The notes under the pieces were generated by a model, which saw only the letters and a list, made by a program, of their open reading frames with translations, was not told the DNA's origin and ran no database searches. From Lentibacillus sp. Marseille-P4043 (lineage in GTDB: Bacteria > Bacillota > Bacilli > Bacillales > Amphibacillaceae), in NCBI RefSeq assembly GCF_900258515.1, contig NZ_LT984884.1:177524-241523 (forward strand): DNA of 64,000 nt, in the 5' to 3' direction. Shown in pieces: positions 1 through 64,000 of this stretch (positions within the stretch are counted from its first letter, which is position 1; each line of letters starts with the position of its first letter). Made by a program: the position numbers and the translations under genes.

Positions 1-540
1 CGCGCCAGCTTTGGCAAATGTCTGTTCAACAAGCATTTCATCAACCGCTTGCAATGCCTGTACTTCCGTTTCTGCGACAACAACGCCCTTACCTGCCGCA
101 AGTCCATCAGCTTTAATAACGATTGGTGCGCCTTTTTTGATGATATAATTTTTAGCATCATTAGCATCTGTGAACGTTGCATAATCAGCTGTTGGAATAT
201 CGTATTTTTTCATAAATTCCTTTGCAAATTGTTTACTCCCTTCCAGAAGGGCTGCTTCTTTCGTTGGCGCAAATATTGCCAACCCTTCCTCTTGAAAGCG
301 ATTCGCAATCCCAGCATTCAATGGGTTTTCCGGACCAACCACCGTCAAATCAATAGCTTTTTCCTTGGCAAACTTGATTAAACCGGCAATATCCATTTCA
401 TCAATCTTAATACATGTCGCTTGCCCTGCCATCCCACCATTTCCGGGTGCTGCATAAAGTTTTGTGACCTTCTCATCTTTGGCCAGTTGCATTACAATAC
501 TATGCTCACGACCACCACGTCCAACAACCAATATATTCAT
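1..540 (-). CDS. purD: Phosphoribosylamine-glycine ligase (GAR synthetase), N-terminal part
   Basis: Ligates glycine to phosphoribosylamine with ATP in de novo purine synthesis. Only the first 180 codons are inside the window; the gene runs off the left edge. The start ATG at 540 is followed by MNILVVGRGGREHSI, the typical PurD N-terminus, then a VVGPENPLNAGIANRF stretch and the start of the ATP-grasp domain (PIVIKADGLAAGKGV). It is the last gene of the pur operon, 21 bp behind purH, with a G-rich ribosome binding site (AGGGGGCG) in that gap. Confidence 0.95.
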   Translation of the reverse strand, partial: MNILVVGRGGREHSIVMQLAKDEKVTKLYAAPGNGGMAGQATCIKIDEMDIAGLIKFAKEKAIDLTVVGPENPLNAGIANRFQEEGLAIFAPTKEAALLEGSKQFAKEFMKKYDIPTADYATFTDANDAKNYIIKKGAPIVIKADGLAAGKGVVVAETEVQALQAVDEMLVEQTFAKAGA

Positions 541-561
541 CTAAACGCCCCCTGTGTGGTA

Positions 562-2085
562 TTAATGTTTAAAATGGCGCATGCCAGTAAAAACCATTGC
601 GATTCCATACTCATTACACACATCAATCGAATCCTGATCCCGTTTTGACCCACCAGGCTGGATAATGGCTGTAATACCAAATTTAGCTGCAGCTTCCACC
701 GTATCCGGCATTGGGAAAAATGCATCAGAAGCCATCACAGCACCTTTCGTTTTTTCACCCGCTTGCTCCATTGCTATTTTTGCTGCACCAACACGATTCA
801 TCTGCCCCGCACCAACACCGATCGTTTGATTATCTTTTGCTAAAACTATGGCATTTGACTTCACATGTTTGACTGCTTTCCAGGCAAATAATAGATTTTC
901 TAATTCCTTTGCTGTCGGTTTGCGGTTTGTTGCAAATTGCAAATCCGCCTCTCCAACCTTTCCAGTATCATAATCTTGAACGAGAATTCCGCCCACAACA
1001 CTTGTTATTTTTTGCTTACTAGTACGATCGTTTGCCATATCTAGTTCTAATAGCCGAATATTTTTCTTTTTCGTTAGTTGTTTAAGCGCATCCTCCGTAA
1101 ATTGCGGTGCAATCACAATTTCTAGAAATATGTTGCTTAGTTGTTCTGCTGTTGCTAGATTAATCTCCCGGTTACAAACAACAATTCCACCAAAAATCGA
1201 AATCGGATCGGCATCGTAAGCCCGGGAAAAAGCTGTTTCGATCGTATTGCCAACACCAATTCCACATGGATTCATATGTTTAACCGCAACGGCTGTCGGT
1301 TCATCATAATCAGCAATAATTTCCAGTGCAGCATTCGCATCTTGAATATTGTTATAAGATAGTTCCTTGCCATGGAGCTGTTTAGCTGTTGCCAGACCAC
1401 CTGCAATGGAACGAGCATCCCGATAAAATGCTGCGCTTTGATGCGGATTTTCTCCATAACGTAACGTTTGAACTTTTTCATATGTAGTTGTCAGTACTTC
1501 AGGGAAAGACTCTTCCGAAAAATAATTCGCAATCATCGCGTCATAGTTCGCTGTATGGCGAAATACTTTTGCTGCTAACTGTTTGCGTTTTGCCTCATCT
1601 AAACTAGCATTTTGTAAATTATCCAATATAGAATCATAGTCATTCGGGTCAACAACAACCGTAACATGTGCAAAGTTCTTCGCAGCAGCTCTTAGCATTG
1701 TCGGTCCACCAATGTCGATGTTTTCCACAATTTCTGCTTCCGTAACACCTTCTTTTTCAAGCGTTTGTTTGAATGGATATAAATTGACTACAACCATATC
1801 TATCGGAGTGATAGCATGCTCATTAAGCTGCTCCATATGATGAACGTCTTCTCTGTTTGCTAGTAATCCCCCATGTATAAATGGATGCAATGTCTTAACC
1901 CTGCCATCCAAAACTTCCGGGAATCCAGTTATTTCTTCGACTGCTTTAGCGTCAATACCAGCGTTTTGAATCGCCTTTAACGTTCCACCAGTCGAAATGA
2001 TTTCATAACCATGCTCAATAAGACCTTTTGCAAAAGTTTCGATGTTTTGTTTATTAGATACACTGATTAAAGCTCGCTTCTTCAT
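562..2085 (-). CDS. purH: Bifunctional AICAR formyltransferase / IMP cyclohydrolase
   Basis: Carries out the last two steps to IMP. The 507-residue protein has the usual length, with an N-terminal MGS-like IMP cyclohydrolase domain (ALISVSNKQNIETFA, STGGTL) and a C-terminal AICAR transformylase domain holding the KHMNPCGIG block near residue 270. The ATG at 2085 is preferred over the TTG one codon upstream because GGGAGTG lies at good distance. Unlike every other junction in this operon, its upstream neighbour purN ends about 700 bp away; the gap holds GC-rich repeats. purD follows after 21 bp. Confidence 0.97.
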   Translation of the reverse strand: MKKRALISVSNKQNIETFAKGLIEHGYEIISTGGTLKAIQNAGIDAKAVEEITGFPEVLDGRVKTLHPFIHGGLLANREDVHHMEQLNEHAITPIDMVVVNLYPFKQTLEKEGVTEAEIVENIDIGGPTMLRAAAKNFAHVTVVVDPNDYDSILDNLQNASLDEAKRKQLAAKVFRHTANYDAMIANYFSEESFPEVLTTTYEKVQTLRYGENPHQSAAFYRDARSIAGGLATAKQLHGKELSYNNIQDANAALEIIADYDEPTAVAVKHMNPCGIGVGNTIETAFSRAYDADPISIFGGIVVCNREINLATAEQLSNIFLEIVIAPQFTEDALKQLTKKKNIRLLELDMANDRTSKQKITSVVGGILVQDYDTGKVGEADLQFATNRKPTAKELENLLFAWKAVKHVKSNAIVLAKDNQTIGVGAGQMNRVGAAKIAMEQAGEKTKGAVMASDAFFPMPDTVEAAAKFGITAIIQPGGSKRDQDSIDVCNEYGIAMVFTGMRHFKH

Positions 2086-2186
2086 CAAATCACTCCCTAT
2101 TTTTTGTCTAAAGTTGTTTTCATATGGATTATTATTTTTTAAGTTTGTAGTTGATATATTATGTGCAATAACTAGAAATCAAGTTC

Positions 2187-2355
2187 GGAGCTTTGACAAC
2201 CGCTACGGGAAAACACTACGCTTTCCGCGGGCACGGCTTCAGCCTCCGAAGCGGAAAACCGCCGCTTCGAAGTCTTCGGACACGTGCTGGGGCTGCGCTA
2301 ACTCGCCCCACCGAAAACCATTGTTCCCGCAGGAGTCTCCGTGTTTTCCCTTCGC
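2187..2355 (-). repeat. GC-rich dispersed repeat, copy 1 (inverted)
   Basis: GC-rich block that is the reverse complement of the repeat at 12843-13090. Shared pieces include the segment reading ggggctgcgctaactcgccc on the plus strand (2288-2307) and the adjoining accattgttcccgcaggagt. It lies inside the pur operon between purN and purH, in opposite orientation to copy 2. Bacillaceae chromosomes carry families of such intergenic repeats containing 'cctgcgggaac' and 'gaagaccccgcagg' words (general knowledge). No coding function is apparent. Confidence 0.7.
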
Positions 2356-2404
2356 TAGTAGGTGCTATTACTTGATATACATGCTATATCTACACAAAAA
2401 TTAG

Positions 2405-2790
2405 GGAACTTCTACTAGCGGAGTCAGAATACGTAGACTCCTTGAAAATACAGTTCGATTTTCTGCGTGCGATGTAACGCTGCCGAAGCATCCCTTGCCC
2501 TATGGGAACAGCACGAGTCCGAAGACCCCGCAGGACAAGGAAAACTTCAGTGGTATTACATCGCACGCAGAAAAAGTGGTTTTCTTTTTCAAGGAAGCGC
2601 TCTTTGCTTCCGAGGAGGCTGAGGCCGTGCCCATGGAAAGCGGAGTATTCTGACGGAGCGAACCAAACACTCATATTCCATTGGAACGGGAAGAAAGTGT
2701 CACCAAAGAGAACTTCATTACTGCGCATTATATATCTATTGTGCAAAAAACAACAAATGGCTTCGGTGGGGCGAGTAATCGCAGTCCCAA
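2405..2790 (+). repeat. GC-rich dispersed repeat, copy 2
   Basis: Same family and orientation as the copy at 12843-13090. Both carry 'gaagaccccgcaggacaagg' followed by a run of about 40 identical bases beginning attacatcgcacgcagaaaa (2557 onward here, 12978 onward there). This copy also has an internal inverted segment (tttctgcgtgcgatgtaac near 2460). A further fragment at 2760-2790 (cggtggggcgagtaatcgca) resembles the other end of the element. With copy 1 it forms a large inverted pair that could fold in the pur mRNA. Confidence 0.7.
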
Positions 2791-2794
2791 TCTA

Positions 2795-3376
2795 TCAGAA
2801 AAAATCCTTGTCTAAAATTTGATTGATTATTTCAGGGTACAATCGATGTTCAACCCGCTGGATTCTTTCTTGTAGTGCTTCTTTTGTATCATCTGACAAA
2901 ATTTCAACTTCCTGTTGGGCAATGATTGGACCCGTATCCATTCCAGCATCAACATAATGGACCGTTACCCCCGTTTTCTTTGAACGAGCAGCAAATGCCT
3001 GCCCAATCGCATCTTTCCCGGGAAACTCCGGCAACAAGGATGGGTGGATATTCACAATCCTTTTCACAAACTGGTTACGCAATGTGGGACCAATGATTCG
3101 CATATATCCCGCTAGAAAAATCCATTCCACATCCATGAATTTCAATTTATCCACCACTTCTTGCTCATGTGCCTCTTTAGACGGATACTGTTTTGGATCA
3201 AACACAAATGTTGAAACTCCGAATCTCTTTGCCTTTTCAATAACACCAGCGTCCGGCTTATCACAAACGAGCAGCACGACATCGCATGCTAGTTTCCCTT
3301 CTATCGCAGCTTCCATGATGGCTTGAAAATTACTTCCCGTTCCAGAGGCAAATACTGCTGCCTTCACATTATTCAT
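2795..3376 (-). CDS. purN: Phosphoribosylglycinamide formyltransferase
   Basis: Transfers formyl from 10-formyl-THF to GAR (third step of purine synthesis). It has 193 residues, normal for PurN. Visible features are the N-terminal [13 protein letters not shown] substrate loop, the catalytic region [11 protein letters not shown] with [12 protein letters not shown] (Asn-His), and the downstream D in [13 protein letters not shown]. Its start overlaps the purM stop by 4 nt, indicating translational coupling. Downstream lies the repeat-filled gap before purH. Confidence 0.97.
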
Positions 3377-4392
3377 GAATCAAAATGCACCCCTTCATTA
3401 TCCGTCACAATCCCAATAATGCTTGCTTTTTCTCCGGTAGCATGTAACACGGAAAGCGCACGATCCGTATCTTCTTTGTCAACAACAAGCGCCATGCCAA
3501 TTCCCATGTTAAATACACCATACATTTCATCATCCGATATGTTGTCAAGCTCTTGTAAAAAGGAAAAGATTGCTGGCTTTTCCCAATTTGATTGATGGAT
3601 GGAAATTCCCACTCCATTCGGTAGCATCCGTGGTAGGTTTTCGTAAAATCCCCCACCCGTTATGTGGGAAATTCCTTTTATTTCAGCATTTTTCATTAAC
3701 GAATGAATCGCGTTGGCATATATTTTCGTAGGTTCCAATAGCACATCACCTAGAGATTTAGTTAAGCCTCTATACTGTTTAGTAAGATCAAGCCCTTCAA
3801 CAAGTTTTCTAACAAGAGAATACCCATTGGAATGAACCCCACTTGAAGGCAAACCGATGACACGATCACCTGCCTTAATGGATTCTCCGGTAATAAGCTT
3901 TGATTTTTCAGCAATTCCAACAGCAAAACCTGCTAAATCATATTCATTTTTTTGGTACATCCCGGGCATTTCAGCGGTTTCACCACCGATTAAAGCAGCC
4001 CCTGCCTGTGTACAGCCTTCCGCAACACCCTCTACGATACGTTCCATCATAGCTGGATCATTTTTGCCACAAGCAATGTAATCAAGGAAAAATAACGGTT
4101 GTGCACCTTGCGCAACGATATCATTCACACACATAGCGACGAGATCAATCCCTATGGAATCATGCTTATTAAGTTGATGTGCCAGCTTTAGTTTCGTACC
4201 AACACCATCTGTTCCAGAAACAAGTACAGGTTCTTTATAGTGAAATCCACTTAAATCAAACAACCCTGCAAATGCCCCAACACCGCCAAGCACCTCTTTC
4301 CGATTGGTCTTCGCAATGTGCTTTTTCATTCGTTCGACAGCTTGATAGCCTTTTTCCACATCAACACCAGCATCTTTATAACGATTGGCCAA
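3373..4392 (-). CDS. purM: Phosphoribosylformylglycinamidine cyclo-ligase (AIR synthetase)
   Basis: ATP-dependent ring closure of FGAM to AIR. It has 339 residues and belongs to the AIR synthase fold family. [20 protein letters not shown] is near the N-terminus, followed by [14 protein letters not shown] and [16 protein letters not shown]. The start is a TTG at 4392 preceded by GGAGGG about 6 nt upstream. It lies between purF (about 30 bp gap) and purN (4-nt overlap). Confidence 0.97.
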
Positions 4393-4424
4393 TTGGCACC
4401 CTCCTTTTTTCGGGATCCACCCTA

Positions 4425-5837
4425 CTACTTTATCGTTAGTGTAACGGGGGATTGACCCTGATTTTCAACGACTGGATAGTTTCCGGTAAAACAGGCTTTG
4501 CAAATGCCTTGGTTAGGTAGTTCTTCATGTACAATTGCTCGTTCTAATCCACTTTCTGACAAATAAGCTAGACTATCAGCGCTGATCAATTTGGCAATCC
4601 CTTCTAATGAATAGTTTGCAGCAATCAGCTCATCACGAGTTGACATATCAATCCCGTAATAGCACGGATTCGTAATTGGTGGCGAGGCAATGCGCACATG
4701 CACCTCTGCAGCACCTGCTTCTTTCAACATTCGGACAATTCGTTTACTTGTTGTCCCTCTAACAATTGAATCATCGATCATAATGACGCGTTTGCCTTCC
4801 ACAATCCCCCGAACAGGCGACAGTTTCAATTTCACCCCTTGTTCACGAAGTTCTTGTGATGGTTGAATAAACGTCCGGCCAACATAACGATTTTTAATTA
4901 AACCAATTTCATATGGTAAGCCGAGCTGTTCCGCATAACCAATTGCTGCGGAAATACTTGAATCGGGTACACCCGTCACAACATCTGCTTGCACTGGTGC
5001 TTCCTTCGCTAATTCGATTCCCATTTTTTTGCGTGAAGCATGGACGTTCACCTGATTCACATCACTATCCGGTCTTGAAAAATAAACATACTCCATTGCA
5101 CACATGGTCCGCGGCTCTGGTTCAGCAAATTTTCTAGCTGACATGCCATTATGATCAACCATAACTAACTCACCTGGGATCACCTCGCGTTCAAACGTTG
5201 CGCCAATTAAATCAAATGCACACGTTTCCGATGCCACAACATATGCATCCCCAAGCCTGCCAATCGAAAGTGGACGTAAACCTCTTGGATCCGTTGCGAT
5301 ATATAACTTGTTTTCCTTCATGATTAAGAATGCATATGCCCCAACTAAACTTCGCAGCGCCTCCATTAAGGCAGTTTCAAAATTAGCTGAACCATTACGT
5401 CGAATCAAATGGGCTAGAACCTCTGTATCTGACGTTGTTTGCAAAATACTTCCCTCATGCTCCAATTCACCACGAAGCTTATACGCATTCATGATATTTC
5501 CGTTATGGGCTAAAGCGATACTCCCTGTCTGCGAGCGAAATAATAACGGTTGAATGTTCGCAATGCCACCATCACCTTGCGTCGCATACCGAACATGCCC
5601 AATCGCAGCATGACCTTGTAACTCATTGAAGTTAGCATGTTTAAACACATCATTGACAAGTCCCAAGTCTTTATGAATTTTAAGGTTGCTCCCGTCGCTT
5701 GTTACAACTCCAGCCCCGTCTTGCCCGCGATGCTGAAGAGCGTGTAAACCATAATACGTCATTTCTGCTGCTTTCTCATGACCCCAAATTCCAAAAACGC
5801 CACATTCTTCGTTTAAGCCTTTGATTTCAGCAAGCAT
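4425..5837 (-). CDS. purF: Amidophosphoribosyltransferase
   Basis: First committed enzyme of the pathway, making phosphoribosylamine from PRPP and glutamine. Start ATG 5837 ([16 protein letters not shown]) is chosen because AAAGGAG precedes it and because it leaves an 11-residue propeptide before Cys12, the N-terminal nucleophile, as in B. subtilis PurF. It also shows the PRPP loop [14 protein letters not shown] near residue 354 and Cys residues in NPCYYG and GICKAC that fit the [4Fe-4S] type. Length is 470 residues. The start overlaps the end of purL by 25 nt. Confidence 0.97.
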
Positions 5838-8056
5838 GAAATAGCTCCTTTCCAACGTTTGCAAAGTGTATCGACATTTTCCTCAATGACCTTTTCACCA
5901 TTTCCGACGACGGTATACGTATGATCATCCGTTACAACACCGATTTGACGAGCATCAGCAACCAGTTCTTTAAATTGCTCCTCATCTTCTGGTTTCACTG
6001 AGACAAGGAAACGTGATTGGGTTTCACTAAATAGCTCTACCGTCATGTCCCCAGATAAATAAGCAATTACTCCTAATCCTGTTTTATGAAACACGCTTTC
6101 CGCTAACGCTACAGCAAGACCACCTTCAGCTACATCATGTGCAGATTGAACAACACCTTGGTGAATAGCCTCCAACAGCTGTGATTGTCGTTTTGCCTCT
6201 ACTTGCAAATCAATCGCTGGTGCTTGGCCAGTATAAATTTCATCTGTCGTATCATCCGCCAGCACATTTTGTAGTTCGCTTCCACCAAATTCAGCTTTCG
6301 TTTCACCAATTACGAAAATCGCATCACCCGCTTGTTGAAAATAGCTTGGTGTAAGGTGTTCCAACGATTCAAGCAAGCCGACCATCCCAACAACGGGGGT
6401 TGGAAAAATTGCTTTTCCTTTTGATTCGTTATATAAGGAGACATTTCCACTGACGACCGGTGTTTTCAAAACACGACAGGCGTCACTCATACCATCAATA
6501 CTTTTTTCCATTTGCCAAAAGATATCAGGCTTCGTTGGATTACCGAAATTCAGGCCGTCTGTAAGTCCTAATGGTTTGGCACCTGAGCAAACAATATTTC
6601 GAGCTGCTTCAGCAACAGCAATTTTCCCACCAGTTTCCGGATCCAAATAAATATAACGAGAATTGCAATCTGTTGTAATGGCTAGCGCTTTATTAGTTCC
6701 TTTGACTCTTACAATCGCTGCATCTGATCCAGGTGTTACAACGGTATTGGTTTGCACCATGGAATCGTATTGATCGTAAACCCATTCCTTGCTAGCAATG
6801 GTTGGTTGTGAAAGTAATTTTTTTAGCATTCCGCTATGATCCGTTACTTCCGGCACAATAGGCTTAATATTCTGATATTCTTGGAAATACGCTGCCTCTT
6901 CCGATGGCATTTGATAGACCGGTGCCTCTTCTGCTAGTGCATCAACAGGGATATCAGCAACAACTTCTGTATGATGCAGCAGGCGGAATGTCTTTTCTTC
7001 GATCACTTCACCAACGGCAACAGCTTGCAACCCATATTTTTCAAAAACATCGATAATTTCCTGTTCGCGTCCTTTCTTTACCACAAGCAGCATTCGCTCC
7101 TGTGATTCAGACAACATTAATTCATATGGACTCATATTCAATTCACGCTGTGGTACTAGGTCAAGATTCATTTCCATACCCGTTCCCGCCTTACTTGCCA
7201 TCTCACTTGCTGATGATGTAAGACCAGCTGCCCCCATATCCTGCATGCCAACAAGCGCATCAGAATGAATGATTTCCAAACATGCTTCGATTAATAGTTT
7301 TTCCATGAACGGATCACCAACCTGAACAGCTGGGCGATCTTTATTAGCATCCTCCGCTAAGTCATCTGATGCAAATGTTGCACCGTGAATGCCATCCCGG
7401 CCTGTTGGCGCACCTGCATAAAGCACAGTATTGCCAACCCCCGCTGCAATCCCTTTTTGAATTTCATCATGATTGATCAGCCCAACACACATCGCATTGA
7501 CAAGTGGATTCCCTTCATAGCTTTCATCGAATTGCACCTCACCACCAACTGTTGGCACACCAACGCAATTTCCATATCCGGCAATCCCATGAACAACCTC
7601 TTGAAACAAATATTTCACACGCTCTGACGTTAAATTACCGAATCTTAGTGAGTTCATTAAGGCAATCGGACGAGCCCCCATCGAAAATACGTCACGGATA
7701 ATGCCGCCTACACCTGTCGCAGCACCTTGATACGGTTCAACTGCCGAAGGGTGATTGTGACTTTCAATTTTGAATACAACGGCTTGGTTATCACCAATAT
7801 CGATAACGCCAGCACCTTCACCAGGTCCCTGCAAAACATTTATTGCTTTGGTAGGGAACTTTTTCAATAATGGCTTCGATGTCTTATAACTGCAATGTTC
7901 TGACCACATGACTGAAAATATTCCTGTTTCCGTGAAATTTGGCCGGCATTTTAAAATGGCTTTCACCATGTTATATTCCTTTTCACTAAGCCCCATTTCT
8001 TGATAGAGTTTTTCTATTTCGATTTGCTCTGGACTTATATCAAACGTTTGCAACAT
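5813..8056 (-). CDS. purL: FGAM synthase subunit PurL (small type)
   Basis: ATP-dependent amidation of FGAR to FGAM, working as a complex with PurQ (glutaminase) and PurS. At 747 residues it is the short PurL type that needs PurS/PurQ, which are encoded just upstream. Visible motifs are [36 protein letters not shown] and [15 protein letters not shown]. The start overlaps purQ by 17 nt and the stop overlaps purF, so the genes are tightly coupled. Confidence 0.97.
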
Positions 8057-8723
8057 GGGATTCCCTCCAATTTTTAACCATTGACTGAAAAACTTTTAAC
8101 CCGTCATCACTGCCAAGTAACGCTTCCGCTGCACGTTCAGGGTGTGGCATAAGCCCTAATACGTTACCTTTTTGATTGGTAATCCCAGCAATATTAGCAG
8201 CAGAGCCATTCGGATTGTTTTCATAGGTAAAGACAATCTGCTTATTTTGCTGTAATTGCTGAAGTGTTGTTTCATCACAGAAATAATTCCCTTCTCCATG
8301 TGCAATTGGAAAATGTACAATTTCATTTTCTGAATACGCACTGGTGAATATCGTCGCATTGTTTTCTACACGTAATGCTTCTTGGTGACACATAAATGTA
8401 AGATTTTTGTTTCGTAACATTGCTCCTGGTAAGAGACCTGCTTCAAGCAAGATCTGAAATCCGTTACAAACACCTAACACAGGTTTTCCTTTTGCTGCAT
8501 GTGCTTTCACTTGCTGCATTACTTCTGATGTTGCCGCAACAGAACCTGAGCGAAGGTAATCCCCATATGAGAACCCGCCAGGTAATAGAATCGCATCATA
8601 GTTTTCCAGATTGCTATTTTCATACCAGACAAGGTCCGCTTCTTCATTCAAAACATCCTTCACCGCATGATACATGTCACGGTCACAATTTGATCCTGGG
8701 AAAACAATCACCGCGAATTTCAC
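8040..8723 (-). CDS. purQ: FGAM synthase glutaminase subunit
   Basis: Class I glutamine amidotransferase subunit that supplies ammonia to PurL. It has 227 residues. The nucleophile Cys lies in [11 protein letters not shown] near residue 86, and the catalytic His-Glu pair is in the C-terminal MPHPERA. N-terminal [15 protein letters not shown] is typical. It overlaps purS by 4 nt and purL by 17 nt. Confidence 0.97.
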
Positions 8724-8971
8724 AAGCGAACAGCCTCCTCCACTTCAAAACGATAATCTTCAATTACTGGATTGGCGAGCAGCTTTTCACACATGTCGTT
8801 CACACGTTCTTCCGTGTCTTCATTATCTTCCACATGCAATTCCAGGTATTTCCCAACCCGTGCTTGCTCTACCTCTTGGTACCCTAGTGAGTTTAATGAA
8901 TCTTGAATTGCCTTTCCTTGTGGGTCTAGCACACCTTGCTTTAGCGTAATAAACACAGTAACTTTTTTCAT
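8720..8971 (-). CDS. purS: FGAM synthase subunit PurS
   Basis: Small (83 residues) accessory subunit that bridges PurL and PurQ. The start [19 protein letters not shown] and the phrase [20 protein letters not shown] are diagnostic of PurS. Overlaps of 4 nt with both purC and purQ place it in the translationally coupled block. Confidence 0.96.
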
Positions 8972-9690
8972 CGTATGCCCTCCAGTCGTTGTAAAATAAC
9001 GTTGTAAACCGTAAGCAAATCACCTGTACCTTGACGAAATACATCTTTATCCATCTTTTCCTGTGTGTCCAGATCCCACAGCCTGCATGTGTCCGGCGAT
9101 ATTTCGTCAGCTAACACAATCGAGCCACATGCTAGCCGGCCGAATTCGAGTTTGAAATCAACTAATGTTAGATTGATAGATTTGAAAAGTTCAATTAATG
9201 CATCATTAATTTTTCGTGCCTTTATTTTGATTTCTTGTAATTCCGATTCGGTTACATTGCTCAAAAATAACGCATGCTCATCATTTATCAATGGGTCGTC
9301 TAATTGATCATTCTTATAAAACAACTCCACAACTGACGGGTTGAATGATGTCTTTTCCTCAATCCCTAGGCGGTTCGTAATACTGCCAGTTGCCAGATTA
9401 CGAACCACTACCTCCAAGGGGATAATCTCTGTTTTTTGAACAAGCTGCTCTGTTTCATTCAATTTCTCAATAAAATGCGTTTCAATTTCTTTCGTTTTGA
9501 GATATGAAAAAATGAGTGATGAAATTTCATTATTCAATCTGCCCTTCCCTGCGAAGGTCGCTTTCTTTTTACCGTTAAAGGCAGTCGCAGCATTTTTATA
9601 AGACAAAATGAGCTGATCCATTGTTCCTTCCATTTGATAAACTTGCTTTGCCTTTCCTTCATATAAAAGTTCTGCCTTCACTTCATTCAC
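8968..9690 (-). CDS. purC: SAICAR synthetase
   Basis: ATP-dependent condensation of CAIR with aspartate. It has 240 residues. N-terminal [12 protein letters not shown] and the block [15 protein letters not shown] match the family, as does the C-terminal [16 protein letters not shown]. The start is GTG at 9690. It overlaps purB by 8 nt and purS by 4 nt. Confidence 0.97.
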
Positions 9691-10987
9691 CTCGTTTTAA
9701 GCCGATTCGGTCAAAAATTCGATCAACATTTTTCAAATGGTACGTGTAATCAAAACAATCATCAATTTCGTCTTGGGATAATTTACTTGTTACTAGTTCA
9801 TTTTCTTCAAGTAATTGTTTGAAATGGGTTTCTGTTTCCCATGCTTGCATCGCTTTTGGCTGCACAAGATCATATGCTTCTTCACGTGTCATACCCTTGT
9901 CAATTAACGCAAGCAATACGCGTTGTGAAAAAATAACGCCGTGTGTTTTATCAATATTTCGCTTCATATTTTCCGGAAATACAGTTAGTTTTTTCACGAT
10001 ATTCCCAAATCGGTTCAGCATATAATTCAGGGCAATCGTTGTATCTGGCAAAATTATTCGTTCAGCGGAAGAATGTGAAATATCGCGTTCATGCCATAGC
10101 GAAACATTTTCATATGCTGTTACTACATGACCGCGAACTACCCGTGCCATCCCTGTCATATTTTCCGAACCAATTGGATTACGTTTATGCGGCATTGCTG
10201 ATGAACCTTTTTGTCCTTTTGCAAAAAACTCTTCAACCTCACGTGTTTCTGTTTTTTGCAGACCACGGATTTCAGTTGCAAACTTTTCAATCGATGTAGC
10301 GAGTAATGCTAATGCTGAAATATATGCAGCATGACGGTCACGCTGTAGTGTCTGTGTTGAAACTGGCGCAGGTGTTAAACCTAATTTCCCGCATACATAT
10401 TCTTCCACAAATGGGTCGATATTGGCATATGTACCTACCGCACCTGATAACTTGCCAAATTCAATGTTGTTGGCTGCTAACTCAAACCGCTCCAAGTTAC
10501 GCTTCATTTCCTCATACCATAAGGCAAGCTTTAAACCGAATGTTGTCGGCTCTGCATGGACACCGTGGGTTCTCCCCATCATGACTGTATGCTGATGTTC
10601 GATCGCTTTGTTCTTGATAATTTCAATAAAATTCGTGATATCTTTCCGAATAATGTCATTTGCCTGCTTTAGAAGATAAGATAAGGCAGTATCCACTACA
10701 TCTGTTGACGTCAAACCGTAGTGCACCCATTTCCGTTCTTCCCCCAAAGTTTCTGAAACCGCCCGTGTGAAAGCAACGACATCATGACGTGTCTCTTGTT
10801 CAATTTCATAAATACGGTTGATATCAAACGAAGCATTTTCGCGAATTTTTTCAGCATCTTCTTTTGGAATAATACCAAGTTCGCTCCATGCCTCACATGC
10901 CAAAATCTCTACTTCCAACCATGCTTTAAATTTATTTTCATCCGTCCAGATAGTTCCCATTTCTTCTCGGGTATAACGATCAATCAT
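9683..10987 (-). CDS. purB: Adenylosuccinate lyase
   Basis: Cleaves SAICAR to AICAR and adenylosuccinate to AMP. It has 434 residues. The fumarase/aspartase superfamily signature [11 protein letters not shown] is present around residue 265, and [16 protein letters not shown] and [16 protein letters not shown] mark the other active-site blocks. It abuts purK with no gap and overlaps purC by 8 nt. Confidence 0.97.
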
Positions 10988-12123
10988 TACTTTTCCTCCT
11001 CATAATTCATAACGAGTTTGCTAACTTCATCAGACGTTGCTGCAGTGAATGTTACATGGCCCATTTTCCGTTTCGGCTTTCGACCGTCTTTTCCATACAA
11101 GTGAACCGAGCCATTTTCTAGTGTTGGCATCATTCTTAAAACATGCTCCATATCTTCCCCAAGTATATTGACCATTGTCACAGGTCTTAGTAGTTCAACT
11201 TTCATTAGCGGCAATCCACAAATTGCTCTAATATGCTGTCCAAATTGCGAAATGTTGCACGCCTCAATCGTATAATGACCAGAATTGTGTGGTCTAGGAG
11301 CCATTTCATTTAGATAAATTTCGTCACCTTTTACAAACATTTCAATCGCAAACGTCCCTACAATTTGCATTTTTTCCGCAAGTACAGTAGCAGCCTGGAT
11401 AGCCTTTATCTTTACTTGTTCACTTATTATAGCTGGAGCCACAGTCTGATAAAGGATGTGGTCTTTGTGTGTATTCTCTGCAATCGGGAAAATTTCTAAT
11501 CCCCCAGTTTGTGTACGTGTAAAAACTACCGATATCTCCTTTTCAAATGGCACCCACTGTTCAATAATACAGTGCTTATTCTTCTCAGCAAATTCTATTG
11601 CCGTAGATTCATCATTTTTTGACGTCAACTTGATTTGCCCCTTGCCATCATATCCACCACTACATGTCTTTATCACTGCTGGGTAGGCCATATTTTGCAA
11701 AGCTGTCTTGCATTCCTCACCATTTGTCACAATCGTGAATTCCGGAATCGGCAAACCTGCTTCCCTCATCAGGGATTTTTCCTTTTCGCGATTTTGCGTC
11801 ACTTCCAATGCAAAAGATCCTTGTGGCAGTTTTCCCTTCTCTTCAATATATCTAGCCGCGGTTAGATCCACATTTTCAAACTCATATGTAACAACATCAC
11901 TAATATCTGTTAGCTTTTCAATTGCGTACATATCATCATAAGCTGCGGTTATTTGATGATCGGCAACTTGAGCTGTCGGACAATTTGGCGTTGGATCAAG
12001 AACAGCAATTTTATATCCCATATAGCGTGCGGCAATTGCCATCATCCGGCCAAGCTGTCCACCACCAATGATCCCAATCGTTTGTGCTGGCAGTATTGTT
12101 TGATTATTTTCCGGCAAGATCAT
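10987..12123 (-). CDS. purK: N5-CAIR synthetase (ATP-grasp)
   Basis: Carboxylates AIR to N5-CAIR with bicarbonate and ATP. It has 378 residues. The N-terminal nucleotide-binding loop [14 protein letters not shown], an ATP-grasp core ([14 protein letters not shown]) and [17 protein letters not shown] are all typical of PurK. It overlaps purE by 20 nt, the usual purEK arrangement. Confidence 0.97.
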
Positions 12124-12595
12124 CCCTCATTTCCGCTACTTTAGCTTGCATTTTTTCACGATATGTTTCAAGTTGTGCTGCTATATTTTCATCGGAGGCA
12201 CCAATTATTTGTGCAGCGAGAATTCCCGCATTTGTTGCACCGGATTTCCCGATCGAAACCGTAGCAGTCGGTACACCGCCGGGCATTTGCACAATGGATA
12301 AAAGCGAATCAAGGCCGTTCAACGCTTTACTCTGAACTGGGACCCCAATAACCGGCAAAGTTGTTTGTGCTGCTACCATTCCAGGCAAATGCGCTGCACC
12401 ACCTGCTCCAGCAATTATTACCTTCAAACCACGTCTTCTGGCTGATTTCGCATACGTAAACATTTCATCCGGGGTGCGATGGGCGGAAATAACCTCTTTT
12501 TGATAGGAAATATTTAGTTCTTCTAACACTTCACAAGTATGTTTCATCGTTTCCCAGTCTGATATGCTACCCATAATTACGCCAACTTGTGCCAC
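12104..12595 (-). CDS. purE: N5-CAIR mutase, catalytic subunit
   Basis: Converts N5-CAIR to CAIR; first gene of the operon. It has 163 residues, with the [10 protein letters not shown] loop near the N-terminus, SAHRTP, and the glycine-rich [12 protein letters not shown] segment. Its leader is unusually long (about 700 nt from the aptamer) because a GC-rich repeat separates the riboswitch terminator from the start codon. Confidence 0.97.
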
Positions 12596-12842
12596 TTGAA
12601 TCCCTCTTTCTATTTAGAATTTTATTGCATCAACCATGTTATTTTTTCATTAGGCTTTTTCGTACTTAATTTCGTATTTGATAGAAAATGCGATGTAACT
12701 AGGAAATTCCTCTCCCGCCGTTCTGGAAATACACTGGTGTTGTGTTTTAAAACTCATTACCATCAGCTATTGCTTGAGTGAATATCTGTTCAAGGGAGAA
12801 AAAGTCCATGTAACGTTAGAATCCATGGCTTCTCTCCCGTCG

Positions 12843-13090
12843 ATAATCAGAGCACCACTACCAGCGGAGGCAGAATACGTAGACTCCTGCGGGAACAATG
12901 GTTTTCGATGGGGCGAGTTAGCGCAGCCCCAGCACGAGTCTGAAGACCCCGCAGGACAAGGAAAGCTTCGGCAGCATTACATCGCACGCAGAAAAAGTGG
13001 TTTTCTTTTTCAAGGAAGTGGTTTCCTTCCGAGGAGGCTGAAGCCGTGCCCGCGGAAAGCGAAGTATTCTGCCGGAGCGGAATTCAGGCA
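12843..13090 (+). repeat. GC-rich dispersed repeat, copy 3, in the purE leader
   Basis: Third copy of the family also present at 2187-2355 (inverted) and 2405-2790 (same orientation). It carries tagactcctgcgggaacaa, gcgagttagcgcagcccc, gaagaccccgcaggacaagg and attacatcgcacgcagaaaa. It lies on the transcribed leader between the riboswitch terminator (13185-13235) and purE. No gene is evident in 12596-13184; short open frames there follow the repeat. Confidence 0.7.
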
Positions 13091-13184
13091 TTCCATCATT
13101 AATGTTACAAAAGGGAATTTTCACTGTGTCGCACTTTATAGATATTGTGTAAGGAACAACAATCTTTTATAAAACGGCCTTTCA

Positions 13185-13235
13185 TTAAAAAAGTCTATTC
13201 GTCTCCTCCCGCGTAATGAGAGAAGATGAATAGAC
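13185..13235 (-). terminator. Expression-platform terminator of the purE riboswitch
   Basis: On the minus strand gtctattc (RC 13228-13235) pairs with gaatagac (RC 13193-13200) and is followed by CTTTTTTAATG. It lies about 50 nt downstream of the guanine aptamer, as expected for a transcription-termination OFF switch. Confidence 0.75.
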
Positions 13236-13283
13236 ATAGCAAATAAACATGAATTATATCCATAAAACAGCAACAATTCATCC

Positions 13284-13353
13284 TCCCTCATAGTCCAGCA
13301 TTTACGGTGCTGGGTAGAAACTTCCAAGCCATATTCTCAGGAAATATATGAGG
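13284..13353 (-). promoter_or_regulatory. Guanine riboswitch of the pur operon
   Basis: The minus strand reads cctcatata ... ATATGGCTTGGAAGTTTCTACC ... CCGTAAATGCTGGACTATG, the conserved purine aptamer with its two kissing loops. The discriminating base in GGACTAT is C (GATTAT would indicate adenine), so the ligand should be guanine/hypoxanthine. The terminator at 13185-13235 is its platform. It should shut off purE-D when guanine is plentiful. Confidence 0.95.
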
Positions 13354-13405
13354 AACCGTATTCGTTTGTTGTCTTAAGCATAGCAATGATACACGCATCT
13401 GTCAA

Positions 13406-13455
13406 TAAATAATCGAACGATAATATAAAATTTGTTATTAATGTTCGGTTTTTAC
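13406..13455. promoter_or_regulatory. Paired PurBoxes upstream of purE
   Basis: Plus-strand taatCGAACgataa (core 13414-13418) and the inverted copy reading aaaacCGAACattaa on the minus strand (core 13443-13447). Core starts are 29 bp apart. Two inverted boxes of the WWWWCGAAC type are the known PurR operator arrangement in Bacillus. The same spacing recurs upstream of pbuG. Confidence 0.75.
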
Positions 13456-13500
13456 CAAACATTTCTTTGTCACTATTAACCTTATTCATGATCATAAATG

Positions 13501-14376
13501 TTAAGAACTAACCATTTCTCCACCATTCACATGGATAACCTGACCCGTAACATACGAAGAATCACTGGAAGCGAGATAGACATATGCCGGCGCTAATTCA
13601 AATGGCTGTCCGGCGCGTTTCATCGGGACATCCGTACCCCACTTGGTTCCAATATACTCCGCCGAAAAACTCGATGGTATTAGCGGTGACCAGATTGGTC
13701 CCGGTGCTACACCATTAACCCGAATACCTTGATTTGCCAAATTCTGTGATAATGCACGTGTAAAACCGACTATAGCTCCCTTTGTTGCACTGTAATCAAT
13801 TAATTTTTCATTTCCTTCATACGCGACAATTGAAGTGGTGTTAATGATCGAACTCCCCCGCTTAAGATATGGAAGGGCAGCCTTTGTCATATAAAAATGA
13901 CCGTAAATATTTGTTTGGAATGTTGCATCCCATTGTTCAGCTGAAATATCCAGCAAACTATCCTGTGTAAATTGAACAGCATGATTATTCACCAAAATAT
14001 CAAGTTTTCCAAATTGATCAATCGTTTGTTTAATAACATGTTGACATTGTTGCTGCTCACGCAAATCACCAACAATCAATAGGCAATTGCGCCCAAGCTC
14101 CTCAATCCGTTGCTTCGTGCGGTAAGCATCCCCATTTTCATACGTATAATAATAAGCTATTACCACATCCGCTCCCTCTTTAGCGAAGGCGATTGCAGCT
14201 GATGCCCCAATCCCACTGTCACCTCCTGTTATAACAGCAACTTTATCCTGCAATTTTCCAGATCCATGGTAATTTGGATCTTCCACAATCGGCTCCGGTA
14301 CCATAAGGGACTCTATGCCTGGTTGTTGTGACTGATGCTGTGGTGGGAATGGTGTCTGGTATATATTTTTATTCAC
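13501..14376 (-). CDS. SDR-family oxidoreductase (YhdF/YhxC type)
   Basis: NAD(P)-dependent short-chain dehydrogenase of about 291 residues. It has the long SDR N-terminal extension [20 protein letters not shown] seen in Bacillus YhdF/YdaD/YhxC, the cofactor loop [15 protein letters not shown], and the YSATKGA catalytic Tyr-x-x-x-Lys. The GTG start at 14376 is chosen because GGAGG precedes it. Substrate is unknown; relatives are often annotated as glucose or general-stress dehydrogenases. It is probably monocistronic. Confidence 0.85.
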
Positions 14377-14495
14377 ATAAATTCCTCCTGTACGAAAATC
14401 CATTCTTACGTACTATATTCCTTTTAGTAAGTAGGCGTTCATCGTGAACAAAAAAAGAATAGGCATGATTTGGAACCTATTCTTAGAAAAGTGAA

Positions 14496-15110
14496 TTATT
14501 CTGTTGTCTCCCCAGGTGTATCTTTTGGTGTTTGCGGAGCACCTGGCATGCTACCAACAGTATTCCGGTTCTTGCCCAGACGTCCCCTCCGTACTTGTTT
14601 CACCCAAAAGCCGCCATGAATTTGTTTCGGCTCATATGAAATAATAAATGCTTTTGGATCAATCGTTTTAATCGACTCATACAGCCTTAGCTCGTATTTT
14701 CGAGGTGTGAGAATTTGCATTGCCAGACGATCTCCATCCATACCATAAGCGAACCAACTCGTCACACCGTATCCTTTATCCCGCAATTTACGGGTGAAGT
14801 CAATATCCGGATTGGATGAAATAACATTTACGGTTATGTATCCCAGTGCAAGCTTCTCTTCAATTTTTGTTCCAACAATAACACCAAGTCCAAAACCAAC
14901 CGCATAAGCAATAATATTTTGGACTTCATTTAAATTATCGAGCACTAGACCTAAACCTAACACGTAAACAACAATTTCAAACATACTGACAAACGCGGCT
15001 AAATACCTACGACCTTTCAGCGTCAAGATCATCCGCATTGTTGAAAACGTAACATAAACAATATTAATTACAAGAATAATGGCAACCATTACATAAGCAT
15101 TACTAAGCAA
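14496..15110 (-). CDS. UPF0316 / DUF2179 membrane protein (YebE-like)
   Basis: 204-residue protein with three N-terminal hydrophobic segments (about residues 5-25, 35-55 and 60-85) and a soluble DUF2179-type domain ([19 protein letters not shown]). A charged Pro/Thr-rich tail follows. B. subtilis YebE, the likely relative, also lies next to the pur operon. Function unknown. An rRNA- or tRNA-like gene is not seen in the 130 bp before the next gene, which is divergent. Confidence 0.8.
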
Positions 15111-15239
15111 AACAAGAACCCTCCCCGATTATTAACGTTGTGAAATTTCCCCAAAACGAAATACTATGATGATATTCACCCAGTCAAACTAACATGCATA
15201 CCATATTACATAAATTTTAAACAGTTAAAAAGAGGTGTT

Positions 15240-15680
15240 ATGATGATGGACCCGTTCAGTCAAATGACCGATTGGAAAAAGAACATGGATAGTTTTTTTG
15301 GTGAGAACTTTTGGAACGAATTCGAAGGCATTATAAAACCTATTATTCCACAAATTAACATGTATCAAACGGAAAATGAAATTATGTGCATTATCAGTAT
15401 TCCCGGACTAACCGATTTAAACAAAGTTGATATCTATGTCGATTATACAAAATTAGATATTAATGGGGTTATTGATATCAGCCAAAGCGGGGGGACTGTA
15501 ATAAAAGAAGAAATTTTACAAGGCGTATTTGACAGAACAATTAACTTACCATTTCCAGTACGTTCAGATAAAATGGAAGCACGTTATAAAGATGGACTTG
15601 TATTCCTGCAGTTACATCGGTTATTTTCGGATGCCAGCAGTAAACATAGAGTTGCTGTAAAATTACTGGAAGAAAATTGA
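15240..15680 (+). CDS. Hsp20 / alpha-crystallin-like small protein
   Basis: 146 residues with an alpha-crystallin-type core (MYQTENEIMCIISIPGL ... GVFDRTINLPFPVRSDKMEARYKDGLVFLQL). The DGLVFLQL strand is where Hsp20 proteins have GxLxIxL. Spore coat CotM-like proteins share this fold, so either a chaperone or a coat role is possible. Three tandem ATGs make the exact start uncertain; GAGGTGTT precedes the first. Confidence 0.75.
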   Translation: MMMDPFSQMTDWKKNMDSFFGENFWNEFEGIIKPIIPQINMYQTENEIMCIISIPGLTDLNKVDIYVDYTKLDINGVIDISQSGGTVIKEEILQGVFDRTINLPFPVRSDKMEARYKDGLVFLQLHRLFSDASSKHRVAVKLLEEN

Positions 15681-15690
15681 CTGATTAAAC

Positions 15691-15735
15691 GAGGCTGCCT
15701 TCTGATAAATCACGAATCGGTGACTTGACAGCCTC
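15691..15735. terminator. Hairpin between convergent Hsp20-like and YvrJ genes
   Basis: gaggctg (15691-15697) pairs with cagcctc (15729-15735). It lies between two converging genes and may end transcription from both sides; the T-tract is weak. Confidence 0.45.
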
Positions 15736-15746
15736 ACCCTAACTAA

Positions 15747-15881
15747 TTATTTCATTTTTTGAGGCAATGCATGAATGGATTCAATTAATAAATTGAGTTT
15801 ACCCTCGATGCGGTGCAACAAATAAAATGTTACCACAATCGGAAAGCCTACCTCTGTTATAAATGATATCCATGCTTCCAT
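15747..15881 (-). CDS. YvrJ-family small membrane protein
   Basis: 44-residue protein starting MEAWISFITEVGFPIVVTFYL and ending QKMK, with one transmembrane segment at residues 5-22. It is preceded by AAGGAGGT. YvrJ-like peptides commonly accompany DUF2922 and DUF1659 genes in Bacillaceae, exactly as here. Function is unknown. A rho-independent terminator (15910-15953) sits just upstream, so it may depend on read-through. Confidence 0.8.
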   Translation of the reverse strand: MEAWISFITEVGFPIVVTFYLLHRIEGKLNLLIESIHALPQKMK

Positions 15882-15909
15882 AAGCGTGACCTCCTTCTAT
15901 TTTACTGGC

Positions 15910-15953
15910 TAAAAAAACTGACCAGGGCTGCACATTTGCCAAGCCACTGGTCA
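15910..15953 (-). terminator. Terminator after the DUF1659-DUF2922 pair
   Basis: On the minus strand TGACCAG ... CTGGTCA is followed by GTTTTTTTAG. It lies between the DUF2922 stop and the YvrJ start, only 29 bp from the latter. Confidence 0.7.
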
Positions 15954-16033
15954 TTCCGTTAATTAAAATCTAGTTTTCACACTGGCTAAATATCTACGCG
16001 GCACCTTTACATTATCGCGGCTTATTCAACCAA

Positions 16034-16249
16034 TTAATTTAATTCAATTTCGGTTACATTTTGTTCCACAACACGCGCACCTTTAATAGAAACAAGATCG
16101 CCACCAGTGGATGTGAACGCATTTTGTATCATAATTTCATCCATCGCACTTTTTACAGCAGCTGGATCAATTGGATCAATCGGTTTTTCTAGTGAGTATG
16201 TGACAGTTTTACCTTCCTTGTTCAAAAATTTAAGCTCTATCTTTTTCAT
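16034..16249 (-). CDS. DUF2922 family protein
   Basis: 71-residue protein, KKIELKFLNKEGKTVTYSLE at the N-terminus, with the family pattern DPAAVKSAMDEIM and a C-terminal ARVVEQNVTEIEL. It pairs with DUF1659 35 bp upstream, the usual arrangement in Bacillaceae. Role unknown. Confidence 0.8.
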   Translation of the reverse strand: MKKIELKFLNKEGKTVTYSLEKPIDPIDPAAVKSAMDEIMIQNAFTSTGGDLVSIKGARVVEQNVTEIELN

Positions 16250-16283
16250 CGTTCAACTCCTCCTTTCCATTATCTTGTAAAAT

Positions 16284-16508
16284 TTAGGCTTGCCTAATTT
16301 CCGAGCTATCTCTGCGTTCAATGTTGTAAAGCGGACGTTCCTGCAATCCAGCAACTGCCTCTGCGATAGCAAACAACTGATCAGCTGTTGCACTTGTCTT
16401 CACATTGTTAAAGCTTTTCGTTTTATAGATTGGCTTTCCAGTTAACACATCCGCCCCATCATCGAGCACTAATCGCAGTGTTGATTGATACGTTTCTGCT
16501 ACTGCCAT
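16284..16508 (-). CDS. DUF1659 family protein
   Basis: 74-residue protein with STLRLVLDDGADVLTGKPIY and FNNVKTSATADQLFAIAEAV, characteristic of DUF1659. A strong GGAGGGG site precedes the ATG. Function is unknown. Directly 5' of it lies the 1.6-kb 20-bp minisatellite. Confidence 0.8.
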   Translation of the reverse strand: MAVAETYQSTLRLVLDDGADVLTGKPIYKTKSFNNVKTSATADQLFAIAEAVAGLQERPLYNIERRDSSEIRQA

Positions 16509-16620
16509 GTTTTTCCCCTCCTTTCACCACTACTATCGAATCATAAGGGAGAAAAGTGGCATCTGATAGTGAATTTATTTTGAATTCGGGAAATTTAGTT
16601 GATAGTTTTAGATTTCAGGG

Positions 16621-18219
16621 CGATATTCCTGCTCTCGTGCCGATGTTCCTGCTTTCGTGCCGATGTTTCTGCTCTCGCGCCGATATTCCTGCTCTCGCGC
16701 CGATGTTTCTGCTCTCGCGCCGATGTTTCTGCTTTCGCGCCGATTTTCCTGCTTTCGTGCCGATGTTTCTGCTCTCGCGCCGATGTTCCTGCTCTTGCGC
16801 CGATGTTCCTGCTTTCGTGCCGATGTTCCTGCTTTCGCGCCGATGTTGCTGCTTTCGCGCCGATATTCCTGCTCTCGTGCCGATGTTCCTGCTCTCGCGC
16901 CGATGTTCCTGCTCTCGCGCCGATATTTCTGCTTTCGCGCCGATGTTTCTGCTTTCGCGCCGATGTTTCTGCTTTCGCGCCGATGTTTCTGCTTTCGCGC
17001 CGATGTTCCTGCTCTCGCGCCGATGTTCCTGCTTTCGCGCCGATGTTTCTGCTCTCGCGCCGATGTTCCTGCTCTCGCGCCGATGTTTCTGCTTTCGCGC
17101 CGATATTTCTGCTTTCGCGCCGATGTTCCTGCTTTCGCGCCGATGTTTCTGCTTTCGCGCCGATGTTTCTGCTTTCGCGCCGATGTTCCTGCTCTCGCGC
17201 CGATGTTTCTGCTTTCGCGCCGATGTTCCTGCTTTCGGGCCGATGTTTCTGCTTTCGCGCCGATGTTCCTGCTCTCGCGCCGATGTTCCTGCTTTCGCGC
17301 CGATGTTTCTGCTCTCGCGCCGATGTTCCTGCTCTCGCGCCGATGTTCCTGCTTTCGCGCCGATGTTCCTGCTTTCGCGCCGATGTTTCTGCTTTCGCGC
17401 CGATGTTGCTGCTTTCGCGCCGATATTCCTGCTCTCGTGCCGATGTTCCTGCTCTCGCGCCGATATTCCTGCTCTCGGGTCGATGTTTCTGCTCTCGCGC
17501 CGATGTTCCTGCTCTTGCGCCGATGTTGCTGCTTTCGTGCCGATGTTGCTGCTCTTGCGCCGATGTTCCTGCTTTCGCGCCGATGTTCCTGCTTTCGCGC
17601 CGATGTTTCTGCTCTCGCGCCGATGTTCCTGCTCTCGCGCCGATGTTTCTGCTCTCGCGCCGATATTCCTGCTCTCGTGCCGATGTTCCTGCTCTCGCGC
17701 CGATATTCCTGCTCTCGGGTCGATGTTTCTGCTCTCGCGCCGATGTTCCTGCTCTCGCGCCGATATTTCTGCTTTCGTGCCGATGTTCCTGCTCTCGGGT
17801 CGATGTTTCTGCTCTCGCGCCGATGTTTCTGCTCTCGCGCCGATGTTTCTGCTTTCGCGCCGATGTTCCTGCTCTCGCGCCGATGTTTCTGCTCTCGTGC
17901 CATGTTTCTGCTTTCGCGCCGATATTTCTGCTTTCGTGCCGATGTTCCTGCTCTTGCGCCGATATTCCTGCTCTCGCGCCGATGTTTCTGCTCTCGCGCC
18001 GATGTTTCTGCTTTCGCGCCGATATTTCTGCTTTCGTGCCGATGTTCCTGCTCTCGCGCCGATGTTCCTGCTCTCGCGCCGATGTTTCTGCTTTCGCGCA
18101 GATGTTCCTGCTCTTGCGCCGATGTTCCTGCTTTCGCGCCGATATTTCTGCTTTCGCGCCGATGTTCCTGCTCTCGCGCCGATGTTTCTGCTCTCGCGCC
18201 GATGTTCCTGCTCTCTTGC
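16621..18219. repeat. 20-bp minisatellite, about 80 units
   Basis: Head-to-tail array with consensus cgatgttcctgctctcgcgc. There are 64 units of exactly 20 bp (16621-17900), one 19-bp unit lacking a g (17901-17919), then 15 more 20-bp units, ending in a degenerate half-unit. Units differ mainly at a few two-state positions (gat-g/a-tt, tt-c/t-ct, gct-c/t-tcg, c/t before the final gc). The array is much richer in GC than its surroundings. Because no unit contains a stop in most frames, several long open frames cross it on both strands; with a unit not divisible by 3 and no start signals, I read the array as non-coding. Confidence 0.95.
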
Positions 18220-18263
18220 CGATATCCCGTATTCTCACGCCCACACGCCCTACATATAAAATT

Positions 18264-18300
18264 AAAAAAGAGTCCTCCGCAATTGCAGAAAACTCTCTTT
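18264..18300 (-). terminator. Terminator of the MOSC gene
   Basis: On the minus strand AGAGT ... TGCAATTGCG ... ACTCT is followed by TTTTTTAAT, directly after the MOSC stop. It separates that gene from the minisatellite. Confidence 0.65.
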
Positions 18301-18301
18301 C

Positions 18302-19012
18302 TCATTCTTTATTAGGGCCATACACACGTTTTTCAACCGAGGAAACGTGCCCCGACAATCGTTTATGTAATGTTCGTTTCCAATTTTCACCTAAATGCGT
18401 ACATGCCGCAAGTTCTTCGGCAAGCTTTAAATCCTTTTTGTGCACATGCATGACTTCGTTACACTTTTTAATCGTCCACTGCGGATATGGCCGTTCCACT
18501 AAACGCAGTTCCGACTTTTCCTGCACGTAACCTTCCTTTAAAACACGAAAATACCAGCCTGTTCGTCCGCTTTTTTGGATGCGCAAAGCAAAGTCCATTA
18601 TCCGAAAACGACGGGCGGGTTTCCAACAAGGCTGACGCGGCTGGGAAACTTGAATAACAGCATCCCCAAGCTCATACGTATCGCCAATACAAACAGAATT
18701 CTCTTCCGCATAATCAACCGCTAGATTTTCTCCCATTGCACCAATGCCTATGGTTTCCAAATCAAGTTCCTGTATCCAATAATCATAATGCATCGTTGGA
18801 TAAGCAAATAGTGCCTTTTCCGGTCCGCCATGATTTTTTGTATCTCCCACTTGATCTCCCATTAATCCTGTTTTTCCTAACCATACGCCCGATGTAACAC
18901 TATTTTTGAAAATACCACTTTCCCACGGCCTGTCCATCCGGTCCGTTGCATCACTGTGACCCATTTTCTTTACCTTTCCGATTAGTAATTTATGTACATA
19001 TGGTGCGTTCAT
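18302..19012 (-). CDS. MOSC domain protein (YiiM-like)
   Basis: 236 residues. The block TKNHGGPEKALFAYPTMHYD and GAMGENLAV ... VCIGDTYELG is the MOSC beta-barrel signature of YiiM/YuaD relatives. QPRQPCWK carries the cysteine proposed to act in sulfur or molybdenum-cofactor chemistry. YiiM relatives reduce N-hydroxylated compounds; the substrate here is unknown. Confidence 0.85.
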   Translation of the reverse strand: MNAPYVHKLLIGKVKKMGHSDATDRMDRPWESGIFKNSVTSGVWLGKTGLMGDQVGDTKNHGGPEKALFAYPTMHYDYWIQELDLETIGIGAMGENLAVDYAEENSVCIGDTYELGDAVIQVSQPRQPCWKPARRFRIMDFALRIQKSGRTGWYFRVLKEGYVQEKSELRLVERPYPQWTIKKCNEVMHVHKKDLKLAEELAACTHLGENWKRTLHKRLSGHVSSVEKRVYGPNKE

Positions 19013-19206
19013 CGTGCTTCACCCTCACTTCATATGGTATAGTTAATGAAAATTCTATCTCTATATTACTTGAAAAACAGTTTTATTGGAAAAAAAGCAC
19101 ACTAACCGTTGAACGATGGAGCTAGACGTTACTTGTCCTGCTCGAAAACAAAGTAGTGCCAAACTTTCTTACCTTATAAAATACGAACCATCATGGGGGA
19201 ATCAAC

Positions 19207-19737
19207 ATGGAAAATACATTAAAAAAAGCAACATTTGCCGGGGGCTGCTTCTGGTGCATGGTAAAGCCATTTGATCAATGGGACGGGATTGACAGCATTG
19301 TCTCAGGCTATACTGGCGGTCATGTGGAAAACCCAACTTACGAGGATGTAAAAACTGGTAAGACCGGTCATTATGAATCTGTTGAAATAACTTATGACCC
19401 TGCCATCTTTTCCTACCGTGACATTCTCCATATCTATTGGCGGCAGATTGACCCAACCGATGATGGTGGGCAATTTCAAGATCGCGGTGATTCTTATCGG
19501 ACGGCTATTTTTTATCATGACACAGAACAAAAAAACATTGCTGAAGCATCAAAGGCAGCGCTTGAAGATAGTGGAAAATTCAAGAAACCAATCGTAACGA
19601 AAATACTGCCAGCAACAACATTTTATCCTGCCGAAGATTATCATCAAGATTTCTATAAACGAAATGAACAGGAATACAAAGAAGACCGCGCCAAATCAGG
19701 CAGGGATGAATTCATTGCCAAAACATGGGAAAAGTAG
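19207..19737 (+). CDS. msrA: Peptide-methionine (S)-S-oxide reductase
   Basis: Repairs oxidised methionine. It has 176 residues. The catalytic GCFWC motif covers residues 13-17 (nucleophile Cys14), followed by [15 protein letters not shown] and [12 protein letters not shown]. No fused MsrB domain is present. A terminator follows at once, so the gene is probably monocistronic. Confidence 0.96.
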
Positions 19738-19744
19738 TAAAAAT

Positions 19745-19777
19745 AAGAACTTCCGTAGCTATTTGGAAGTTCTTTTT
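19745..19777 (+). terminator. Terminator after msrA
   Basis: aagaacttcc - 10-nt loop - ggaagttctt followed by ttt. The remaining stretch to 20095 shows no gene; a promoter-like tagtataat lies near 20048-20056. Confidence 0.8.
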
Positions 19778-20095
19778 CATTTAATCCCTAGTCCTCATCT
19801 CTAGAAATTGTTTAGCTGCCTAATCTCGATCCAATCGATTTTCCATCCTTATCACGTTTCTCCACATGCATTCGTCATCAAACGAAAATGTATCAATTAT
19901 CTTCTTCCCTATAGTCAATTCAATCGTTAGGCTATAACAACTATACCCATTCCTGTCATCGGAAAGCACAATTTCCCCAAGTACTATATAATGGAATCAA
20001 TCTGTACGAAAGTTTCATTAATTTTGTTTAGTTTTACATCATATAATAGTATAATGGTTTTTTACATAGCTTGTCATAGATTAGGAGAGTGCGTT

Positions 20096-21268
20096 TTGCC
20101 AAAAGAAGAATCATTAACACCGCTTAAAATGTTATTATTCTGTTTTCATGCGACAAATACAATTATCTTAAGTTTTTTGCCGTTATATTTACGGTATAAG
20201 GGTTTGGACGGAACGGAAATTGGTTGGGTTCTAGCCGTTGGTCCTTTAGCAGCTATTTTCTCCCAGCCATTTTGGGGATACTTGAGTGATAAATATAAAA
20301 CAGTGAAATGGATGCTAGTAATCTGTATCATCGGTCTTTTAATTAGCAGTATCCTATTCTTCCAAATGAACGGGTTAGTTGCGCTTATCCTGATGGGTGC
20401 GGTCTTCTATTTTTTCACCTCCCCGATCGGAGCGTTAGGTGACAGCCTTGCACAACGACGGGCTGACGACTTGAATGTGAATTTCGGTGGTATTCGAATG
20501 TGGGGATCAATTGGGTTTGCCATTTCTTCCCTTATCGTCGGCAAAGTTCTCTCTTCCATCGGTGTTCAATATATGATCTGGCCATACCTGTTCTTTGGAA
20601 CCTGTGCACTTATAGTGGCTTTACGCCTTACCGATGTAAAGGTAGAATCAGATCCTATCCGGTTAAAAGATATATCGAAAATCATCCGGAATAAACCGTT
20701 CTTTCTCTTTTTATTTATGATCATGTTTCTATCGATTTCCCACCGGGCGAATGATAGTTATATCGGACTTTATATTGCCCAGCTTGGCGGTAGTGAGGGG
20801 ATGGTTGGGTTAGCATGGTTTGTTGGTGTAGCGAGTGAAGCTGCTGTATTCGCGTTGGCCTTCTTCTGGTTTCGGAAGTTCCATACGTTGATATTCATTA
20901 TCATAGCTGGAGTTTTGTATAGTATTCGCTGGTTTCTTTACGCCGTAATTGACGACCCTATTTACATTATTCCATTACAGGTTTTGCACGGTTTAACATT
21001 TGGCATATTTTATTTGTCAGCTTTCCAATTTATTTCGAGATTAATTCCTAAATTACTTCAATCAACTGGCCATTTGGTCTTTTATGCAGTTTTCTTTGGA
21101 ATCTCAGGAATAGTTGGATCGCTAACTGGCGGAGCGCTGATCGACTCCTATGGTGGAGGAACACTCTATTTTGTAATGGGTTGCTGTGCATTGTTTGGAA
21201 CTATATTACTGGTAGTCTATCATATTTTGCCGTATGGAAAGGAAACTACTGTACGAAATGTAGATTAA
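20096..21268 (+). CDS. MFS transporter (YwbF / 3-phenylpropionate-like group)
   Basis: About 390 residues with 12 predicted hydrophobic segments, starting LLFCFHATNTIILSFLPLYL. It contains the MFS loop GYLSDKYKTVKW after TM2. The TTG at 20096 is chosen because taggagag lies 7 nt upstream; longer versions start upstream of the ribosome binding site. It resembles the MFS_1-like family (YwbF, nucleoside or phenylpropionate transporters); substrate unknown. Part of its 3' half is repeated in decayed form at 22214-22490. Confidence 0.8.
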   Translation: MPKEESLTPLKMLLFCFHATNTIILSFLPLYLRYKGLDGTEIGWVLAVGPLAAIFSQPFWGYLSDKYKTVKWMLVICIIGLLISSILFFQMNGLVALILMGAVFYFFTSPIGALGDSLAQRRADDLNVNFGGIRMWGSIGFAISSLIVGKVLSSIGVQYMIWPYLFFGTCALIVALRLTDVKVESDPIRLKDISKIIRNKPFFLFLFMIMFLSISHRANDSYIGLYIAQLGGSEGMVGLAWFVGVASEAAVFALAFFWFRKFHTLIFIIIAGVLYSIRWFLYAVIDDPIYIIPLQVLHGLTFGIFYLSAFQFISRLIPKLLQSTGHLVFYAVFFGISGIVGSLTGGALIDSYGGGTLYFVMGCCALFGTILLVVYHILPYGKETTVRNVD

Positions 21269-21276
21269 TCATACAA

Positions 21277-21313
21277 GGTCAGTTCATCAACTGTAATGGA
21301 CTGATCTCTTTTT
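21277..21313 (+). terminator. Terminator after the MFS gene
   Basis: ggtcagttca - tcaactgtaa - tggactgatc with G-U pairs, followed by tcttttt. Confidence 0.65.
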
Positions 21314-21363
21314 ATCGGCTACTTTCCTTTCTGGCTAGCCTGGCTGCGAAATATAGTGGTAGG

Positions 21364-21777
21364 TTAGTGAATCTGCTTAATCTCCCTCTCCATTCTATCC
21401 CTCAATTTTAGGAAAAGTGTATTGTAGCGGTTTCTTATCTTTTCATAAATATATCTTGCTTCATCTTCATCATATAGATGTGAAGTTTTGTTTCGATCAA
21501 CCATCATGTCGATCCATTTTTCTCCATCGTCAATCAAACCGTTAGCGAATGCTTCACGTATCGTCGCTCTTGGATTTCTAATCTCCGTTGTACCGGTATA
21601 TTCTAAAAACATTTTCATTAATTTCCAACTTAGTTCAAATGTGAATTCAAATCGCTGAATCACTCCATCATAGATGATATCACTTTCAACCTCTAACATT
21701 GTTGCCTCATTTAGTCTGGAGGAAACACGTTTGAAATCGTCAAGCTTCTCGTATAGCCTTTCCTTGCTCGTATACAA
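21364..21777 (-). CDS. HepT-like HEPN toxin (nucleotidyltransferase substrate-binding family)
   Basis: 137-residue all-helical HEPN protein. DRNKTSHLYDE fits the RX4HXY motif (R-NKTS-H-L-Y) of HepT RNases, in which the Tyr is the residue AMPylated by the partner MntA. The N-terminal part (RLYEKLDDFKRVSSRLNEA ... FEFTFELSWKLMKMFLEY) is typical of the HI0074 family. It overlaps the upstream nucleotidyltransferase gene by about 38 nt, so the two are coexpressed. The start is a TTG. Confidence 0.85.
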   Translation of the reverse strand: MYTSKERLYEKLDDFKRVSSRLNEATMLEVESDIIYDGVIQRFEFTFELSWKLMKMFLEYTGTTEIRNPRATIREAFANGLIDDGEKWIDMMVDRNKTSHLYDEDEARYIYEKIRNRYNTLFLKLRDRMEREIKQIH

Positions 21778-22105
21778 TCACCCCATCTCGTTTAATATTG
21801 TCTATCAATGCATTTTTTGTTAAACGATCCGTGAAAATAATATCAATTTTCAAGTGTGTCAGCATTTCTTGGATGGTAAATTCAATTAAGTTTTGCTGTG
21901 TATGAGTAACGTTATTTGTATAAATTGCTAAATCAATGTCCGAACGCAAATGAAAATCCCCTCGTGCTCTTGATCCAAATAGGACTACTTTTTTAATTAA
22001 AGAATTAGATGAACAATGCGCCAGTAATTCATCGATAAAACGCTGAGAAATTCCAGTTAGTTCCGCCAAATTCCCGGGTATGATAACGACATCGCCTCCA
22101 ATCAA
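21740..22105 (-). CDS. MntA-like nucleotidyltransferase antitoxin
   Basis: Minimal nucleotidyltransferase with GSRARGDFHLRSDIDLA, a perfect GSX10DXD motif. In MntA/HepT systems this protein neutralises HepT by adding AMP to its tyrosine. The stop is certain. The start is not: the longest frame begins at 22174 inside a hairpin sequence, and no candidate has a good ribosome binding site. I used TTG 22105; another TTG lies further in, near NLAELTG. Confidence 0.8.
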   Translation of the reverse strand: MIGGDVVIIPGNLAELTGISQRFIDELLAHCSSNSLIKKVVLFGSRARGDFHLRSDIDLAIYTNNVTHTQQNLIEFTIQEMLTHLKIDIIFTDRLTKNALIDNIKRDGVIVYEQGKAIREA

Positions 22106-22162
22106 TCTTTTGTTTTTAAGTATACCAAAAATGATGAAGGAAAACGAAACAACAACGAAATA

Positions 22163-22190
22163 AGGCTGACGCAAAAATATGCATCAGCCC
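22163..22190. repeat. Hairpin repeat, copy 1
   Basis: ggctgacgcaaaaatatgca followed by tcagcc. A nearly identical hairpin occurs in the same orientation at 23513-23538 (ggctggcgcaaaaaatatgc accagcc). Together they bracket the MFS fragment and the small secreted-protein genes. Confidence 0.55.
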
Positions 22191-22213
22191 TGTATGTTCT
22201 AACTTGAAATACA

Positions 22214-22490
22214 ATTTCGGAAGTTTCATATGCTGGTATTCATTATCACAGCTGGAGTTTTGTATTGTATTCACTTTTTCTTTACGCGGTAATTAATGAC
22301 CCTATTTACATTATTCCATTACAGTTTCTACACGGTTTAACATTTGACATATGTTATTTGTCAGCTTTCCAATTCTATTTCGGGGTTATTTCCTATATTA
22401 CATCAAGCAACAGGCCACTTGTTTTTTTGCAGTTTTCTTTGGAATCTCAGGAATAGTTGGATCGTTAACTAAAGAGGCGCTAATAGTTCA
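22214..22490 (+). pseudogene. Decayed copy of the 3' half of the MFS transporter gene
   Basis: Matches 20869-21147 of the intact MFS gene throughout, e.g. gaccctatttacattattcc and ctttggaatctcaggaatag are shared, but with many substitutions and indels that break the frame. It lies 3' of the HEPN/MNT pair. The pair is therefore bracketed by an intact transporter gene and a direct partial duplication of it. Confidence 0.85.
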
Positions 22491-22604
22491 AATGTGAATA
22501 AAAAATGAAACAACATAAACAAGATTTATAAATTCACATTTTCCCGACCCATACTACCATTAGAAAATTATTAATCTATTGAATTCCGATAACTATTCAA
22601 CATT

Positions 22605-22649
22605 GTATAGATTTCTATTTTACGTTAAAATTAAAATAGAAATCTATAC
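22605..22649. promoter_or_regulatory. Perfect 18-bp inverted repeat before a small secreted protein gene
   Basis: Left arm gtatagatttctatttta (22605-22622), 9-nt spacer, right arm taaaatagaaatctatac (22632-22649). It ends 16 nt before the ATG at 22666, next to the ribosome binding site gaaggga. It could be a repressor operator or a leader hairpin. No T-tract follows, so it is not a simple terminator. Confidence 0.7.
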
Positions 22650-22665
22650 GAAGGGATGTGATTTT

Positions 22666-22875
22666 ATGAAAAAATTATTTACTGTTGGATTAACATGTTT
22701 TGCATTACTGTTCTTGGTGAGATATGTATATACTGGAACAGAACCCACCTCTACAACTATTCAACAAAAACAGGATAAAGTTCCTTTTGAGAATGCGAAA
22801 TTAATTGATAGTAAAATCGATGGCAAAACCGGAGTAAAAGTTGATGTATATACTCTGGAAGGTTGGGAAAAGTGA
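22666..22875 (+). CDS. Small secreted or membrane-anchored protein, truncated paralogue
   Basis: 69 residues: a Lys-rich start and hydrophobic stretch (KKLFTVGLTCFALLFLV), then PFENAKLIDSKIDGKTGVKV DVYTLEGWEK and stop. The C-terminal part matches the corresponding region of the next gene (SFENAELLETITDEKTGVTI). It ends where that protein continues for 140 more residues, so it may be a 3'-truncated copy. The ATG at 22666 has gaaggga upstream. Not a recognised family. Confidence 0.55.
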   Translation: MKKLFTVGLTCFALLFLVRYVYTGTEPTSTTIQQKQDKVPFENAKLIDSKIDGKTGVKVDVYTLEGWEK

Positions 22876-22879
22876 TTAT

Positions 22880-23485
22880 ATGAAAAGTATAGTAGGAATA
22901 TTGTTAACAGTATTTATAGCTTTATCTTTTTTTGGAACAACAACATATGCTGAAACTAAACCTCTTTCTATAACTAATTAAAAAGAGCAGCATGAGATTT
23001 CCTTTGAAAATGCAGAATTATTAGAAACGATAACAGATGAAAAAACTGGAGTAACAATTGACGTGTATAGCGCAAAGGAACCTATATCAGATCTTGTCCC
23101 ATTTGCGGGTAATGGCAATTGGGATGTATTAGATGGGGAAATATGGGTGATGAATGGAGATATTAACGATGTGCAAAAAGATGGAGTCTATTACTCTACG
23201 GGCGGAGATTATGCTTTAGTGATTCCACCCCACGAGATGGATGAGCTTAAAATGGGTTCTCGACCAGGAATAAACATAGAATTATGGGAAGATGATCCTG
23301 TAGATGACGATTATGTCGCCTCTTATTTTGTTAACGGTGTAATGAATCATCCTAATTATTATATTGCATTTCGTAATATTGGTAGTTATGTTGATGGTGC
23401 GAATAAAAGAGCAGAATTTTACACCACTCACACATCTAACTACACAGTTTTAGATCAAGCATTGTATGTTCAATATTTTGATTAA
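22880..23485 (+). pseudogene. Secreted protein gene interrupted by an in-frame stop
   Basis: Reading from ATG 22880 gives a clear signal peptide (KSIVGILLTVFIALSFFGTT TYA) and then ITN. It meets a TAA at 22979-22981 and continues in the same frame without further stops to 23485. The distal part (VPFAGNGNWDVLDGEIWVMN ... YTVLDQALYVQYFD) is about 140 residues, acidic and beta-rich in look. A single base change would restore a 201-residue secreted protein. Family not recognised. It lies 4 bp behind its truncated paralogue. Confidence 0.65.
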
Positions 23486-23512
23486 ATAATAAAATAAGTG
23501 AAACTCGTTCAT

Positions 23513-23538
23513 GGCTGGCGCAAAAAATATGCACCAGC
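23513..23538. terminator. Hairpin repeat, copy 2, between convergent genes
   Basis: ggctggcgc - aaaaaata - tgcaccagcc, followed by ttgttta on the plus strand. It is situated between the secreted-protein gene and the convergent pbuG, and could act as a bidirectional terminator. Sister of 22163-22190. Confidence 0.5.
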
Positions 23539-23547
23539 CTTGTTTAT

Positions 23548-24882
23548 CTAACTCAAAAATATAAAATACAACACAAATATCACAAACAACAAATACATAA
23601 TCGGATTAATTTCCTTGATGCGCCCTTTCATGGTCATTGTAATCGGATAGAAAATGAACCCAATCGCAATCCCAGTTGCAATGCTATACGTTAACGGCAT
23701 TGCTGCAATAGTTAAAAACGCTGGTACAGCAATTTCAAATTTATCCCAATCGATATCTTTCAATGCTGATGACATCAAAACCCCAACAATAATTAAAGCA
23801 GGTGCAGTCACTTCAGAGGTAATAACACTTAATAATGGCGAGAAAAATAATGATAAAACAAACAGTCCAGCTACAACCACCGCAGTAAAGCCGGACCTTC
23901 CTCCTGCACCAACACCTGCTGAAGATTCAATATACGATGTCGTTGTTGATGTACCGATAACAGCACCAACTGCTGTTGCGGTCGAGTCAGCGAATAGTGC
24001 CTTTCCGGCGCGTGGGAGTTTGTTATCTTTCATCAAACCGGCTTGAGTCGCAACTGCTACAAGTGTTCCAGCTGTATCAAAGAAATCAACAAAGAGAAAT
24101 GTCAAAATAACCACAAGCATATCCGTGGAAAAAATATCACCAAAATGGGCAAATGCCTCACCAAAAGTAGGCGCTACACTTGGTACTTCCCCAACAATGC
24201 CACCAAGGCCTGATGGCGGATCAATCAATCCAGTTAAAATACCTACGATAGCTGTCAGGATCATCCCATAAAAGATTCCACCCTTGATATCTAAGCTAAG
24301 TAAAATAACCGAAATAACAATACCGAATATCGCGAGCAAGACAGTTGGTGATGTCAAATCACCGATCGCAACTAACGTTGAATCACTGCCAACAATAATG
24401 CCTGCATTCTGAAATCCAATAAAAGCAATAAAAAAGCCGATTCCAACACCAACTGCTAACTTCAAATTAGCTGGTATCGCATTAATAATTTTTTCCCGTA
24501 AACCAGTTAATGTTAATACAATAAAAATAAGTCCTGAAACCAATACACCGGATAATGCTGTTTGCCACGGAATCCCATAGCCAAGTACTACCGTGTAAGC
24601 AAAAAATGCGCTTAATCCTATCCCAGGTGCTAAAGCAATCGGATACTTCGCAATAACTCCCATGAATAGTGAACCAATAGCACCAGAAATGGCTGTCGCG
24701 GTGAAAACGGCACCTTGATCAATACGGGTTACGCCTTCCGGGAGATCCTCAACCCCCACTAACGCTAACGTTGCCGGATTTACAAATAAGATATAGGCCA
24801 TTGCCAAAAAAGTTGTTAATCCTGCCATAAATTCGGTTTTATAATTTGTGCCTAATTCCTCAAATCGGAAATACTTTTTCAT
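23548..24882 (-). CDS. pbuG: Hypoxanthine/guanine permease, NCS2/AzgA family
   Basis: 444-residue polytopic membrane protein, starting KKYFRFEELGTNYKTEFMAG LTTFLAMAYI, the hallmark of AzgA/PbuG permeases. GTSTTTSYIESSAGVGAGGR SG is the conserved substrate-site region. Its leader carries a guanine riboswitch, a terminator and PurBoxes, which fits purine-base uptake. B. subtilis pbuG likewise lies near guaA and is guanine-riboswitch controlled. RBS gaggagg lies just upstream. Confidence 0.93.
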   Translation of the reverse strand: MKKYFRFEELGTNYKTEFMAGLTTFLAMAYILFVNPATLALVGVEDLPEGVTRIDQGAVFTATAISGAIGSLFMGVIAKYPIALAPGIGLSAFFAYTVVLGYGIPWQTALSGVLVSGLIFIVLTLTGLREKIINAIPANLKLAVGVGIGFFIAFIGFQNAGIIVGSDSTLVAIGDLTSPTVLLAIFGIVISVILLSLDIKGGIFYGMILTAIVGILTGLIDPPSGLGGIVGEVPSVAPTFGEAFAHFGDIFSTDMLVVILTFLFVDFFDTAGTLVAVATQAGLMKDNKLPRAGKALFADSTATAVGAVIGTSTTTSYIESSAGVGAGGRSGFTAVVVAGLFVLSLFFSPLLSVITSEVTAPALIIVGVLMSSALKDIDWDKFEIAVPAFLTIAAMPLTYSIATGIAIGFIFYPITMTMKGRIKEINPIMYLLFVIFVLYFIFLS

Positions 24883-24901
24883 GACTACTCCTCCTCAGAT
24901 C

Positions 24902-24940
24902 AAAAAAATAAGGCACTTTTGATCATTGACCAAAAGTGCC
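24902..24940 (-). terminator. Expression-platform terminator of the pbuG riboswitch
   Basis: Minus strand GGCACTTTTG - gtcaatgat - CAAAAGTGCC followed by TTATTTTTTTG. It ends only about 10 nt before the pbuG ribosome binding site. Confidence 0.85.
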
Positions 24941-25035
24941 ACACTTAGACTAGCAAGCAAGAGTAATGAGAAAGAGAATGTGAGCACAAACAATTTTGCC
25001 TGTGTGTTCAACATACTGCTAACATTACTGAAACC

Positions 25036-25100
25036 TGCGTAGTCAGACCATTTACGGTGGTCTGGTAGAAACTTTGGGCCTTATCCTCCAAATTATACGC
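25036..25100 (-). promoter_or_regulatory. Guanine riboswitch of pbuG
   Basis: The minus strand reads gcgtataatttggaggataa ggcccaaAGTTTCTACCaga CCACCGTAAATGGTCTGACT ACGC. P1 is formed by gcgtat/actacgc and both kissing-loop arms are present. C in TGACTAC indicates guanine specificity. The aptamer is separated from its terminator by about 95 nt. Confidence 0.94.
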
Positions 25101-25190
25101 ATTGCTTTATTTAATTTTTTGTCTCGCTTTAAAGGGTAATAACACCCTACCAAATGATAGTTTACTATTTACGGAAGCTAATGTCAATAG

Positions 25191-25232
25191 AAACCGAATA
25201 TTAATCGTTTTTTTATGGTGATTGTTCGTTTT
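25191..25232. promoter_or_regulatory. Paired PurBoxes upstream of pbuG
   Basis: aaacCGAATattaa (core 25195-25199) and the inverted aaaaaCGAACaat (core 25224-25228, minus strand). Core starts are 29 bp apart, exactly as upstream of purE, which supports a PurR operator. Confidence 0.65.
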
Positions 25233-25261
25233 TATTACGCCATAATATTACGCCAATATAG

Positions 25262-25913
25262 TGCAAACTCGTTGATATGATAGGCTTTTAGGAAATACCA
25301 AAAACTAAACATGAAAAAGTGTGCCATGACTGTGCCACGCTTTAATATAATTCAATCTCTCTTTAAACTTTTTCTCATTTCCTTGATCTGTTGATAAATA
25401 GTATTATTCCTGCCCCTCTAAGAAGGCGGCATTGTTTTCATCGTCGTTAATTTATCTTTTTCATCATGTGAACACTAGCAGTAGTTTCCAGAATCAAGGT
25501 CTTTTATTAATTTAGTAGATGTATTTCTGATTTGCAAAGGAACCGGTTCATTATTGATTCCTTCACATCCTTCCTTGCTCTCTGAATTGCTTTGTACAGC
25601 ACTTGATTTGAGTACTAAGGATAAATAGATAACCACTTCTGTTAGATGAACATCGCCAAAACCATTCGGATGATTTATCGCTGCTACCAAGGTTAACAAT
25701 ATCCCCAACTTCCAGAGACTTTAAGACAAAAACTTACTCTGGATAAAAGCGCCGAATTCACTATCCGCTGAAAAAAGTGATTCCTGCTGTTAGTTAACCC
25801 AATTTACCCCATTTAATATTTAATATCGTTAGATTCTTGTAAATCAGCAATATCAATCTACTTTATTTTCGCTTATAATAAGCGTAAGTCTTTTTTTTAA
25901 TGATTAAAACGAA
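25262..25913. other. Gene-poor stretch before the RM locus
   Basis: No convincing gene. A 77-codon minus-strand frame at 25475-25708 (MGILLTLVAAINHPNGFGDV...) matches no family I know and has no clear ribosome binding site. A second short minus-strand tail ending near 25363 (NNTIYQQIKEMRKSLKRD) has a coding look but no start. These may be remnants left where the RM island joined the pbuG upstream region. Confidence 0.3.
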
Positions 25914-25931
25914 TTGTTAGGAGAAAATGTG

Positions 25932-27518
25932 ATGTCAGAGAATATTTCAAGAACATTGTACCAATCATTATGGAATTCCGCAGATATTTTACGATCAAAG
26001 ATGGATGCCAATGAATATAAAAGTTACTTATTGGGATTAGTATTTTATAAATATTTATCAGACAAGATGTTACTTAAAGCATCTAACCTATTAGAATTGG
26101 AAACGGATGACGTCAATCAAGCACAAGAAAATTATGAAGCAGCCTACAAAGATGATGAGTTGCATGAAGATTTAGTAGAAGCTGTAAAAGACGATGTAGC
26201 CTATATTATTGAACCAAAGCTAACATTTACTGCATTGGTAGCAAAGATACACAAAGGGGTTTTCCAATTAGAAGATTTAGCGCAAGGATTCCGTGATATC
26301 GAACAATCTAGTGATATTTTCGAGAACCTATTTGAAGACGTTGATTTGTATTCAAAAAAATTAGGAGCAACCCCACAAAAACAAAATCAAAGTATTTCTG
26401 ATGTTATGAAAGAGTTAGCCCAACTAGATATTGCTCATGAAGGAGATATGCTCGGGGATGCTTACGAATATCTCATCGGTCAATTTGCCTCGACTTCTGG
26501 AAAAAAGGCTGGTGAATTCTATACCCCTCAGCCCGTATCAGAATTAATGACACGAATTGTATTAAATGGAAAAGAGAATCAAAAAGGTTTTACGGCTTAT
26601 GATGCTGCAATGGGGTCCGGCTCGTTACTCTTAAACGTCAAGAAGTATTCAAATGAAACTGGAACAATTTCCTATTTTGGACAAGAACTAAACACTTCCA
26701 CTTATAATCTAGCACGTATGAACATGATATTGCATGGTGTGGATATGGCAAACCAACATTTACATAATGCTGATACATTAGATCAGGATTGGCCAACAGA
26801 TGAACCAACAAACTTCGATGCGGTATTAATGAACCCGCCCTATTCGGCGAAATGGTCTGCTGATAAAGGTTTTTTAGATGATCCAAGATTTTCGATGTAC
26901 GGTGTATTAGCACCAAAATCAAAAGCTGATTTCGCATTCTTGCTTCATGGATACTATCATTTGAAAGATAATGGAGTTATGGCAATCGTTTTACCTCATG
27001 GCGTACTTTTTAGAGGTAATGCAGAAGGAAAAATCCGAAAAATATTATTAGACAATGGCGCCATTGACACCGTAATTGGATTGCCAGCCAATATTTTCTT
27101 TAATACATCAATTCCAACAACAATTATTGTATTAAAAAAGAATCGGTCAACTAAAGATGTATTATTTATTAATGCATCCAAGGAATTTGAAAAAGGTAAG
27201 AATCAAAACTTATTAAAGGCAGAACACATAGAAAAGATACTCAAAACATATATCGAACGGGATGATGTAAATAAATATTCACATCTTGCCAGTTTTGTTG
27301 AAGTGAAAGAAAACGACTATAACTTAAACATCCCGCGTTATGTCGATACTTTTGAAGAGGAAGAACCTATTGATATTGTTGGGCTCGGAAAAGAAATATT
27401 ATCCCTCAATAATGAAATTGAGGAAGCAGAGCAATCTTTTTTAACGATGCTCGATGAGCTTGAGGTAACTGATGAAAGTAAAGACATCATCGAAGCAACA
27501 AAAGAGGTGTTTCGATGA
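25932..27518 (+). CDS. hsdM: Type I restriction-modification system, methyltransferase subunit
   Basis: N6-adenine methyltransferase of about 528 residues. It has an N-terminal HsdM helical domain (TLYQSLWNSADILRSKMDAN), SAM-binding motif I DAAMGSGSLLLNV near residue 224, and catalytic NPPY near residue 299. The ATG at 25932 is preferred over TTG 25914, since GGAG lies in front of the former. It modifies DNA with HsdS and with HsdR forms the restriction complex. It overlaps hsdS by 4 nt (ATGA). Confidence 0.95.
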   Translation: MSENISRTLYQSLWNSADILRSKMDANEYKSYLLGLVFYKYLSDKMLLKASNLLELETDDVNQAQENYEAAYKDDELHEDLVEAVKDDVAYIIEPKLTFTALVAKIHKGVFQLEDLAQGFRDIEQSSDIFENLFEDVDLYSKKLGATPQKQNQSISDVMKELAQLDIAHEGDMLGDAYEYLIGQFASTSGKKAGEFYTPQPVSELMTRIVLNGKENQKGFTAYDAAMGSGSLLLNVKKYSNETGTISYFGQELNTSTYNLARMNMILHGVDMANQHLHNADTLDQDWPTDEPTNFDAVLMNPPYSAKWSADKGFLDDPRFSMYGVLAPKSKADFAFLLHGYYHLKDNGVMAIVLPHGVLFRGNAEGKIRKILLDNGAIDTVIGLPANIFFNTSIPTTIIVLKKNRSTKDVLFINASKEFEKGKNQNLLKAEHIEKILKTYIERDDVNKYSHLASFVEVKENDYNLNIPRYVDTFEEEEPIDIVGLGKEILSLNNEIEEAEQSFLTMLDELEVTDESKDIIEATKEVFR

Positions 27519-28747
27519 TGAATAGAAATAAAAAAAGAGCTCCTGAAGTCCGGTTTAAAGGGTTTGTGGAAGATTGGGAACAGCGTAAGTTGGAAGACAT
27601 TGCCGATATTAACCCCAAGTCAATTCTTCCAACCGAGTTTGAATATGTTGATTTGGAATCAGTTATTGGAACTGAATTAACTTCACACCAAACAAAAAGA
27701 AAGGAATCAGCCCCCTCTCGTGCTCAAAGATTAGCTCAAAGAGGTGATATTTTTTATCAGATGGTTAGACCATATCAAAAAAATAATTACCTTTTTGATT
27801 TGCCATATGATAACTATGTTTTTTCTACAGGATATGCTCAAATAAGACCCAATATAGTTAGTTATTTTTTATTCAGTAGACTTCAAGAAGAAAAATTTGT
27901 ATCAAAAGTTCTTAATAGATGTACAGGAACAAGTTATCCCGCAATTAATTCAAATGATTTGTCTGAAATTGAAGTTGGAATTTCTCCAATAAAAGAAGAA
28001 CAGAGTCGCATAGGGGAATTCCTCAAACATCTTGACAATACTATCGCTCTTCATCAGCGAAGAGTAAGTAGATTAAGACAGTTAAAGAAAGGCTTTTTGC
28101 AGATGATGTTTCCTCAAAAAGGGAAGATTGTGCCGAAGTTGAGATTTGCTAATTTTGATTCTAAATGGGAACAGCGTAATTTAGGGGAAATCGTGGAAAG
28201 AGTTAAATCATATGCCCTATCTCGTAATTTTGAAACGAGCAATTATACAGGATATAAATATATACATTATGGTGATATCCATACTAAAGTTGCTGATATA
28301 ATAGACGAATCCAGTGATTTGCCAAATATAAAAATTGGAAACTATGAATTTGTGAAAAAAGGGGATTTAGTATTAGCTGATGCTTCAGAGGATTATCAAG
28401 GGATAGCTACTCCTGCTGTAGTTACTATTGATACGACATATAAGCTAGTTTCTGGTCTTCATACAATAGCTTTGAGGCCTAAGAATGATGATTCCATGTT
28501 TCTCTACTATTTATTCAATTCCCCTACTTTTAAAAAGTATGGTTATAAGACAGGAACTGGAATAAAAGTATTTGGAATTAGCACTACGAATCTTTTAAAA
28601 TTTTATAGCCAATTTCCAACAAAAGAAGAGCAAGAGAAAATCGGTAGCATCCTAAAACAACTAGATAAAACTATCGCTCTTCATCAAACAAAGTTTGGTA
28701 AAGTACAAGCATTAAAAAAAGCTTTCTTACAAAAGATGTTCATCTGA
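27515..28747 (+). CDS. hsdS: Type I restriction system specificity subunit (expressed copy)
   Basis: 410 residues with two target-recognition domains (about 15-165 and 215-365). Each starts after a WEQRKL/WEQRNL motif and is followed by a helical conserved region (DNTIALHQRRVSRLRQLKKG ... and DKTIALHQTKFGKVQALKKA FLQKMFI). The TRDs set the DNA sequence recognised by the HsdMS/HsdRMS complex. Its central conserved region is a perfect 73-bp inverted repeat (28047-28119) of sequences in the silent hsdS' downstream, which permits TRD exchange by inversion. Confidence 0.93.
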   Translation: MMNRNKKRAPEVRFKGFVEDWEQRKLEDIADINPKSILPTEFEYVDLESVIGTELTSHQTKRKESAPSRAQRLAQRGDIFYQMVRPYQKNNYLFDLPYDNYVFSTGYAQIRPNIVSYFLFSRLQEEKFVSKVLNRCTGTSYPAINSNDLSEIEVGISPIKEEQSRIGEFLKHLDNTIALHQRRVSRLRQLKKGFLQMMFPQKGKIVPKLRFANFDSKWEQRNLGEIVERVKSYALSRNFETSNYTGYKYIHYGDIHTKVADIIDESSDLPNIKIGNYEFVKKGDLVLADASEDYQGIATPAVVTIDTTYKLVSGLHTIALRPKNDDSMFLYYLFNSPTFKKYGYKTGTGIKVFGISTTNLLKFYSQFPTKEEQEKIGSILKQLDKTIALHQTKFGKVQALKKAFLQKMFI

Positions 28748-28774
28748 TCTGATTTATCTTTTCAAAAATAATTA

Positions 28775-28829
28775 ATCTCCTAATAATAGAATTGGTGATT
28801 GTTTCACTAACTATAATTAGGAGGTTTTT
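28775..28829 (+). promoter_or_regulatory. Hairpin overlapping the recombinase ribosome binding site
   Basis: atctcctaataatag (28775-28789) pairs, with two weak positions, with ctataattaggaggt (28811-28825), followed at once by tttt and the ATG at 28833. The 3' arm contains the AGGAGG ribosome binding site. The structure is both terminator-like after hsdS and able to hide the recombinase start. Confidence 0.65.
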
Positions 28830-28832
28830 ATT

Positions 28833-29762
28833 ATGCCAAGAAAGAAAAAATCAGCGCAATTGTTTCATGAATACTTTGAGGAGTGGATTGAATTGTACAA
28901 AGTGGGGGCGATTCGAGAAGTTACGCTACAAAAGTATTATATGAGTCTACAACGAATTGTAGAGTTAGTCCCCAAATTAAAAATGAGCGAGTTGAACCGA
29001 AAAAGTTATCAAAAATTGCTCAATGATTATGCTCATACTCATGAAAAGCAAACAACGATGGACTTTCATCATCAGCTAAAAGGAGCAATTCTAGATGCAG
29101 TCGATGAAGGACTAATTGAACAAAATCCAACTCGTAAAATCATTATTAAGGGGAAAACGCCAAAAGAGAAAAAAATTAAATTTCTTAATCAGTATGAAGT
29201 GCAAGCGTTGTTAAAGCAATTGAATCTTCAGCATGAGATTAATTGGGATTGGTTCATACTTCTAGTTGCAAAAACAGGGTTGAGATTTTCAGAGGCCCTA
29301 GCACTTACACCAAGTGATTTTGATTTTTCAAAACAAAAGTTAATTGTTGAAAAAACGTGGAATTATAAGGTAACAAAAGGAGAGTTCCAACCGACAAAAA
29401 ATGAATCTTCTAAAAGAAAAATTCAGTTAGACTGGCAAACAGCTATGCAATTTTCTCAACTAATCAAAAATATGGACATTAATAAACCTATCTTTGTAAA
29501 GGGAAGAGTGTTTAATTCTACAGTAAATAATCGATTGAAAGTATTATGCTTAAAGGCAAATATTCCAGTTATTACTATACATGGATTGCGCCATACTCAC
29601 GCTTCATTTCTTCTTTTTGCAGGTGTATCTATTGCAAGTGTTGCAAGAAGGCTTGGACACTCAAGTATGATCACAACACAAGAGACATATTTACACATTA
29701 TTCAGGAATTGGAGAATCAAGATAATGATAAGATAATGAGATATTTATCCACTTTGATGTAA
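28833..29762 (+). CDS. Tyrosine recombinase / integrase of the hsdS switch
   Basis: 309 residues. An N-terminal SAM-like core-binding domain (about 1-110) is followed by the catalytic domain with Arg in KTGLRFSEALALTP, HGLRHTH (H-x-x-R), RRLGHSS and Tyr in TTQETYLHII. It lies between hsdS and the inverted hsdS', the place where phase-variable type I systems encode the enzyme that inverts or swaps TRDs. No other phage gene is adjacent. The likely role is site-specific inversion (inference). Confidence 0.88.
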   Translation: MPRKKKSAQLFHEYFEEWIELYKVGAIREVTLQKYYMSLQRIVELVPKLKMSELNRKSYQKLLNDYAHTHEKQTTMDFHHQLKGAILDAVDEGLIEQNPTRKIIIKGKTPKEKKIKFLNQYEVQALLKQLNLQHEINWDWFILLVAKTGLRFSEALALTPSDFDFSKQKLIVEKTWNYKVTKGEFQPTKNESSKRKIQLDWQTAMQFSQLIKNMDINKPIFVKGRVFNSTVNNRLKVLCLKANIPVITIHGLRHTHASFLLFAGVSIASVARRLGHSSMITTQETYLHIIQELENQDNDKIMRYLSTLM

Positions 29763-29774
29763 GTTGCTATCTAT

Positions 29775-29800
29775 AAAAAGGCACACTTGGTGCCTTTTTA
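29775..29800. terminator. Bidirectional terminator between recombinase and hsdS'
   Basis: aaaaaggcac - acttg - gtgccttttt. It serves the recombinase on the plus strand and includes the stop codon of hsdS' on the minus strand. Confidence 0.85.
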
Positions 29801-31577
29801 AATAAACATTTTTTGTAAATACGCTTTTTTTAACGATTGAAGTTTTTCAAGCTTAGTGTGATGAAGAGTGATAGTGTCGTTAAGTCGTTTGAAAAATTTG
29901 GCTATTTTAGCCTGCTCATCTAAAGAAGGAATTAAAATATCTTGATCTTTTACCAACTCAGAATTGATATTTACTTGTGATCCTGGCTGACCGTATTTTT
30001 GCCATTTTGGTCGATACATTTCTAACCACTGAAACATGAATTCTTTATTGAAATAGGGATTCATAAACACAACAAATCCATCATGAATACCTGTCTTAAT
30101 ATAGTTAATCACAGGTTTTCCCACAGTAGCTGCTATGCTTAGTATTAGGTGTGGTTCATTCAACACCAAGGTTCTTTTTTCGCCCTCTTCAGAAATATGT
30201 TGTTCAACATAATAAATACGACCATCTTGTTCTGTAACATCTGAAATTCTTAACCATCCTATTTCACTTTTTTCATCAAACCATCTTTGATCTTGTATCG
30301 GCCTTGGACTAGCCCCACGACGTATCTCAGATAAATCCCCTAACTTACGCTGTTCCCATCTATAATCAAAATTAGCAAACCTTATCCTCGGCACATCTTC
30401 CTTCTTTTGAGGAAACATCATCTGCAAAAAGCCTTTCTTTAACTGTCTTAATCTACTTACTCTTCGCTGATGAAGAGTGATAGTGTCGTTGAGTCGTTTG
30501 AAAAATTTGGCTATTTTAGCCTGCTCATCTAAAGAAGGAATTAAAATATCTTGATCTTTTACCAACTCAGAATTGATATTTACTTGTGATCCTGGCTGAC
30601 CGTATTTTTGCCATTTTGGTCGATACATTTCTAACCACTGAAACATGAATTCTTTATTGAAATAGGGATTCATAAACACAACAAATCCATCATGAATACC
30701 TGTCTTAATATAGTTAATCACAGGTTTTCCCACAGTAGCTGCTATGCTTAGTATTAGGTGTGGTTCATTCAACACCAAGGTTCTTTTTTCGCCCTCTTCA
30801 GAAATATGTTGTTCAACATAATAAATACGACCATCTTGTTCTGTAACATCTGAAATTCTTAACCATCCTATTTCACTTTTTTCATCAAACCATCTTTGAT
30901 CTTGTATCGGCCTTGGACTAGCCCCACGACGTATCTCAGATAAATCCCCTAACTTACGCTGTTCCCATCTATAATCAAAATTAGCAAACCTTATCCTCGG
31001 CACATCTTCCTTCTTTTGAGGAAACATCATCTGCAAAAAGCCTTTCTTTAACTGTCTTAATCTACTTACTCTTCGCTGATGAAGAGTGATAGTGTCGTTG
31101 AGTCGTTTGAAAAATTTGGCTATTTTAGCCTGCTCATCTAAAGAAGGAATTAAAATATCTTGATCTTTTACCAACTCAGAATTGATATTTACTTGTGATC
31201 CTGGCTGACCGTATTTTTGCCATTTTGGTCGATACATTTCTAACCACTGAAACATGAATTCTTTATTGAAATAGGGATTCATAAACACAACAAATCCATC
31301 GTGAATACCTGTCTTAATATAGTTAATCACAGGTTTTCCCACAGTAGCTGCTATGCTTAGTATTAGGTGTGGTTCATTCAACACCAAGGTTTTTTTTTGG
31401 CCTTCTTCAGAAATATGTTGTTCAACATAATAAATACGACCATCTTGTTCTGTCACATCTGAAATTCTTAACCATCCTATTTCACTTTTTTCGTCAAACC
31501 ATCTTTGATCTTGTATCGGTCTTGGACTAGCCCCACGACGTATCTTAGATAAATCCCCTAACTTACGCTGTTCCCAA
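29798..31577 (-). pseudogene. Silent hsdS' cassette with three tandem TRD units
   Basis: Minus-strand frame open from 31577 to 29798. It encodes three successive copies of one target-recognition domain, each starting at WEQRKLGDLS and containing EIRRGASPRPIQDQRWFDEK and a conserved helical region. The last ends TLHHTKLEKLQSLKKAYLQK MFI. The repeat period is 609 bp (203 codons), in frame, and copies are almost identical. A normal HsdS has two different TRDs. There is no start: a TAA stands 12 nt upstream of the TGG of WEQRKL, and no in-frame ATG with a ribosome binding site follows. It looks like a promoterless donor cassette. Confidence 0.85.
29861..31092 (-). repeat. 609-bp tandem duplications in hsdS'
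   Basis: The same landmark (atgaagagtgatagtgtcgt) occurs at 29861, 30470 and 31079, i.e. exactly 609 bp apart. Sequence between landmarks is nearly base-for-base identical. The 73-bp stretch inverted relative to hsdS 28047-28119 occurs at 30405-30477 and again at 31014-31086. Confidence 0.9.
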
Positions 31578-31662
31578 GTATTTTCCCCTTAAATTCCTGG
31601 TTCCATATGATACACTAATAGTATCTATAGGCCTATTTCAGTACGAAAATTGAGGTGTAAGC

Positions 31663-34600
31663 ATGAGATACGAAACTACTCCAGAAGCAGTCATAGAAAA
31701 TAATTTAATTAAACAGTTGGTTAGTGGCGAATCCCAGTGGACTTATCGTAAAGATTTGCGTTCGCAAGCAGATTTGTGGAACAACTTTAGAGAAAAACTG
31801 GAAAACAATAATAAAGATGTTCTGAATGAAGTGCCCTTAACAGAACAGGAATTTCGCCAAGTTCAAAACCAATTAAACTTTGTGAACTTCTATGAAGCAG
31901 CACGTTGGTTGTCAGGTGAAAATGGGATTGCAAAAGTCCAAGTACAACGGGAAGACGCAACTCTAGGCACTATTCGATTGCGTGTTCTAAATCGTGCAGA
32001 TATTGCTGGGGGGACGTCATCCTACGAAGTAATTAATCAATTTGAAAGCTCAAAAAGGACGTTGGAAGATCAAAATCGCCGCTTTGATATAACGCTATTA
32101 ATTAACGGATTACCAATGATACATATTGAATTGAAGAATCGAACTCACCCATATATGGATGCTTTCCGGCAAATTAAGAAGTACTTAAAAGAAGGAAAGT
32201 TTAAAGGTATTTATTCTTGTCTACAAATGTTTGTGATAACAAATGGAACAGATACTCGCTATATCGCAACAGCGATAGATACTAAATTAAATGAACAATT
32301 TATAACAAAATGGGTGGATAAAGATAATAAACCTGTCGGCGATTATTTAGAATTCGCACGTGATGTCTTATCGATTCCCCAGGCACACAAGATGGTGACA
32401 CAATATACGGTTATAGACAGTGAGAAAAAAGCATTAATTCTACTGCGTCCATATCAGATTCATGCAATTGAAGCGGTCAAAGAAGCGTCTAAACGACAAG
32501 AATCGGGCTATGTTTGGCACACTACCGGCTCAGGTAAAACACTAACCTCATATAAGGTAGCTCGCAACCTTTTACAAATTCCATCGATCCAAAAGACCAT
32601 CTTTATTGTCGACCGAGTGGACTTGGATCAACAAACCACTTCTTCGTTTACTTCATATGCAGAAAATGATGTGATTGAGATTGATGAAACGGATAATGTG
32701 AATGATTTGATTAAAAAACTATTATCGAATGATCGTAATGTTATTGTAACGACCATTCAAAAACTAAATCATGTGATGAAACGATTTAATGGGAAGGAAC
32801 ATTCAAAACGTTATCACACACTTACACAATTAAAAGTTGCTTTTGTTGTAGATGAATGTCATCGTGCTATCTCACCTCAAAAGAAACAAGAAATTGAACA
32901 ATTTTTTGTACGTTCATTGTGGTACGGTTTTACCGGAACACCCATTTTTGCCGAAAATGCCAAACAAGCAATTGGTAATCTACCAAGAACAACGGAACAA
33001 CAGTATGGCAAGAGATTGCACGAATATACAGTTAAAGAAGCGATTCATGATCAAGCTGTATTAGGATTTCAAATCGAATATAAGAGTACTTTTTCTGAAG
33101 AAGAATTGGATCAGGCACTCCTTCAATTACAAGGAGAAACCAACATCGATCTCGATACGATGGAAATGTCCGCCAAAGAGGCTTTTTTGCCTATAGACAT
33201 TTATGAAGATGAAAAACATATGCTGCAAGTGATGCATTCGATTATAAATAAATCACGACAAAAACTAGGATTCAAAAAAGGTTCAGGGCAAACGTATGAA
33301 GCCATGTTAACAACTTCTTCTATCGCACAGGCGCAACGCTATTATGATATAATCAAAAGGATAAAAGCAGGTGAAACTACTATTCAAATTAGCGAGGAAA
33401 CAAAACGCGTTCTACCTGATTTTCCAAAAGTAGCAATTACATATTCCATATCAGAAAATGAAGAAGCTTCATCGTTCAATCAAGACAAGATGAAAGATTC
33501 CTTGCATGATTACAATTCGGATTTTGGTACAAGTTTTACACTGGAGACAATTCGAGCATATAACAGTAATGTCAATGATCGCTTGGCACGAAAAAAAGAA
33601 AAGTACTTTTCTCGTTCTGAGCAATTGGACTTAGTTATTGTCGTTGACCGATTATTAACAGGATTTGATGCACCATGTCTATCTACATTGTTTATTGACC
33701 GACCACCAATGAAACCACATAATTTGATTCAGGCATTCTCTCGAACAAATCGTTTATTCGATAAACCAAAGAAATATGGACAAATCGTGACATTCCAAAC
33801 ACCGAAGACATTTGAGGAAAAGGTCAAAAAGTCCTTGGTTTTGTATTCAAATGGCGGAGAAAATGATGTTTTAGCACCGGAATGGGAGGAAACCAAACAA
33901 GTATTCCTAAAAGCTATACAAGAATTGCGTGAAGTGGCAGCTTCTCCAGAAGAAGTAGAGTTTCATCATATTCCTTTTTTGAAAAAGTTTGCGAAAGCTT
34001 ACCAATCTTTAGATAGGGCATTTTCTGCCGTACAAGTATACAGCGAATTTGATGAGAGCGATTTAGGAAGTGTTTTTCCCATTCAATTTAAAGAAATAGA
34101 AACCTACCAAGGAAAATATCATAATGCATTAGAAGTAATCAAAAGTGAGAAAAATAATGATCCATCTAAACCCGTGGAAATTGATATTGAATACGAATTA
34201 GAATCTATTAAAACAGAAGAAATCAATTACGAGTATATCTTAATGCTTATTCAATCCTTCGTGCCATCTGGGAATGACGAATATGAGTTAATTCCTGATA
34301 AGGACGAGAAAACCGTAGCAGAAGTGAATAAGTATATTGATGATTTAGGAAAAAACAATCCAAAATTAGCGGATTTAATGAAGCAATTATGGAATAATAT
34401 CCAAGAAAATCCAGAATATTATCGTGATCAAAATGTTTCCGTATTGCTAGAAAATATGATTCAAGCAACAAGCTATGAACTGATTGGAAACTTCGCCCAA
34501 AAGTGGTGTGTGAACGAAGATAATCTTGATTTCGTAGTATCCAATTACAATCCTAGTCGCAAACGCCAAAATGGTGAATCAGCGCTGAAGGATACCAGTG

Positions 34601-34722
34601 ATTATGGTAAGTATAAACAAGCAAATCATGATCCAGTTAGTAAATTGAAGTATTGGAAAGCTGTGCGTCATGATTTGGATGAACTTATAACAAATGAAAT
34701 ATTGCCACTGAGAAAAAGATAA
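31663..34722 (+). CDS. hsdR: Type I restriction system, endonuclease/translocase subunit
   Basis: 1019 residues. The N-terminal nuclease domain (RFDITLLINGLPMIHIELKN R) shows the PD-(D/E)xK core. SF2 helicase motifs follow: Walker A HTTGSGKT near residue 286, DECHR near 396, FTGTPIF, and DRLLTGFDAP. It translocates and cuts DNA together with HsdM and HsdS. It is separated from hsdMS by the recombinase and the silent cassette, so it needs its own promoter in 31578-31662. The gene looks intact. Confidence 0.95.
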   Translation: MRYETTPEAVIENNLIKQLVSGESQWTYRKDLRSQADLWNNFREKLENNNKDVLNEVPLTEQEFRQVQNQLNFVNFYEAARWLSGENGIAKVQVQREDATLGTIRLRVLNRADIAGGTSSYEVINQFESSKRTLEDQNRRFDITLLINGLPMIHIELKNRTHPYMDAFRQIKKYLKEGKFKGIYSCLQMFVITNGTDTRYIATAIDTKLNEQFITKWVDKDNKPVGDYLEFARDVLSIPQAHKMVTQYTVIDSEKKALILLRPYQIHAIEAVKEASKRQESGYVWHTTGSGKTLTSYKVARNLLQIPSIQKTIFIVDRVDLDQQTTSSFTSYAENDVIEIDETDNVNDLIKKLLSNDRNVIVTTIQKLNHVMKRFNGKEHSKRYHTLTQLKVAFVVDECHRAISPQKKQEIEQFFVRSLWYGFTGTPIFAENAKQAIGNLPRTTEQQYGKRLHEYTVKEAIHDQAVLGFQIEYKSTFSEEELDQALLQLQGETNIDLDTMEMSAKEAFLPIDIYEDEKHMLQVMHSIINKSRQKLGFKKGSGQTYEAMLTTSSIAQAQRYYDIIKRIKAGETTIQISEETKRVLPDFPKVAITYSISENEEASSFNQDKMKDSLHDYNSDFGTSFTLETIRAYNSNVNDRLARKKEKYFSRSEQLDLVIVVDRLLTGFDAPCLSTLFIDRPPMKPHNLIQAFSRTNRLFDKPKKYGQIVTFQTPKTFEEKVKKSLVLYSNGGENDVLAPEWEETKQVFLKAIQELREVAASPEEVEFHHIPFLKKFAKAYQSLDRAFSAVQVYSEFDESDLGSVFPIQFKEIETYQGKYHNALEVIKSEKNNDPSKPVEIDIEYELESIKTEEINYEYILMLIQSFVPSGNDEYELIPDKDEKTVAEVNKYIDDLGKNNPKLADLMKQLWNNIQENPEYYRDQNVSVLLENMIQATSYELIGNFAQKWCVNEDNLDFVVSNYNPSRKRQNGESALKDTSDYGKYKQANHDPVSKLKYWKAVRHDLDELITNEILPLRKR

Positions 34723-34735
34723 TATGTAAAATGAG

Positions 34736-34953
34736 GGTGAAGAAATTAATTTCATTGAATTAGATTCAGATAGCTTTACGACTGAATATGAAAAGCTAAA
34801 CTTGGCATTGGTTGATTTTGACTATATAGGAAACCCTGATCATTTAATTAATTATCTTATTTATGAAATGCCTTGGCAGAGATAATAAGTTAAGTACAAG
34901 CAAAGGATTAGTGGATGACTACTATATTAAATTCAATTGGCAAAAGATGACCT
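34736..34953 (+). pseudogene. Short broken coding remnant behind hsdR
   Basis: Two adjacent coding-like frames: EINFIELDSDSFTTEYEKLN ... LINYLIYEMP and then, after a shift near 34870, LGRDNKLSTSKGLVDDYYIK FNWQKMT, ending just before a terminator. No start codon fits the first frame. Together they look like a small gene of about 70 codons with a frameshift. Not recognised. Confidence 0.4.
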
Positions 34954-34974
34954 AAAAGAAAGGTCATCTTTTTC
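34943..34974 (+). terminator. Terminator closing the RM locus
   Basis: aaagatgacct - aaaagaa - aggtcatcttt followed by ttct. Confidence 0.85.
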
Positions 34975-35100
34975 TATCTATAGATTAAGCAGCTTTATTA
35001 ATCTATGGACAAGCGATGATACACAAATTAAACATTATAGGAGCAGCCAATATATAAACCTGGGAAAAATGCTTGCACATTTGTATATGATAATCGAAAA

Positions 35101-35338
35101 ATGAGCCACATGACAACTAATATTGAGCCACCATAAGTTTGTGAATTTTATTTACCACAAAACTTAATAGGATTTATATGGAGAGGCGGGCATGATACCC
35201 TGATTGGGGGTGCGAAACCTTTTCCACCGCACGACTTCGCAAAGTAATCATGCCCGTAGAGGCTCCATGTCAATCCTACGCAGTAATAAAATATATTATC
35301 TAAGTTTATGAATTCCTCTAATTTCAAGTGGCTCAAAA
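35101..35338. repeat. Palindromic element with long imperfect hairpin
   Basis: The block is flanked by ttgagccacc (about 35123-35132) and the inverted gtggctcaaa (about 35329-35338), words also seen at IS21-like ends elsewhere in this window. Inside, taggatt/aatccta, atggag/ctccat and gggcatgat/atcatgccc form a nested stem of about 110 nt (35167-35279), with a further tgcgaa/ttcgca pair in the loop. No protein is encoded. It could be a miniature inverted-repeat element or a structured RNA. Confidence 0.55.
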
Positions 35339-35527
35339 TTAGTTGCGAAATACAACATTCAATTGATATATTTCACTTACTCTTATGCCTTGTCATCTAT
35401 GTTCACTACGTCTAAATTTTTTTGAAGTAGATCACATAATTCTCTATCATTACTTTAAAAATCATGTATCAAAAAGGTTAATCACGTATATACTGACATA
35501 TATACAAAATTAAAAAGGAGTGATATC

Positions 35528-35803
35528 ATGGAAACAAATCATAATAAGGGGGATTTGACAATGACCACAAAAGCAGCAAAATGGGGAAATAGTGTAGGTG
35601 TTCGTATTCCTCATAGAATAGCCCAAAAATATGGTGTACATGATGGAACGGAAATTCAAATAGAAGCTGACGGAAAAAATGGAATTATTTTAAAGCCAAT
35701 CGTGGAGAAAGACCCGACACTTGAGGAATTGTTAGAGGGAATCACCGAAGAAAACAGGCACGAAGAATATTTCAAACGACCAATGGGAAGGGAATCACTG
35801 TAA
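35528..35803 (+). CDS. mazE: MazE/AbrB-type antitoxin
   Basis: 91 residues (or 80 from the internal ATG at 35561). TTKAAKWGNSVGVRIPHRIA is the swapped-hairpin AbrB-like DNA-binding domain of MazE/PemI antitoxins, and the acidic C-terminal tail would cap the toxin. Both starts have plausible ribosome binding sites (aaaaaggag and aagggg). It abuts the toxin gene. Confidence 0.88.
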   Translation: METNHNKGDLTMTTKAAKWGNSVGVRIPHRIAQKYGVHDGTEIQIEADGKNGIILKPIVEKDPTLEELLEGITEENRHEEYFKRPMGRESL

Positions 35804-36138
35804 TGGAATCATTGAAAAAGGGTGATATTGTGTTTATGCAATTTGACCCGCAATCAGGTCATGAACAAGCAGGATATCGCCCTGCAATCGTATTATCAAA
35901 GGAAATATTTAATAGCCGCACTCATTTCGCTGTTGTTTGTCCGATCACCAAACAAAAGAAGGGTTATCCATTTGAGGTTGAATTACCAGAAGGGTTAGAA
36001 GTTGAAGGAGTTATTTTAACCGACAAACCAAAGAGTATGGATTGTCATTCCCGAAATGTCAGGGTAGTCGGGCAAGCACCGGAAAGCACTGTTCATAAAT
36101 GTATCAAACGAATTTATACCTTTTTATCTTTAGAATGA
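35803..36138 (+). CDS. mazF: MazF/PemK-type endoribonuclease toxin
   Basis: 111 residues. KKGDIVFMQFDPQSGHEQAG YRPAIVLS is the canonical MazF N-terminus, followed by VCPITKQ and a C-terminal SLE. It cleaves mRNA when free of MazE. The start overlaps the antitoxin stop by one base. It is distinct from the housekeeping ndoA locus and lies in an island of defence genes. Confidence 0.9.
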   Translation: MESLKKGDIVFMQFDPQSGHEQAGYRPAIVLSKEIFNSRTHFAVVCPITKQKKGYPFEVELPEGLEVEGVILTDKPKSMDCHSRNVRVVGQAPESTVHKCIKRIYTFLSLE

Positions 36139-36185
36139 TTAGAGCTACCCTAAAACTTGAGGATATCAAAGGAATAAAATAATAG

Positions 36186-36366
36186 CTGCCGTTGTCTTAA
36201 TTGTTTTGCATATGAGGCAATCGAAGCATGATAGACGTTCCTTGTCCTCGTTTGCTTTTCACCTCAATGTTTCCATCATAAGCAGTAATGAGCAGTAATG
36301 ATTTGATGGACAATTGCCATACCAAGCCCAGTTCCCACTGATGGTGCTTCTGTATACTTCGAGTTT
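36186..36366 (-). pseudogene. Sensor histidine kinase 3' remnant
   Basis: The minus strand encodes EAPSVGTGLGMAIVHQIITA and then, after a short direct duplication (gagcagtaat twice at 36281-36300) that shifts the frame, YDGNIEVKSKRGQGTSIMLR LPHMQN. These are the G2 box and C-terminal strands of a HATPase_c domain. The rest of the kinase is missing, and no response regulator is nearby. Confidence 0.7.
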
Positions 36367-36532
36367 TAGTAGGATAGATTCTAAAACTTTAAGACTTTTC
36401 CCACGGTGTTCAATATACCTATGTTATAATCAATTTATCAATAGACTGGTTTCACATGAGGGGTTAAGGTGGCACTTGTCGTCTTGTCGGTTGTTTATGG
36501 CGGGAGACTTCCCAAGTGGGGAGGTGTTGCCA

Positions 36533-36619
36533 ATGGATTTTGAAAACGTACTAGCGTTAATGATATCCTTCGGGATGTTAATAGCGTATATCATGTCGGA
36601 TAAAAACCATAAAAAGTAA
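36533..36619 (+). CDS. Small holin-like toxin (type I TA candidate)
   Basis: 28-residue hydrophobic peptide, MDFENVLALMISFGMLIAYI followed by MSDKNHKK. It fits the 'putative holin-like toxin' family (ExLxLMISFGML core, charged tail), whose relatives include type I toxins controlled by antisense RNA. gggaggtg lies 6 nt before the ATG. Inverted repeats directly downstream could end an antisense transcript. Confidence 0.7.
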   Translation: MDFENVLALMISFGMLIAYIMSDKNHKK

Positions 36620-36657
36620 TCCCTCATGGAACTTTAGCAGGTATGTGAGGGATTACT
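36616..36657. terminator. Hairpin after the small toxin
   Basis: aagtaatccctca ... tgagggattactt, a 12-13 bp perfect stem with weak T-tracts on both sides. It may terminate either the toxin mRNA or an antisense RNA. Confidence 0.55.
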
Positions 36658-36703
36658 TTCCTTAATGCTACCTAGCCCCTCTTGATGGGGTTCAGTTTAT
36701 TGT

Positions 36704-36736
36704 GACCGAAGATGCTGGCAGCATCTTCGGTCTTTT
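36704..36736. terminator. Strong terminator upstream of the guaA end
   Basis: gaccgaagatgctg followed by gcagcatcttcggtc and tttt: a 14-bp stem with almost no loop. Confidence 0.8.
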
Positions 36737-36852
36737 CATTATATGTCGTCTTACAAACAGTATACCCTATTTGTAAGATTAAAAACAACTAAATCAAACA
36801 CCACTAAACCATTTTCGCATTCCTTAAAATCCCTTGCTTATACTTCTTTTCC

Positions 36853-38388
36853 TTATTCCCACTCAATCGTTGCAGGTGGCTTGCTCGTTACATCATACAC
36901 GACTCGATTAATGTGCTCTACTTCATTAACCATTCGTGTCGAAATTTTTTCCAGTATATCCCACGGAATTCGCGCCCAATCAGATGTCATGCCATCAATC
37001 GATGTCACGGCCCGGATCCCGATTGTGTAATCATATGTCCGTGCATCGCCCATCACACCAACACTTCTTATGTTCGGAAGTACGGTGAAATATTGCCAGA
37101 TATCTCGATCTAATCCTGCTTCTGCTATTTCTTCTCGTAAAATAGCATCAGACTCACGTACAATTTCAAGCTTTTCCTCGTCCACTGCACCAAGAACTCG
37201 GATAGCTAAGCCAGGACCTGGAAATGGTTGGCGCCAAACAATATGTTCAGGAATGCCCAGCTGAATCCCAAGCTCACGTACCTCATCCTTGAACAATGTA
37301 TTTAACGGTTCAATTAATTCAAACTGCATGTCTTCCGGAAGTCCGCCAACATTATGATGGGATTTAATTGTTTGTGCTGTCTCTGTCCCGCTTTCAATCA
37401 CATCTGTATACAACGTCCCTTGGGCAAGAAAATCAATGTCTTTTAATTTTGCTGCTTCATCATCAAAAACATAAATAAATTCATTCCCGATTATTTTACG
37501 TTTCTTCTCGGGATCGTCCACGTTTGCTAACTTCGATAAAAAGCGTTCCTTGGCATCGATTTTAATAATATTCATGTGAAACCCATCCGCGAATGTCTCC
37601 ATCACTTCATCGCCTTCATTTTTCCGAAGTAATCCATGATCAACAAATATACATGTTAGCTGGTCACCGATTGCTTTATGAATAAGCGCAGCAACAACCG
37701 ACGAATCAACGCCTCCACTCATGGCACACAATACGTTACGGTTGCCAACCTTTTCTTGAATCTTGGCAACTTCCATATCGATGAAGTTTTCAATTGTCCA
37801 ATCACCAGCACACCCACATGCATCAAAGACAAATTGCTTTAATAGGTGGTTTCCATATTCCGAGTGCCGAACTTCTGGATGAAATTGTACACCGTATAAT
37901 TTCTGTTCGGCATTACTCATTGCTGCGATAGGTGTGGAAGGACTTGTTGCATCAATTTTAAATGATGCCGGAGCTTCCATAACTTTATCGCCATGGCTCA
38001 TCCACACCGTTTGTTCCTTTGGTGTATCGTTAAAAAGTAGTGCATCATGGCTAAGTTCGATAAGTGCTTTGCCATATTCACGATTTTTTGCTTTCTCCAC
38101 TCGGCCACCATAATGCAATGTCATTAATTGCATACCGTAGCATATACCCAAAACAGGTATACCTAAATCAAAAATCTTCTCATCACAGCGGAAGCTATTT
38201 TCATCATATACACTATGTGGACCACCTGATAGGATAATACCTTTAGGATTCATTTGTTTAATTTCATTAGCCGTTAATTTATGTGAATGGAGCTCACTAT
38301 ACACACCAAACTCCCGAATGCGTCTAGTGATCAGCTGATTATATTGACTACCAAAGTCTAATACCAAAATCATTTCATTATTATCCAT
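36853..38388 (-). CDS. guaA: GMP synthase (glutamine-hydrolysing)
   Basis: Aminates XMP to GMP. It has 511 residues. The N-terminal class I amidotransferase has nucleophile Cys in [10 protein letters not shown] (about residue 84) and [10 protein letters not shown]; the ATP pyrophosphatase P-loop is [10 protein letters not shown] near 222; the C-terminal dimerisation domain starts [13 protein letters not shown]. The mRNA leader holds a guanine riboswitch, its terminator and a 21-bp minisatellite, so expression should fall when guanine is high. Confidence 0.97.
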
Positions 38389-38429
38389 GTCTTCACTCCT
38401 ACTATTACTGTCTACTTCGTGCTACTTGT

Positions 38430-38798
38430 TGCGCGGGTTATGGCCCGGGTTGCGCGACTTTCGGCCCGGGGTGCGCGACTTATGGCCCGGGGTGCGCGAC
38501 TTTTCGACCGTGGTGCGCGAGTTTCGGCCCGGGGTGCGCGACTTTCCGACCGGGGTGCGCGACTTTTCGACCGTGGTGCGCGAGTTTCGGCCCGGGTTGC
38601 GCGACTTTTCGACCATGGTGCGCGACTTTCCGACCGGGTTGCGCGACTTTCCGACCGAGGTGCGCGACTTTCCGCCCGGGATGCGCGGCTTTTCGACCGT
38701 GGTGCGCGACTTTTCGACCGTGGTGCGCGAGTTTCGGCCCGAGGTGCGCGACTTTCGGCCCGAGTTGCGCGAGTTTCGGCCCGGGGCGCGCGACTTTC
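38430..38798. repeat. 21-bp minisatellite in the guaA leader, 17 units
   Basis: Seventeen units of 21 bp with pattern tgcgcgactttcggcccgggg, plus a partial unit to about 38807. Variants cluster at fixed positions (actttcggccc, acttttcgacc, agtttcggccc; final gg, gt or tgg). The array lies between the riboswitch terminator (38819-38895) and the guaA start, so it is part of the mRNA leader on the minus strand. The unit is a multiple of 3; the minus frame could encode basic heptads such as KSRTPGR from ATG near 38805 to a stop at 38422, but there is no convincing ribosome binding site. Confidence 0.95.
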
Positions 38799-38818
38799 CC
38801 ATCTTTATCGTCCGCCTA

Positions 38819-38895
38819 TTAAAAAAACCTGAATTTCCACCTAAATTGTATCTCAGAGCATCCTCCAAGGCTACAAAAAGGCAGAAATCCAGGTT
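38819..38895 (-). terminator. Expression-platform terminator of the guaA riboswitch
   Basis: On the minus strand aacctggatttc (RC 38884-38895) pairs with gaaattcaggtt (RC 38826-38837), one mismatch in 12, with a loop of about 46 nt, then TTTTTTTAATA. It lies about 40 nt behind the aptamer. Confidence 0.75.
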
Positions 38896-38932
38896 AAGTA
38901 ATCCAAACCATATAGATATTCCGCCTTCATAG

Positions 38933-38992
38933 TCAGGACATTTACGGTGCCCCGGTAGAAACTTTCGAACCTTATTATCGAGGATATACGAA
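38933..38992 (-). promoter_or_regulatory. Guanine riboswitch of guaA
   Basis: The minus strand reads cgtatatcctcgataataag gttcgaaAGTTTCTACCggg GCACCGTAAATGTCCTGACT ATG. Core joining segments and both loops are conserved. C in TGACTAT indicates guanine. No PurBox pair is visible upstream, unlike purE and pbuG. Confidence 0.93.
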
Positions 38993-39072
38993 CGGCGTAA
39001 AAATATTCAATTTGTTCAAGCTAGATTTTTCTGCTTAATATTCTCTTATTCTACTAACATCGGACAACATGG

Positions 39073-41289
39073 TCAAGCCATTATCCGTTTAATTAAATTT
39101 TTCCATAATTCGTTCAGTTGCTTCATTTCTACTTGACTCATTTCATTATTATATAACATCCGCTCATAGTACGCTGTAAGTTGTCCCATCTCATTGGTAC
39201 CATAGCGCTCGTCAATTCGCGCAGCATATTCACGCAGCGTTTGACCTGGTTCCATTGCTAATCCATTGTGTTTTAATACCTTCAAAATATGATGATAAGC
39301 CTCTTGATACGTTTTTGCTCCACTATGTTGCTGATTAATTTTTCTTGATAAAAAGAACGTTTTGATCCGGAAACGCAAGAAGTAGACAATGGCCACAAGA
39401 ATTACTAAGAAAATTACGGCCCCGGCAACATACCAGCCGTTTATGCCAGTACCCTCTTTTTCGGATGCCGTACTGGCTGTGGTATCTTCTTCCTTCTCTT
39501 TCTCCTGTTTCATTTCCTGCTCTGGCTCTTCTTTATCTTGTTGTTCTGGTGGTGTATCAACTGCTTCTTCTTGTTCTTCCATATTGTCTACATCTACATA
39601 AAAGTCGGTTAGATTAGAAAATCCTTGTGTCGGTTCGAATGGGACCCAGCCTGTTCCGGGAAAATATACTTCTACCCATGAATGGGCATTCGCGCTTGTC
39701 ACTTCATACACATCATAAGGGTCATCCGCTTTCCCTACATCTTCCGCTACCTTTTCGCCACTTGCAAAACCTTTTGCCCAACGCGCTGGGATATCAAGCG
39801 TACGTAAGAGGACAACCATTGATGTTGAGTAATTATCACAATAGCCTACTTGCGAATCAAATAAAAATTGATCCACATAGTCCTGATTACCCTTAGGAAC
39901 CGGTACATCTTTCGTTTGATACGTAAAACCATTTCGGCCAAAGTATTCCTCAACAGCACGGGCTTTATCATACCGGTTAGTTTGAGATGATGTAATTTCC
40001 TGAGCGAGCTCACCAACTCGTGCCGGTAATTCTTCAGGCAACTGGGTATATTGTTCACTTATACTGTTCGGATCATCCATGCTTGCTTTGCGCAATTTAT
40101 CAATAGCAAATGATGGATAATCATACGTAATGGTGTAATTTTCCAGACTTACATCATTTCCTGCTACCTGGGTACGAATTTCACCAGTGTTTGCATCTAG
40201 TAAAAAATCGGCATTCATATTGTCATCGACCTGACGTACGCCATATGGATATACCAACTTATCGATATCCGTGTTGCCCTGAAATTCTATAATCGTTTCA
40301 CGTCTGTTAGTTTCAACACTTTTATCAAATGTTTCCAATGGTATGGCGCCATTTTGTTGCATTTGATAGTTTGACTCTGAAGACCTCTCCCATCCTTTTC
40401 CTGTATAAACGTCTTTTGTTTCAATTCGCCAATAATGTTTTTCTTTTGCTGCTGCTTGAAATACAGGCGTGTAATCTTGAACGAAAGAACCACCTAGGCG
40501 GGAATCATCCTCCCCATAGCCAACTTTATGAATACCGGATCCTTCGCCAGAATCGCCTGCACCCTCTGCTGCACTTTTTATAAATGGAACTGGATCCGGC
40601 CATTGTGGATCGAACTTCGGTGCAGCATACCCAATCAATGTTGAAAACAGAACAACAGCAACGATTGGCAGTGCCCATACCGATGTTTTCTTAATCCAGG
40701 CAAAGCGAATTGACTCTTGGTCCATCACTTTAAACAAGTTAGCCAATCCAAGCGCAATGAAAGAAATAATAAATGTTCGTATGATAGAATCGCCTGCCTC
40801 ATACGCCGTAAACGTATCTAACAGGCTTATATAAATAATCGTCAACAGCACGAACAAGAAAATCCGCTTCATATAAACAAACCAATAGTATAACAAGTAA
40901 CTCATCAGCCAAATCAACAGTAAAAATAATAGACTACGAAACAGCGGAGTTAGATTATACCAACTTTGGTTGACTAGTGCTTGGAGATTAAAAGCAAGTT
41001 CCATATAAAAGCTTTGAAACCACTGTCCACTCAGAAACGCGTACGTCATAAATAGGTGATTCAAAATGAGTAACATAGCAGCACCTTTCATCAAAAAGGA
41101 AAGCCACCATTTCATCTCAAACATCGAAATAACAAAGCAAAAAGCCGCATACACAATAAAAATAGACAAATTACGCGTATCCGTAATTTGCTCCACTGGG
41201 TATAACCATTCTAAAAACATGAAAAATCCACAGCAATACAGAATGGAGGTGTAAATAAATGGTACTTTCCTGGTTGTAAGCAAACTCAT
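39073..41289 (-). CDS. Transglutaminase-like membrane protein (YebA/TgpA type)
   Basis: 738 residues. About six N-terminal membrane segments (residues 10-225) are followed by an extracellular DUF3488/transglutaminase-like domain with Cys in VGYCDNYSTSMV (about 488), His in NAHSWVEVYFP (about 533) and WVPFEPT. An acidic Glu/Gln-rich linker, another TM segment near 640 and a cytoplasmic DUF4129-like tail follow. It overlaps the DUF58 gene by 4 nt. The MoxR-DUF58-transglutaminase trio is widespread; its biochemical role is not settled. Confidence 0.88.
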   Translation of the reverse strand: MSLLTTRKVPFIYTSILYCCGFFMFLEWLYPVEQITDTRNLSIFIVYAAFCFVISMFEMKWWLSFLMKGAAMLLILNHLFMTYAFLSGQWFQSFYMELAFNLQALVNQSWYNLTPLFRSLLFLLLIWLMSYLLYYWFVYMKRIFLFVLLTIIYISLLDTFTAYEAGDSIIRTFIISFIALGLANLFKVMDQESIRFAWIKKTSVWALPIVAVVLFSTLIGYAAPKFDPQWPDPVPFIKSAAEGAGDSGEGSGIHKVGYGEDDSRLGGSFVQDYTPVFQAAAKEKHYWRIETKDVYTGKGWERSSESNYQMQQNGAIPLETFDKSVETNRRETIIEFQGNTDIDKLVYPYGVRQVDDNMNADFLLDANTGEIRTQVAGNDVSLENYTITYDYPSFAIDKLRKASMDDPNSISEQYTQLPEELPARVGELAQEITSSQTNRYDKARAVEEYFGRNGFTYQTKDVPVPKGNQDYVDQFLFDSQVGYCDNYSTSMVVLLRTLDIPARWAKGFASGEKVAEDVGKADDPYDVYEVTSANAHSWVEVYFPGTGWVPFEPTQGFSNLTDFYVDVDNMEEQEEAVDTPPEQQDKEEPEQEMKQEKEKEEDTTASTASEKEGTGINGWYVAGAVIFLVILVAIVYFLRFRIKTFFLSRKINQQHSGAKTYQEAYHHILKVLKHNGLAMEPGQTLREYAARIDERYGTNEMGQLTAYYERMLYNNEMSQVEMKQLNELWKNLIKRIMA

Positions 41290-42551
41290 AACACACTCAC
41301 CTCCACTGTACGTTGCACTAATTGTTCTTCCGTCACCACATTGACTACAACCCCTTTAAATTGAAGCTGTTGGATCAGACGATGTTCATGCTTGGTTATG
41401 CGTGCTGCTGCCTGCACGTAGATAACGATGACAGACTTAGAACGTTGCCTAATTTGTTGCAGCGTTTCCTTCAAAGCATCATCTAAATGTGTCGTCATTA
41501 CCATCATGACAACACCATTTGCCATTTTCATTGACTCTTCCTTCAGTTTTACCGCAAATGGATGAATCCCATCAGGTTGAACCTTTGTTAAATGTCGCAT
41601 CAACAACTCCTTTTGGGTTGGATCCTGGTGAAACGGGAAATGTTTGGCTTCCCTACCAATCGTTACAAACTCTGCTTGCGATTGCTGTTTGATTGCTTCC
41701 ATCAGTGACAGACCTATTTCAATTGCCGCTTCATATGCCAAAATATTGATTCCATCGTACGAGCAACTATCCAAAACCAACAGTGTATCCGTACTTTTTT
41801 CCTGTTCAAATTCCTTTGTCATCATTGTATTTTTCTTTGCCGTTTGTTTCCAATCTATCCATGAAAATTTATCACCAGGAAGGTACTCGCGAATTCCTGT
41901 TGCAACGTTCGTATTTTTTAAATTCAAGGTATTCGAAGCGATTGCTCCCTGTTCAAAGCTGCTGATCCGTTCCGCCATTCTGACCGGTCGTTCATTCGGA
42001 TATGCGATGAATTGATTTTCAGCTTTAAATACGTGTTCCTTGTTAATAAAACCAAACAAATCGCCTGTCTTAATCCGTATTGCCCGAAATTGATGTTCAC
42101 CCCGTGGTACTTGTTCAATTCGATAATTCCACTCGATGACACGGCGGAATCCAGGAAATAAAACTTTCTTGATAATCCGATTATAATCTAATTGTTCCGG
42201 TTGATCTAAATGATGGTATTTCTCCATACGGTTATCTACCTTTTTTAATGATTCAGGGAAAATTTCTTCACAAACACAATAATACAAAGGATATGGAATG
42301 GAGCGCTCCATCCTAACCTTTACTGTAACCGTGTCACCAGACCGAACAATATGATGGGATACTGTTCGCGTAACCTGCCACTTCTGGAGCGGATAAAAGA
42401 GCAATCCAATATGATAAAGGAAGATTGGTAGATAACCAAAAAATAAAAACCAGCTAACAAATCCACCTTGAAACATCGCAAAAGCATATAGCAATAGTAA
42501 CAAAAGAACGTTAAAAAGGAGCTTCCCAATAAAACGCATCATGCTGTTCAT
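41286..42551 (-). CDS. DUF58 protein (YeaD-like)
   Basis: 421 residues with two membrane segments at the N-terminus and the DUF58 signature GIREYLPGDKFSWIDWKQTA KK near residue 220. A vWA-like fold follows with TLLVLDSCSYDG. DUF58 proteins partner with MoxR ATPases; this gene touches both the MoxR and transglutaminase genes, consistent with one complex at the membrane. Confidence 0.9.
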   Translation of the reverse strand: MNSMMRFIGKLLFNVLLLLLLYAFAMFQGGFVSWFLFFGYLPIFLYHIGLLFYPLQKWQVTRTVSHHIVRSGDTVTVKVRMERSIPYPLYYCVCEEIFPESLKKVDNRMEKYHHLDQPEQLDYNRIIKKVLFPGFRRVIEWNYRIEQVPRGEHQFRAIRIKTGDLFGFINKEHVFKAENQFIAYPNERPVRMAERISSFEQGAIASNTLNLKNTNVATGIREYLPGDKFSWIDWKQTAKKNTMMTKEFEQEKSTDTLLVLDSCSYDGINILAYEAAIEIGLSLMEAIKQQSQAEFVTIGREAKHFPFHQDPTQKELLMRHLTKVQPDGIHPFAVKLKEESMKMANGVVMMVMTTHLDDALKETLQQIRQRSKSVIVIYVQAAARITKHEHRLIQQLQFKGVVVNVVTEEQLVQRTVEVSVL

Positions 42552-43510
42552 TAACGAAATTCCTTCCGAATCGGGATATGTGCATTCCTTATGATGGATT
42601 GAATGACTTGTTCACTGGACAGCCCGTCGTATTTTGCCTCTGATGTTAAAATAATCCGGTGTGCTAAAACATAAGGAGCTAAATATTTCACATCATCAGG
42701 TACAACATAGTCCCGTGCGTAAATGTATGCATATGCCTTTGCCGCCTTCATCAAGGCAATAGACGCTCTCGGGCTCGCGCCAAGATAAATCGCCGAATGT
42801 TCCCTTGTTGCCGTTGCTAGATTTACAATGTAACGCTGGACATTTTGGTCGATATAAACATGTTGGACTTCTGTCTGCGCTTCAATCAATTGGTCTTTTG
42901 TCATAACAGCATTAATCGTCTCAATCGGATGACGCGTTGCTGTTCGTTCTAAAATTTCCATTTCTTCTTCCAATGTCGGATATCCCATTTTTAGCTTTAA
43001 TAAAAAGCGATCAAGCTGTGCTTCTGGCAGTGGATATGTTCCTTCATATTCGATTGGGTTTTGAGTTGCCATAACAAAGAAGGGTTGCTTAAGTGGGATC
43101 GTGTTGCCATCAACCGTAATATTCTTTTCCTCCATCCCTTCAAGAAGAGATGATTGCGTTTTTGGTGATGTCCGGTTTATTTCATCGGCCAGTACAATAT
43201 TTCCTAAAATCGGCCCGGCCCGAAACTCGAATTCTAGTTCCTTCGGGTTATAGATTGATATTCCGGTAACATCTGATGGTAATAAATCAGGGGTAAATTG
43301 AATCCTGCTAAACTCACAATCCAATGATTTTGCCAATGTGCGAACAAGCATCGTTTTCCCTACACCCGGGACATCTTCAAGTAGCACATGGCCCTGAGCG
43401 AGGAGTGCCACCAAACTTAGGGTAGCTACTTCATCCTTTCCAATCATCACTCTATTAATATTCGATAATACGTTTTCTATTTTTTCATTATACATAATCG
43501 TCTCTTGCAT
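42551..43510 (-). CDS. MoxR-family AAA+ ATPase (YeaC-like)
   Basis: 319 residues. Walker A is DVPGVGKTML near residue 55, Walker B is IVLADEINRT, and the sensor region is FFVMATQNPIEYEGTYPLPE AQLDRF, all characteristic of MoxR. It acts as a chaperone-like ATPase for the DUF58 partner encoded one base downstream. The first ATG (43510) has aggaagggg upstream; MYNEK at 43492 is an alternative. Confidence 0.93.
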   Translation of the reverse strand: MQETIMYNEKIENVLSNINRVMIGKDEVATLSLVALLAQGHVLLEDVPGVGKTMLVRTLAKSLDCEFSRIQFTPDLLPSDVTGISIYNPKELEFEFRAGPILGNIVLADEINRTSPKTQSSLLEGMEEKNITVDGNTIPLKQPFFVMATQNPIEYEGTYPLPEAQLDRFLLKLKMGYPTLEEEMEILERTATRHPIETINAVMTKDQLIEAQTEVQHVYIDQNVQRYIVNLATATREHSAIYLGASPRASIALMKAAKAYAYIYARDYVVPDDVKYLAPYVLAHRIILTSEAKYDGLSSEQVIQSIIRNAHIPIRKEFR

Positions 43511-43676
43511 CTCGTTATTAACCCCTTCCTAAACAGCAAATTCCTATCATTTTGCCTACATTAACTATACTAAAAATACACGATGAAGTAAAAGCACAAT
43601 TATAGGTAGTTTTTGATTATTAAAATAATTGCTATATCCATTGTTTGCTGTTCAGAAAGGTTTTATACTTTGGCCT

Positions 43677-43856
43677 CTAGGATTTCTCATCCGTCCCTTT
43701 TTCCTCCTTCTTCCATGGCGGGTCACCAAAATTGTGAAGCTTGCGATTAAGTTTATACGTTATAAACGGAACAAGAAATGCTAACACTGCACAAACAATT
43801 AACGTCGTTTCATCTAAAAGCCCTAGAATATCCTTCCACATCCCTTTTTCACCCAT
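43677..43856 (-). CDS. Small membrane protein at the end of the gerA-type operon
   Basis: 59 residues: GEKGMWKDILGLLDETTLIV CAVLAFLVPFITYK..., one TM segment (about 18-36) and a charged tail ending EEKGTDEKS. It starts only 5 bp after the gerAC stop, so it is the likely fourth gene of the operon. Many GerA-type operons carry a small membrane D-type subunit here; this one is shorter than known GerD-like proteins, so the analogy is only suggestive. Confidence 0.65.
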   Translation of the reverse strand: MGEKGMWKDILGLLDETTLIVCAVLAFLVPFITYKLNRKLHNFGDPPWKKEEKGTDEKS

Positions 43857-43861
43857 TTCAT

Positions 43862-45031
43862 CTAATCTTTTGTTTCATTGACGGATCCCATTGTTCTAGC
43901 TTTAGCTGTTGCAGACACATGAAACGTACAATTGGAAAAATAATTTTCTCCACGGTCCCAATCTTCTTTAATCTTTAGCCATTGATCATAATGTCTTTGT
44001 TTTAACATATCATCAATTCTAAAAACATCCGTCTTTAAATCTTCCTGTGTCTTCTTAATCGTGCGATTGGCTTTCTTTTCAATCTCCTTGGCAACTTGCT
44101 TTTCAATTTCGGCTAAGGTTTTTCTTTCCAAAAGATTTTCCGACCCAAAAGTCTCAGAAATAGCGCCTTCTACATTTATGGAGACAGAAACAGTCACATT
44201 ATTAATATCTTTGGCATCTAGCTCCATCTTACTTTTCAGGTCTTCTATCTCATATGTAATCGTTTCTTCATCTAACTGAATTTTTATTGCTCCCTCCTGT
44301 ACTTCTCCATTGATAAGATTTAGTCCCTTTGTTTCTTCCCCGCTAAGTGTGCCAACCATCCGGTTACCATAACCTTGAAAAACCGCAACTCCATCGTACT
44401 TAATGCTCTTTTCAACCGGAGTCACCCGAGGAATGACGTAACTTGTTTCATCTAATAAATATTCATGCACTCGGCCAATCCTTACTGGTTCAACCTCAGC
44501 TGCTGTTTTAAAGCTGTTCTCCATTACTAAATCAAGATACATAGCAGGGAGCTTTTCATTTTCCGGTTTCGTATCCAGTATTTTTTTAGCATTTCCATCT
44601 GAAATCATGATTTTGATACTCCGGCGCATTTCCGGGTTACGAAGGAAAAAGTCCATAATGCTGCCGAACAAGTCTGGTGTACGAGCAACCTTATTCGAAA
44701 TAACAATAATTTTTTCATGTTCATAAAATGGCGCCCGACTTGTTAATTCAGCCATTTCCCGCGAAATCTCAAACATGCTTTCCCCAGATGCTGATATGTT
44801 GTTAAATGCCTTCTGTCCACCACCACCTTGCATTGGTGCTCCCAAACCCGCAGGCACAACAAATTGATTGGTTAACGATAAAACGTATCCGCCACTCTCT
44901 TTCTCTTCAGTCATATCAATAGCTGAACCAACAATGAACCCCCGCTCCTCAATATCGACCTGATCCCAACAGCCAGTTAGCAACAAAACCAATGAACTCG
45001 ATAGGAGAAACATTATTTTTGGTTTAATCAA
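43862..45031 (-). CDS. Germinant receptor C subunit (Ger(x)C lipoprotein)
   Basis: 389 residues with a lipoprotein signal, LVLLLTGC, giving Cys21, then WDQVDIEERGFIVGSAIDMT, the Ger(x)C hallmark. The A/B/C subunits form the spore inner-membrane receptor that triggers germination on nutrient sensing. Overlaps gerAB by 8 nt. Which gerA/gerB/gerK paralogue this is cannot be told from sequence alone. Confidence 0.93.
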   Translation of the reverse strand: MIKPKIMFLLSSSLVLLLTGCWDQVDIEERGFIVGSAIDMTEEKESGGYVLSLTNQFVVPAGLGAPMQGGGGQKAFNNISASGESMFEISREMAELTSRAPFYEHEKIIVISNKVARTPDLFGSIMDFFLRNPEMRRSIKIMISDGNAKKILDTKPENEKLPAMYLDLVMENSFKTAAEVEPVRIGRVHEYLLDETSYVIPRVTPVEKSIKYDGVAVFQGYGNRMVGTLSGEETKGLNLINGEVQEGAIKIQLDEETITYEIEDLKSKMELDAKDINNVTVSVSINVEGAISETFGSENLLERKTLAEIEKQVAKEIEKKANRTIKKTQEDLKTDVFRIDDMLKQRHYDQWLKIKEDWDRGENYFSNCTFHVSATAKARTMGSVNETKD

Positions 45032-46130
45032 CTTGTTTTAACCCCCTTAGTTTGGCGATCAAGCTCAATAAAACAGTAACTACAACCGTAAAACCGACTG
45101 CAAAATAACTTAAAACCGTTCCAGATGTGGAAACGGCCACTAAATCTTTCGGCAACATCGCCATGACATATACAATAGGTGACAAAATAAAAATCACCTT
45201 CAGTTTTGGTGTATGTTTAAAAATAGAACCTAATGCAAATACAGCAATATCAAAGGACATTACTGTTGTATTAAAAATAGCCATGATCCAAATAACAAAA
45301 AATACGGATTCAAATCGTTCAAAGAATCCACCAGGTATGTCGACCTCTTTTGCCAATTCAATGGTTGGAAAAAGCAGATTTGATGTAACCGCATTACCAA
45401 ACACACCGATACACGTAATAAAAAGCAAGATATAAAGTACGATTGGAATACACATCCCAATGACCGCCATTTTCGGTGTTCGCTCAGGTTTTCTTACTAA
45501 CGATATATAAAACAAAATAATACCAAACCCCATGTAAGAGGTTAGGCCAGTTGTGATACCAGTTTTATAACCACCCATCGTTGTTTGAAAAACAGGTAGC
45601 AGATTATCAAATGAAAACCACCCCAAATTAAACATCGGTACGGCAATCCCGATCAATATGATAATTGGTAAAAACATCATGTTTAAGCGGAATATACCTG
45701 CCCTTGAACCCGATACTGCATAGACCACGACGAGCAAGAAGGTAAGAGCAACGACTTCAACTGGTGTTCGATTAAATAAATATTGTTTAGCAATATCCGA
45801 TATTTCCCTAACTTCATAAGCTGCCAACATAAGACCAATCATTGCAAAAATAAATGTGAATACGATTGCTATCGGTTTTGTGACAATTTTCGATGTATAA
45901 GAAAGAAATGATTGGTTAGGGAACCCTGCTGCCAATTTAGCCATCATCCAGGTGATAAAAGTAATAAAGATCCCACCTGCTACTAGTGGAATCCAACCAT
46001 CCACCCCCATTGTTGCTGTAGCAATCTCCTTCGGCAGCGAAAGAATTCCAACCCCAATTACCATGGAAGGAATCGCGATTAAAATTTCCCGATGACTAAT
46101 TTTTTCGTCGCCATATTCGAACCATTTCAT
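45024..46130 (-). CDS. Germinant receptor B subunit (GerAB-type permease)
   Basis: 368 residues with about ten hydrophobic segments, APC-like spore germination permease family. It begins GDEKISHREILIAIPSMVIG VGILSLP. The B subunit is thought to bind the germinant. It overlaps the A gene by 4 nt and the C gene by 8 nt. Confidence 0.93.
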   Translation of the reverse strand: MKWFEYGDEKISHREILIAIPSMVIGVGILSLPKEIATATMGVDGWIPLVAGGIFITFITWMMAKLAAGFPNQSFLSYTSKIVTKPIAIVFTFIFAMIGLMLAAYEVREISDIAKQYLFNRTPVEVVALTFLLVVVYAVSGSRAGIFRLNMMFLPIIILIGIAVPMFNLGWFSFDNLLPVFQTTMGGYKTGITTGLTSYMGFGIILFYISLVRKPERTPKMAVIGMCIPIVLYILLFITCIGVFGNAVTSNLLFPTIELAKEVDIPGGFFERFESVFFVIWIMAIFNTTVMSFDIAVFALGSIFKHTPKLKVIFILSPIVYVMAMLPKDLVAVSTSGTVLSYFAVGFTVVVTVLLSLIAKLRGLKQVD

Positions 46131-47692
46131 GATCCTTCTCCCCCTTTATTTGCAGATTCAGGATCCACTGTATCAAGGTATTGCGGGCGTTTTGTTAACA
46201 CTTGGATTGGCGCGCGTAAAACAAGGTCCTTCCAATCTTTGAAAAAGCTTGGTGCAAAGGGGGCAGAGAAAGGTACACCAACACTTTTTAAATTGACGAT
46301 ATGGATATTGATCATAATGTACGCAAGAATAATCCCGTAGAGCCCAAACGCTGCAGCAGCTATCATAAAACCAAAGCGAATAAACCGAAATGAAATAGCT
46401 ACACTGTACGCCGGCAAAGAAAAAGAAGAGATAGCTGTTAAAGCAACTACGATAACCATAATCGGGCTGACAACGCCCGCTTGTACCGCCGCATCCCCAA
46501 TAACCAGACCACCGACAATCCCGATTGTTTGGCCAATCGTTTTTGGCAATCTAGCTCCCGCTTCACGTAACAGCTCCATTGTCACTCCCATTATTATCGC
46601 CTCCACAAACGCTGGAAACGGTACCCCCTCTCGTGTAGCAGCGATTGAGAAAGCTAATTTTGACGGAATCATTCCTTGGTGAAAGGAAGTGAGCGCAATA
46701 TATAAGGCCGGCACAAACATTGCAATAAATGCTGCTAGATATCGCAATGACCTTAGTAGTGTACCAACTGACCAGCGTTCATAATAATCCTCAGGTGTCT
46801 GCAATGCATCGCCGATATTAAAGGGTACGATTAAAACAAGCGGCGTTCCATCTAATAAAATTGCCACTTTCCCTTCTAATAATGCGAGTGACACTTTATC
46901 CGGTCTCTCCGTATTCATTATTTGCGGAAAAGGGGATAAAAAACTATCTTCAATCCATTGCTCAATATACCCTGATTCTGGCGCATCATCCACATCAATG
47001 GTCTTCAGTCTTCGTTCAACTTCCTTCAATATATCGGGATGTGTAATTCCATCCATATACGTGACAACCAAGTTTTTCTTAGAGCGACGGCCGATTTTAT
47101 GTGTTTTAAATCGTAAATTAGGATCACGAATATAACGCCTAATGAGCACCATATTTGTTCGTATATTTTCAACAAATCCTTCTCTTGGCCCACGAATAAC
47201 CGGTTCTGTCACCGGTTCTTCTATCGAGCGGCTTTCCCAACCCTTTGTATCCATAATTAGTACTTCATCAATACCATTTAAATAAAAAACTGTACTTCCA
47301 TAAAGAATGGCATTTGTTACATCATCAAGGGTGTTCCCCTTTTTAATATCGCTTACCGAAATCATTTCCTGATAGATGATCTCTAGCAGTTGCTCCGTAT
47401 TGTCAGGTAATTCCTTTCGTTCCGTCACACCTTGAATCCGAAGAAGAATATCGTTATGTACTTCATTAGAGTCCACTAGTCCATCGATACAAACAATTGC
47501 ACCCTTATGATTAGAGTTTCGTATCGTAAATTTCCGGATTATCAGATCATTTGGCTTCTCTAACATTTTCTCAATGTTATCCATATTGGTGTCTAACTGA
47601 TTTACGATTTCAGAAGAGAAATTCTCTTGCTTGTTCTGTTCCTCTTTCTTTTGGTTCTTTTTATTTTGTTTAAAGAATGAACCGAATGACAT
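46127..47692 (-). CDS. Germinant receptor A subunit (GerAA type)
   Basis: About 521 residues. A soluble Lys/Gln-rich N-terminal region of about 240 residues is followed by the GerA core (EGKVAILLDGTPLVLIVP) and five or so membrane segments (LRYLAAFIAMFVPALYIALT ...). Start ATG 47692 (MSFGSFFKQNKK) follows GGGGG. First gene of the operon, divergent from the DUF3231 pair with 150 bp between. A sporulation-specific (sigma-G) promoter is expected there but I could not place it. Confidence 0.93.
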   Translation of the reverse strand: MSFGSFFKQNKKNQKKEEQNKQENFSSEIVNQLDTNMDNIEKMLEKPNDLIIRKFTIRNSNHKGAIVCIDGLVDSNEVHNDILLRIQGVTERKELPDNTEQLLEIIYQEMISVSDIKKGNTLDDVTNAILYGSTVFYLNGIDEVLIMDTKGWESRSIEEPVTEPVIRGPREGFVENIRTNMVLIRRYIRDPNLRFKTHKIGRRSKKNLVVTYMDGITHPDILKEVERRLKTIDVDDAPESGYIEQWIEDSFLSPFPQIMNTERPDKVSLALLEGKVAILLDGTPLVLIVPFNIGDALQTPEDYYERWSVGTLLRSLRYLAAFIAMFVPALYIALTSFHQGMIPSKLAFSIAATREGVPFPAFVEAIIMGVTMELLREAGARLPKTIGQTIGIVGGLVIGDAAVQAGVVSPIMVIVVALTAISSFSLPAYSVAISFRFIRFGFMIAAAAFGLYGIILAYIMINIHIVNLKSVGVPFSAPFAPSFFKDWKDLVLRAPIQVLTKRPQYLDTVDPESANKGGEGS

Positions 47693-47839
47693 ATAATCCC
47701 CCACCATCACAATAAGCTGTTTCTCTTTTGTTTCCCCTCTTTACGTAACTTTATACAAAGGCAATGTTTCGTGTATAAGTAATCCAATAATCGAGAAACT
47801 AACAGTTACTTAAGGTAATTTAAGGAGGATAACGAATTA

Positions 47840-48841
47840 ATGGATCAGAAAATAAACCTAACATCTGCGGAACATGCTCAAATATGGGGGGCTTATCAAA
47901 ATGCTAGTCTAATGACTTGTGTGATGAAATACTTCAATGAAAAAGTAGAAGACGAAGAAATAAAACCCGTGATTCAGGATGCCCTTTCTATGGTTGAGTC
48001 CCATTTAGAAAAACTAAAACAACTATTCGAAAAGGAAAATTATCCGCTTCCGGTTGGTTTCACAGACGAAGATGTCAATACAGATGCACCAAGACTATAT
48101 TCGGACAATTTCTTTTTACAATATGTTTTTCAAATGGGGATGCTTGGCATGGGAGCATTTTCACAGGCGATAAGTATGTCAACACGAGAAGATATTTATC
48201 TATTTTTCTCAGATGGTTTTCGAGAATACAATGCACTGCATCAAAAAGCTTCCTTGGTTTCATTAACGAAGGGACTATACAATCGCCCCCCTACCATTCC
48301 GACCCCTACAGAAGTGGATTTTGTTAAAAAACAAAGCTTCCTAACAGGCTGGTTTGGGGAACGGAGACCATTAACTGCGATGGAAATTGCCAACTTATTT
48401 TCCAATATCCAACGGAACAGCTTAGGGGTCGCGACATTAACAGGCTTCCAACAAGTTGCCAAGTCGAAAGAAGTAACAAAATATATAACCCGGGGAATAG
48501 AAATTGCCAAGAAACATATCAACGTATTTAGTTCCGTTTTAAATGAAGGTAATGTACCCGTACCAGGAGGATCTGATGCAATGGTAACGGACACTTCCCA
48601 GGTTTCACCATTCTCAGATAAATTAATGATGACCCATGTTACCGCCATGATTACGATCGGGATTAGTTTTTACGGGATGAGTATCTCAACAAACATTAGA
48701 CGGGACTTAGTTACCCATTATACACGTCTTAGCGGCGAAATTGCCCTATATTCCGAGGATGGTGCCAACATTATGATCGACAATGGCTGGTTGGAAGAAC
48801 CGCCACGTATGGTTGATCGCAATGAATTAGCAAACAAATGA
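47840..48841 (+). CDS. DUF3231 protein, first paralogue
   Basis: 333 residues made of two related helical-bundle halves, each starting LTSAEHAQIWGAYQN- or LTGWFGERRPLTAMEIANLF -like. DUF3231 proteins look like ferritin-like or CotF-like four-helix bundles, often found in spore formers. It is followed by a 40-50% similar paralogue 13 bp away. Strong ribosome binding site (taaggagg). Role unknown; a spore-coat role is my inference from its position next to the germination operon. Confidence 0.82.
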   Translation: MDQKINLTSAEHAQIWGAYQNASLMTCVMKYFNEKVEDEEIKPVIQDALSMVESHLEKLKQLFEKENYPLPVGFTDEDVNTDAPRLYSDNFFLQYVFQMGMLGMGAFSQAISMSTREDIYLFFSDGFREYNALHQKASLVSLTKGLYNRPPTIPTPTEVDFVKKQSFLTGWFGERRPLTAMEIANLFSNIQRNSLGVATLTGFQQVAKSKEVTKYITRGIEIAKKHINVFSSVLNEGNVPVPGGSDAMVTDTSQVSPFSDKLMMTHVTAMITIGISFYGMSISTNIRRDLVTHYTRLSGEIALYSEDGANIMIDNGWLEEPPRMVDRNELANK

Positions 48842-48854
48842 AAGGAGAAATAAA

Positions 48855-49862
48855 ATGGAAAACAATGAGAAACATGTAGAACTAACAGCAGCAGAGATTT
48901 CCAGTCTTTGGACATCATATCAAAATGACACGATGGCTATATGTGGTTTGCGTCATTTTTTAACAAATGTGGAAGATGAGCAAATTCGTAGCGTACTCGA
49001 ACACGTCCTGCGTATATCCCAAGAACACAAAAAGAAACTAACAACCATATTTACACAGGAAAACTATCCAATTCCACAGGGTCTTACCGAAAAGGACATT
49101 AATTTGGATGCTCCACGGCTTTTTTCTGACCGAATTTACCTTGAATTGATTGTCAATATGGTCAATTTCCATTTAGCAATTTATGGATTGGCCCTGTCAC
49201 AGGTTGAACGGGATGATTTAATCAGTTATTTCACCGGGGCTTTAACGGAATCACAAGAAGTTAATAAAAAGGTTAAAGAAATCGCAAAAGATAAAGGGCT
49301 TTTAATTAGCTATCCAGAAATCCCCAAGGCACAACAAATTGATTTTGTCACGAAAAATAGTTTTTTAACCGGATGGTTTGGCGACCGCAGACCACTGCTT
49401 GGTGTGGAAATCACCGCACTCGTTTTAAACGCAAAACGTAATGCACTGGGAGAAGCAATCATTACCGGTTTTGCCCAAGTTGCTAAATCAAAGGAAGTAA
49501 AGAAATTTTTTAAAAAGGGACAAGAAATAGCCAGTAAACAACTGGAAGTATTTACATCGATATTACGAGAAGATTTAATTGCTGATGGTTCCCGCGTCAT
49601 GACTTCTGAAGTAACGAAGTCAACCGTTGCTCCATTTTCGGATAAGCTGATGATGGTTATGATCACAACACTTATTGCTTCTGGTATGGGGCAATATGGT
49701 TCCTCTATGTCCGTAAGTCCCAGACACGATTTAGGCGTCCAGTATACTCGATTGATAGCTGAAATAGCCAAGTATTCCAACGAAGGGGCTAAACTTATGA
49801 TCGATAATGGCTGGATGGAACAACCTCCAATAGCAGCGGATCGAAAAGATTTAGCGAAATAG
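48855..49862 (+). CDS. DUF3231 protein, second paralogue
   Basis: 335 residues, colinear with the preceding protein: LTAAEISSLWTSYQNDTMAI near the start, KNSFLTGWFGDRRPLLGVEI TA in the middle and a matching MIDNGWMEQPP end. It is coexpressed with the first copy. The two probably arose by tandem duplication. Confidence 0.82.
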   Translation: MENNEKHVELTAAEISSLWTSYQNDTMAICGLRHFLTNVEDEQIRSVLEHVLRISQEHKKKLTTIFTQENYPIPQGLTEKDINLDAPRLFSDRIYLELIVNMVNFHLAIYGLALSQVERDDLISYFTGALTESQEVNKKVKEIAKDKGLLISYPEIPKAQQIDFVTKNSFLTGWFGDRRPLLGVEITALVLNAKRNALGEAIITGFAQVAKSKEVKKFFKKGQEIASKQLEVFTSILREDLIADGSRVMTSEVTKSTVAPFSDKLMMVMITTLIASGMGQYGSSMSVSPRHDLGVQYTRLIAEIAKYSNEGAKLMIDNGWMEQPPIAADRKDLAK

Positions 49863-49871
49863 GTCTGCCGC

Positions 49872-50369
49872 GTGCAAAATAGAAAGAAGAATAAAAGTTA
49901 CCGATTAGAAATGCTGCTATGGAGTATTGCCTTTCCGGGGTTTGGACAACTGTTAAATTCAAAATATGTAAAAGGTCTCGTATTAATTGGATTGGAATTT
50001 TTAGTTAACGTTATGGGTAATTTTAACACCATTATTGTATTAAGTTTTCATGGAAGAATTCAAGAAGCGATCGAACAAACGAATTACCAATGGCTGATGT
50101 TTTATCCTTGTTTGTATTTTTTTGCAATATGGGACGCATATAAAGATGTAGGCGGTGGGAAAAAGCCTTACTCTTTTATGCCGTTTGTGTTTTCTGCTTA
50201 TTTTGTTACAGTCGGCTTAATTCTCTCCCCAACTGTAACAATATTCGGCGTACTTATCGGACCCATGTGGCTACCAATACTATTTTTACCAATTGGAATT
50301 GTCATCGGCTTCATTATTCAATGGATTCTGCGAAAGATCAATGCTGGTGAGTCTGGTGAGGGTATGTGA
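49872..50369 (+). CDS. Four-TM membrane protein of unknown function
   Basis: 165 residues, GTG start 10 bp behind the second DUF3231 gene. WSIAFPGFGQLLNSKYVKGL is the pattern of small membrane proteins with a GFGQ..N..Y.KG motif seen in many Firmicutes. About four hydrophobic segments. Its spacing suggests cotranscription with the DUF3231 pair. A terminator follows at 50456. Confidence 0.65.
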   Translation: MQNRKKNKSYRLEMLLWSIAFPGFGQLLNSKYVKGLVLIGLEFLVNVMGNFNTIIVLSFHGRIQEAIEQTNYQWLMFYPCLYFFAIWDAYKDVGGGKKPYSFMPFVFSAYFVTVGLILSPTVTIFGVLIGPMWLPILFLPIGIVIGFIIQWILRKINAGESGEGM

Positions 50370-50455
50370 AACATAGGTCATAAATCAAAATACCCTCTCC
50401 ATCCTGTTTGAATAATTCACTAGGTTCGATACAATGTTATACATAATGCAAAATA

Positions 50456-50487
50456 GCACACCACAATTTTAGGGTGTGTTTTCGTTT
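50456..50487 (+). terminator. Terminator closing the DUF3231 operon
   Basis: cacacc - acaatttta - gggtgtg followed by ttttcgttt. Confidence 0.8.
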
Positions 50488-50536
50488 GTTATACAAACTT
50501 TTTTGGGAGGGCATTATTTTGATAGAAGGGTAAATC

Positions 50537-50815
50537 TTGTTTAAAAGTGGGGCAAATGCCATGAAAAAACTCGAAGGTGTTGGTGGCATGCTTTACTTAA
50601 CCAACAAAACTTTACACCATATACCACATAAATTAAACATCCAATCAGGTGAAACGTACATCCCACTTGAAACAATAAAACGCTTTGAGACAAAAAACGA
50701 TTTTTTAATTTTACGGAATAAGCTCATCATTATTACTAAAAATGACGAACAAATTAAATTCAGGGTAAACAAAAGACAAGAATGGGCTAAAAAATTAAAT
50801 GAAGTACTAGAATGA
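50537..50815 (+). CDS. GRAM-domain-like protein, 5' end possibly damaged
   Basis: 92 residues from a TTG at 50537. FKSGANAMKKLEGVGGMLYL T and SGETYIPLETIKRFETKND, ending with WAKKLNEVLE, resemble bacterial GRAM/PH-like proteins. Upstream in the same frame LIEG is followed by a TAA and then ILFKSGANA; relatives read continuously across this point (EGEKILFKSG-like). The original start may therefore have been lost to a nonsense change. AAGGG lies 6 nt before the TTG. Confidence 0.6.
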   Translation: MFKSGANAMKKLEGVGGMLYLTNKTLHHIPHKLNIQSGETYIPLETIKRFETKNDFLILRNKLIIITKNDEQIKFRVNKRQEWAKKLNEVLE

Positions 50816-50829
50816 ATGAAAATTGTCCA

Positions 50830-50857
50830 TTGAAATTCATGCATGTAATGTTATAAT
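50830..50857 (+). promoter_or_regulatory. Sigma-A promoter of xpt-pbuX
   Basis: TTGAAA (50830-50835), 16-bp spacer, TATAAT (50852-50857), about 20 bp before the riboswitch aptamer. Confidence 0.7.
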
Positions 50858-50878
50858 TAAATCATTCTAAAATCGCAT

Positions 50879-50950
50879 TCACTCATATAATCGCGGGAAT
50901 ATGGCCTGCAAGTTTCTACCGGTTTGCCGTAAACAAACTGACTATGGGTG
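50879..50950 (+). promoter_or_regulatory. Guanine riboswitch of xpt-pbuX
   Basis: cactcatataatcgcgggaa tatggcctgcAAGTTTCTACC ggtttgCCGTAAAcaaactg ACTATGGGTG: very close to the B. subtilis xpt aptamer, with P1 cactcat/atgggtg and C in TGACTAT for guanine. The 170 nt to xpt should contain the expression platform. I see cacggtct...agaccgt (51058-51093) but cannot resolve a clean terminator/antiterminator pair. Confidence 0.95.
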
Positions 50951-51115
50951 GCAATGGACGGGAAAAAATCATGGTTCACACTTACATGGTTGCTTTTCTA
51001 TTTCTTTCGATATTACAGCTCGAAGGACGTTGCTCCACTCATAACATGAATGGATGCACGGTCTTTGGGCTTTTTTAATGAATCGAAGACCGTAACATAA
51101 CGAGAGGGGAAATAG

Positions 51116-51702
<587 letters not shown>

Positions 51703-51703
<1 letters not shown>

Positions 51704-53007
51704 TGAAAAATGCATCTAAACAAGTAACCTTGGGCATTCAACATCTATTGGCAATGTACGCAGGAGCGGTGATCGTACCATTAATAATCGGCGGCGCACT
51801 AGGCTTTAACGCAAACGAGTTAACCTATCTTGTTTCGATCGATATATTACTGTGCGGAATTGCCACGATCCTGCAAATTACGACCAATCGATTTGTCGGG
51901 ATTGGCCTTCCGGTCGTGCTTGGCTGTACGTTTACGGCTGTTGGTCCGATTATTGCAATTGGTGGAGAGTATGGTATATCAGGAGTATATGGATCGGTTA
52001 TTGTATCTGGATTAATCATATGTTTGATCAGTGGCTTCTTTGGAAAACTTGTCAAGTTCTTTCCACCTGTTGTTACAGGTTCAGTTGTTACAGTCATCGG
52101 GATTACACTCATTCCTGTTGCTGTAGATAATCTAGGTGGTGGTGCAGATGCAAGCGACTTTGGATCACTTGCAAATGTTTTGCTCGGATTTGGAACATTA
52201 TTGTTGATTATTCTTATTTACCGTTTCTCTACTGGCTTCATCCGATCTATTTCAATCTTGCTTGGCCTTGTGGCTGGCACGGTCGTTGCATTTTTTATCG
52301 GAAAAGTTGATTTTACACCTGTTCGTGAGGCAACCTTCTTCCATATGGTAGAGCCATTCCATTTCGGATTACCAACGTTCGAATGGCCGGCGATTTTAAC
52401 GATGACACTTGTGGCAATGGTTTCATTAGTGGAGTCAACGGGGGTATATTTTGCATTAAGTGATATTTGTGAAAGAGATTTAACGGAAGACGATCTGGCG
52501 AAAGGTTATCGAGCGGAGGGCCTGGCAGCTGTGTTAGGCGGCATATTCAACGCGTTCCCATATACGACGTTTTCCCAGAACGTCGGGTTAGTGCAAATGT
52601 CAGGTGTACGTTCCCGGAAAATCATTTTACTTACTGGTCTAATGTTAGTGGCACTTGGCTTTTTACCTAAAGTCGCGGCGCTGGCAACAATTATTCCATC
52701 TTCCGTATTAGGCGGGGCCATGATCGCTATGTTCGGCATGGTTGTATCGCAAGGAATTAAAATGCTCGGCAAAATCATTAGCGATTCACAGGAAAATTCT
52801 ATGATTATTGCTTGTTCAGTAGGGATTGGACTTGGTGTGACAGTTGCTCCAGATTTATTTAGCAGCCTACCAGCAAGCATTCAAATTTTGACAAGTAATG
52901 GAATTGTGGCTGGAAGCATAACAGCCATTACACTAAATATCATCTTCAACATGTTGCCTTTACGAAAGAGAAAGCGAGCAGAAGTATTGTATGAGCAAGG
53001 GGCATAG
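51703..53007 (+). CDS. pbuX: Xanthine permease, NCS2 family
   Basis: 434-residue polytopic protein. LGIQHLLAMYAGAVIVPLII GGALG is the NCS2 N-terminal signature and the FSQNVGLVQMSGVRSRK block is the conserved NCS2 motif. Coupled to xpt under one guanine riboswitch, as in B. subtilis. It imports xanthine for Xpt. Confidence 0.95.
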
Positions 53008-53017
53008 CGTTAACTAA

Positions 53018-53064
53018 TAAAAGACCGTCGTATGGATATAGGTAGTTCCATACGGCGGTCTTTT
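53018..53064 (+). terminator. Terminator after pbuX
   Basis: aaaagaccgtcgtatgg - atataggtagtt - ccatacggcggtctttt. Confidence 0.9.
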
Positions 53065-53153
53065 AATTTAATTTAGATCGCTGAGCAATAGGTAAGCGTT
53101 CCATCTTCTGGTCTCGCTACTCATACTTTTTTCGGTATAAACTATCGTCTACG

Positions 53154-53540
53154 TTAATCAAGGTCTATATCTACAATTCCACCTGTATTCACATCAACTT
53201 CGACTTCATATTTGCTGCCTTGTGATGTTATAATTTCCACCTCATAAACCTGCATACCATTTTTTGAATCTAATTCCACCTTCACTACTTGCCCCGGTAC
53301 TTGCTGCAATGCTATGTCCATCGCTTCTTCAATTGTTATTTGACGATACCAATGAGCCCCATTTGGAGCAAATCCATACGGGTTTTGATTTGGATTTGGC
53401 CAATTCGGGTTTTGCCAATTTGGATCCTGCCAATTCGGATTTCCCCAATTTGAGTTCTGCCAATTCGGATTCTCCCAATTTGGATTTTGCCAATTCGGAT
53501 TCCAGGATTGGTTTGGATTATTCCAACTGTAATTGTACAT
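53154..53540 (-). CDS. PepSY-domain protein with Asn-Trp-rich repeats
   Basis: About 128 residues from ATG 53540 (preceded by aaggagaagggg). Residues 5-55 are short repeats of N-P-N-W-Q/E/G type (about ten copies of a 4-5 residue unit). The C-terminal half is a PepSY-like domain (ITIEEAMDIALQQVPGQVVK VELDSKNGMQVYEVEI). There is no signal peptide, so a spore-coat or cytoplasmic location is more likely than secretion. The repeat is encoded by near-identical codons and may vary in length. Confidence 0.75.
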   Translation of the reverse strand: MYNYSWNNPNQSWNPNWQNPNWENPNWQNSNWGNPNWQDPNWQNPNWPNPNQNPYGFAPNGAHWYRQITIEEAMDIALQQVPGQVVKVELDSKNGMQVYEVEIITSQGSKYEVEVDVNTGGIVDIDLD

Positions 53541-53744
53541 TTTTCGTATCCCCTTCTCCTTCATTATTTCCTTATTATCCTATTCATCAGCCTATATTGG
53601 GTGATTTGTTTTACGATAACTGGGTATTGGCCCTATAAAGAATACTGCACTACGCCCAACCAAAGATTTTGACCTTATTTAACCATAATGGTAGGGTGTG
53701 ATTATATATGGAATAGAGAAGTCTTTTTAAATGGAGGATAAAAA

Positions 53745-54761
53745 ATGAAGCAAATGCAAAAACAAATCAAACTTGCAAAACGTCCTGTCGGGGTCCCAAC
53801 TATAGCGGATTTTGATTTCTCCAAAGCACCTATCAAAGCGCCAGCTGATGATGAACTGTTAATCCGCGCCGTATATATTTCAGTTGATCCATATTTAAGG
53901 GGAAGAATGCAGGATACCAAATCCTATGTTGCGCCATTTAAATTGGATGAAGTTATTACAAGTGGAATGATTGGCCAAGTAGTCGAATCGAAATCAGACC
54001 GTTTTTCGAAAGGCGATGTAATTATCGGCAATCTCGGCTGGAAAGAATATGTTGTTGCAAGTGAGAAAGCAGTTCAAAAAATTGATCCAGATCTTGCACC
54101 AGTTACCGCACATCTAAGTATTATTGGAATGACCGGATTAACGGCGTATTTTGGTCTTCTGGATATTGGTCAGCCAAAAGAAGGAGAAACCGTTGTCGTT
54201 TCGGGAGCAGCAGGTGCAGTCGGTTCAACAGTTGGACAAATTGCTAAAATTAAAGGAACACGGGTTGTCGGAATCGCAGGTACAAAGGCAAAGTGTGACT
54301 ACTTGTTAAATGAATTAGGATTTGATGCTGCCATTAACTACAAAGAAGAGGATGTACCAAGTGCATTAGAAACAGCATGCCCAAATGGAATTGATGTCTA
54401 CTATGATAATGTTGGAGGAGAGATATCAGATGCTGTATTCCCACTTCTTAATAAGTTCGCGCGTATCCCGGTGTGTGGATCAATTTCTTCATACAATAAT
54501 GTAAAACCCGATATGGGACCACGTGTTCAAAGCGCTCTGATTAAAACAAGCGCACTTATGCAAGGTTTCACATTAGGAGATTATTCTGAACGGCTTCAAG
54601 AAGGTAGAACTGCACTAGCAACTTGGTTAAATGAAGGTAGACTTAAATATGAAGAAACAATTACAGAGGGATTCGATCATATTCTGGATGCTTTCCTTGA
54701 CTTATTTAAAGGAGCAAATCTTGGTAAACAACTAGTCAAGGTAGCAGATTTTGAAAAATAA
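53745..54761 (+). CDS. NADP-dependent oxidoreductase, MDR superfamily (YfmJ/CurA-like)
   Basis: 338 residues. Zinc-independent medium-chain reductase: VDPYLRGRMQDTKSY near the N-terminus, the Rossmann loop VSGAAGAVGSTVGQIAK near residue 155, and YYDNVGGEISDAVFPLL. It is close in style to B. subtilis YfmJ and leukotriene/prostaglandin reductases. Physiological substrate unknown. Monocistronic, with terminator-like hairpins downstream. Confidence 0.9.
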   Translation: MKQMQKQIKLAKRPVGVPTIADFDFSKAPIKAPADDELLIRAVYISVDPYLRGRMQDTKSYVAPFKLDEVITSGMIGQVVESKSDRFSKGDVIIGNLGWKEYVVASEKAVQKIDPDLAPVTAHLSIIGMTGLTAYFGLLDIGQPKEGETVVVSGAAGAVGSTVGQIAKIKGTRVVGIAGTKAKCDYLLNELGFDAAINYKEEDVPSALETACPNGIDVYYDNVGGEISDAVFPLLNKFARIPVCGSISSYNNVKPDMGPRVQSALIKTSALMQGFTLGDYSERLQEGRTALATWLNEGRLKYEETITEGFDHILDAFLDLFKGANLGKQLVKVADFEK

Positions 54762-54819
54762 TTAAAAGTCGGGCATTATAGTCCCGCCTTTTCTTTCGTC
54801 TTTACGTTTATTTTAAATG

Positions 54820-54871
54820 AAAAAGACCACTCAGAAATTCATTAGAATTAATGAGTGGCCTTTCGTTTTTT
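54820..54871. terminator. Bidirectional terminator
   Basis: aaaaagaccactca ... tgagtggcctttcgttttt. From here to 55416 I see no gene; 55240-55330 holds repeated 'ttaccacc' words that mark one end of the IS21 element. Confidence 0.7.
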
Positions 54872-55416
54872 AACCTTAGCGTATTACATCATGAACGGTA
54901 TAACGTTACATCATGCCCGGCGTGTTGTAAGTCGCTTTTTTGTGCTTTGTTGAATTGTGAATAGCTTTAAATCAATGATTTCAAATGAATATTGTAAAAG
55001 GAATTGCGTGTAAATGCGTAGTTTTGTTTATTCCTGTTACTTTTTTGTTACTTTTTATTCTTATCAAATTGGTCAAATCAAACTGTAATTCACCTTGCTA
55101 TGTGAGATCATTTTCTTCTAAATATTCCTTAACTTGCACTTCTTTCCTTGTTCTTTCCAACTTGAATTTTAGATCTTTCAATTAGGTGTTTACAGCCATC
55201 AAATTGAACCGGTGATGCCATCTTTTTGATCCATGAATACTGCCATTAGAATTTACCACCCTTGACATGTTATTTACCACCAAGTGCCACGGAAATTACC
55301 ACCGATTGCCAAAGTATTTACCATGAATATGGATTACGAAGAAAGAGAACCAATGGTAGTCAAACAGAAGATGATAAATAGCCATTGGATTTGTCACATT
55401 CCAATGGCTGTTATTA

Positions 55417-55617
55417 TTATCTAAAACTCTTATCTTCTAATTGCTTATTAATAATCTGAATAGCCCAACGAACGAGTTCATCATGATTTAACTCCTCTTC
55501 TTCACTCCATAAACATGTAGATAATAGTCTATCTTCTACTTTAATCATCACTTCCTGAGGTAAATACCTGTGAAAGAAATACTTAGCTATGCGATTTTCG
55601 ACCTCTATTGGAATCAT
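55417..55617 (-). CDS. Small acidic protein behind istB
   Basis: 66 residues, IPIEVENRIAKYFFHRYLPQ E... and WSEEEELNHDELVRWAIQII N. It overlaps the istB stop by 4 nt, inside the element. Similar short frames accompany some IS21 relatives. Function unknown. Confidence 0.5.
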   Translation of the reverse strand: MIPIEVENRIAKYFFHRYLPQEVMIKVEDRLLSTCLWSEEEELNHDELVRWAIQIINKQLEDKSFR

Positions 55618-56360
55618 TTGGGCACCGCCAATCCATGACGTTCTCTCATTGAAACTTCTCCATCTATCATAATTTGATAGGAGTCGTGGATAATACGATC
55701 TAAGATTGCCTCGGCAATGGTCTCATTTCCCAATTTTATATGCCATCCATTGGGGTCGATTTGTGAACAGAAAACTGTTGAAGCCACTTTATGGCGAGCT
55801 TCAGTAATCTCTAACAAGATTGCCGCCTCATCTGTTGTTAAATCTGTTAGTAGCCATTCGACCAATATGAGTAAATCGACTTTCGTATATTTTTTAATGA
55901 TTTTTCGGTAACTTCCATCAGCTGCTATTTTTGCGAGCGACAATTCATCTAGTAATTCTGGTAACCTAATATATTTTACCTTGTAGCAAGCAGATATTCC
56001 AAATGCAGTAGCTAAGAATGTCTTTCCGGAACCTGTAGGTCCTTTTAGGATAATGCTATGACAGTCACGGATATAGGTACAGCTAGCTAGCTTTAATATC
56101 AACTCTTTATCTAGTTTACGATCCTCATGATATTCTATATCTTCAATAGATGCATTTGAATTTAAAAAAGTGGCTGATTTTATTAACCGTTGAAGTTTAT
56201 TGTTCTGGCGTCGAGATTGTTCTATGTCAACGAGTAAAGAAAAACGATCTTCAAAACTCATCTTTTGGAATTCCTTGTTCGAAGCTTGCTCTTTATACGC
56301 TTCGGCCATGCCACTTAATTTCATTTCATGTAATTTTGTTAACGTTTGTTCATTTATCAT
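55614..56360 (-). CDS. istB: IS21-family ATP-binding helper protein
   Basis: About 248 residues from ATG 56360, preceded by GGAGGT. It is an AAA+ ATPase that assists IstA: Walker A is LKGPTGSGKTFLA near residue 110, plus the N-terminal TLTKLHEMKLSGMAEAYKEQ. The Walker B region reads VDLLILVEWLL, so the usual acidic D-D/E pair appears changed to LVEW, which may impair activity. It overlaps the istA remnant by 11 nt. Confidence 0.85.
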   Translation of the reverse strand: MINEQTLTKLHEMKLSGMAEAYKEQASNKEFQKMSFEDRFSLLVDIEQSRRQNNKLQRLIKSATFLNSNASIEDIEYHEDRKLDKELILKLASCTYIRDCHSIILKGPTGSGKTFLATAFGISACYKVKYIRLPELLDELSLAKIAADGSYRKIIKKYTKVDLLILVEWLLTDLTTDEAAILLEITEARHKVASTVFCSQIDPNGWHIKLGNETIAEAILDRIIHDSYQIMIDGEVSMRERHGLAVPK

Positions 56361-57929
56361 TTTGTTTACCTCCGTAATATGCAGCTCCACGTGTGAAACC
56401 ATAGTTATTTTGATTTATTTCTGTTTTGCGTTTTAGTTCTTGCTCCGCATCATTCTTTTTATTGTTCTTTAATATGGTTTGAATACTTTTGACGGTTGGT
56501 CGTTTAGTCATTGAAATAACCATCTTACATGCACGTTCAATTTCATATTTTGAGTAACGTTGCTCAGACTTTTTTAAAGAGAATATTGACTGTAATGCTA
56601 GTTTTTCAGTTTGGGAAGTATCGAGAATGTACTGAACCACGTCCACCGTTGATGTTCCCATACTCTCAGCCCATTCAATTGCTGCTTCAGGTGTCTGCTC
56701 TACAAATAATTTATGATTATCAGGCATATGATCATGAATAGTGGATAATTGACCAAACTTCCCATATAATCGTTTGTGAGAAGCTATTCGCATATGATTA
56801 AAATGAACTTCAACTAAGTCATCTGAAACTCTTACGTCCACTTCTTGATTGATATATTCGTATGGAACCGAATAAAACATACTTTCTACAGATACGTGAT
56901 AATCAGGACGCACTTTCACAGTATTCCACTTAGACATTTTGTAAGGTGTGATTGGAAGAGGAGAAAGGGCAAATTTCTCCTCTTCTTCAAATGCTGATAA
57001 GCGACAACCTTTTTTGCGAGTAAAAGGTCGCTCGTTAAATTCTTCTAATTTCATCCAGACTTCTTCATTCAACTCATCAATACTGAAGCATTGAGTATTT
57101 CTTAATGCCGCGATAATCCATGTAGAAATAGCCCCAACAGCCCCTTCGACAGCTGCTTTGTCTTTCGGTGAACGAACGCGTGCAGGCATAATCACAGTAT
57201 TATAGTAATCTGCCATTTCTTTGTAAGTAGGATTTAAGATTAACTCCTTCGAAGTATGTTTTGTCACACCAGTTTTAAGATTTAATGAAAAGATTTACAT
57301 TACAAATTATCCGGAACCAAGGTTTCGGGAACTCCATCAAAATATTCGAATGCATGGATATGAGCAGTAAGCCAATTAGGCGATTTCATATCTAAAAATG
57401 CTTCCACATAACTTAATTGGCTGTAAGGCAATGTCGCAATAAAAACATACGCTGGAATTGTTTCACCTGTTGAACGATCTATAATGTACAGTGTGGAACC
57501 AGCCCAATCCACCTCCATAATTTCGCCAGGCTTTCTGCGAATTGGCATCGTCAGTTTGTATTTCTTTGCGTATTTCCCATACTTCTCACAAAAAGTTCGA
57601 TAAGCATAAGGAATCTTCCCACTCTCACGTGCTTCAGCGGCATACTCAAAATGCAGTAAGGACAAGGTGACATTCTTTTTTTGTAACTCCTTATGCACTT
57701 CTTCCCAATCAATTGGAAAGTATCCCTTCTCAACAGCTTGTTTCTCTGGAAAGAGAGACGTCTCCAGCCATTGATTGGTCATGGTATCGCTCAAGCTTTC
57801 CACACCAAGCTTCTTAGCACGTTGCACAACCTCGGAGACTGTATTCCTTGTGTGACCAGTGCTAGAACTGATTGTCCTTTGGCTAACCCCTTCAAAATAC
57901 ATCTCCAGGATTTTACGGCAATTAACCAT
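56350..57929 (-). pseudogene. istA: IS21 transposase, disrupted
   Basis: The N-terminal part (57929-57300) holds the HTH (SQRTISSSTGHTRNTVSEVV) and DDE-domain start EVDWAGSTLYIID, ending at GVPETLVPDNL and stop. The C-terminal part (57267-56350) resumes at TKHTSKELILNPTYKEMADY, with MPARVRSPKDKAAVEGAVG (the catalytic Glu region). Removing 26 nt between 57271 and 57300 would rejoin the frame as PDN-LKTGVTKHTS. The transposase is thus inactivated by a small insertion. Confidence 0.85.
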
Positions 57930-58291
57930 AAAAAAACCTCCTGTATAATAGTGTCATGCTTGTTCGCATGCAGTTTTTATTATACAAGAGGTTATTCTAT
58001 ATAGTGTACTGGCTTTCTAGTCCGCAAAGGGTGGCTCTTTTTTCCGCAATGACTGGCTCAAAAGTACGCACTAGTGGCTCAATTCATCTGCAATATTCAG
58101 TTTTAATAGATAATGGTAAAATCATCCGCAATCACTGGTACAAACAACCGCAAGGTTGGTACAATTTAGATGCAATAATCACTTTCGGTATGTAATGTAA
58201 CGGGGACAATGGTTAGTTTTTGTTGTGGCATATGAAAAGCACCTCCTTAAATTGATATGTTTATCATAACAAGAGGTGCTGCTCTTTTTAT

Positions 58292-59038
58292 ATGCGTTAT
58301 TTGAATACGGGTTTACTATCAACTTGGATTATTGCTTCACTTCGCAATGAAAAGTTCTTTTCCTTGACCGAACTAAACAAAGCAATTAAAGAGAAATTAG
58401 ATATGGTGAATACAAAACCTTTCCAAAAGAGAAAAGGGAATAGGCAGGAAGCGTTCTTAGAAGAAGAAAAATTCGCACTGGTCCCCCTGCCTCATTCACC
58501 ATATGAGATTGCGAGCTGGGCAAAGACCGTTGTCCAGCCTGACTATCATGTGAAAATTGATAATAACTATTATTCTGTTCCCTATGATTATATCAAATGT
58601 ACGGTTGACGTTCGAGTAACGAGAAATATAATTGAAGTATTTTATAAGCATATCCGGATTGCTTCGCACAAAAGATCAAATAAGTCAGGTGGGGATTTCA
58701 GTACGATTCCTGATCATATGCCTAGGGATCATAGAAAGTATGCTTCATTCGATAAGGATTTTATATTAGAGTGGGGTGCCACAACTGGCCCGTCCACCTT
58801 ATTAACAATTGAAAGAATCCTAGAATCTTATCCTACGGAAAAACAGGGATTGAAATCTACCTATGCATTGATGAAACTTGCAGATAAATACTCTATCGAA
58901 CGCATAGAGAAGGCGTGTGAAAGAGTATTGTCTTATACGCCACGACTAAAACTAAAAAGCATACAAACCATCCTAAAAACAGGACATGATAAATTGCCAT
59001 TAGAGGAAACGAGCAAACAAATGAACACACAAAAATGA
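58292..59038 (+). pseudogene. istA: Second IS21 transposase, 5'-truncated
   Basis: The C-terminal half of an IstA diverged from the first one (STWIIASLRNEKFFSLTELN aligns with its STWIIAALRNTQCFSIDELN). Similarity begins near 58308; the HTH and most of the catalytic domain are missing. It points in the opposite direction to the first element, so the two IS21 copies are back-to-back by their istA ends. Codons upstream (58085-58300) carry hairpin sequence gcacctcctt/aagaggtgc. Confidence 0.8.
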
Positions 59039-59087
59039 CAACGCTTACAGTTTACTCGTGGAGCTGCTTACTACGGAGGGAATAATA

Positions 59088-59280
59088 ATGACAACTGATA
59101 ACACCTTAACGAAATTAAATGAAATGAGAATGTCTGCGATGGCAGAAACATGTAGAGAGCAATTAAGAAATCCGGAATATCAAGAACTATCTTTTGAAGA
59201 TCGATTTGCCTTACTGGTTGATATTGAATGGTCCAGAAGGCAAAACAACAAACTTGACCGCCTAATCAAACAAGCGGAAT
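59088..59280 (+). pseudogene. istB: IstB N-terminal fragment
   Basis: TTDNTLTKLNEMRMSAMAET CREQLRN and SFEDRFALLVDIEWSRRQNN KLDRLIKQAEF match the first 65 residues of IstB. Similarity stops sharply at 59280 (gcggaattc), where unrelated DNA begins. The downstream part of the second IS21 element is deleted. Confidence 0.8.
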
Positions 59281-59706
59281 TCAGGTTCTTCCTTAACTTC
59301 TTCCTTAGGTTCTTCTTTCTTTTCTTCACCAGCTACATCACCGTTGCCGTCAATATCCTTACCACTGGCTGTTTCAGTTTCCTCTATGATATTATCAAGT
59401 TCTTCTTTAGCCTCGTCTACCTTTTCCAATTCTTCAACAGGGCCACTTTCCTCAACAGCGTCATTATTAGTAGTTGTGGTAGTTTCCTCACCTGACGTTG
59501 CTATTCCACCTATAACGCGTGGTGGCCCCTTTTGTTTTTAGGTGCTGACGGATAATACCAAGAGCCTCTCCAGTTCCGCAGCAAGGATCAATCAATTTGA
59601 TTCGTTCACTACTAGTATGTTTAACCGTTGTTGATACGTTTTATTTCATCAATCGGTGTGGAAAATAACCACCTTTTAATTCGGATGCAAGTCGTGCCAT
59701 ATCACT
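59265..59706 (-). pseudogene. Decayed DUF6094-like methyltransferase gene and acidic tail
   Basis: On the minus strand, ATG near 59705 gives MARLASELKGGYFP, then a frameshift. Another frame continues PIDEIKRINNG, and after a stop comes KHTSSERIKLIDPCCGTGEA LGIIRQHLKTKGA, with the SAM-binding DPCCGTGEAL motif. A last frame gives IGGIATSGEETTTTTNNDAV ... DIDGNGDVAGEEKKEEPKEE, very acidic. It resembles the DUF6094 class of methyltransferase-like proteins found on phages and integrative elements. Several frameshifts and stops: a pseudogene abutting the IstB fragment. Confidence 0.6.
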
Positions 59707-59723
59707 GCCTTACAAGTATGTAG

Positions 59724-59764
59724 AAAGGAAGCCCTCTACAATTATTGCTTGCAGAGGGCTTTCC
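59724..59764. terminator. Hairpin gccctctac/gcagagggc
   Basis: ggaagccctctaca - attattgctt - gcagagggctttcc. It could terminate transcripts from either side; no intact gene directly precedes it. Confidence 0.45.
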
Positions 59765-59933
59765 TCTGCTCCTCCACGGGAAGTCGACTATTGAAAAACC
59801 GACAGGTTACCATACCTAGCTCTTCATTAAAGTTGCTTTAGCAGAATATCCCTACAGAATAATGAATGTGACTATGTCACTATAGACATTTATTAACAAT
59901 GTAGAATTAGAAACAAGTAATTAAGGCTAACAG

Positions 59934-60884
59934 TTACAATGAATCCTCATATCCACTTTTTTCGTAAAGTTCCTTTGGCGACAATTTTGACCACTCTTCA
60001 ACGGTTGTTCCAGGATGATTTTCGACATACCTGCGAACAATCTGGTATCCAAGAAAATACCCATAATTGTACGGTAGACCATTCTCGCCTCCATAAAGTA
60101 TGGTATTTATTTTATCCAAGTTCGTGGAATGAATCGATTCCTTTACTTTGCCCCATAGTTTTTTCTCTTGCTCAGCGCTCACATAGTTATCTCCAACACG
60201 CTGACCAAATACTAACGAAGCAAAATATTCCGCCTTCCCTTCGAATATAATAGAACCAAGTAAATCCCATCGATAGTCATCCGAGTATTCTGCTGTCCAG
60301 GTGCTGTGATGGTATTCGTGAGCGATTGTTCTTTCTAAAATAGATTTGCTTTGGGATGGAGAGTAAAAAATCGTAATCTTCCCTGAGCCTAATGTCACTC
60401 CAGAAGAATTCGTGCCGTTTCCTTGTGGTAAAATACAGACAGTTGTTTCTGGACCAGGAAATTTTTTGGCTGATGCTTTTAGCGCCTCAATTATAGCTTC
60501 TTCTAAATTTGAAGAGTCTAGCATTTCAATATCGACTTTTAAGTTTTCCAAACTCTCTGGTGGTGTAGAAACATATTCTTTCACAAGGTGTGAATACTCC
60601 CCGTTCAAACATTGATCCTGAATGTGATCCTTCACTAATTTCTGCCATAACTCCGAACGATCACTTTCGCTGTTGGTATCTTTTGCCTTTTGTACATAAT
60701 GATTGGCCCACTTATAAGCGGAAATCACACGAAATACCTGGCCTTTTTTGTTTTTTGTGGTTGCCTCGTATTTTTTACTATTTGTGTCATTATAATTGTT
60801 TGTCTGTTGAGTACCTGATAGATTTTGGCACCCCGCTAGAACTAACGTCGCCACTAAAAAAAATATAATGCTTTTTTTCATCAT
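59934..60884 (-). CDS. Lipoprotein, DUF2268-type putative zinc protease
   Basis: 316 residues. The lipobox LVLAGC gives Cys19; a Gln/Asn/Ser-rich linker follows. The protease core has HEYHH near residues 188-192 and a downstream IIFEGKAEYFASLVFGQ that would supply the third zinc ligand. DUF2268 proteins are predicted Zn-dependent peptidases. Membrane-anchored, outward-facing. An intact gene among remnants. Confidence 0.82.
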   Translation of the reverse strand: MMKKSIIFFLVATLVLAGCQNLSGTQQTNNYNDTNSKKYEATTKNKKGQVFRVISAYKWANHYVQKAKDTNSESDRSELWQKLVKDHIQDQCLNGEYSHLVKEYVSTPPESLENLKVDIEMLDSSNLEEAIIEALKASAKKFPGPETTVCILPQGNGTNSSGVTLGSGKITIFYSPSQSKSILERTIAHEYHHSTWTAEYSDDYRWDLLGSIIFEGKAEYFASLVFGQRVGDNYVSAEQEKKLWGKVKESIHSTNLDKINTILYGGENGLPYNYGYFLGYQIVRRYVENHPGTTVEEWSKLSPKELYEKSGYEDSL

Positions 60885-60913
60885 TTACCCCCGATCATCT
60901 CAGCCGTATCGCT

Positions 60914-61094
60914 AGTTTAATGACATTTCTTCAAAATCCAATTTCATTAACCCTAGCGCAATTATAATTACCCCAAATACATTCTTCAAATTAAAGATAA
61001 TTTCAATTTGCGCAATCTTGCCCTTTTCCGCAAGTTTGGCGCTATCCCTTACCTTCCGATCACATATGAAATCTAGTCCAGGCCTTGTTATAAT
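60914..61094 (-). pseudogene. Unrecognised coding remnant
   Basis: Minus-strand open stretch of about 60 codons without a usable start: FPIITRPGLDFICDRKVRDS AKLAEKGKIAQIEIIFNLKN and on to LMKLDFEEMSLN and stop. It has clear protein-like composition with one hydrophobic run (VFGVIIIALGLM). It looks like the 3' end of a lost gene. Between 61095 and 61550 I see nothing else. Confidence 0.4.
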
Positions 61095-61550
61095 GGGAAA
61101 TCATTATAGATCCTATAGGTGCAAATAGAATCTGAAATAACATCTTGGGGTAAAACTTATTTGAATCAAGCAAAAGCCCCTGTGACCGTGTGCACTTAAA
61201 TATGGTACAGAAATCATCACCATAATTTTTGCTCGATGTATATTGCTAGGTGAATGAATTTATAATATCAACCCTTTTACCATCCACGAAGGCTTAAAAA
61301 TACAAAAGAATAAAAACGAACGGTAATTGAACTCACTACCATAAAAATGGAAAGGTGGTCCTTATGTCACCCATATAAGGCAAAATAGCGTACTTGATAT
61401 ACAAGAACTAAGGATTAAGTTTAATTTCCTAAGGCGTATCAAGTTCAATTTAAACTAGTTGCAAGATGTGGAATCTAGATTATTCACCCAAATGTTATAC
61501 AGTGGTTTTGTAACATCTTGTAATAATGAAGAATAATGCCAGCATAATAA

Positions 61551-62132
61551 CTACTGGTTGTGTTTACTTTGAATTAGTTCATCCGCTGATTTAGTATGAT
61601 ACCATTCACGTTTTAATAAACTATAAACTGCAACATCATGATATTGATCGTTAACATATTCTCCGTCTCTTATAATTCCATCTTGATGAAAATCAAACCT
61701 TTCAGGTATCCGTTGGCTTTTAAAATTATTTACTGCACAGCAAATTTCAATTCTGTTAAGATTCAATTCACCAAAAGAGTATTTAATTAATTTTTGTACC
61801 GATTTACTGATCATTCCAGTTCCTTCCCACTCCCTAACTATCCATGCCGCCCCTATGCTTGCCTGTCTTATCCTCCAGTCAATTCCCATTAATCCAATAG
61901 AACCTATTATTTTATTATTATATAATATTACTGTCTGAAAACCATTATTATCATCATACATTTTTATCCACGTTTTTACTACGCTCTCCATATCTTCTGG
62001 TTTTACAACAGAATCAACCCATGGTAACCATTTAGTTAAGTGATCTTTAGATTCTTCAATTAAACTATAAATTTCGTCTACATCGGGAAGAGAAATTAAT
62101 TTAAGAGAAATGTTATTGTTTATTTTATACAC
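61551..62132 (-). CDS. GNAT acetyltransferase (RimL/RimJ-like)
   Basis: About 193 residues from GTG 62132, preceded by ggaggg. LKLISLPDVDEIYSLIEESK DHL and W-LPWVDS are typical of the RimJ/RimL branch. GSIGLMGIDWRIRQASIGAA W and ICCAVNNFKSQRIPERFDFH cover the acetyl-CoA-binding and C-terminal motifs. It could modify a ribosomal protein N-terminus or a small molecule. The classical Q/RxxGxG/A loop is degenerate (VREWEGTGMISKS). Confidence 0.8.
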   Translation of the reverse strand: MYKINNNISLKLISLPDVDEIYSLIEESKDHLTKWLPWVDSVVKPEDMESVVKTWIKMYDDNNGFQTVILYNNKIIGSIGLMGIDWRIRQASIGAAWIVREWEGTGMISKSVQKLIKYSFGELNLNRIEICCAVNNFKSQRIPERFDFHQDGIIRDGEYVNDQYHDVAVYSLLKREWYHTKSADELIQSKHNQ

Positions 62133-62154
62133 CTTTATCCCTCCAATACTATAG

Positions 62155-63300
62155 CTATTCAACATAAATTATTTTATCATTTAATAAAATTTCGCTAACC
62201 TTTCCATTGTCAAGCTTGATTAGTTTATCCACGTTTTTTAAGTTATCCATCCTGTGTGATATAAATAGAGTGATTTTCCCTTTTCTTAATTCATCAATAG
62301 TACTTAGGACCTTCTTTTCAGTTTCTTTATCTAGAGAAGATGTAATTTCATCAAGTAATAAGATAGGCGGGTTGAAGACTAAGGCCCTAATAATTGCTAG
62401 TCTTTGTTTTTGTCCACCCGACAGATTATTACCATTCTCACTCACTTGGTAATTATAAAGGTCTTTTCTTGAAAAAGGCATATCAAATTTATTAAAAAGC
62501 CATTCAATATAGGTAACATCAATGTCGTCATTTGGCTCCCCAAAAATGTTGTCCAAAATAGTTCCTTGTATAAATTCATTTTCTTGACAAACATACTTTA
62601 CGTTTTTGTATAAACTTACATAATTGATGTCACTTAAATCAATGTTTTGTATCTTAATTTTGCCGGAATTTAAATACTCAAGTCTACTTAATAGATTCAA
62701 TAAAGATGATTTACCACTACCATTTTTACCTGCTATTCCAATAAACTCACCTGATTTTATACAGAATGTAACATTATTTAGTATAGTCTTCCCTTTCTTT
62801 TCAAAATTAACGTTTTCGAAAATAATATCCATAGGTAAAGATGGATTTATTTCTTTGACCCCCGGTTCTCTTTCCTCACTATTAAATAAGTTATTTATAC
62901 GGATTTCGGAGGCTTTAATAGTTTTTATCGAACCAAAATTATTCACAACCGTCTGAATAGGCTCGGTTAAATAGCCTAAATATGTTATCAATGCAATTAA
63001 TGTTCCTATTGTTAGGTTACCGTTCAAAACCTTAAGGCCTCCAAAGTACATAATCCCACACATAATAATAAGGTAAAAAAAATTACCAAAAAGTAATATA
63101 CTATATAAAATTTCCAGTTTAGTTACTGGTTTAATAATTTTTTCAAAGGAATGACTAACTCTTTGATAATCCCATTTCTCTTTGTTAAAAATGCGGATCT
63201 CTTTCGATAGCTTTATACTATTATTTACTGCGGACGTAATTTCTTCTAATTTGTTTTGTACATTATTAGATTCCTTTGTTACCTTTTTCCCTAGAACAAG
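62155..63300 (-). pseudogene. ABC transporter (fused permease-ATPase), 5'-truncated
   Basis: Frame open from 63300 to 62155. The C-terminal ATPase is complete: Walker A GKNGSGKSS, LSGGQKQRLAIIRAL, Walker B ILLLDEITSSLDKE, H-loop SHR. Upstream is the second half of a six-TM domain (LEILYSILLFGNFFYLIIMC GIMYFGG). A TAG at 63303 and a frameshift cut off the first TMs (upstream VIFNWTAITQQVITIFS in another frame). It resembles peptide/bacteriocin exporters. A shorter protein starting inside (MCGIMYFGG) would lack most of the permease. Confidence 0.7.
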
Positions 63301-63359
63301 CTAAAAATAGTAATCACTTGTTGCGTAATCGCTGTCCAATTAAATATTACTATGCTTCC

Positions 63360-63900
63360 ATTAGTTTGTCAATTGAATTTTCAAACCATTCCGAATGGTG
63401 CTATTACTCCGAGTATATAATCTTAGTAAGAATTAGAAATCCAACTGCGCAATTAGGAAAAACTGGTTTGCAGAGTCATATAAAAAAGTATTACTATTTT
63501 TATGTGCTTTCCATTTCCCTAATACAACACATTGGCTAACAGCAAGTCACGGATGTTGGTGAAACGGCACATTTTTGCGGCTGGTCATTAAAAATATAAC
63601 CATAAAGCCAACAATGTTTAAGATTACCTGAAAATATTGATTGACCTTCTACAAAAAATAGGCATAGGTATTATTCGACTGAATAAAAACCCGAATTTAT
63701 TATATCTGAACAAGAAATTCTTCATTCACGATTAGGCGATCCGCAGGAAAGGAAAAATCAATTTTCGCACCGAAATCAATGGAATCGTCTATGATTTGAA
63801 GGTATCTCACCTTACAATGGAGATACCTAAAGGATAATAGCTCACAATGGTGTGGTGTATAGATGTATATGGTAACTTAAAATTGAACCACAATGACAAT
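63360..63900. other. Stretch without recognisable genes
   Basis: AT-rich sequence with only short frames that lack start signals and protein-like composition. Near 63875-63935 the words ttgaaccac and ttgagccacc resemble the IS21 terminal words seen at 35123 and 58060. Confidence 0.4.
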
Positions 63901-63970
63901 TGAAAATTGAGCCACCTTATTAGAAAATACCCTAGTATTACAATTTAATATTGGGGGAGTTTCGGGAGTG

Positions 63971-64000
63971 GTGACATTGAACATGAAACAAGAAATTATT
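63971..64000 (+). CDS. Start of a gene running off the right edge (possible third IS21 transposase)
   Basis: ATG 63983 (or GTG 63971) begins MKQEII, preceded by gggag. With ttgagccacc 65 bp upstream this could be the start of another istA-like gene. Only six codons are visible, so this is a guess. Confidence 0.3.
   Translation, partial: MTLNMKQEII

Follow-up and report, generated by a model that had tools for sequence, protein, structure and literature searches.

The window, the whole stretch of 64,000 nucleotides analyzed here, contains a tandem array between a MOSC-domain gene and a DUF1659-DUF2922 gene pair (Table 1). Analysis using TRF returned a period of 20 with 80.2 copies at 16621-18223, and looser settings extended the array to its full length. 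Parsing revealed that 79 of the 81 units were exactly 20 bp, the others being 19 and 21 bp. The GC content was 58.2% in the array versus 39.1% in the whole window. On the purine-rich strand of 79 units, recurring alternatives were found at columns 4 (G 62, A 13, C 4), 8 (G 44, A 35), 14 (G 42, A 33, C 4) and 17 (C 64, T 14, A 1). The preliminary description had reported the 20-bp units, the two-state columns, the GC enrichment and the position behind a terminator and directly 5' of the DUF1659-DUF2922 pair, and was accurate on each. Comparable hairpins precede arrays at two other loci, L144 and L145, as judged by eye.

Table 1. Features of the window, with positions counted from its first nucleotide
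Feature	Position	Strand	Basis	Remarks
Purine riboswitches (four)	13271-13371, 25020-25120, 38910-39011, 50863-50964		Rfam RF00167
DUF2922 gene	16034-16249	minus	Pfam	Paired with DUF1659 gene
DUF1659 gene	16284-16508	minus	Pfam	Other side of window array from MOSC gene
Family A array, 20-bp unit, ~81 units	16621-18241	minus	TRF, unit parse	Motif/purine-rich strand GGCGCGARAGCAGRAACATC on minus strand, the leading strand here
Intrinsic-terminator-like hairpin	18264-18301	minus		Behind MOSC gene, directly before array
MOSC-domain (YiiM-type) gene	18302-19012	minus	Pfam	Orthologs in 6/6 relatives searched
Integrase-like ORF	28833-29762		By eye
HsdS-like ORF	29798-31456		By eye	Near-identical tandem segments
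guaA start	38388
Family B array, 21-bp unit	38430-38799	minus	TRF	GTCGCGC on minus strand; second polarized family of the source genome; between purine riboswitch and guaA
15-bp repeat	53388-53501			Within open frame of small protein
Apparent IS21-type istA/istB genes	55614-57929, 58292-59495		By eye	Some in pieces

Distribution and polarity of the arrays

In the source genome (G000), the first 100 bases of the window array returned 269 BLAST matches. A census was performed by running the window and 59 stretches around BLAST matches through TRF. The 77 rows obtained comprised 54 family A arrays, 14 arrays of a 21-bp family B, eight arrays with neither motif and one duplicate, the last nine being dropped; a stricter family B motif, used for strand counts, kept 11 of the 14. 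Based on this incomplete census (40 of 85 candidates scored), the chromosome carries at least 54 family A and at least 11 family B arrays. Family A units were 20 bp in 1238 of 1412 cases and 21 bp in 144. Among the 1159 20-bp units of the family A arrays other than the window array, read on the purine-rich strand, columns 1, 8, 13 and 14 were A or G in 1146-1156 units, column 3 was C in 1145 (99%), and columns 5-7 were CGA at 90-96% each. AACATC (columns 15-20) was likewise conserved; this is circular because the motif defined family membership, a circularity from which columns 3 and 5-7 are free.

A search of the bacterial family yielded matches in 21 of 159 genomes and 8 of 46 genera, the source genome included. 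The units of the matching genomes were alike yet differed by species, and the matches to a pattern search included Virgibacillus ndiopensis and Lentibacillus populi. With 53 other family A arrays in the chromosome and matches in 20 of the 158 other genomes of the family, the window array is unlikely to be an assembly artifact. The family B array in the window would belong to the guaA transcript, as it lies in the leader between the riboswitch and the guaA start.

We evaluated the genomic placement of the arrays. Convergent gaps were favored, accounting for 23 of 64 classified arrays versus 21 of 133 background pairs. Terminators were predicted at 38 of the 78 gene 3' ends facing arrays, as compared to 29 of 129 control ends (control gaps ≥40). 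In the incomplete census of G000, arrays became sparser toward the terminus: the bins from origin to terminus held 9, 20, 7, 22, 5 and 2, so that the outermost sixth contained 2 of 65. Several sites recurred in relatives. In three of six relatives examined (G147, G002 and G001), an array with a 20- or 21-bp unit of different sequence occupies the MOSC-DUF1659 site. The site beside mbl carries arrays in G002, G147, G055 and G001, and the site between a LysM gene and a NERD gene holds a family B array in G000 and a family C array in G001. Further clear sites are shared with G049, G095 and G002. A G000 array-adjacent gene was matched by 12 of the 35 array-adjacent genes of G001 and by 8 of the 33 of G055, several of these being weak paralog matches. 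Some intergenic sites therefore keep 20-21-bp arrays across species while the array sequence changes. The earlier proposal that the period is kept despite sequence change holds, and the relatives compared, each of a different species, show turnover at near-constant unit length.

Array orientation was scored against replication in three chromosomes (G000, G001 and G055; TRF arrays; dnaA at 853856, 346 and 3213777, respectively). The motif was on the leading strand in 90 of 103 arrays (P = 1.2e-15 versus 0.5; P = 1.6e-4 versus a gene bias of 0.72). By family, the counts were 48/54 for G000 family A, 10/11 for G000 family B using the stricter motif, 14/19 for G001 family C, and 18/19 for G055. 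Most family B arrays are about half purine and the sign of their motif strand is arbitrary, so only the consistency of their orientation counts. A hand count of BLAST matches, some just 30-50 bp, placed the motif on the leading strand in 12 of 14 matches in G045 and 4 of 4 in contig 1 of G147. For reference, 240 of 337 genes >100 aa in the G000 stretches were leading. The sign of GC skew was as expected in 53 of 59 stretches, and among the seven polarity exceptions in G000, three lay where the skew is reversed.

Using gene contexts from ORF-based calls, the motif was on the leading strand in 29/33 arrays in convergent gaps, 13/15 in divergent gaps, 9/10 between lagging-strand tandem genes, 31/36 between leading-strand tandem genes, and 8/9 unclassified. 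Array polarity follows replication and not gene direction, since it held in convergent gaps and between lagging-strand genes. We rejected gene direction as the cause because lagging tandem gaps follow replication. An explanation by hairpin orientation, in which one strand is the better folder as single-stranded DNA, was also rejected: in DNA folding, the pyrimidine-rich strand was the more stable in 19 of 54 family A arrays, which is no difference.

NERD genes beside the arrays

NERD proteins (PF08378) are encoded both by the gene adjoining mbl (N1) and by the gene at the LysM site (N2); the two share 30.5% identity. N1 (369 aa; C1:1321626-1322735, at 1.32 Mb) is encoded between two family A arrays. 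Scores against PF08378 were 74.4, 73.4 and 59.6 bits for N1, N2 and N3, respectively (Pfam gathering cutoff, 22.1). The array-linked NERD proteins have a predicted PD-(D/E)XK nuclease domain with the core fold and acidic/Lys active site of that group, a Zn ribbon, and a winged-helix-like fold. A PDB sequence search returned weak matches to ribosomal zinc ribbons and nothing else. All three dispersed families are represented next to a NERD gene: in G000, A adjoins N1 and B adjoins N2, and in G001, C adjoins an N2-like gene. A third NERD gene in G000 (C1 1275381-1276217; L238) adjoins an array of 21-bp units (AAAGTCGC) similar to those of family B.

The linkage was evaluated at NERD loci picked by protein. 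Among the matches listed, all 30 N1 loci (30 genomes) had an array of the 20-21-bp class within ~1.5 kb, on both sides in 21. Weaker NERD matches (32-40% identity), chosen before their flanks were seen but not strictly in list order, had arrays at 18 of 20 loci, as compared to 2 of 20 stretches 15-60 kb away. Outside the family but within the order, 29 of the 30 loci listed (30 genomes) had arrays, some of them weak and one with a doubtful 172-bp period. In these three sets, arrays lay outside ORFs at 30, 18 and 27 loci, and strict scoring kept 30/30, 16/20 and 22/30, versus 2/20 in controls. Overall, an array was found at 77 of 80 NERD loci (68 using strict scoring) versus 3 of 39 control stretches; this control total leaves out one of the two array-bearing stretches among 20 order-level controls ~40 kb away, as it holds a NERD gene. 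The NERD match and its nearest array were separated by a median of 67 bp (75 loci). Applying one rule to gap-matched data, strict arrays occurred in 98 of 137 NERD-flanking gaps (48/55, 22/37 and 28/45). Random gaps had them in 2 of 269 cases, and gaps within the control stretches in 1 of 49. Genes of NERD-domain proteins are physically linked to 20-21-bp arrays. At one locus (L228 in G063), the NERD gene is flanked on both sides by 22-bp arrays.

The array motif tracked the type of NERD protein. ATCRRC occurred at 19 of 30 N1-type loci, antisense to the gene in all 19, whereas among 22 other NERD loci it was antisense in four and sense in two (L104, which is N1 itself, left out of the tally). 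Similarly, of the 29 N1 arrays with clear bias, 28 had the purine-rich strand antisense, whereas it was sense in 12/14 and 13/19 in the two other sets. The 5-mer content of arrays correlated with NERD similarity (r = 0.476, 50 loci; reached in 0 of 2000 permutations). Likeness was 0.209 between N1 arrays of different genomes (0.06 with one flipped) versus 0.128 between N1 and other arrays within a genome (6 pairs). This matching could reflect linked descent.

Five NERD-less and five NERD-bearing genomes, sampled at 400 kb per group, did not differ in non-ORF arrays (3 versus 2); the whole 800-kb sample held seven strict arrays, within ORFs or not. Because of this lack of difference, array dispersal looks lineage-specific, NERD presence alone being insufficient. 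Searches of viral contigs (one peptide pattern) and plasmids found no NERD relatives. A defense role was set aside, the similarity to PglW, PDC-S64, MkoA and MADS6 (PADLOC, NCBIfam) being just weak and partial.

Known systems and competing explanations

The window array and family A have units of 20-21 nt with few indels, are noncoding, and come from a genome with several families (in G000, A and B), a short signal being common to the members of each. They thus belong to the 20-21-nt constant-size tandem repeats described by Subirana and Messeguer in Bacillus and other bacteria (PMC8161180). The preliminary description knew of no named system that explains the array: this stands in that no mechanism is established, but the repeat class itself had already been described. 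In the part of PMC8161180 available, the repeats are species-specific in sequence, have no known function or protein partner, and are discussed without the word 'orientation'. Here, in contrast, a core is common to several genera, NERD genes are linked, orientation follows replication, and some sites persist with other units.

As in CRISPR-Cas, repeat arrays lie next to nuclease genes. Unlike CRISPR arrays, these have no unique spacers, consist of 20-bp head-to-tail units and number dozens per genome; the window array adjoins MOSC and DUF1659/DUF2922 genes. With a period of 20, it also differs from the 52-nt Bacillus repeats (51-53-nt units). REP/BIME elements are dispersed extragenic repeats with RAYT genes encoding Y1/HUH transposase-like proteins. 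The likeness lies in dispersed extragenic repeats flanking a nuclease-like family gene; here, however, the arrays are head-to-tail, and the linked gene encodes a NERD protein by Pfam in place of the Y1 transposase-like protein. SmdA and PglW share the NERD domain (PF08378); the proteins described here add a Zn ribbon, a winged helix and the tie to 20-21-bp arrays. The portion of PMC10910872 consulted names NERD among putative CRISPR auxiliary genes.

We propose that the window array represents a single copy of a dispersed noncoding satellite of the known 20-21-nt class that acts or evolves at the DNA level, with N1 as its most likely trans-acting partner, a reading that we regard as evenly poised. 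NERD proteins would recognize the repeats and drive array turnover. Specifically, the winged helix of N1 may read the directional unit core AACATC-RRC-SCGA, and its PD-(D/E)XK domain may nick or cut there. Repair and replication restart inside the repeats would cause units to be gained, lost and copied, both inside an array and from one array to another. Such turnover would keep the unit length, homogenize the sequence in each genome, and let sequences diverge from species to species at persisting sites. If the nick is strand-specific, its outcomes would differ between leading and lagging templates, which could produce the orientation bias. We infer binding, cutting and copying, as well as any benefit to the cell.

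Alternatively, the arrays could be passive minisatellites that lengthen and shorten through slippage and unequal recombination in dispensable gaps, their polarity reflecting strand composition bias and the NERD genes occupying permissive gaps. We consider this unlikely, although it accords with the intergenic location of the arrays, often behind terminators, with a 5-unit run that occurs again within the window array (reached in 3 of 300 shuffles), with the agreement between leading-strand bias and the purine-rich strand, and with the reversed skew at three G000 exceptions. Passive origin is harder to reconcile with the excess of strict arrays in NERD-side gaps over gap-matched random gaps, the very uneven column conservation (columns 3 and 5-7 being free of the circularity that affects AACATC), and the polarity of family B despite its purine content. 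It is improbable that the arrays are directional leading-strand signals of the Chi or KOPS kind, serving chromosome maintenance and read by a repair enzyme or translocase, which could be NERD or another protein. Polarity in every gene context counted and a unit core that is non-palindromic by eye are consistent with such signals, but about one eighth of the arrays are reversed, and in the incomplete census the arrays are scarce near the terminus, where KOPS are not. Chi itself, AGCGG in Bacillus subtilis, was rejected, since this sequence occurs in just 94 of the 1238 20-bp family A units.

Transcription into repeat RNAs, as Subirana and Messeguer suggest, is very improbable: transcription of 52-nt repeats has been reported in B. 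coagulans (PMC8625621, in the part available) and the array in the guaA leader would be transcribed, but terminators are about twice as frequent before arrays as after control genes, orientation tracks replication and not transcription, and no Rfam family reached threshold at the window array. We give almost no credence to a repetitive protein, which the preliminary description had also thought unlikely. Several frames are open through the window array on both strands because the strands are T-poor and A-poor. The frames rotate with the 20-bp unit, 0 of 467 candidates reached E ≤ 0.001 for one frame, and the units at orthologous sites are 20 or 21 bp long and differ in sequence; for want of homologs of that frame, the protein was rejected.

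Regarding the satellite and its NERD partner, a broader formulation is advanced tentatively, with slightly more doubt than confidence: an undescribed chromosomal two-part system of Bacillales in which each type of winged-helix NERD nuclease has a cognate 20-21-bp repeat and, at fixed intergenic sites, spreads and renews directional arrays of it in step with replication. Within the literature searched, the NERD linkage and the replication polarity are new, the array class being already known, and no paper joining NERD and bacterial tandem repeats was found. Constant-length 20-21-nt satellites, called enigmatic in the available part of PMC8161180, now have a candidate protein partner. As the link is a tight one to a single nuclease family, the question is testable through a single protein. 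If the proposal is correct, bacteria possess satellites driven by a protein, a system that can be compared in kind with REP-RAYT and whose polarity is linked to replication.

Other features of the window

The window contains four purine riboswitches. Its HsdS-like ORF adjoins the integrase-like ORF and type I restriction-like genes, as judged by eye, and looks like a specificity-switching locus. Apparent istA/istB genes of the IS21 type are also present. Finally, the 15-bp repeat encodes NPNW-type repeats, unlike the intergenic arrays.
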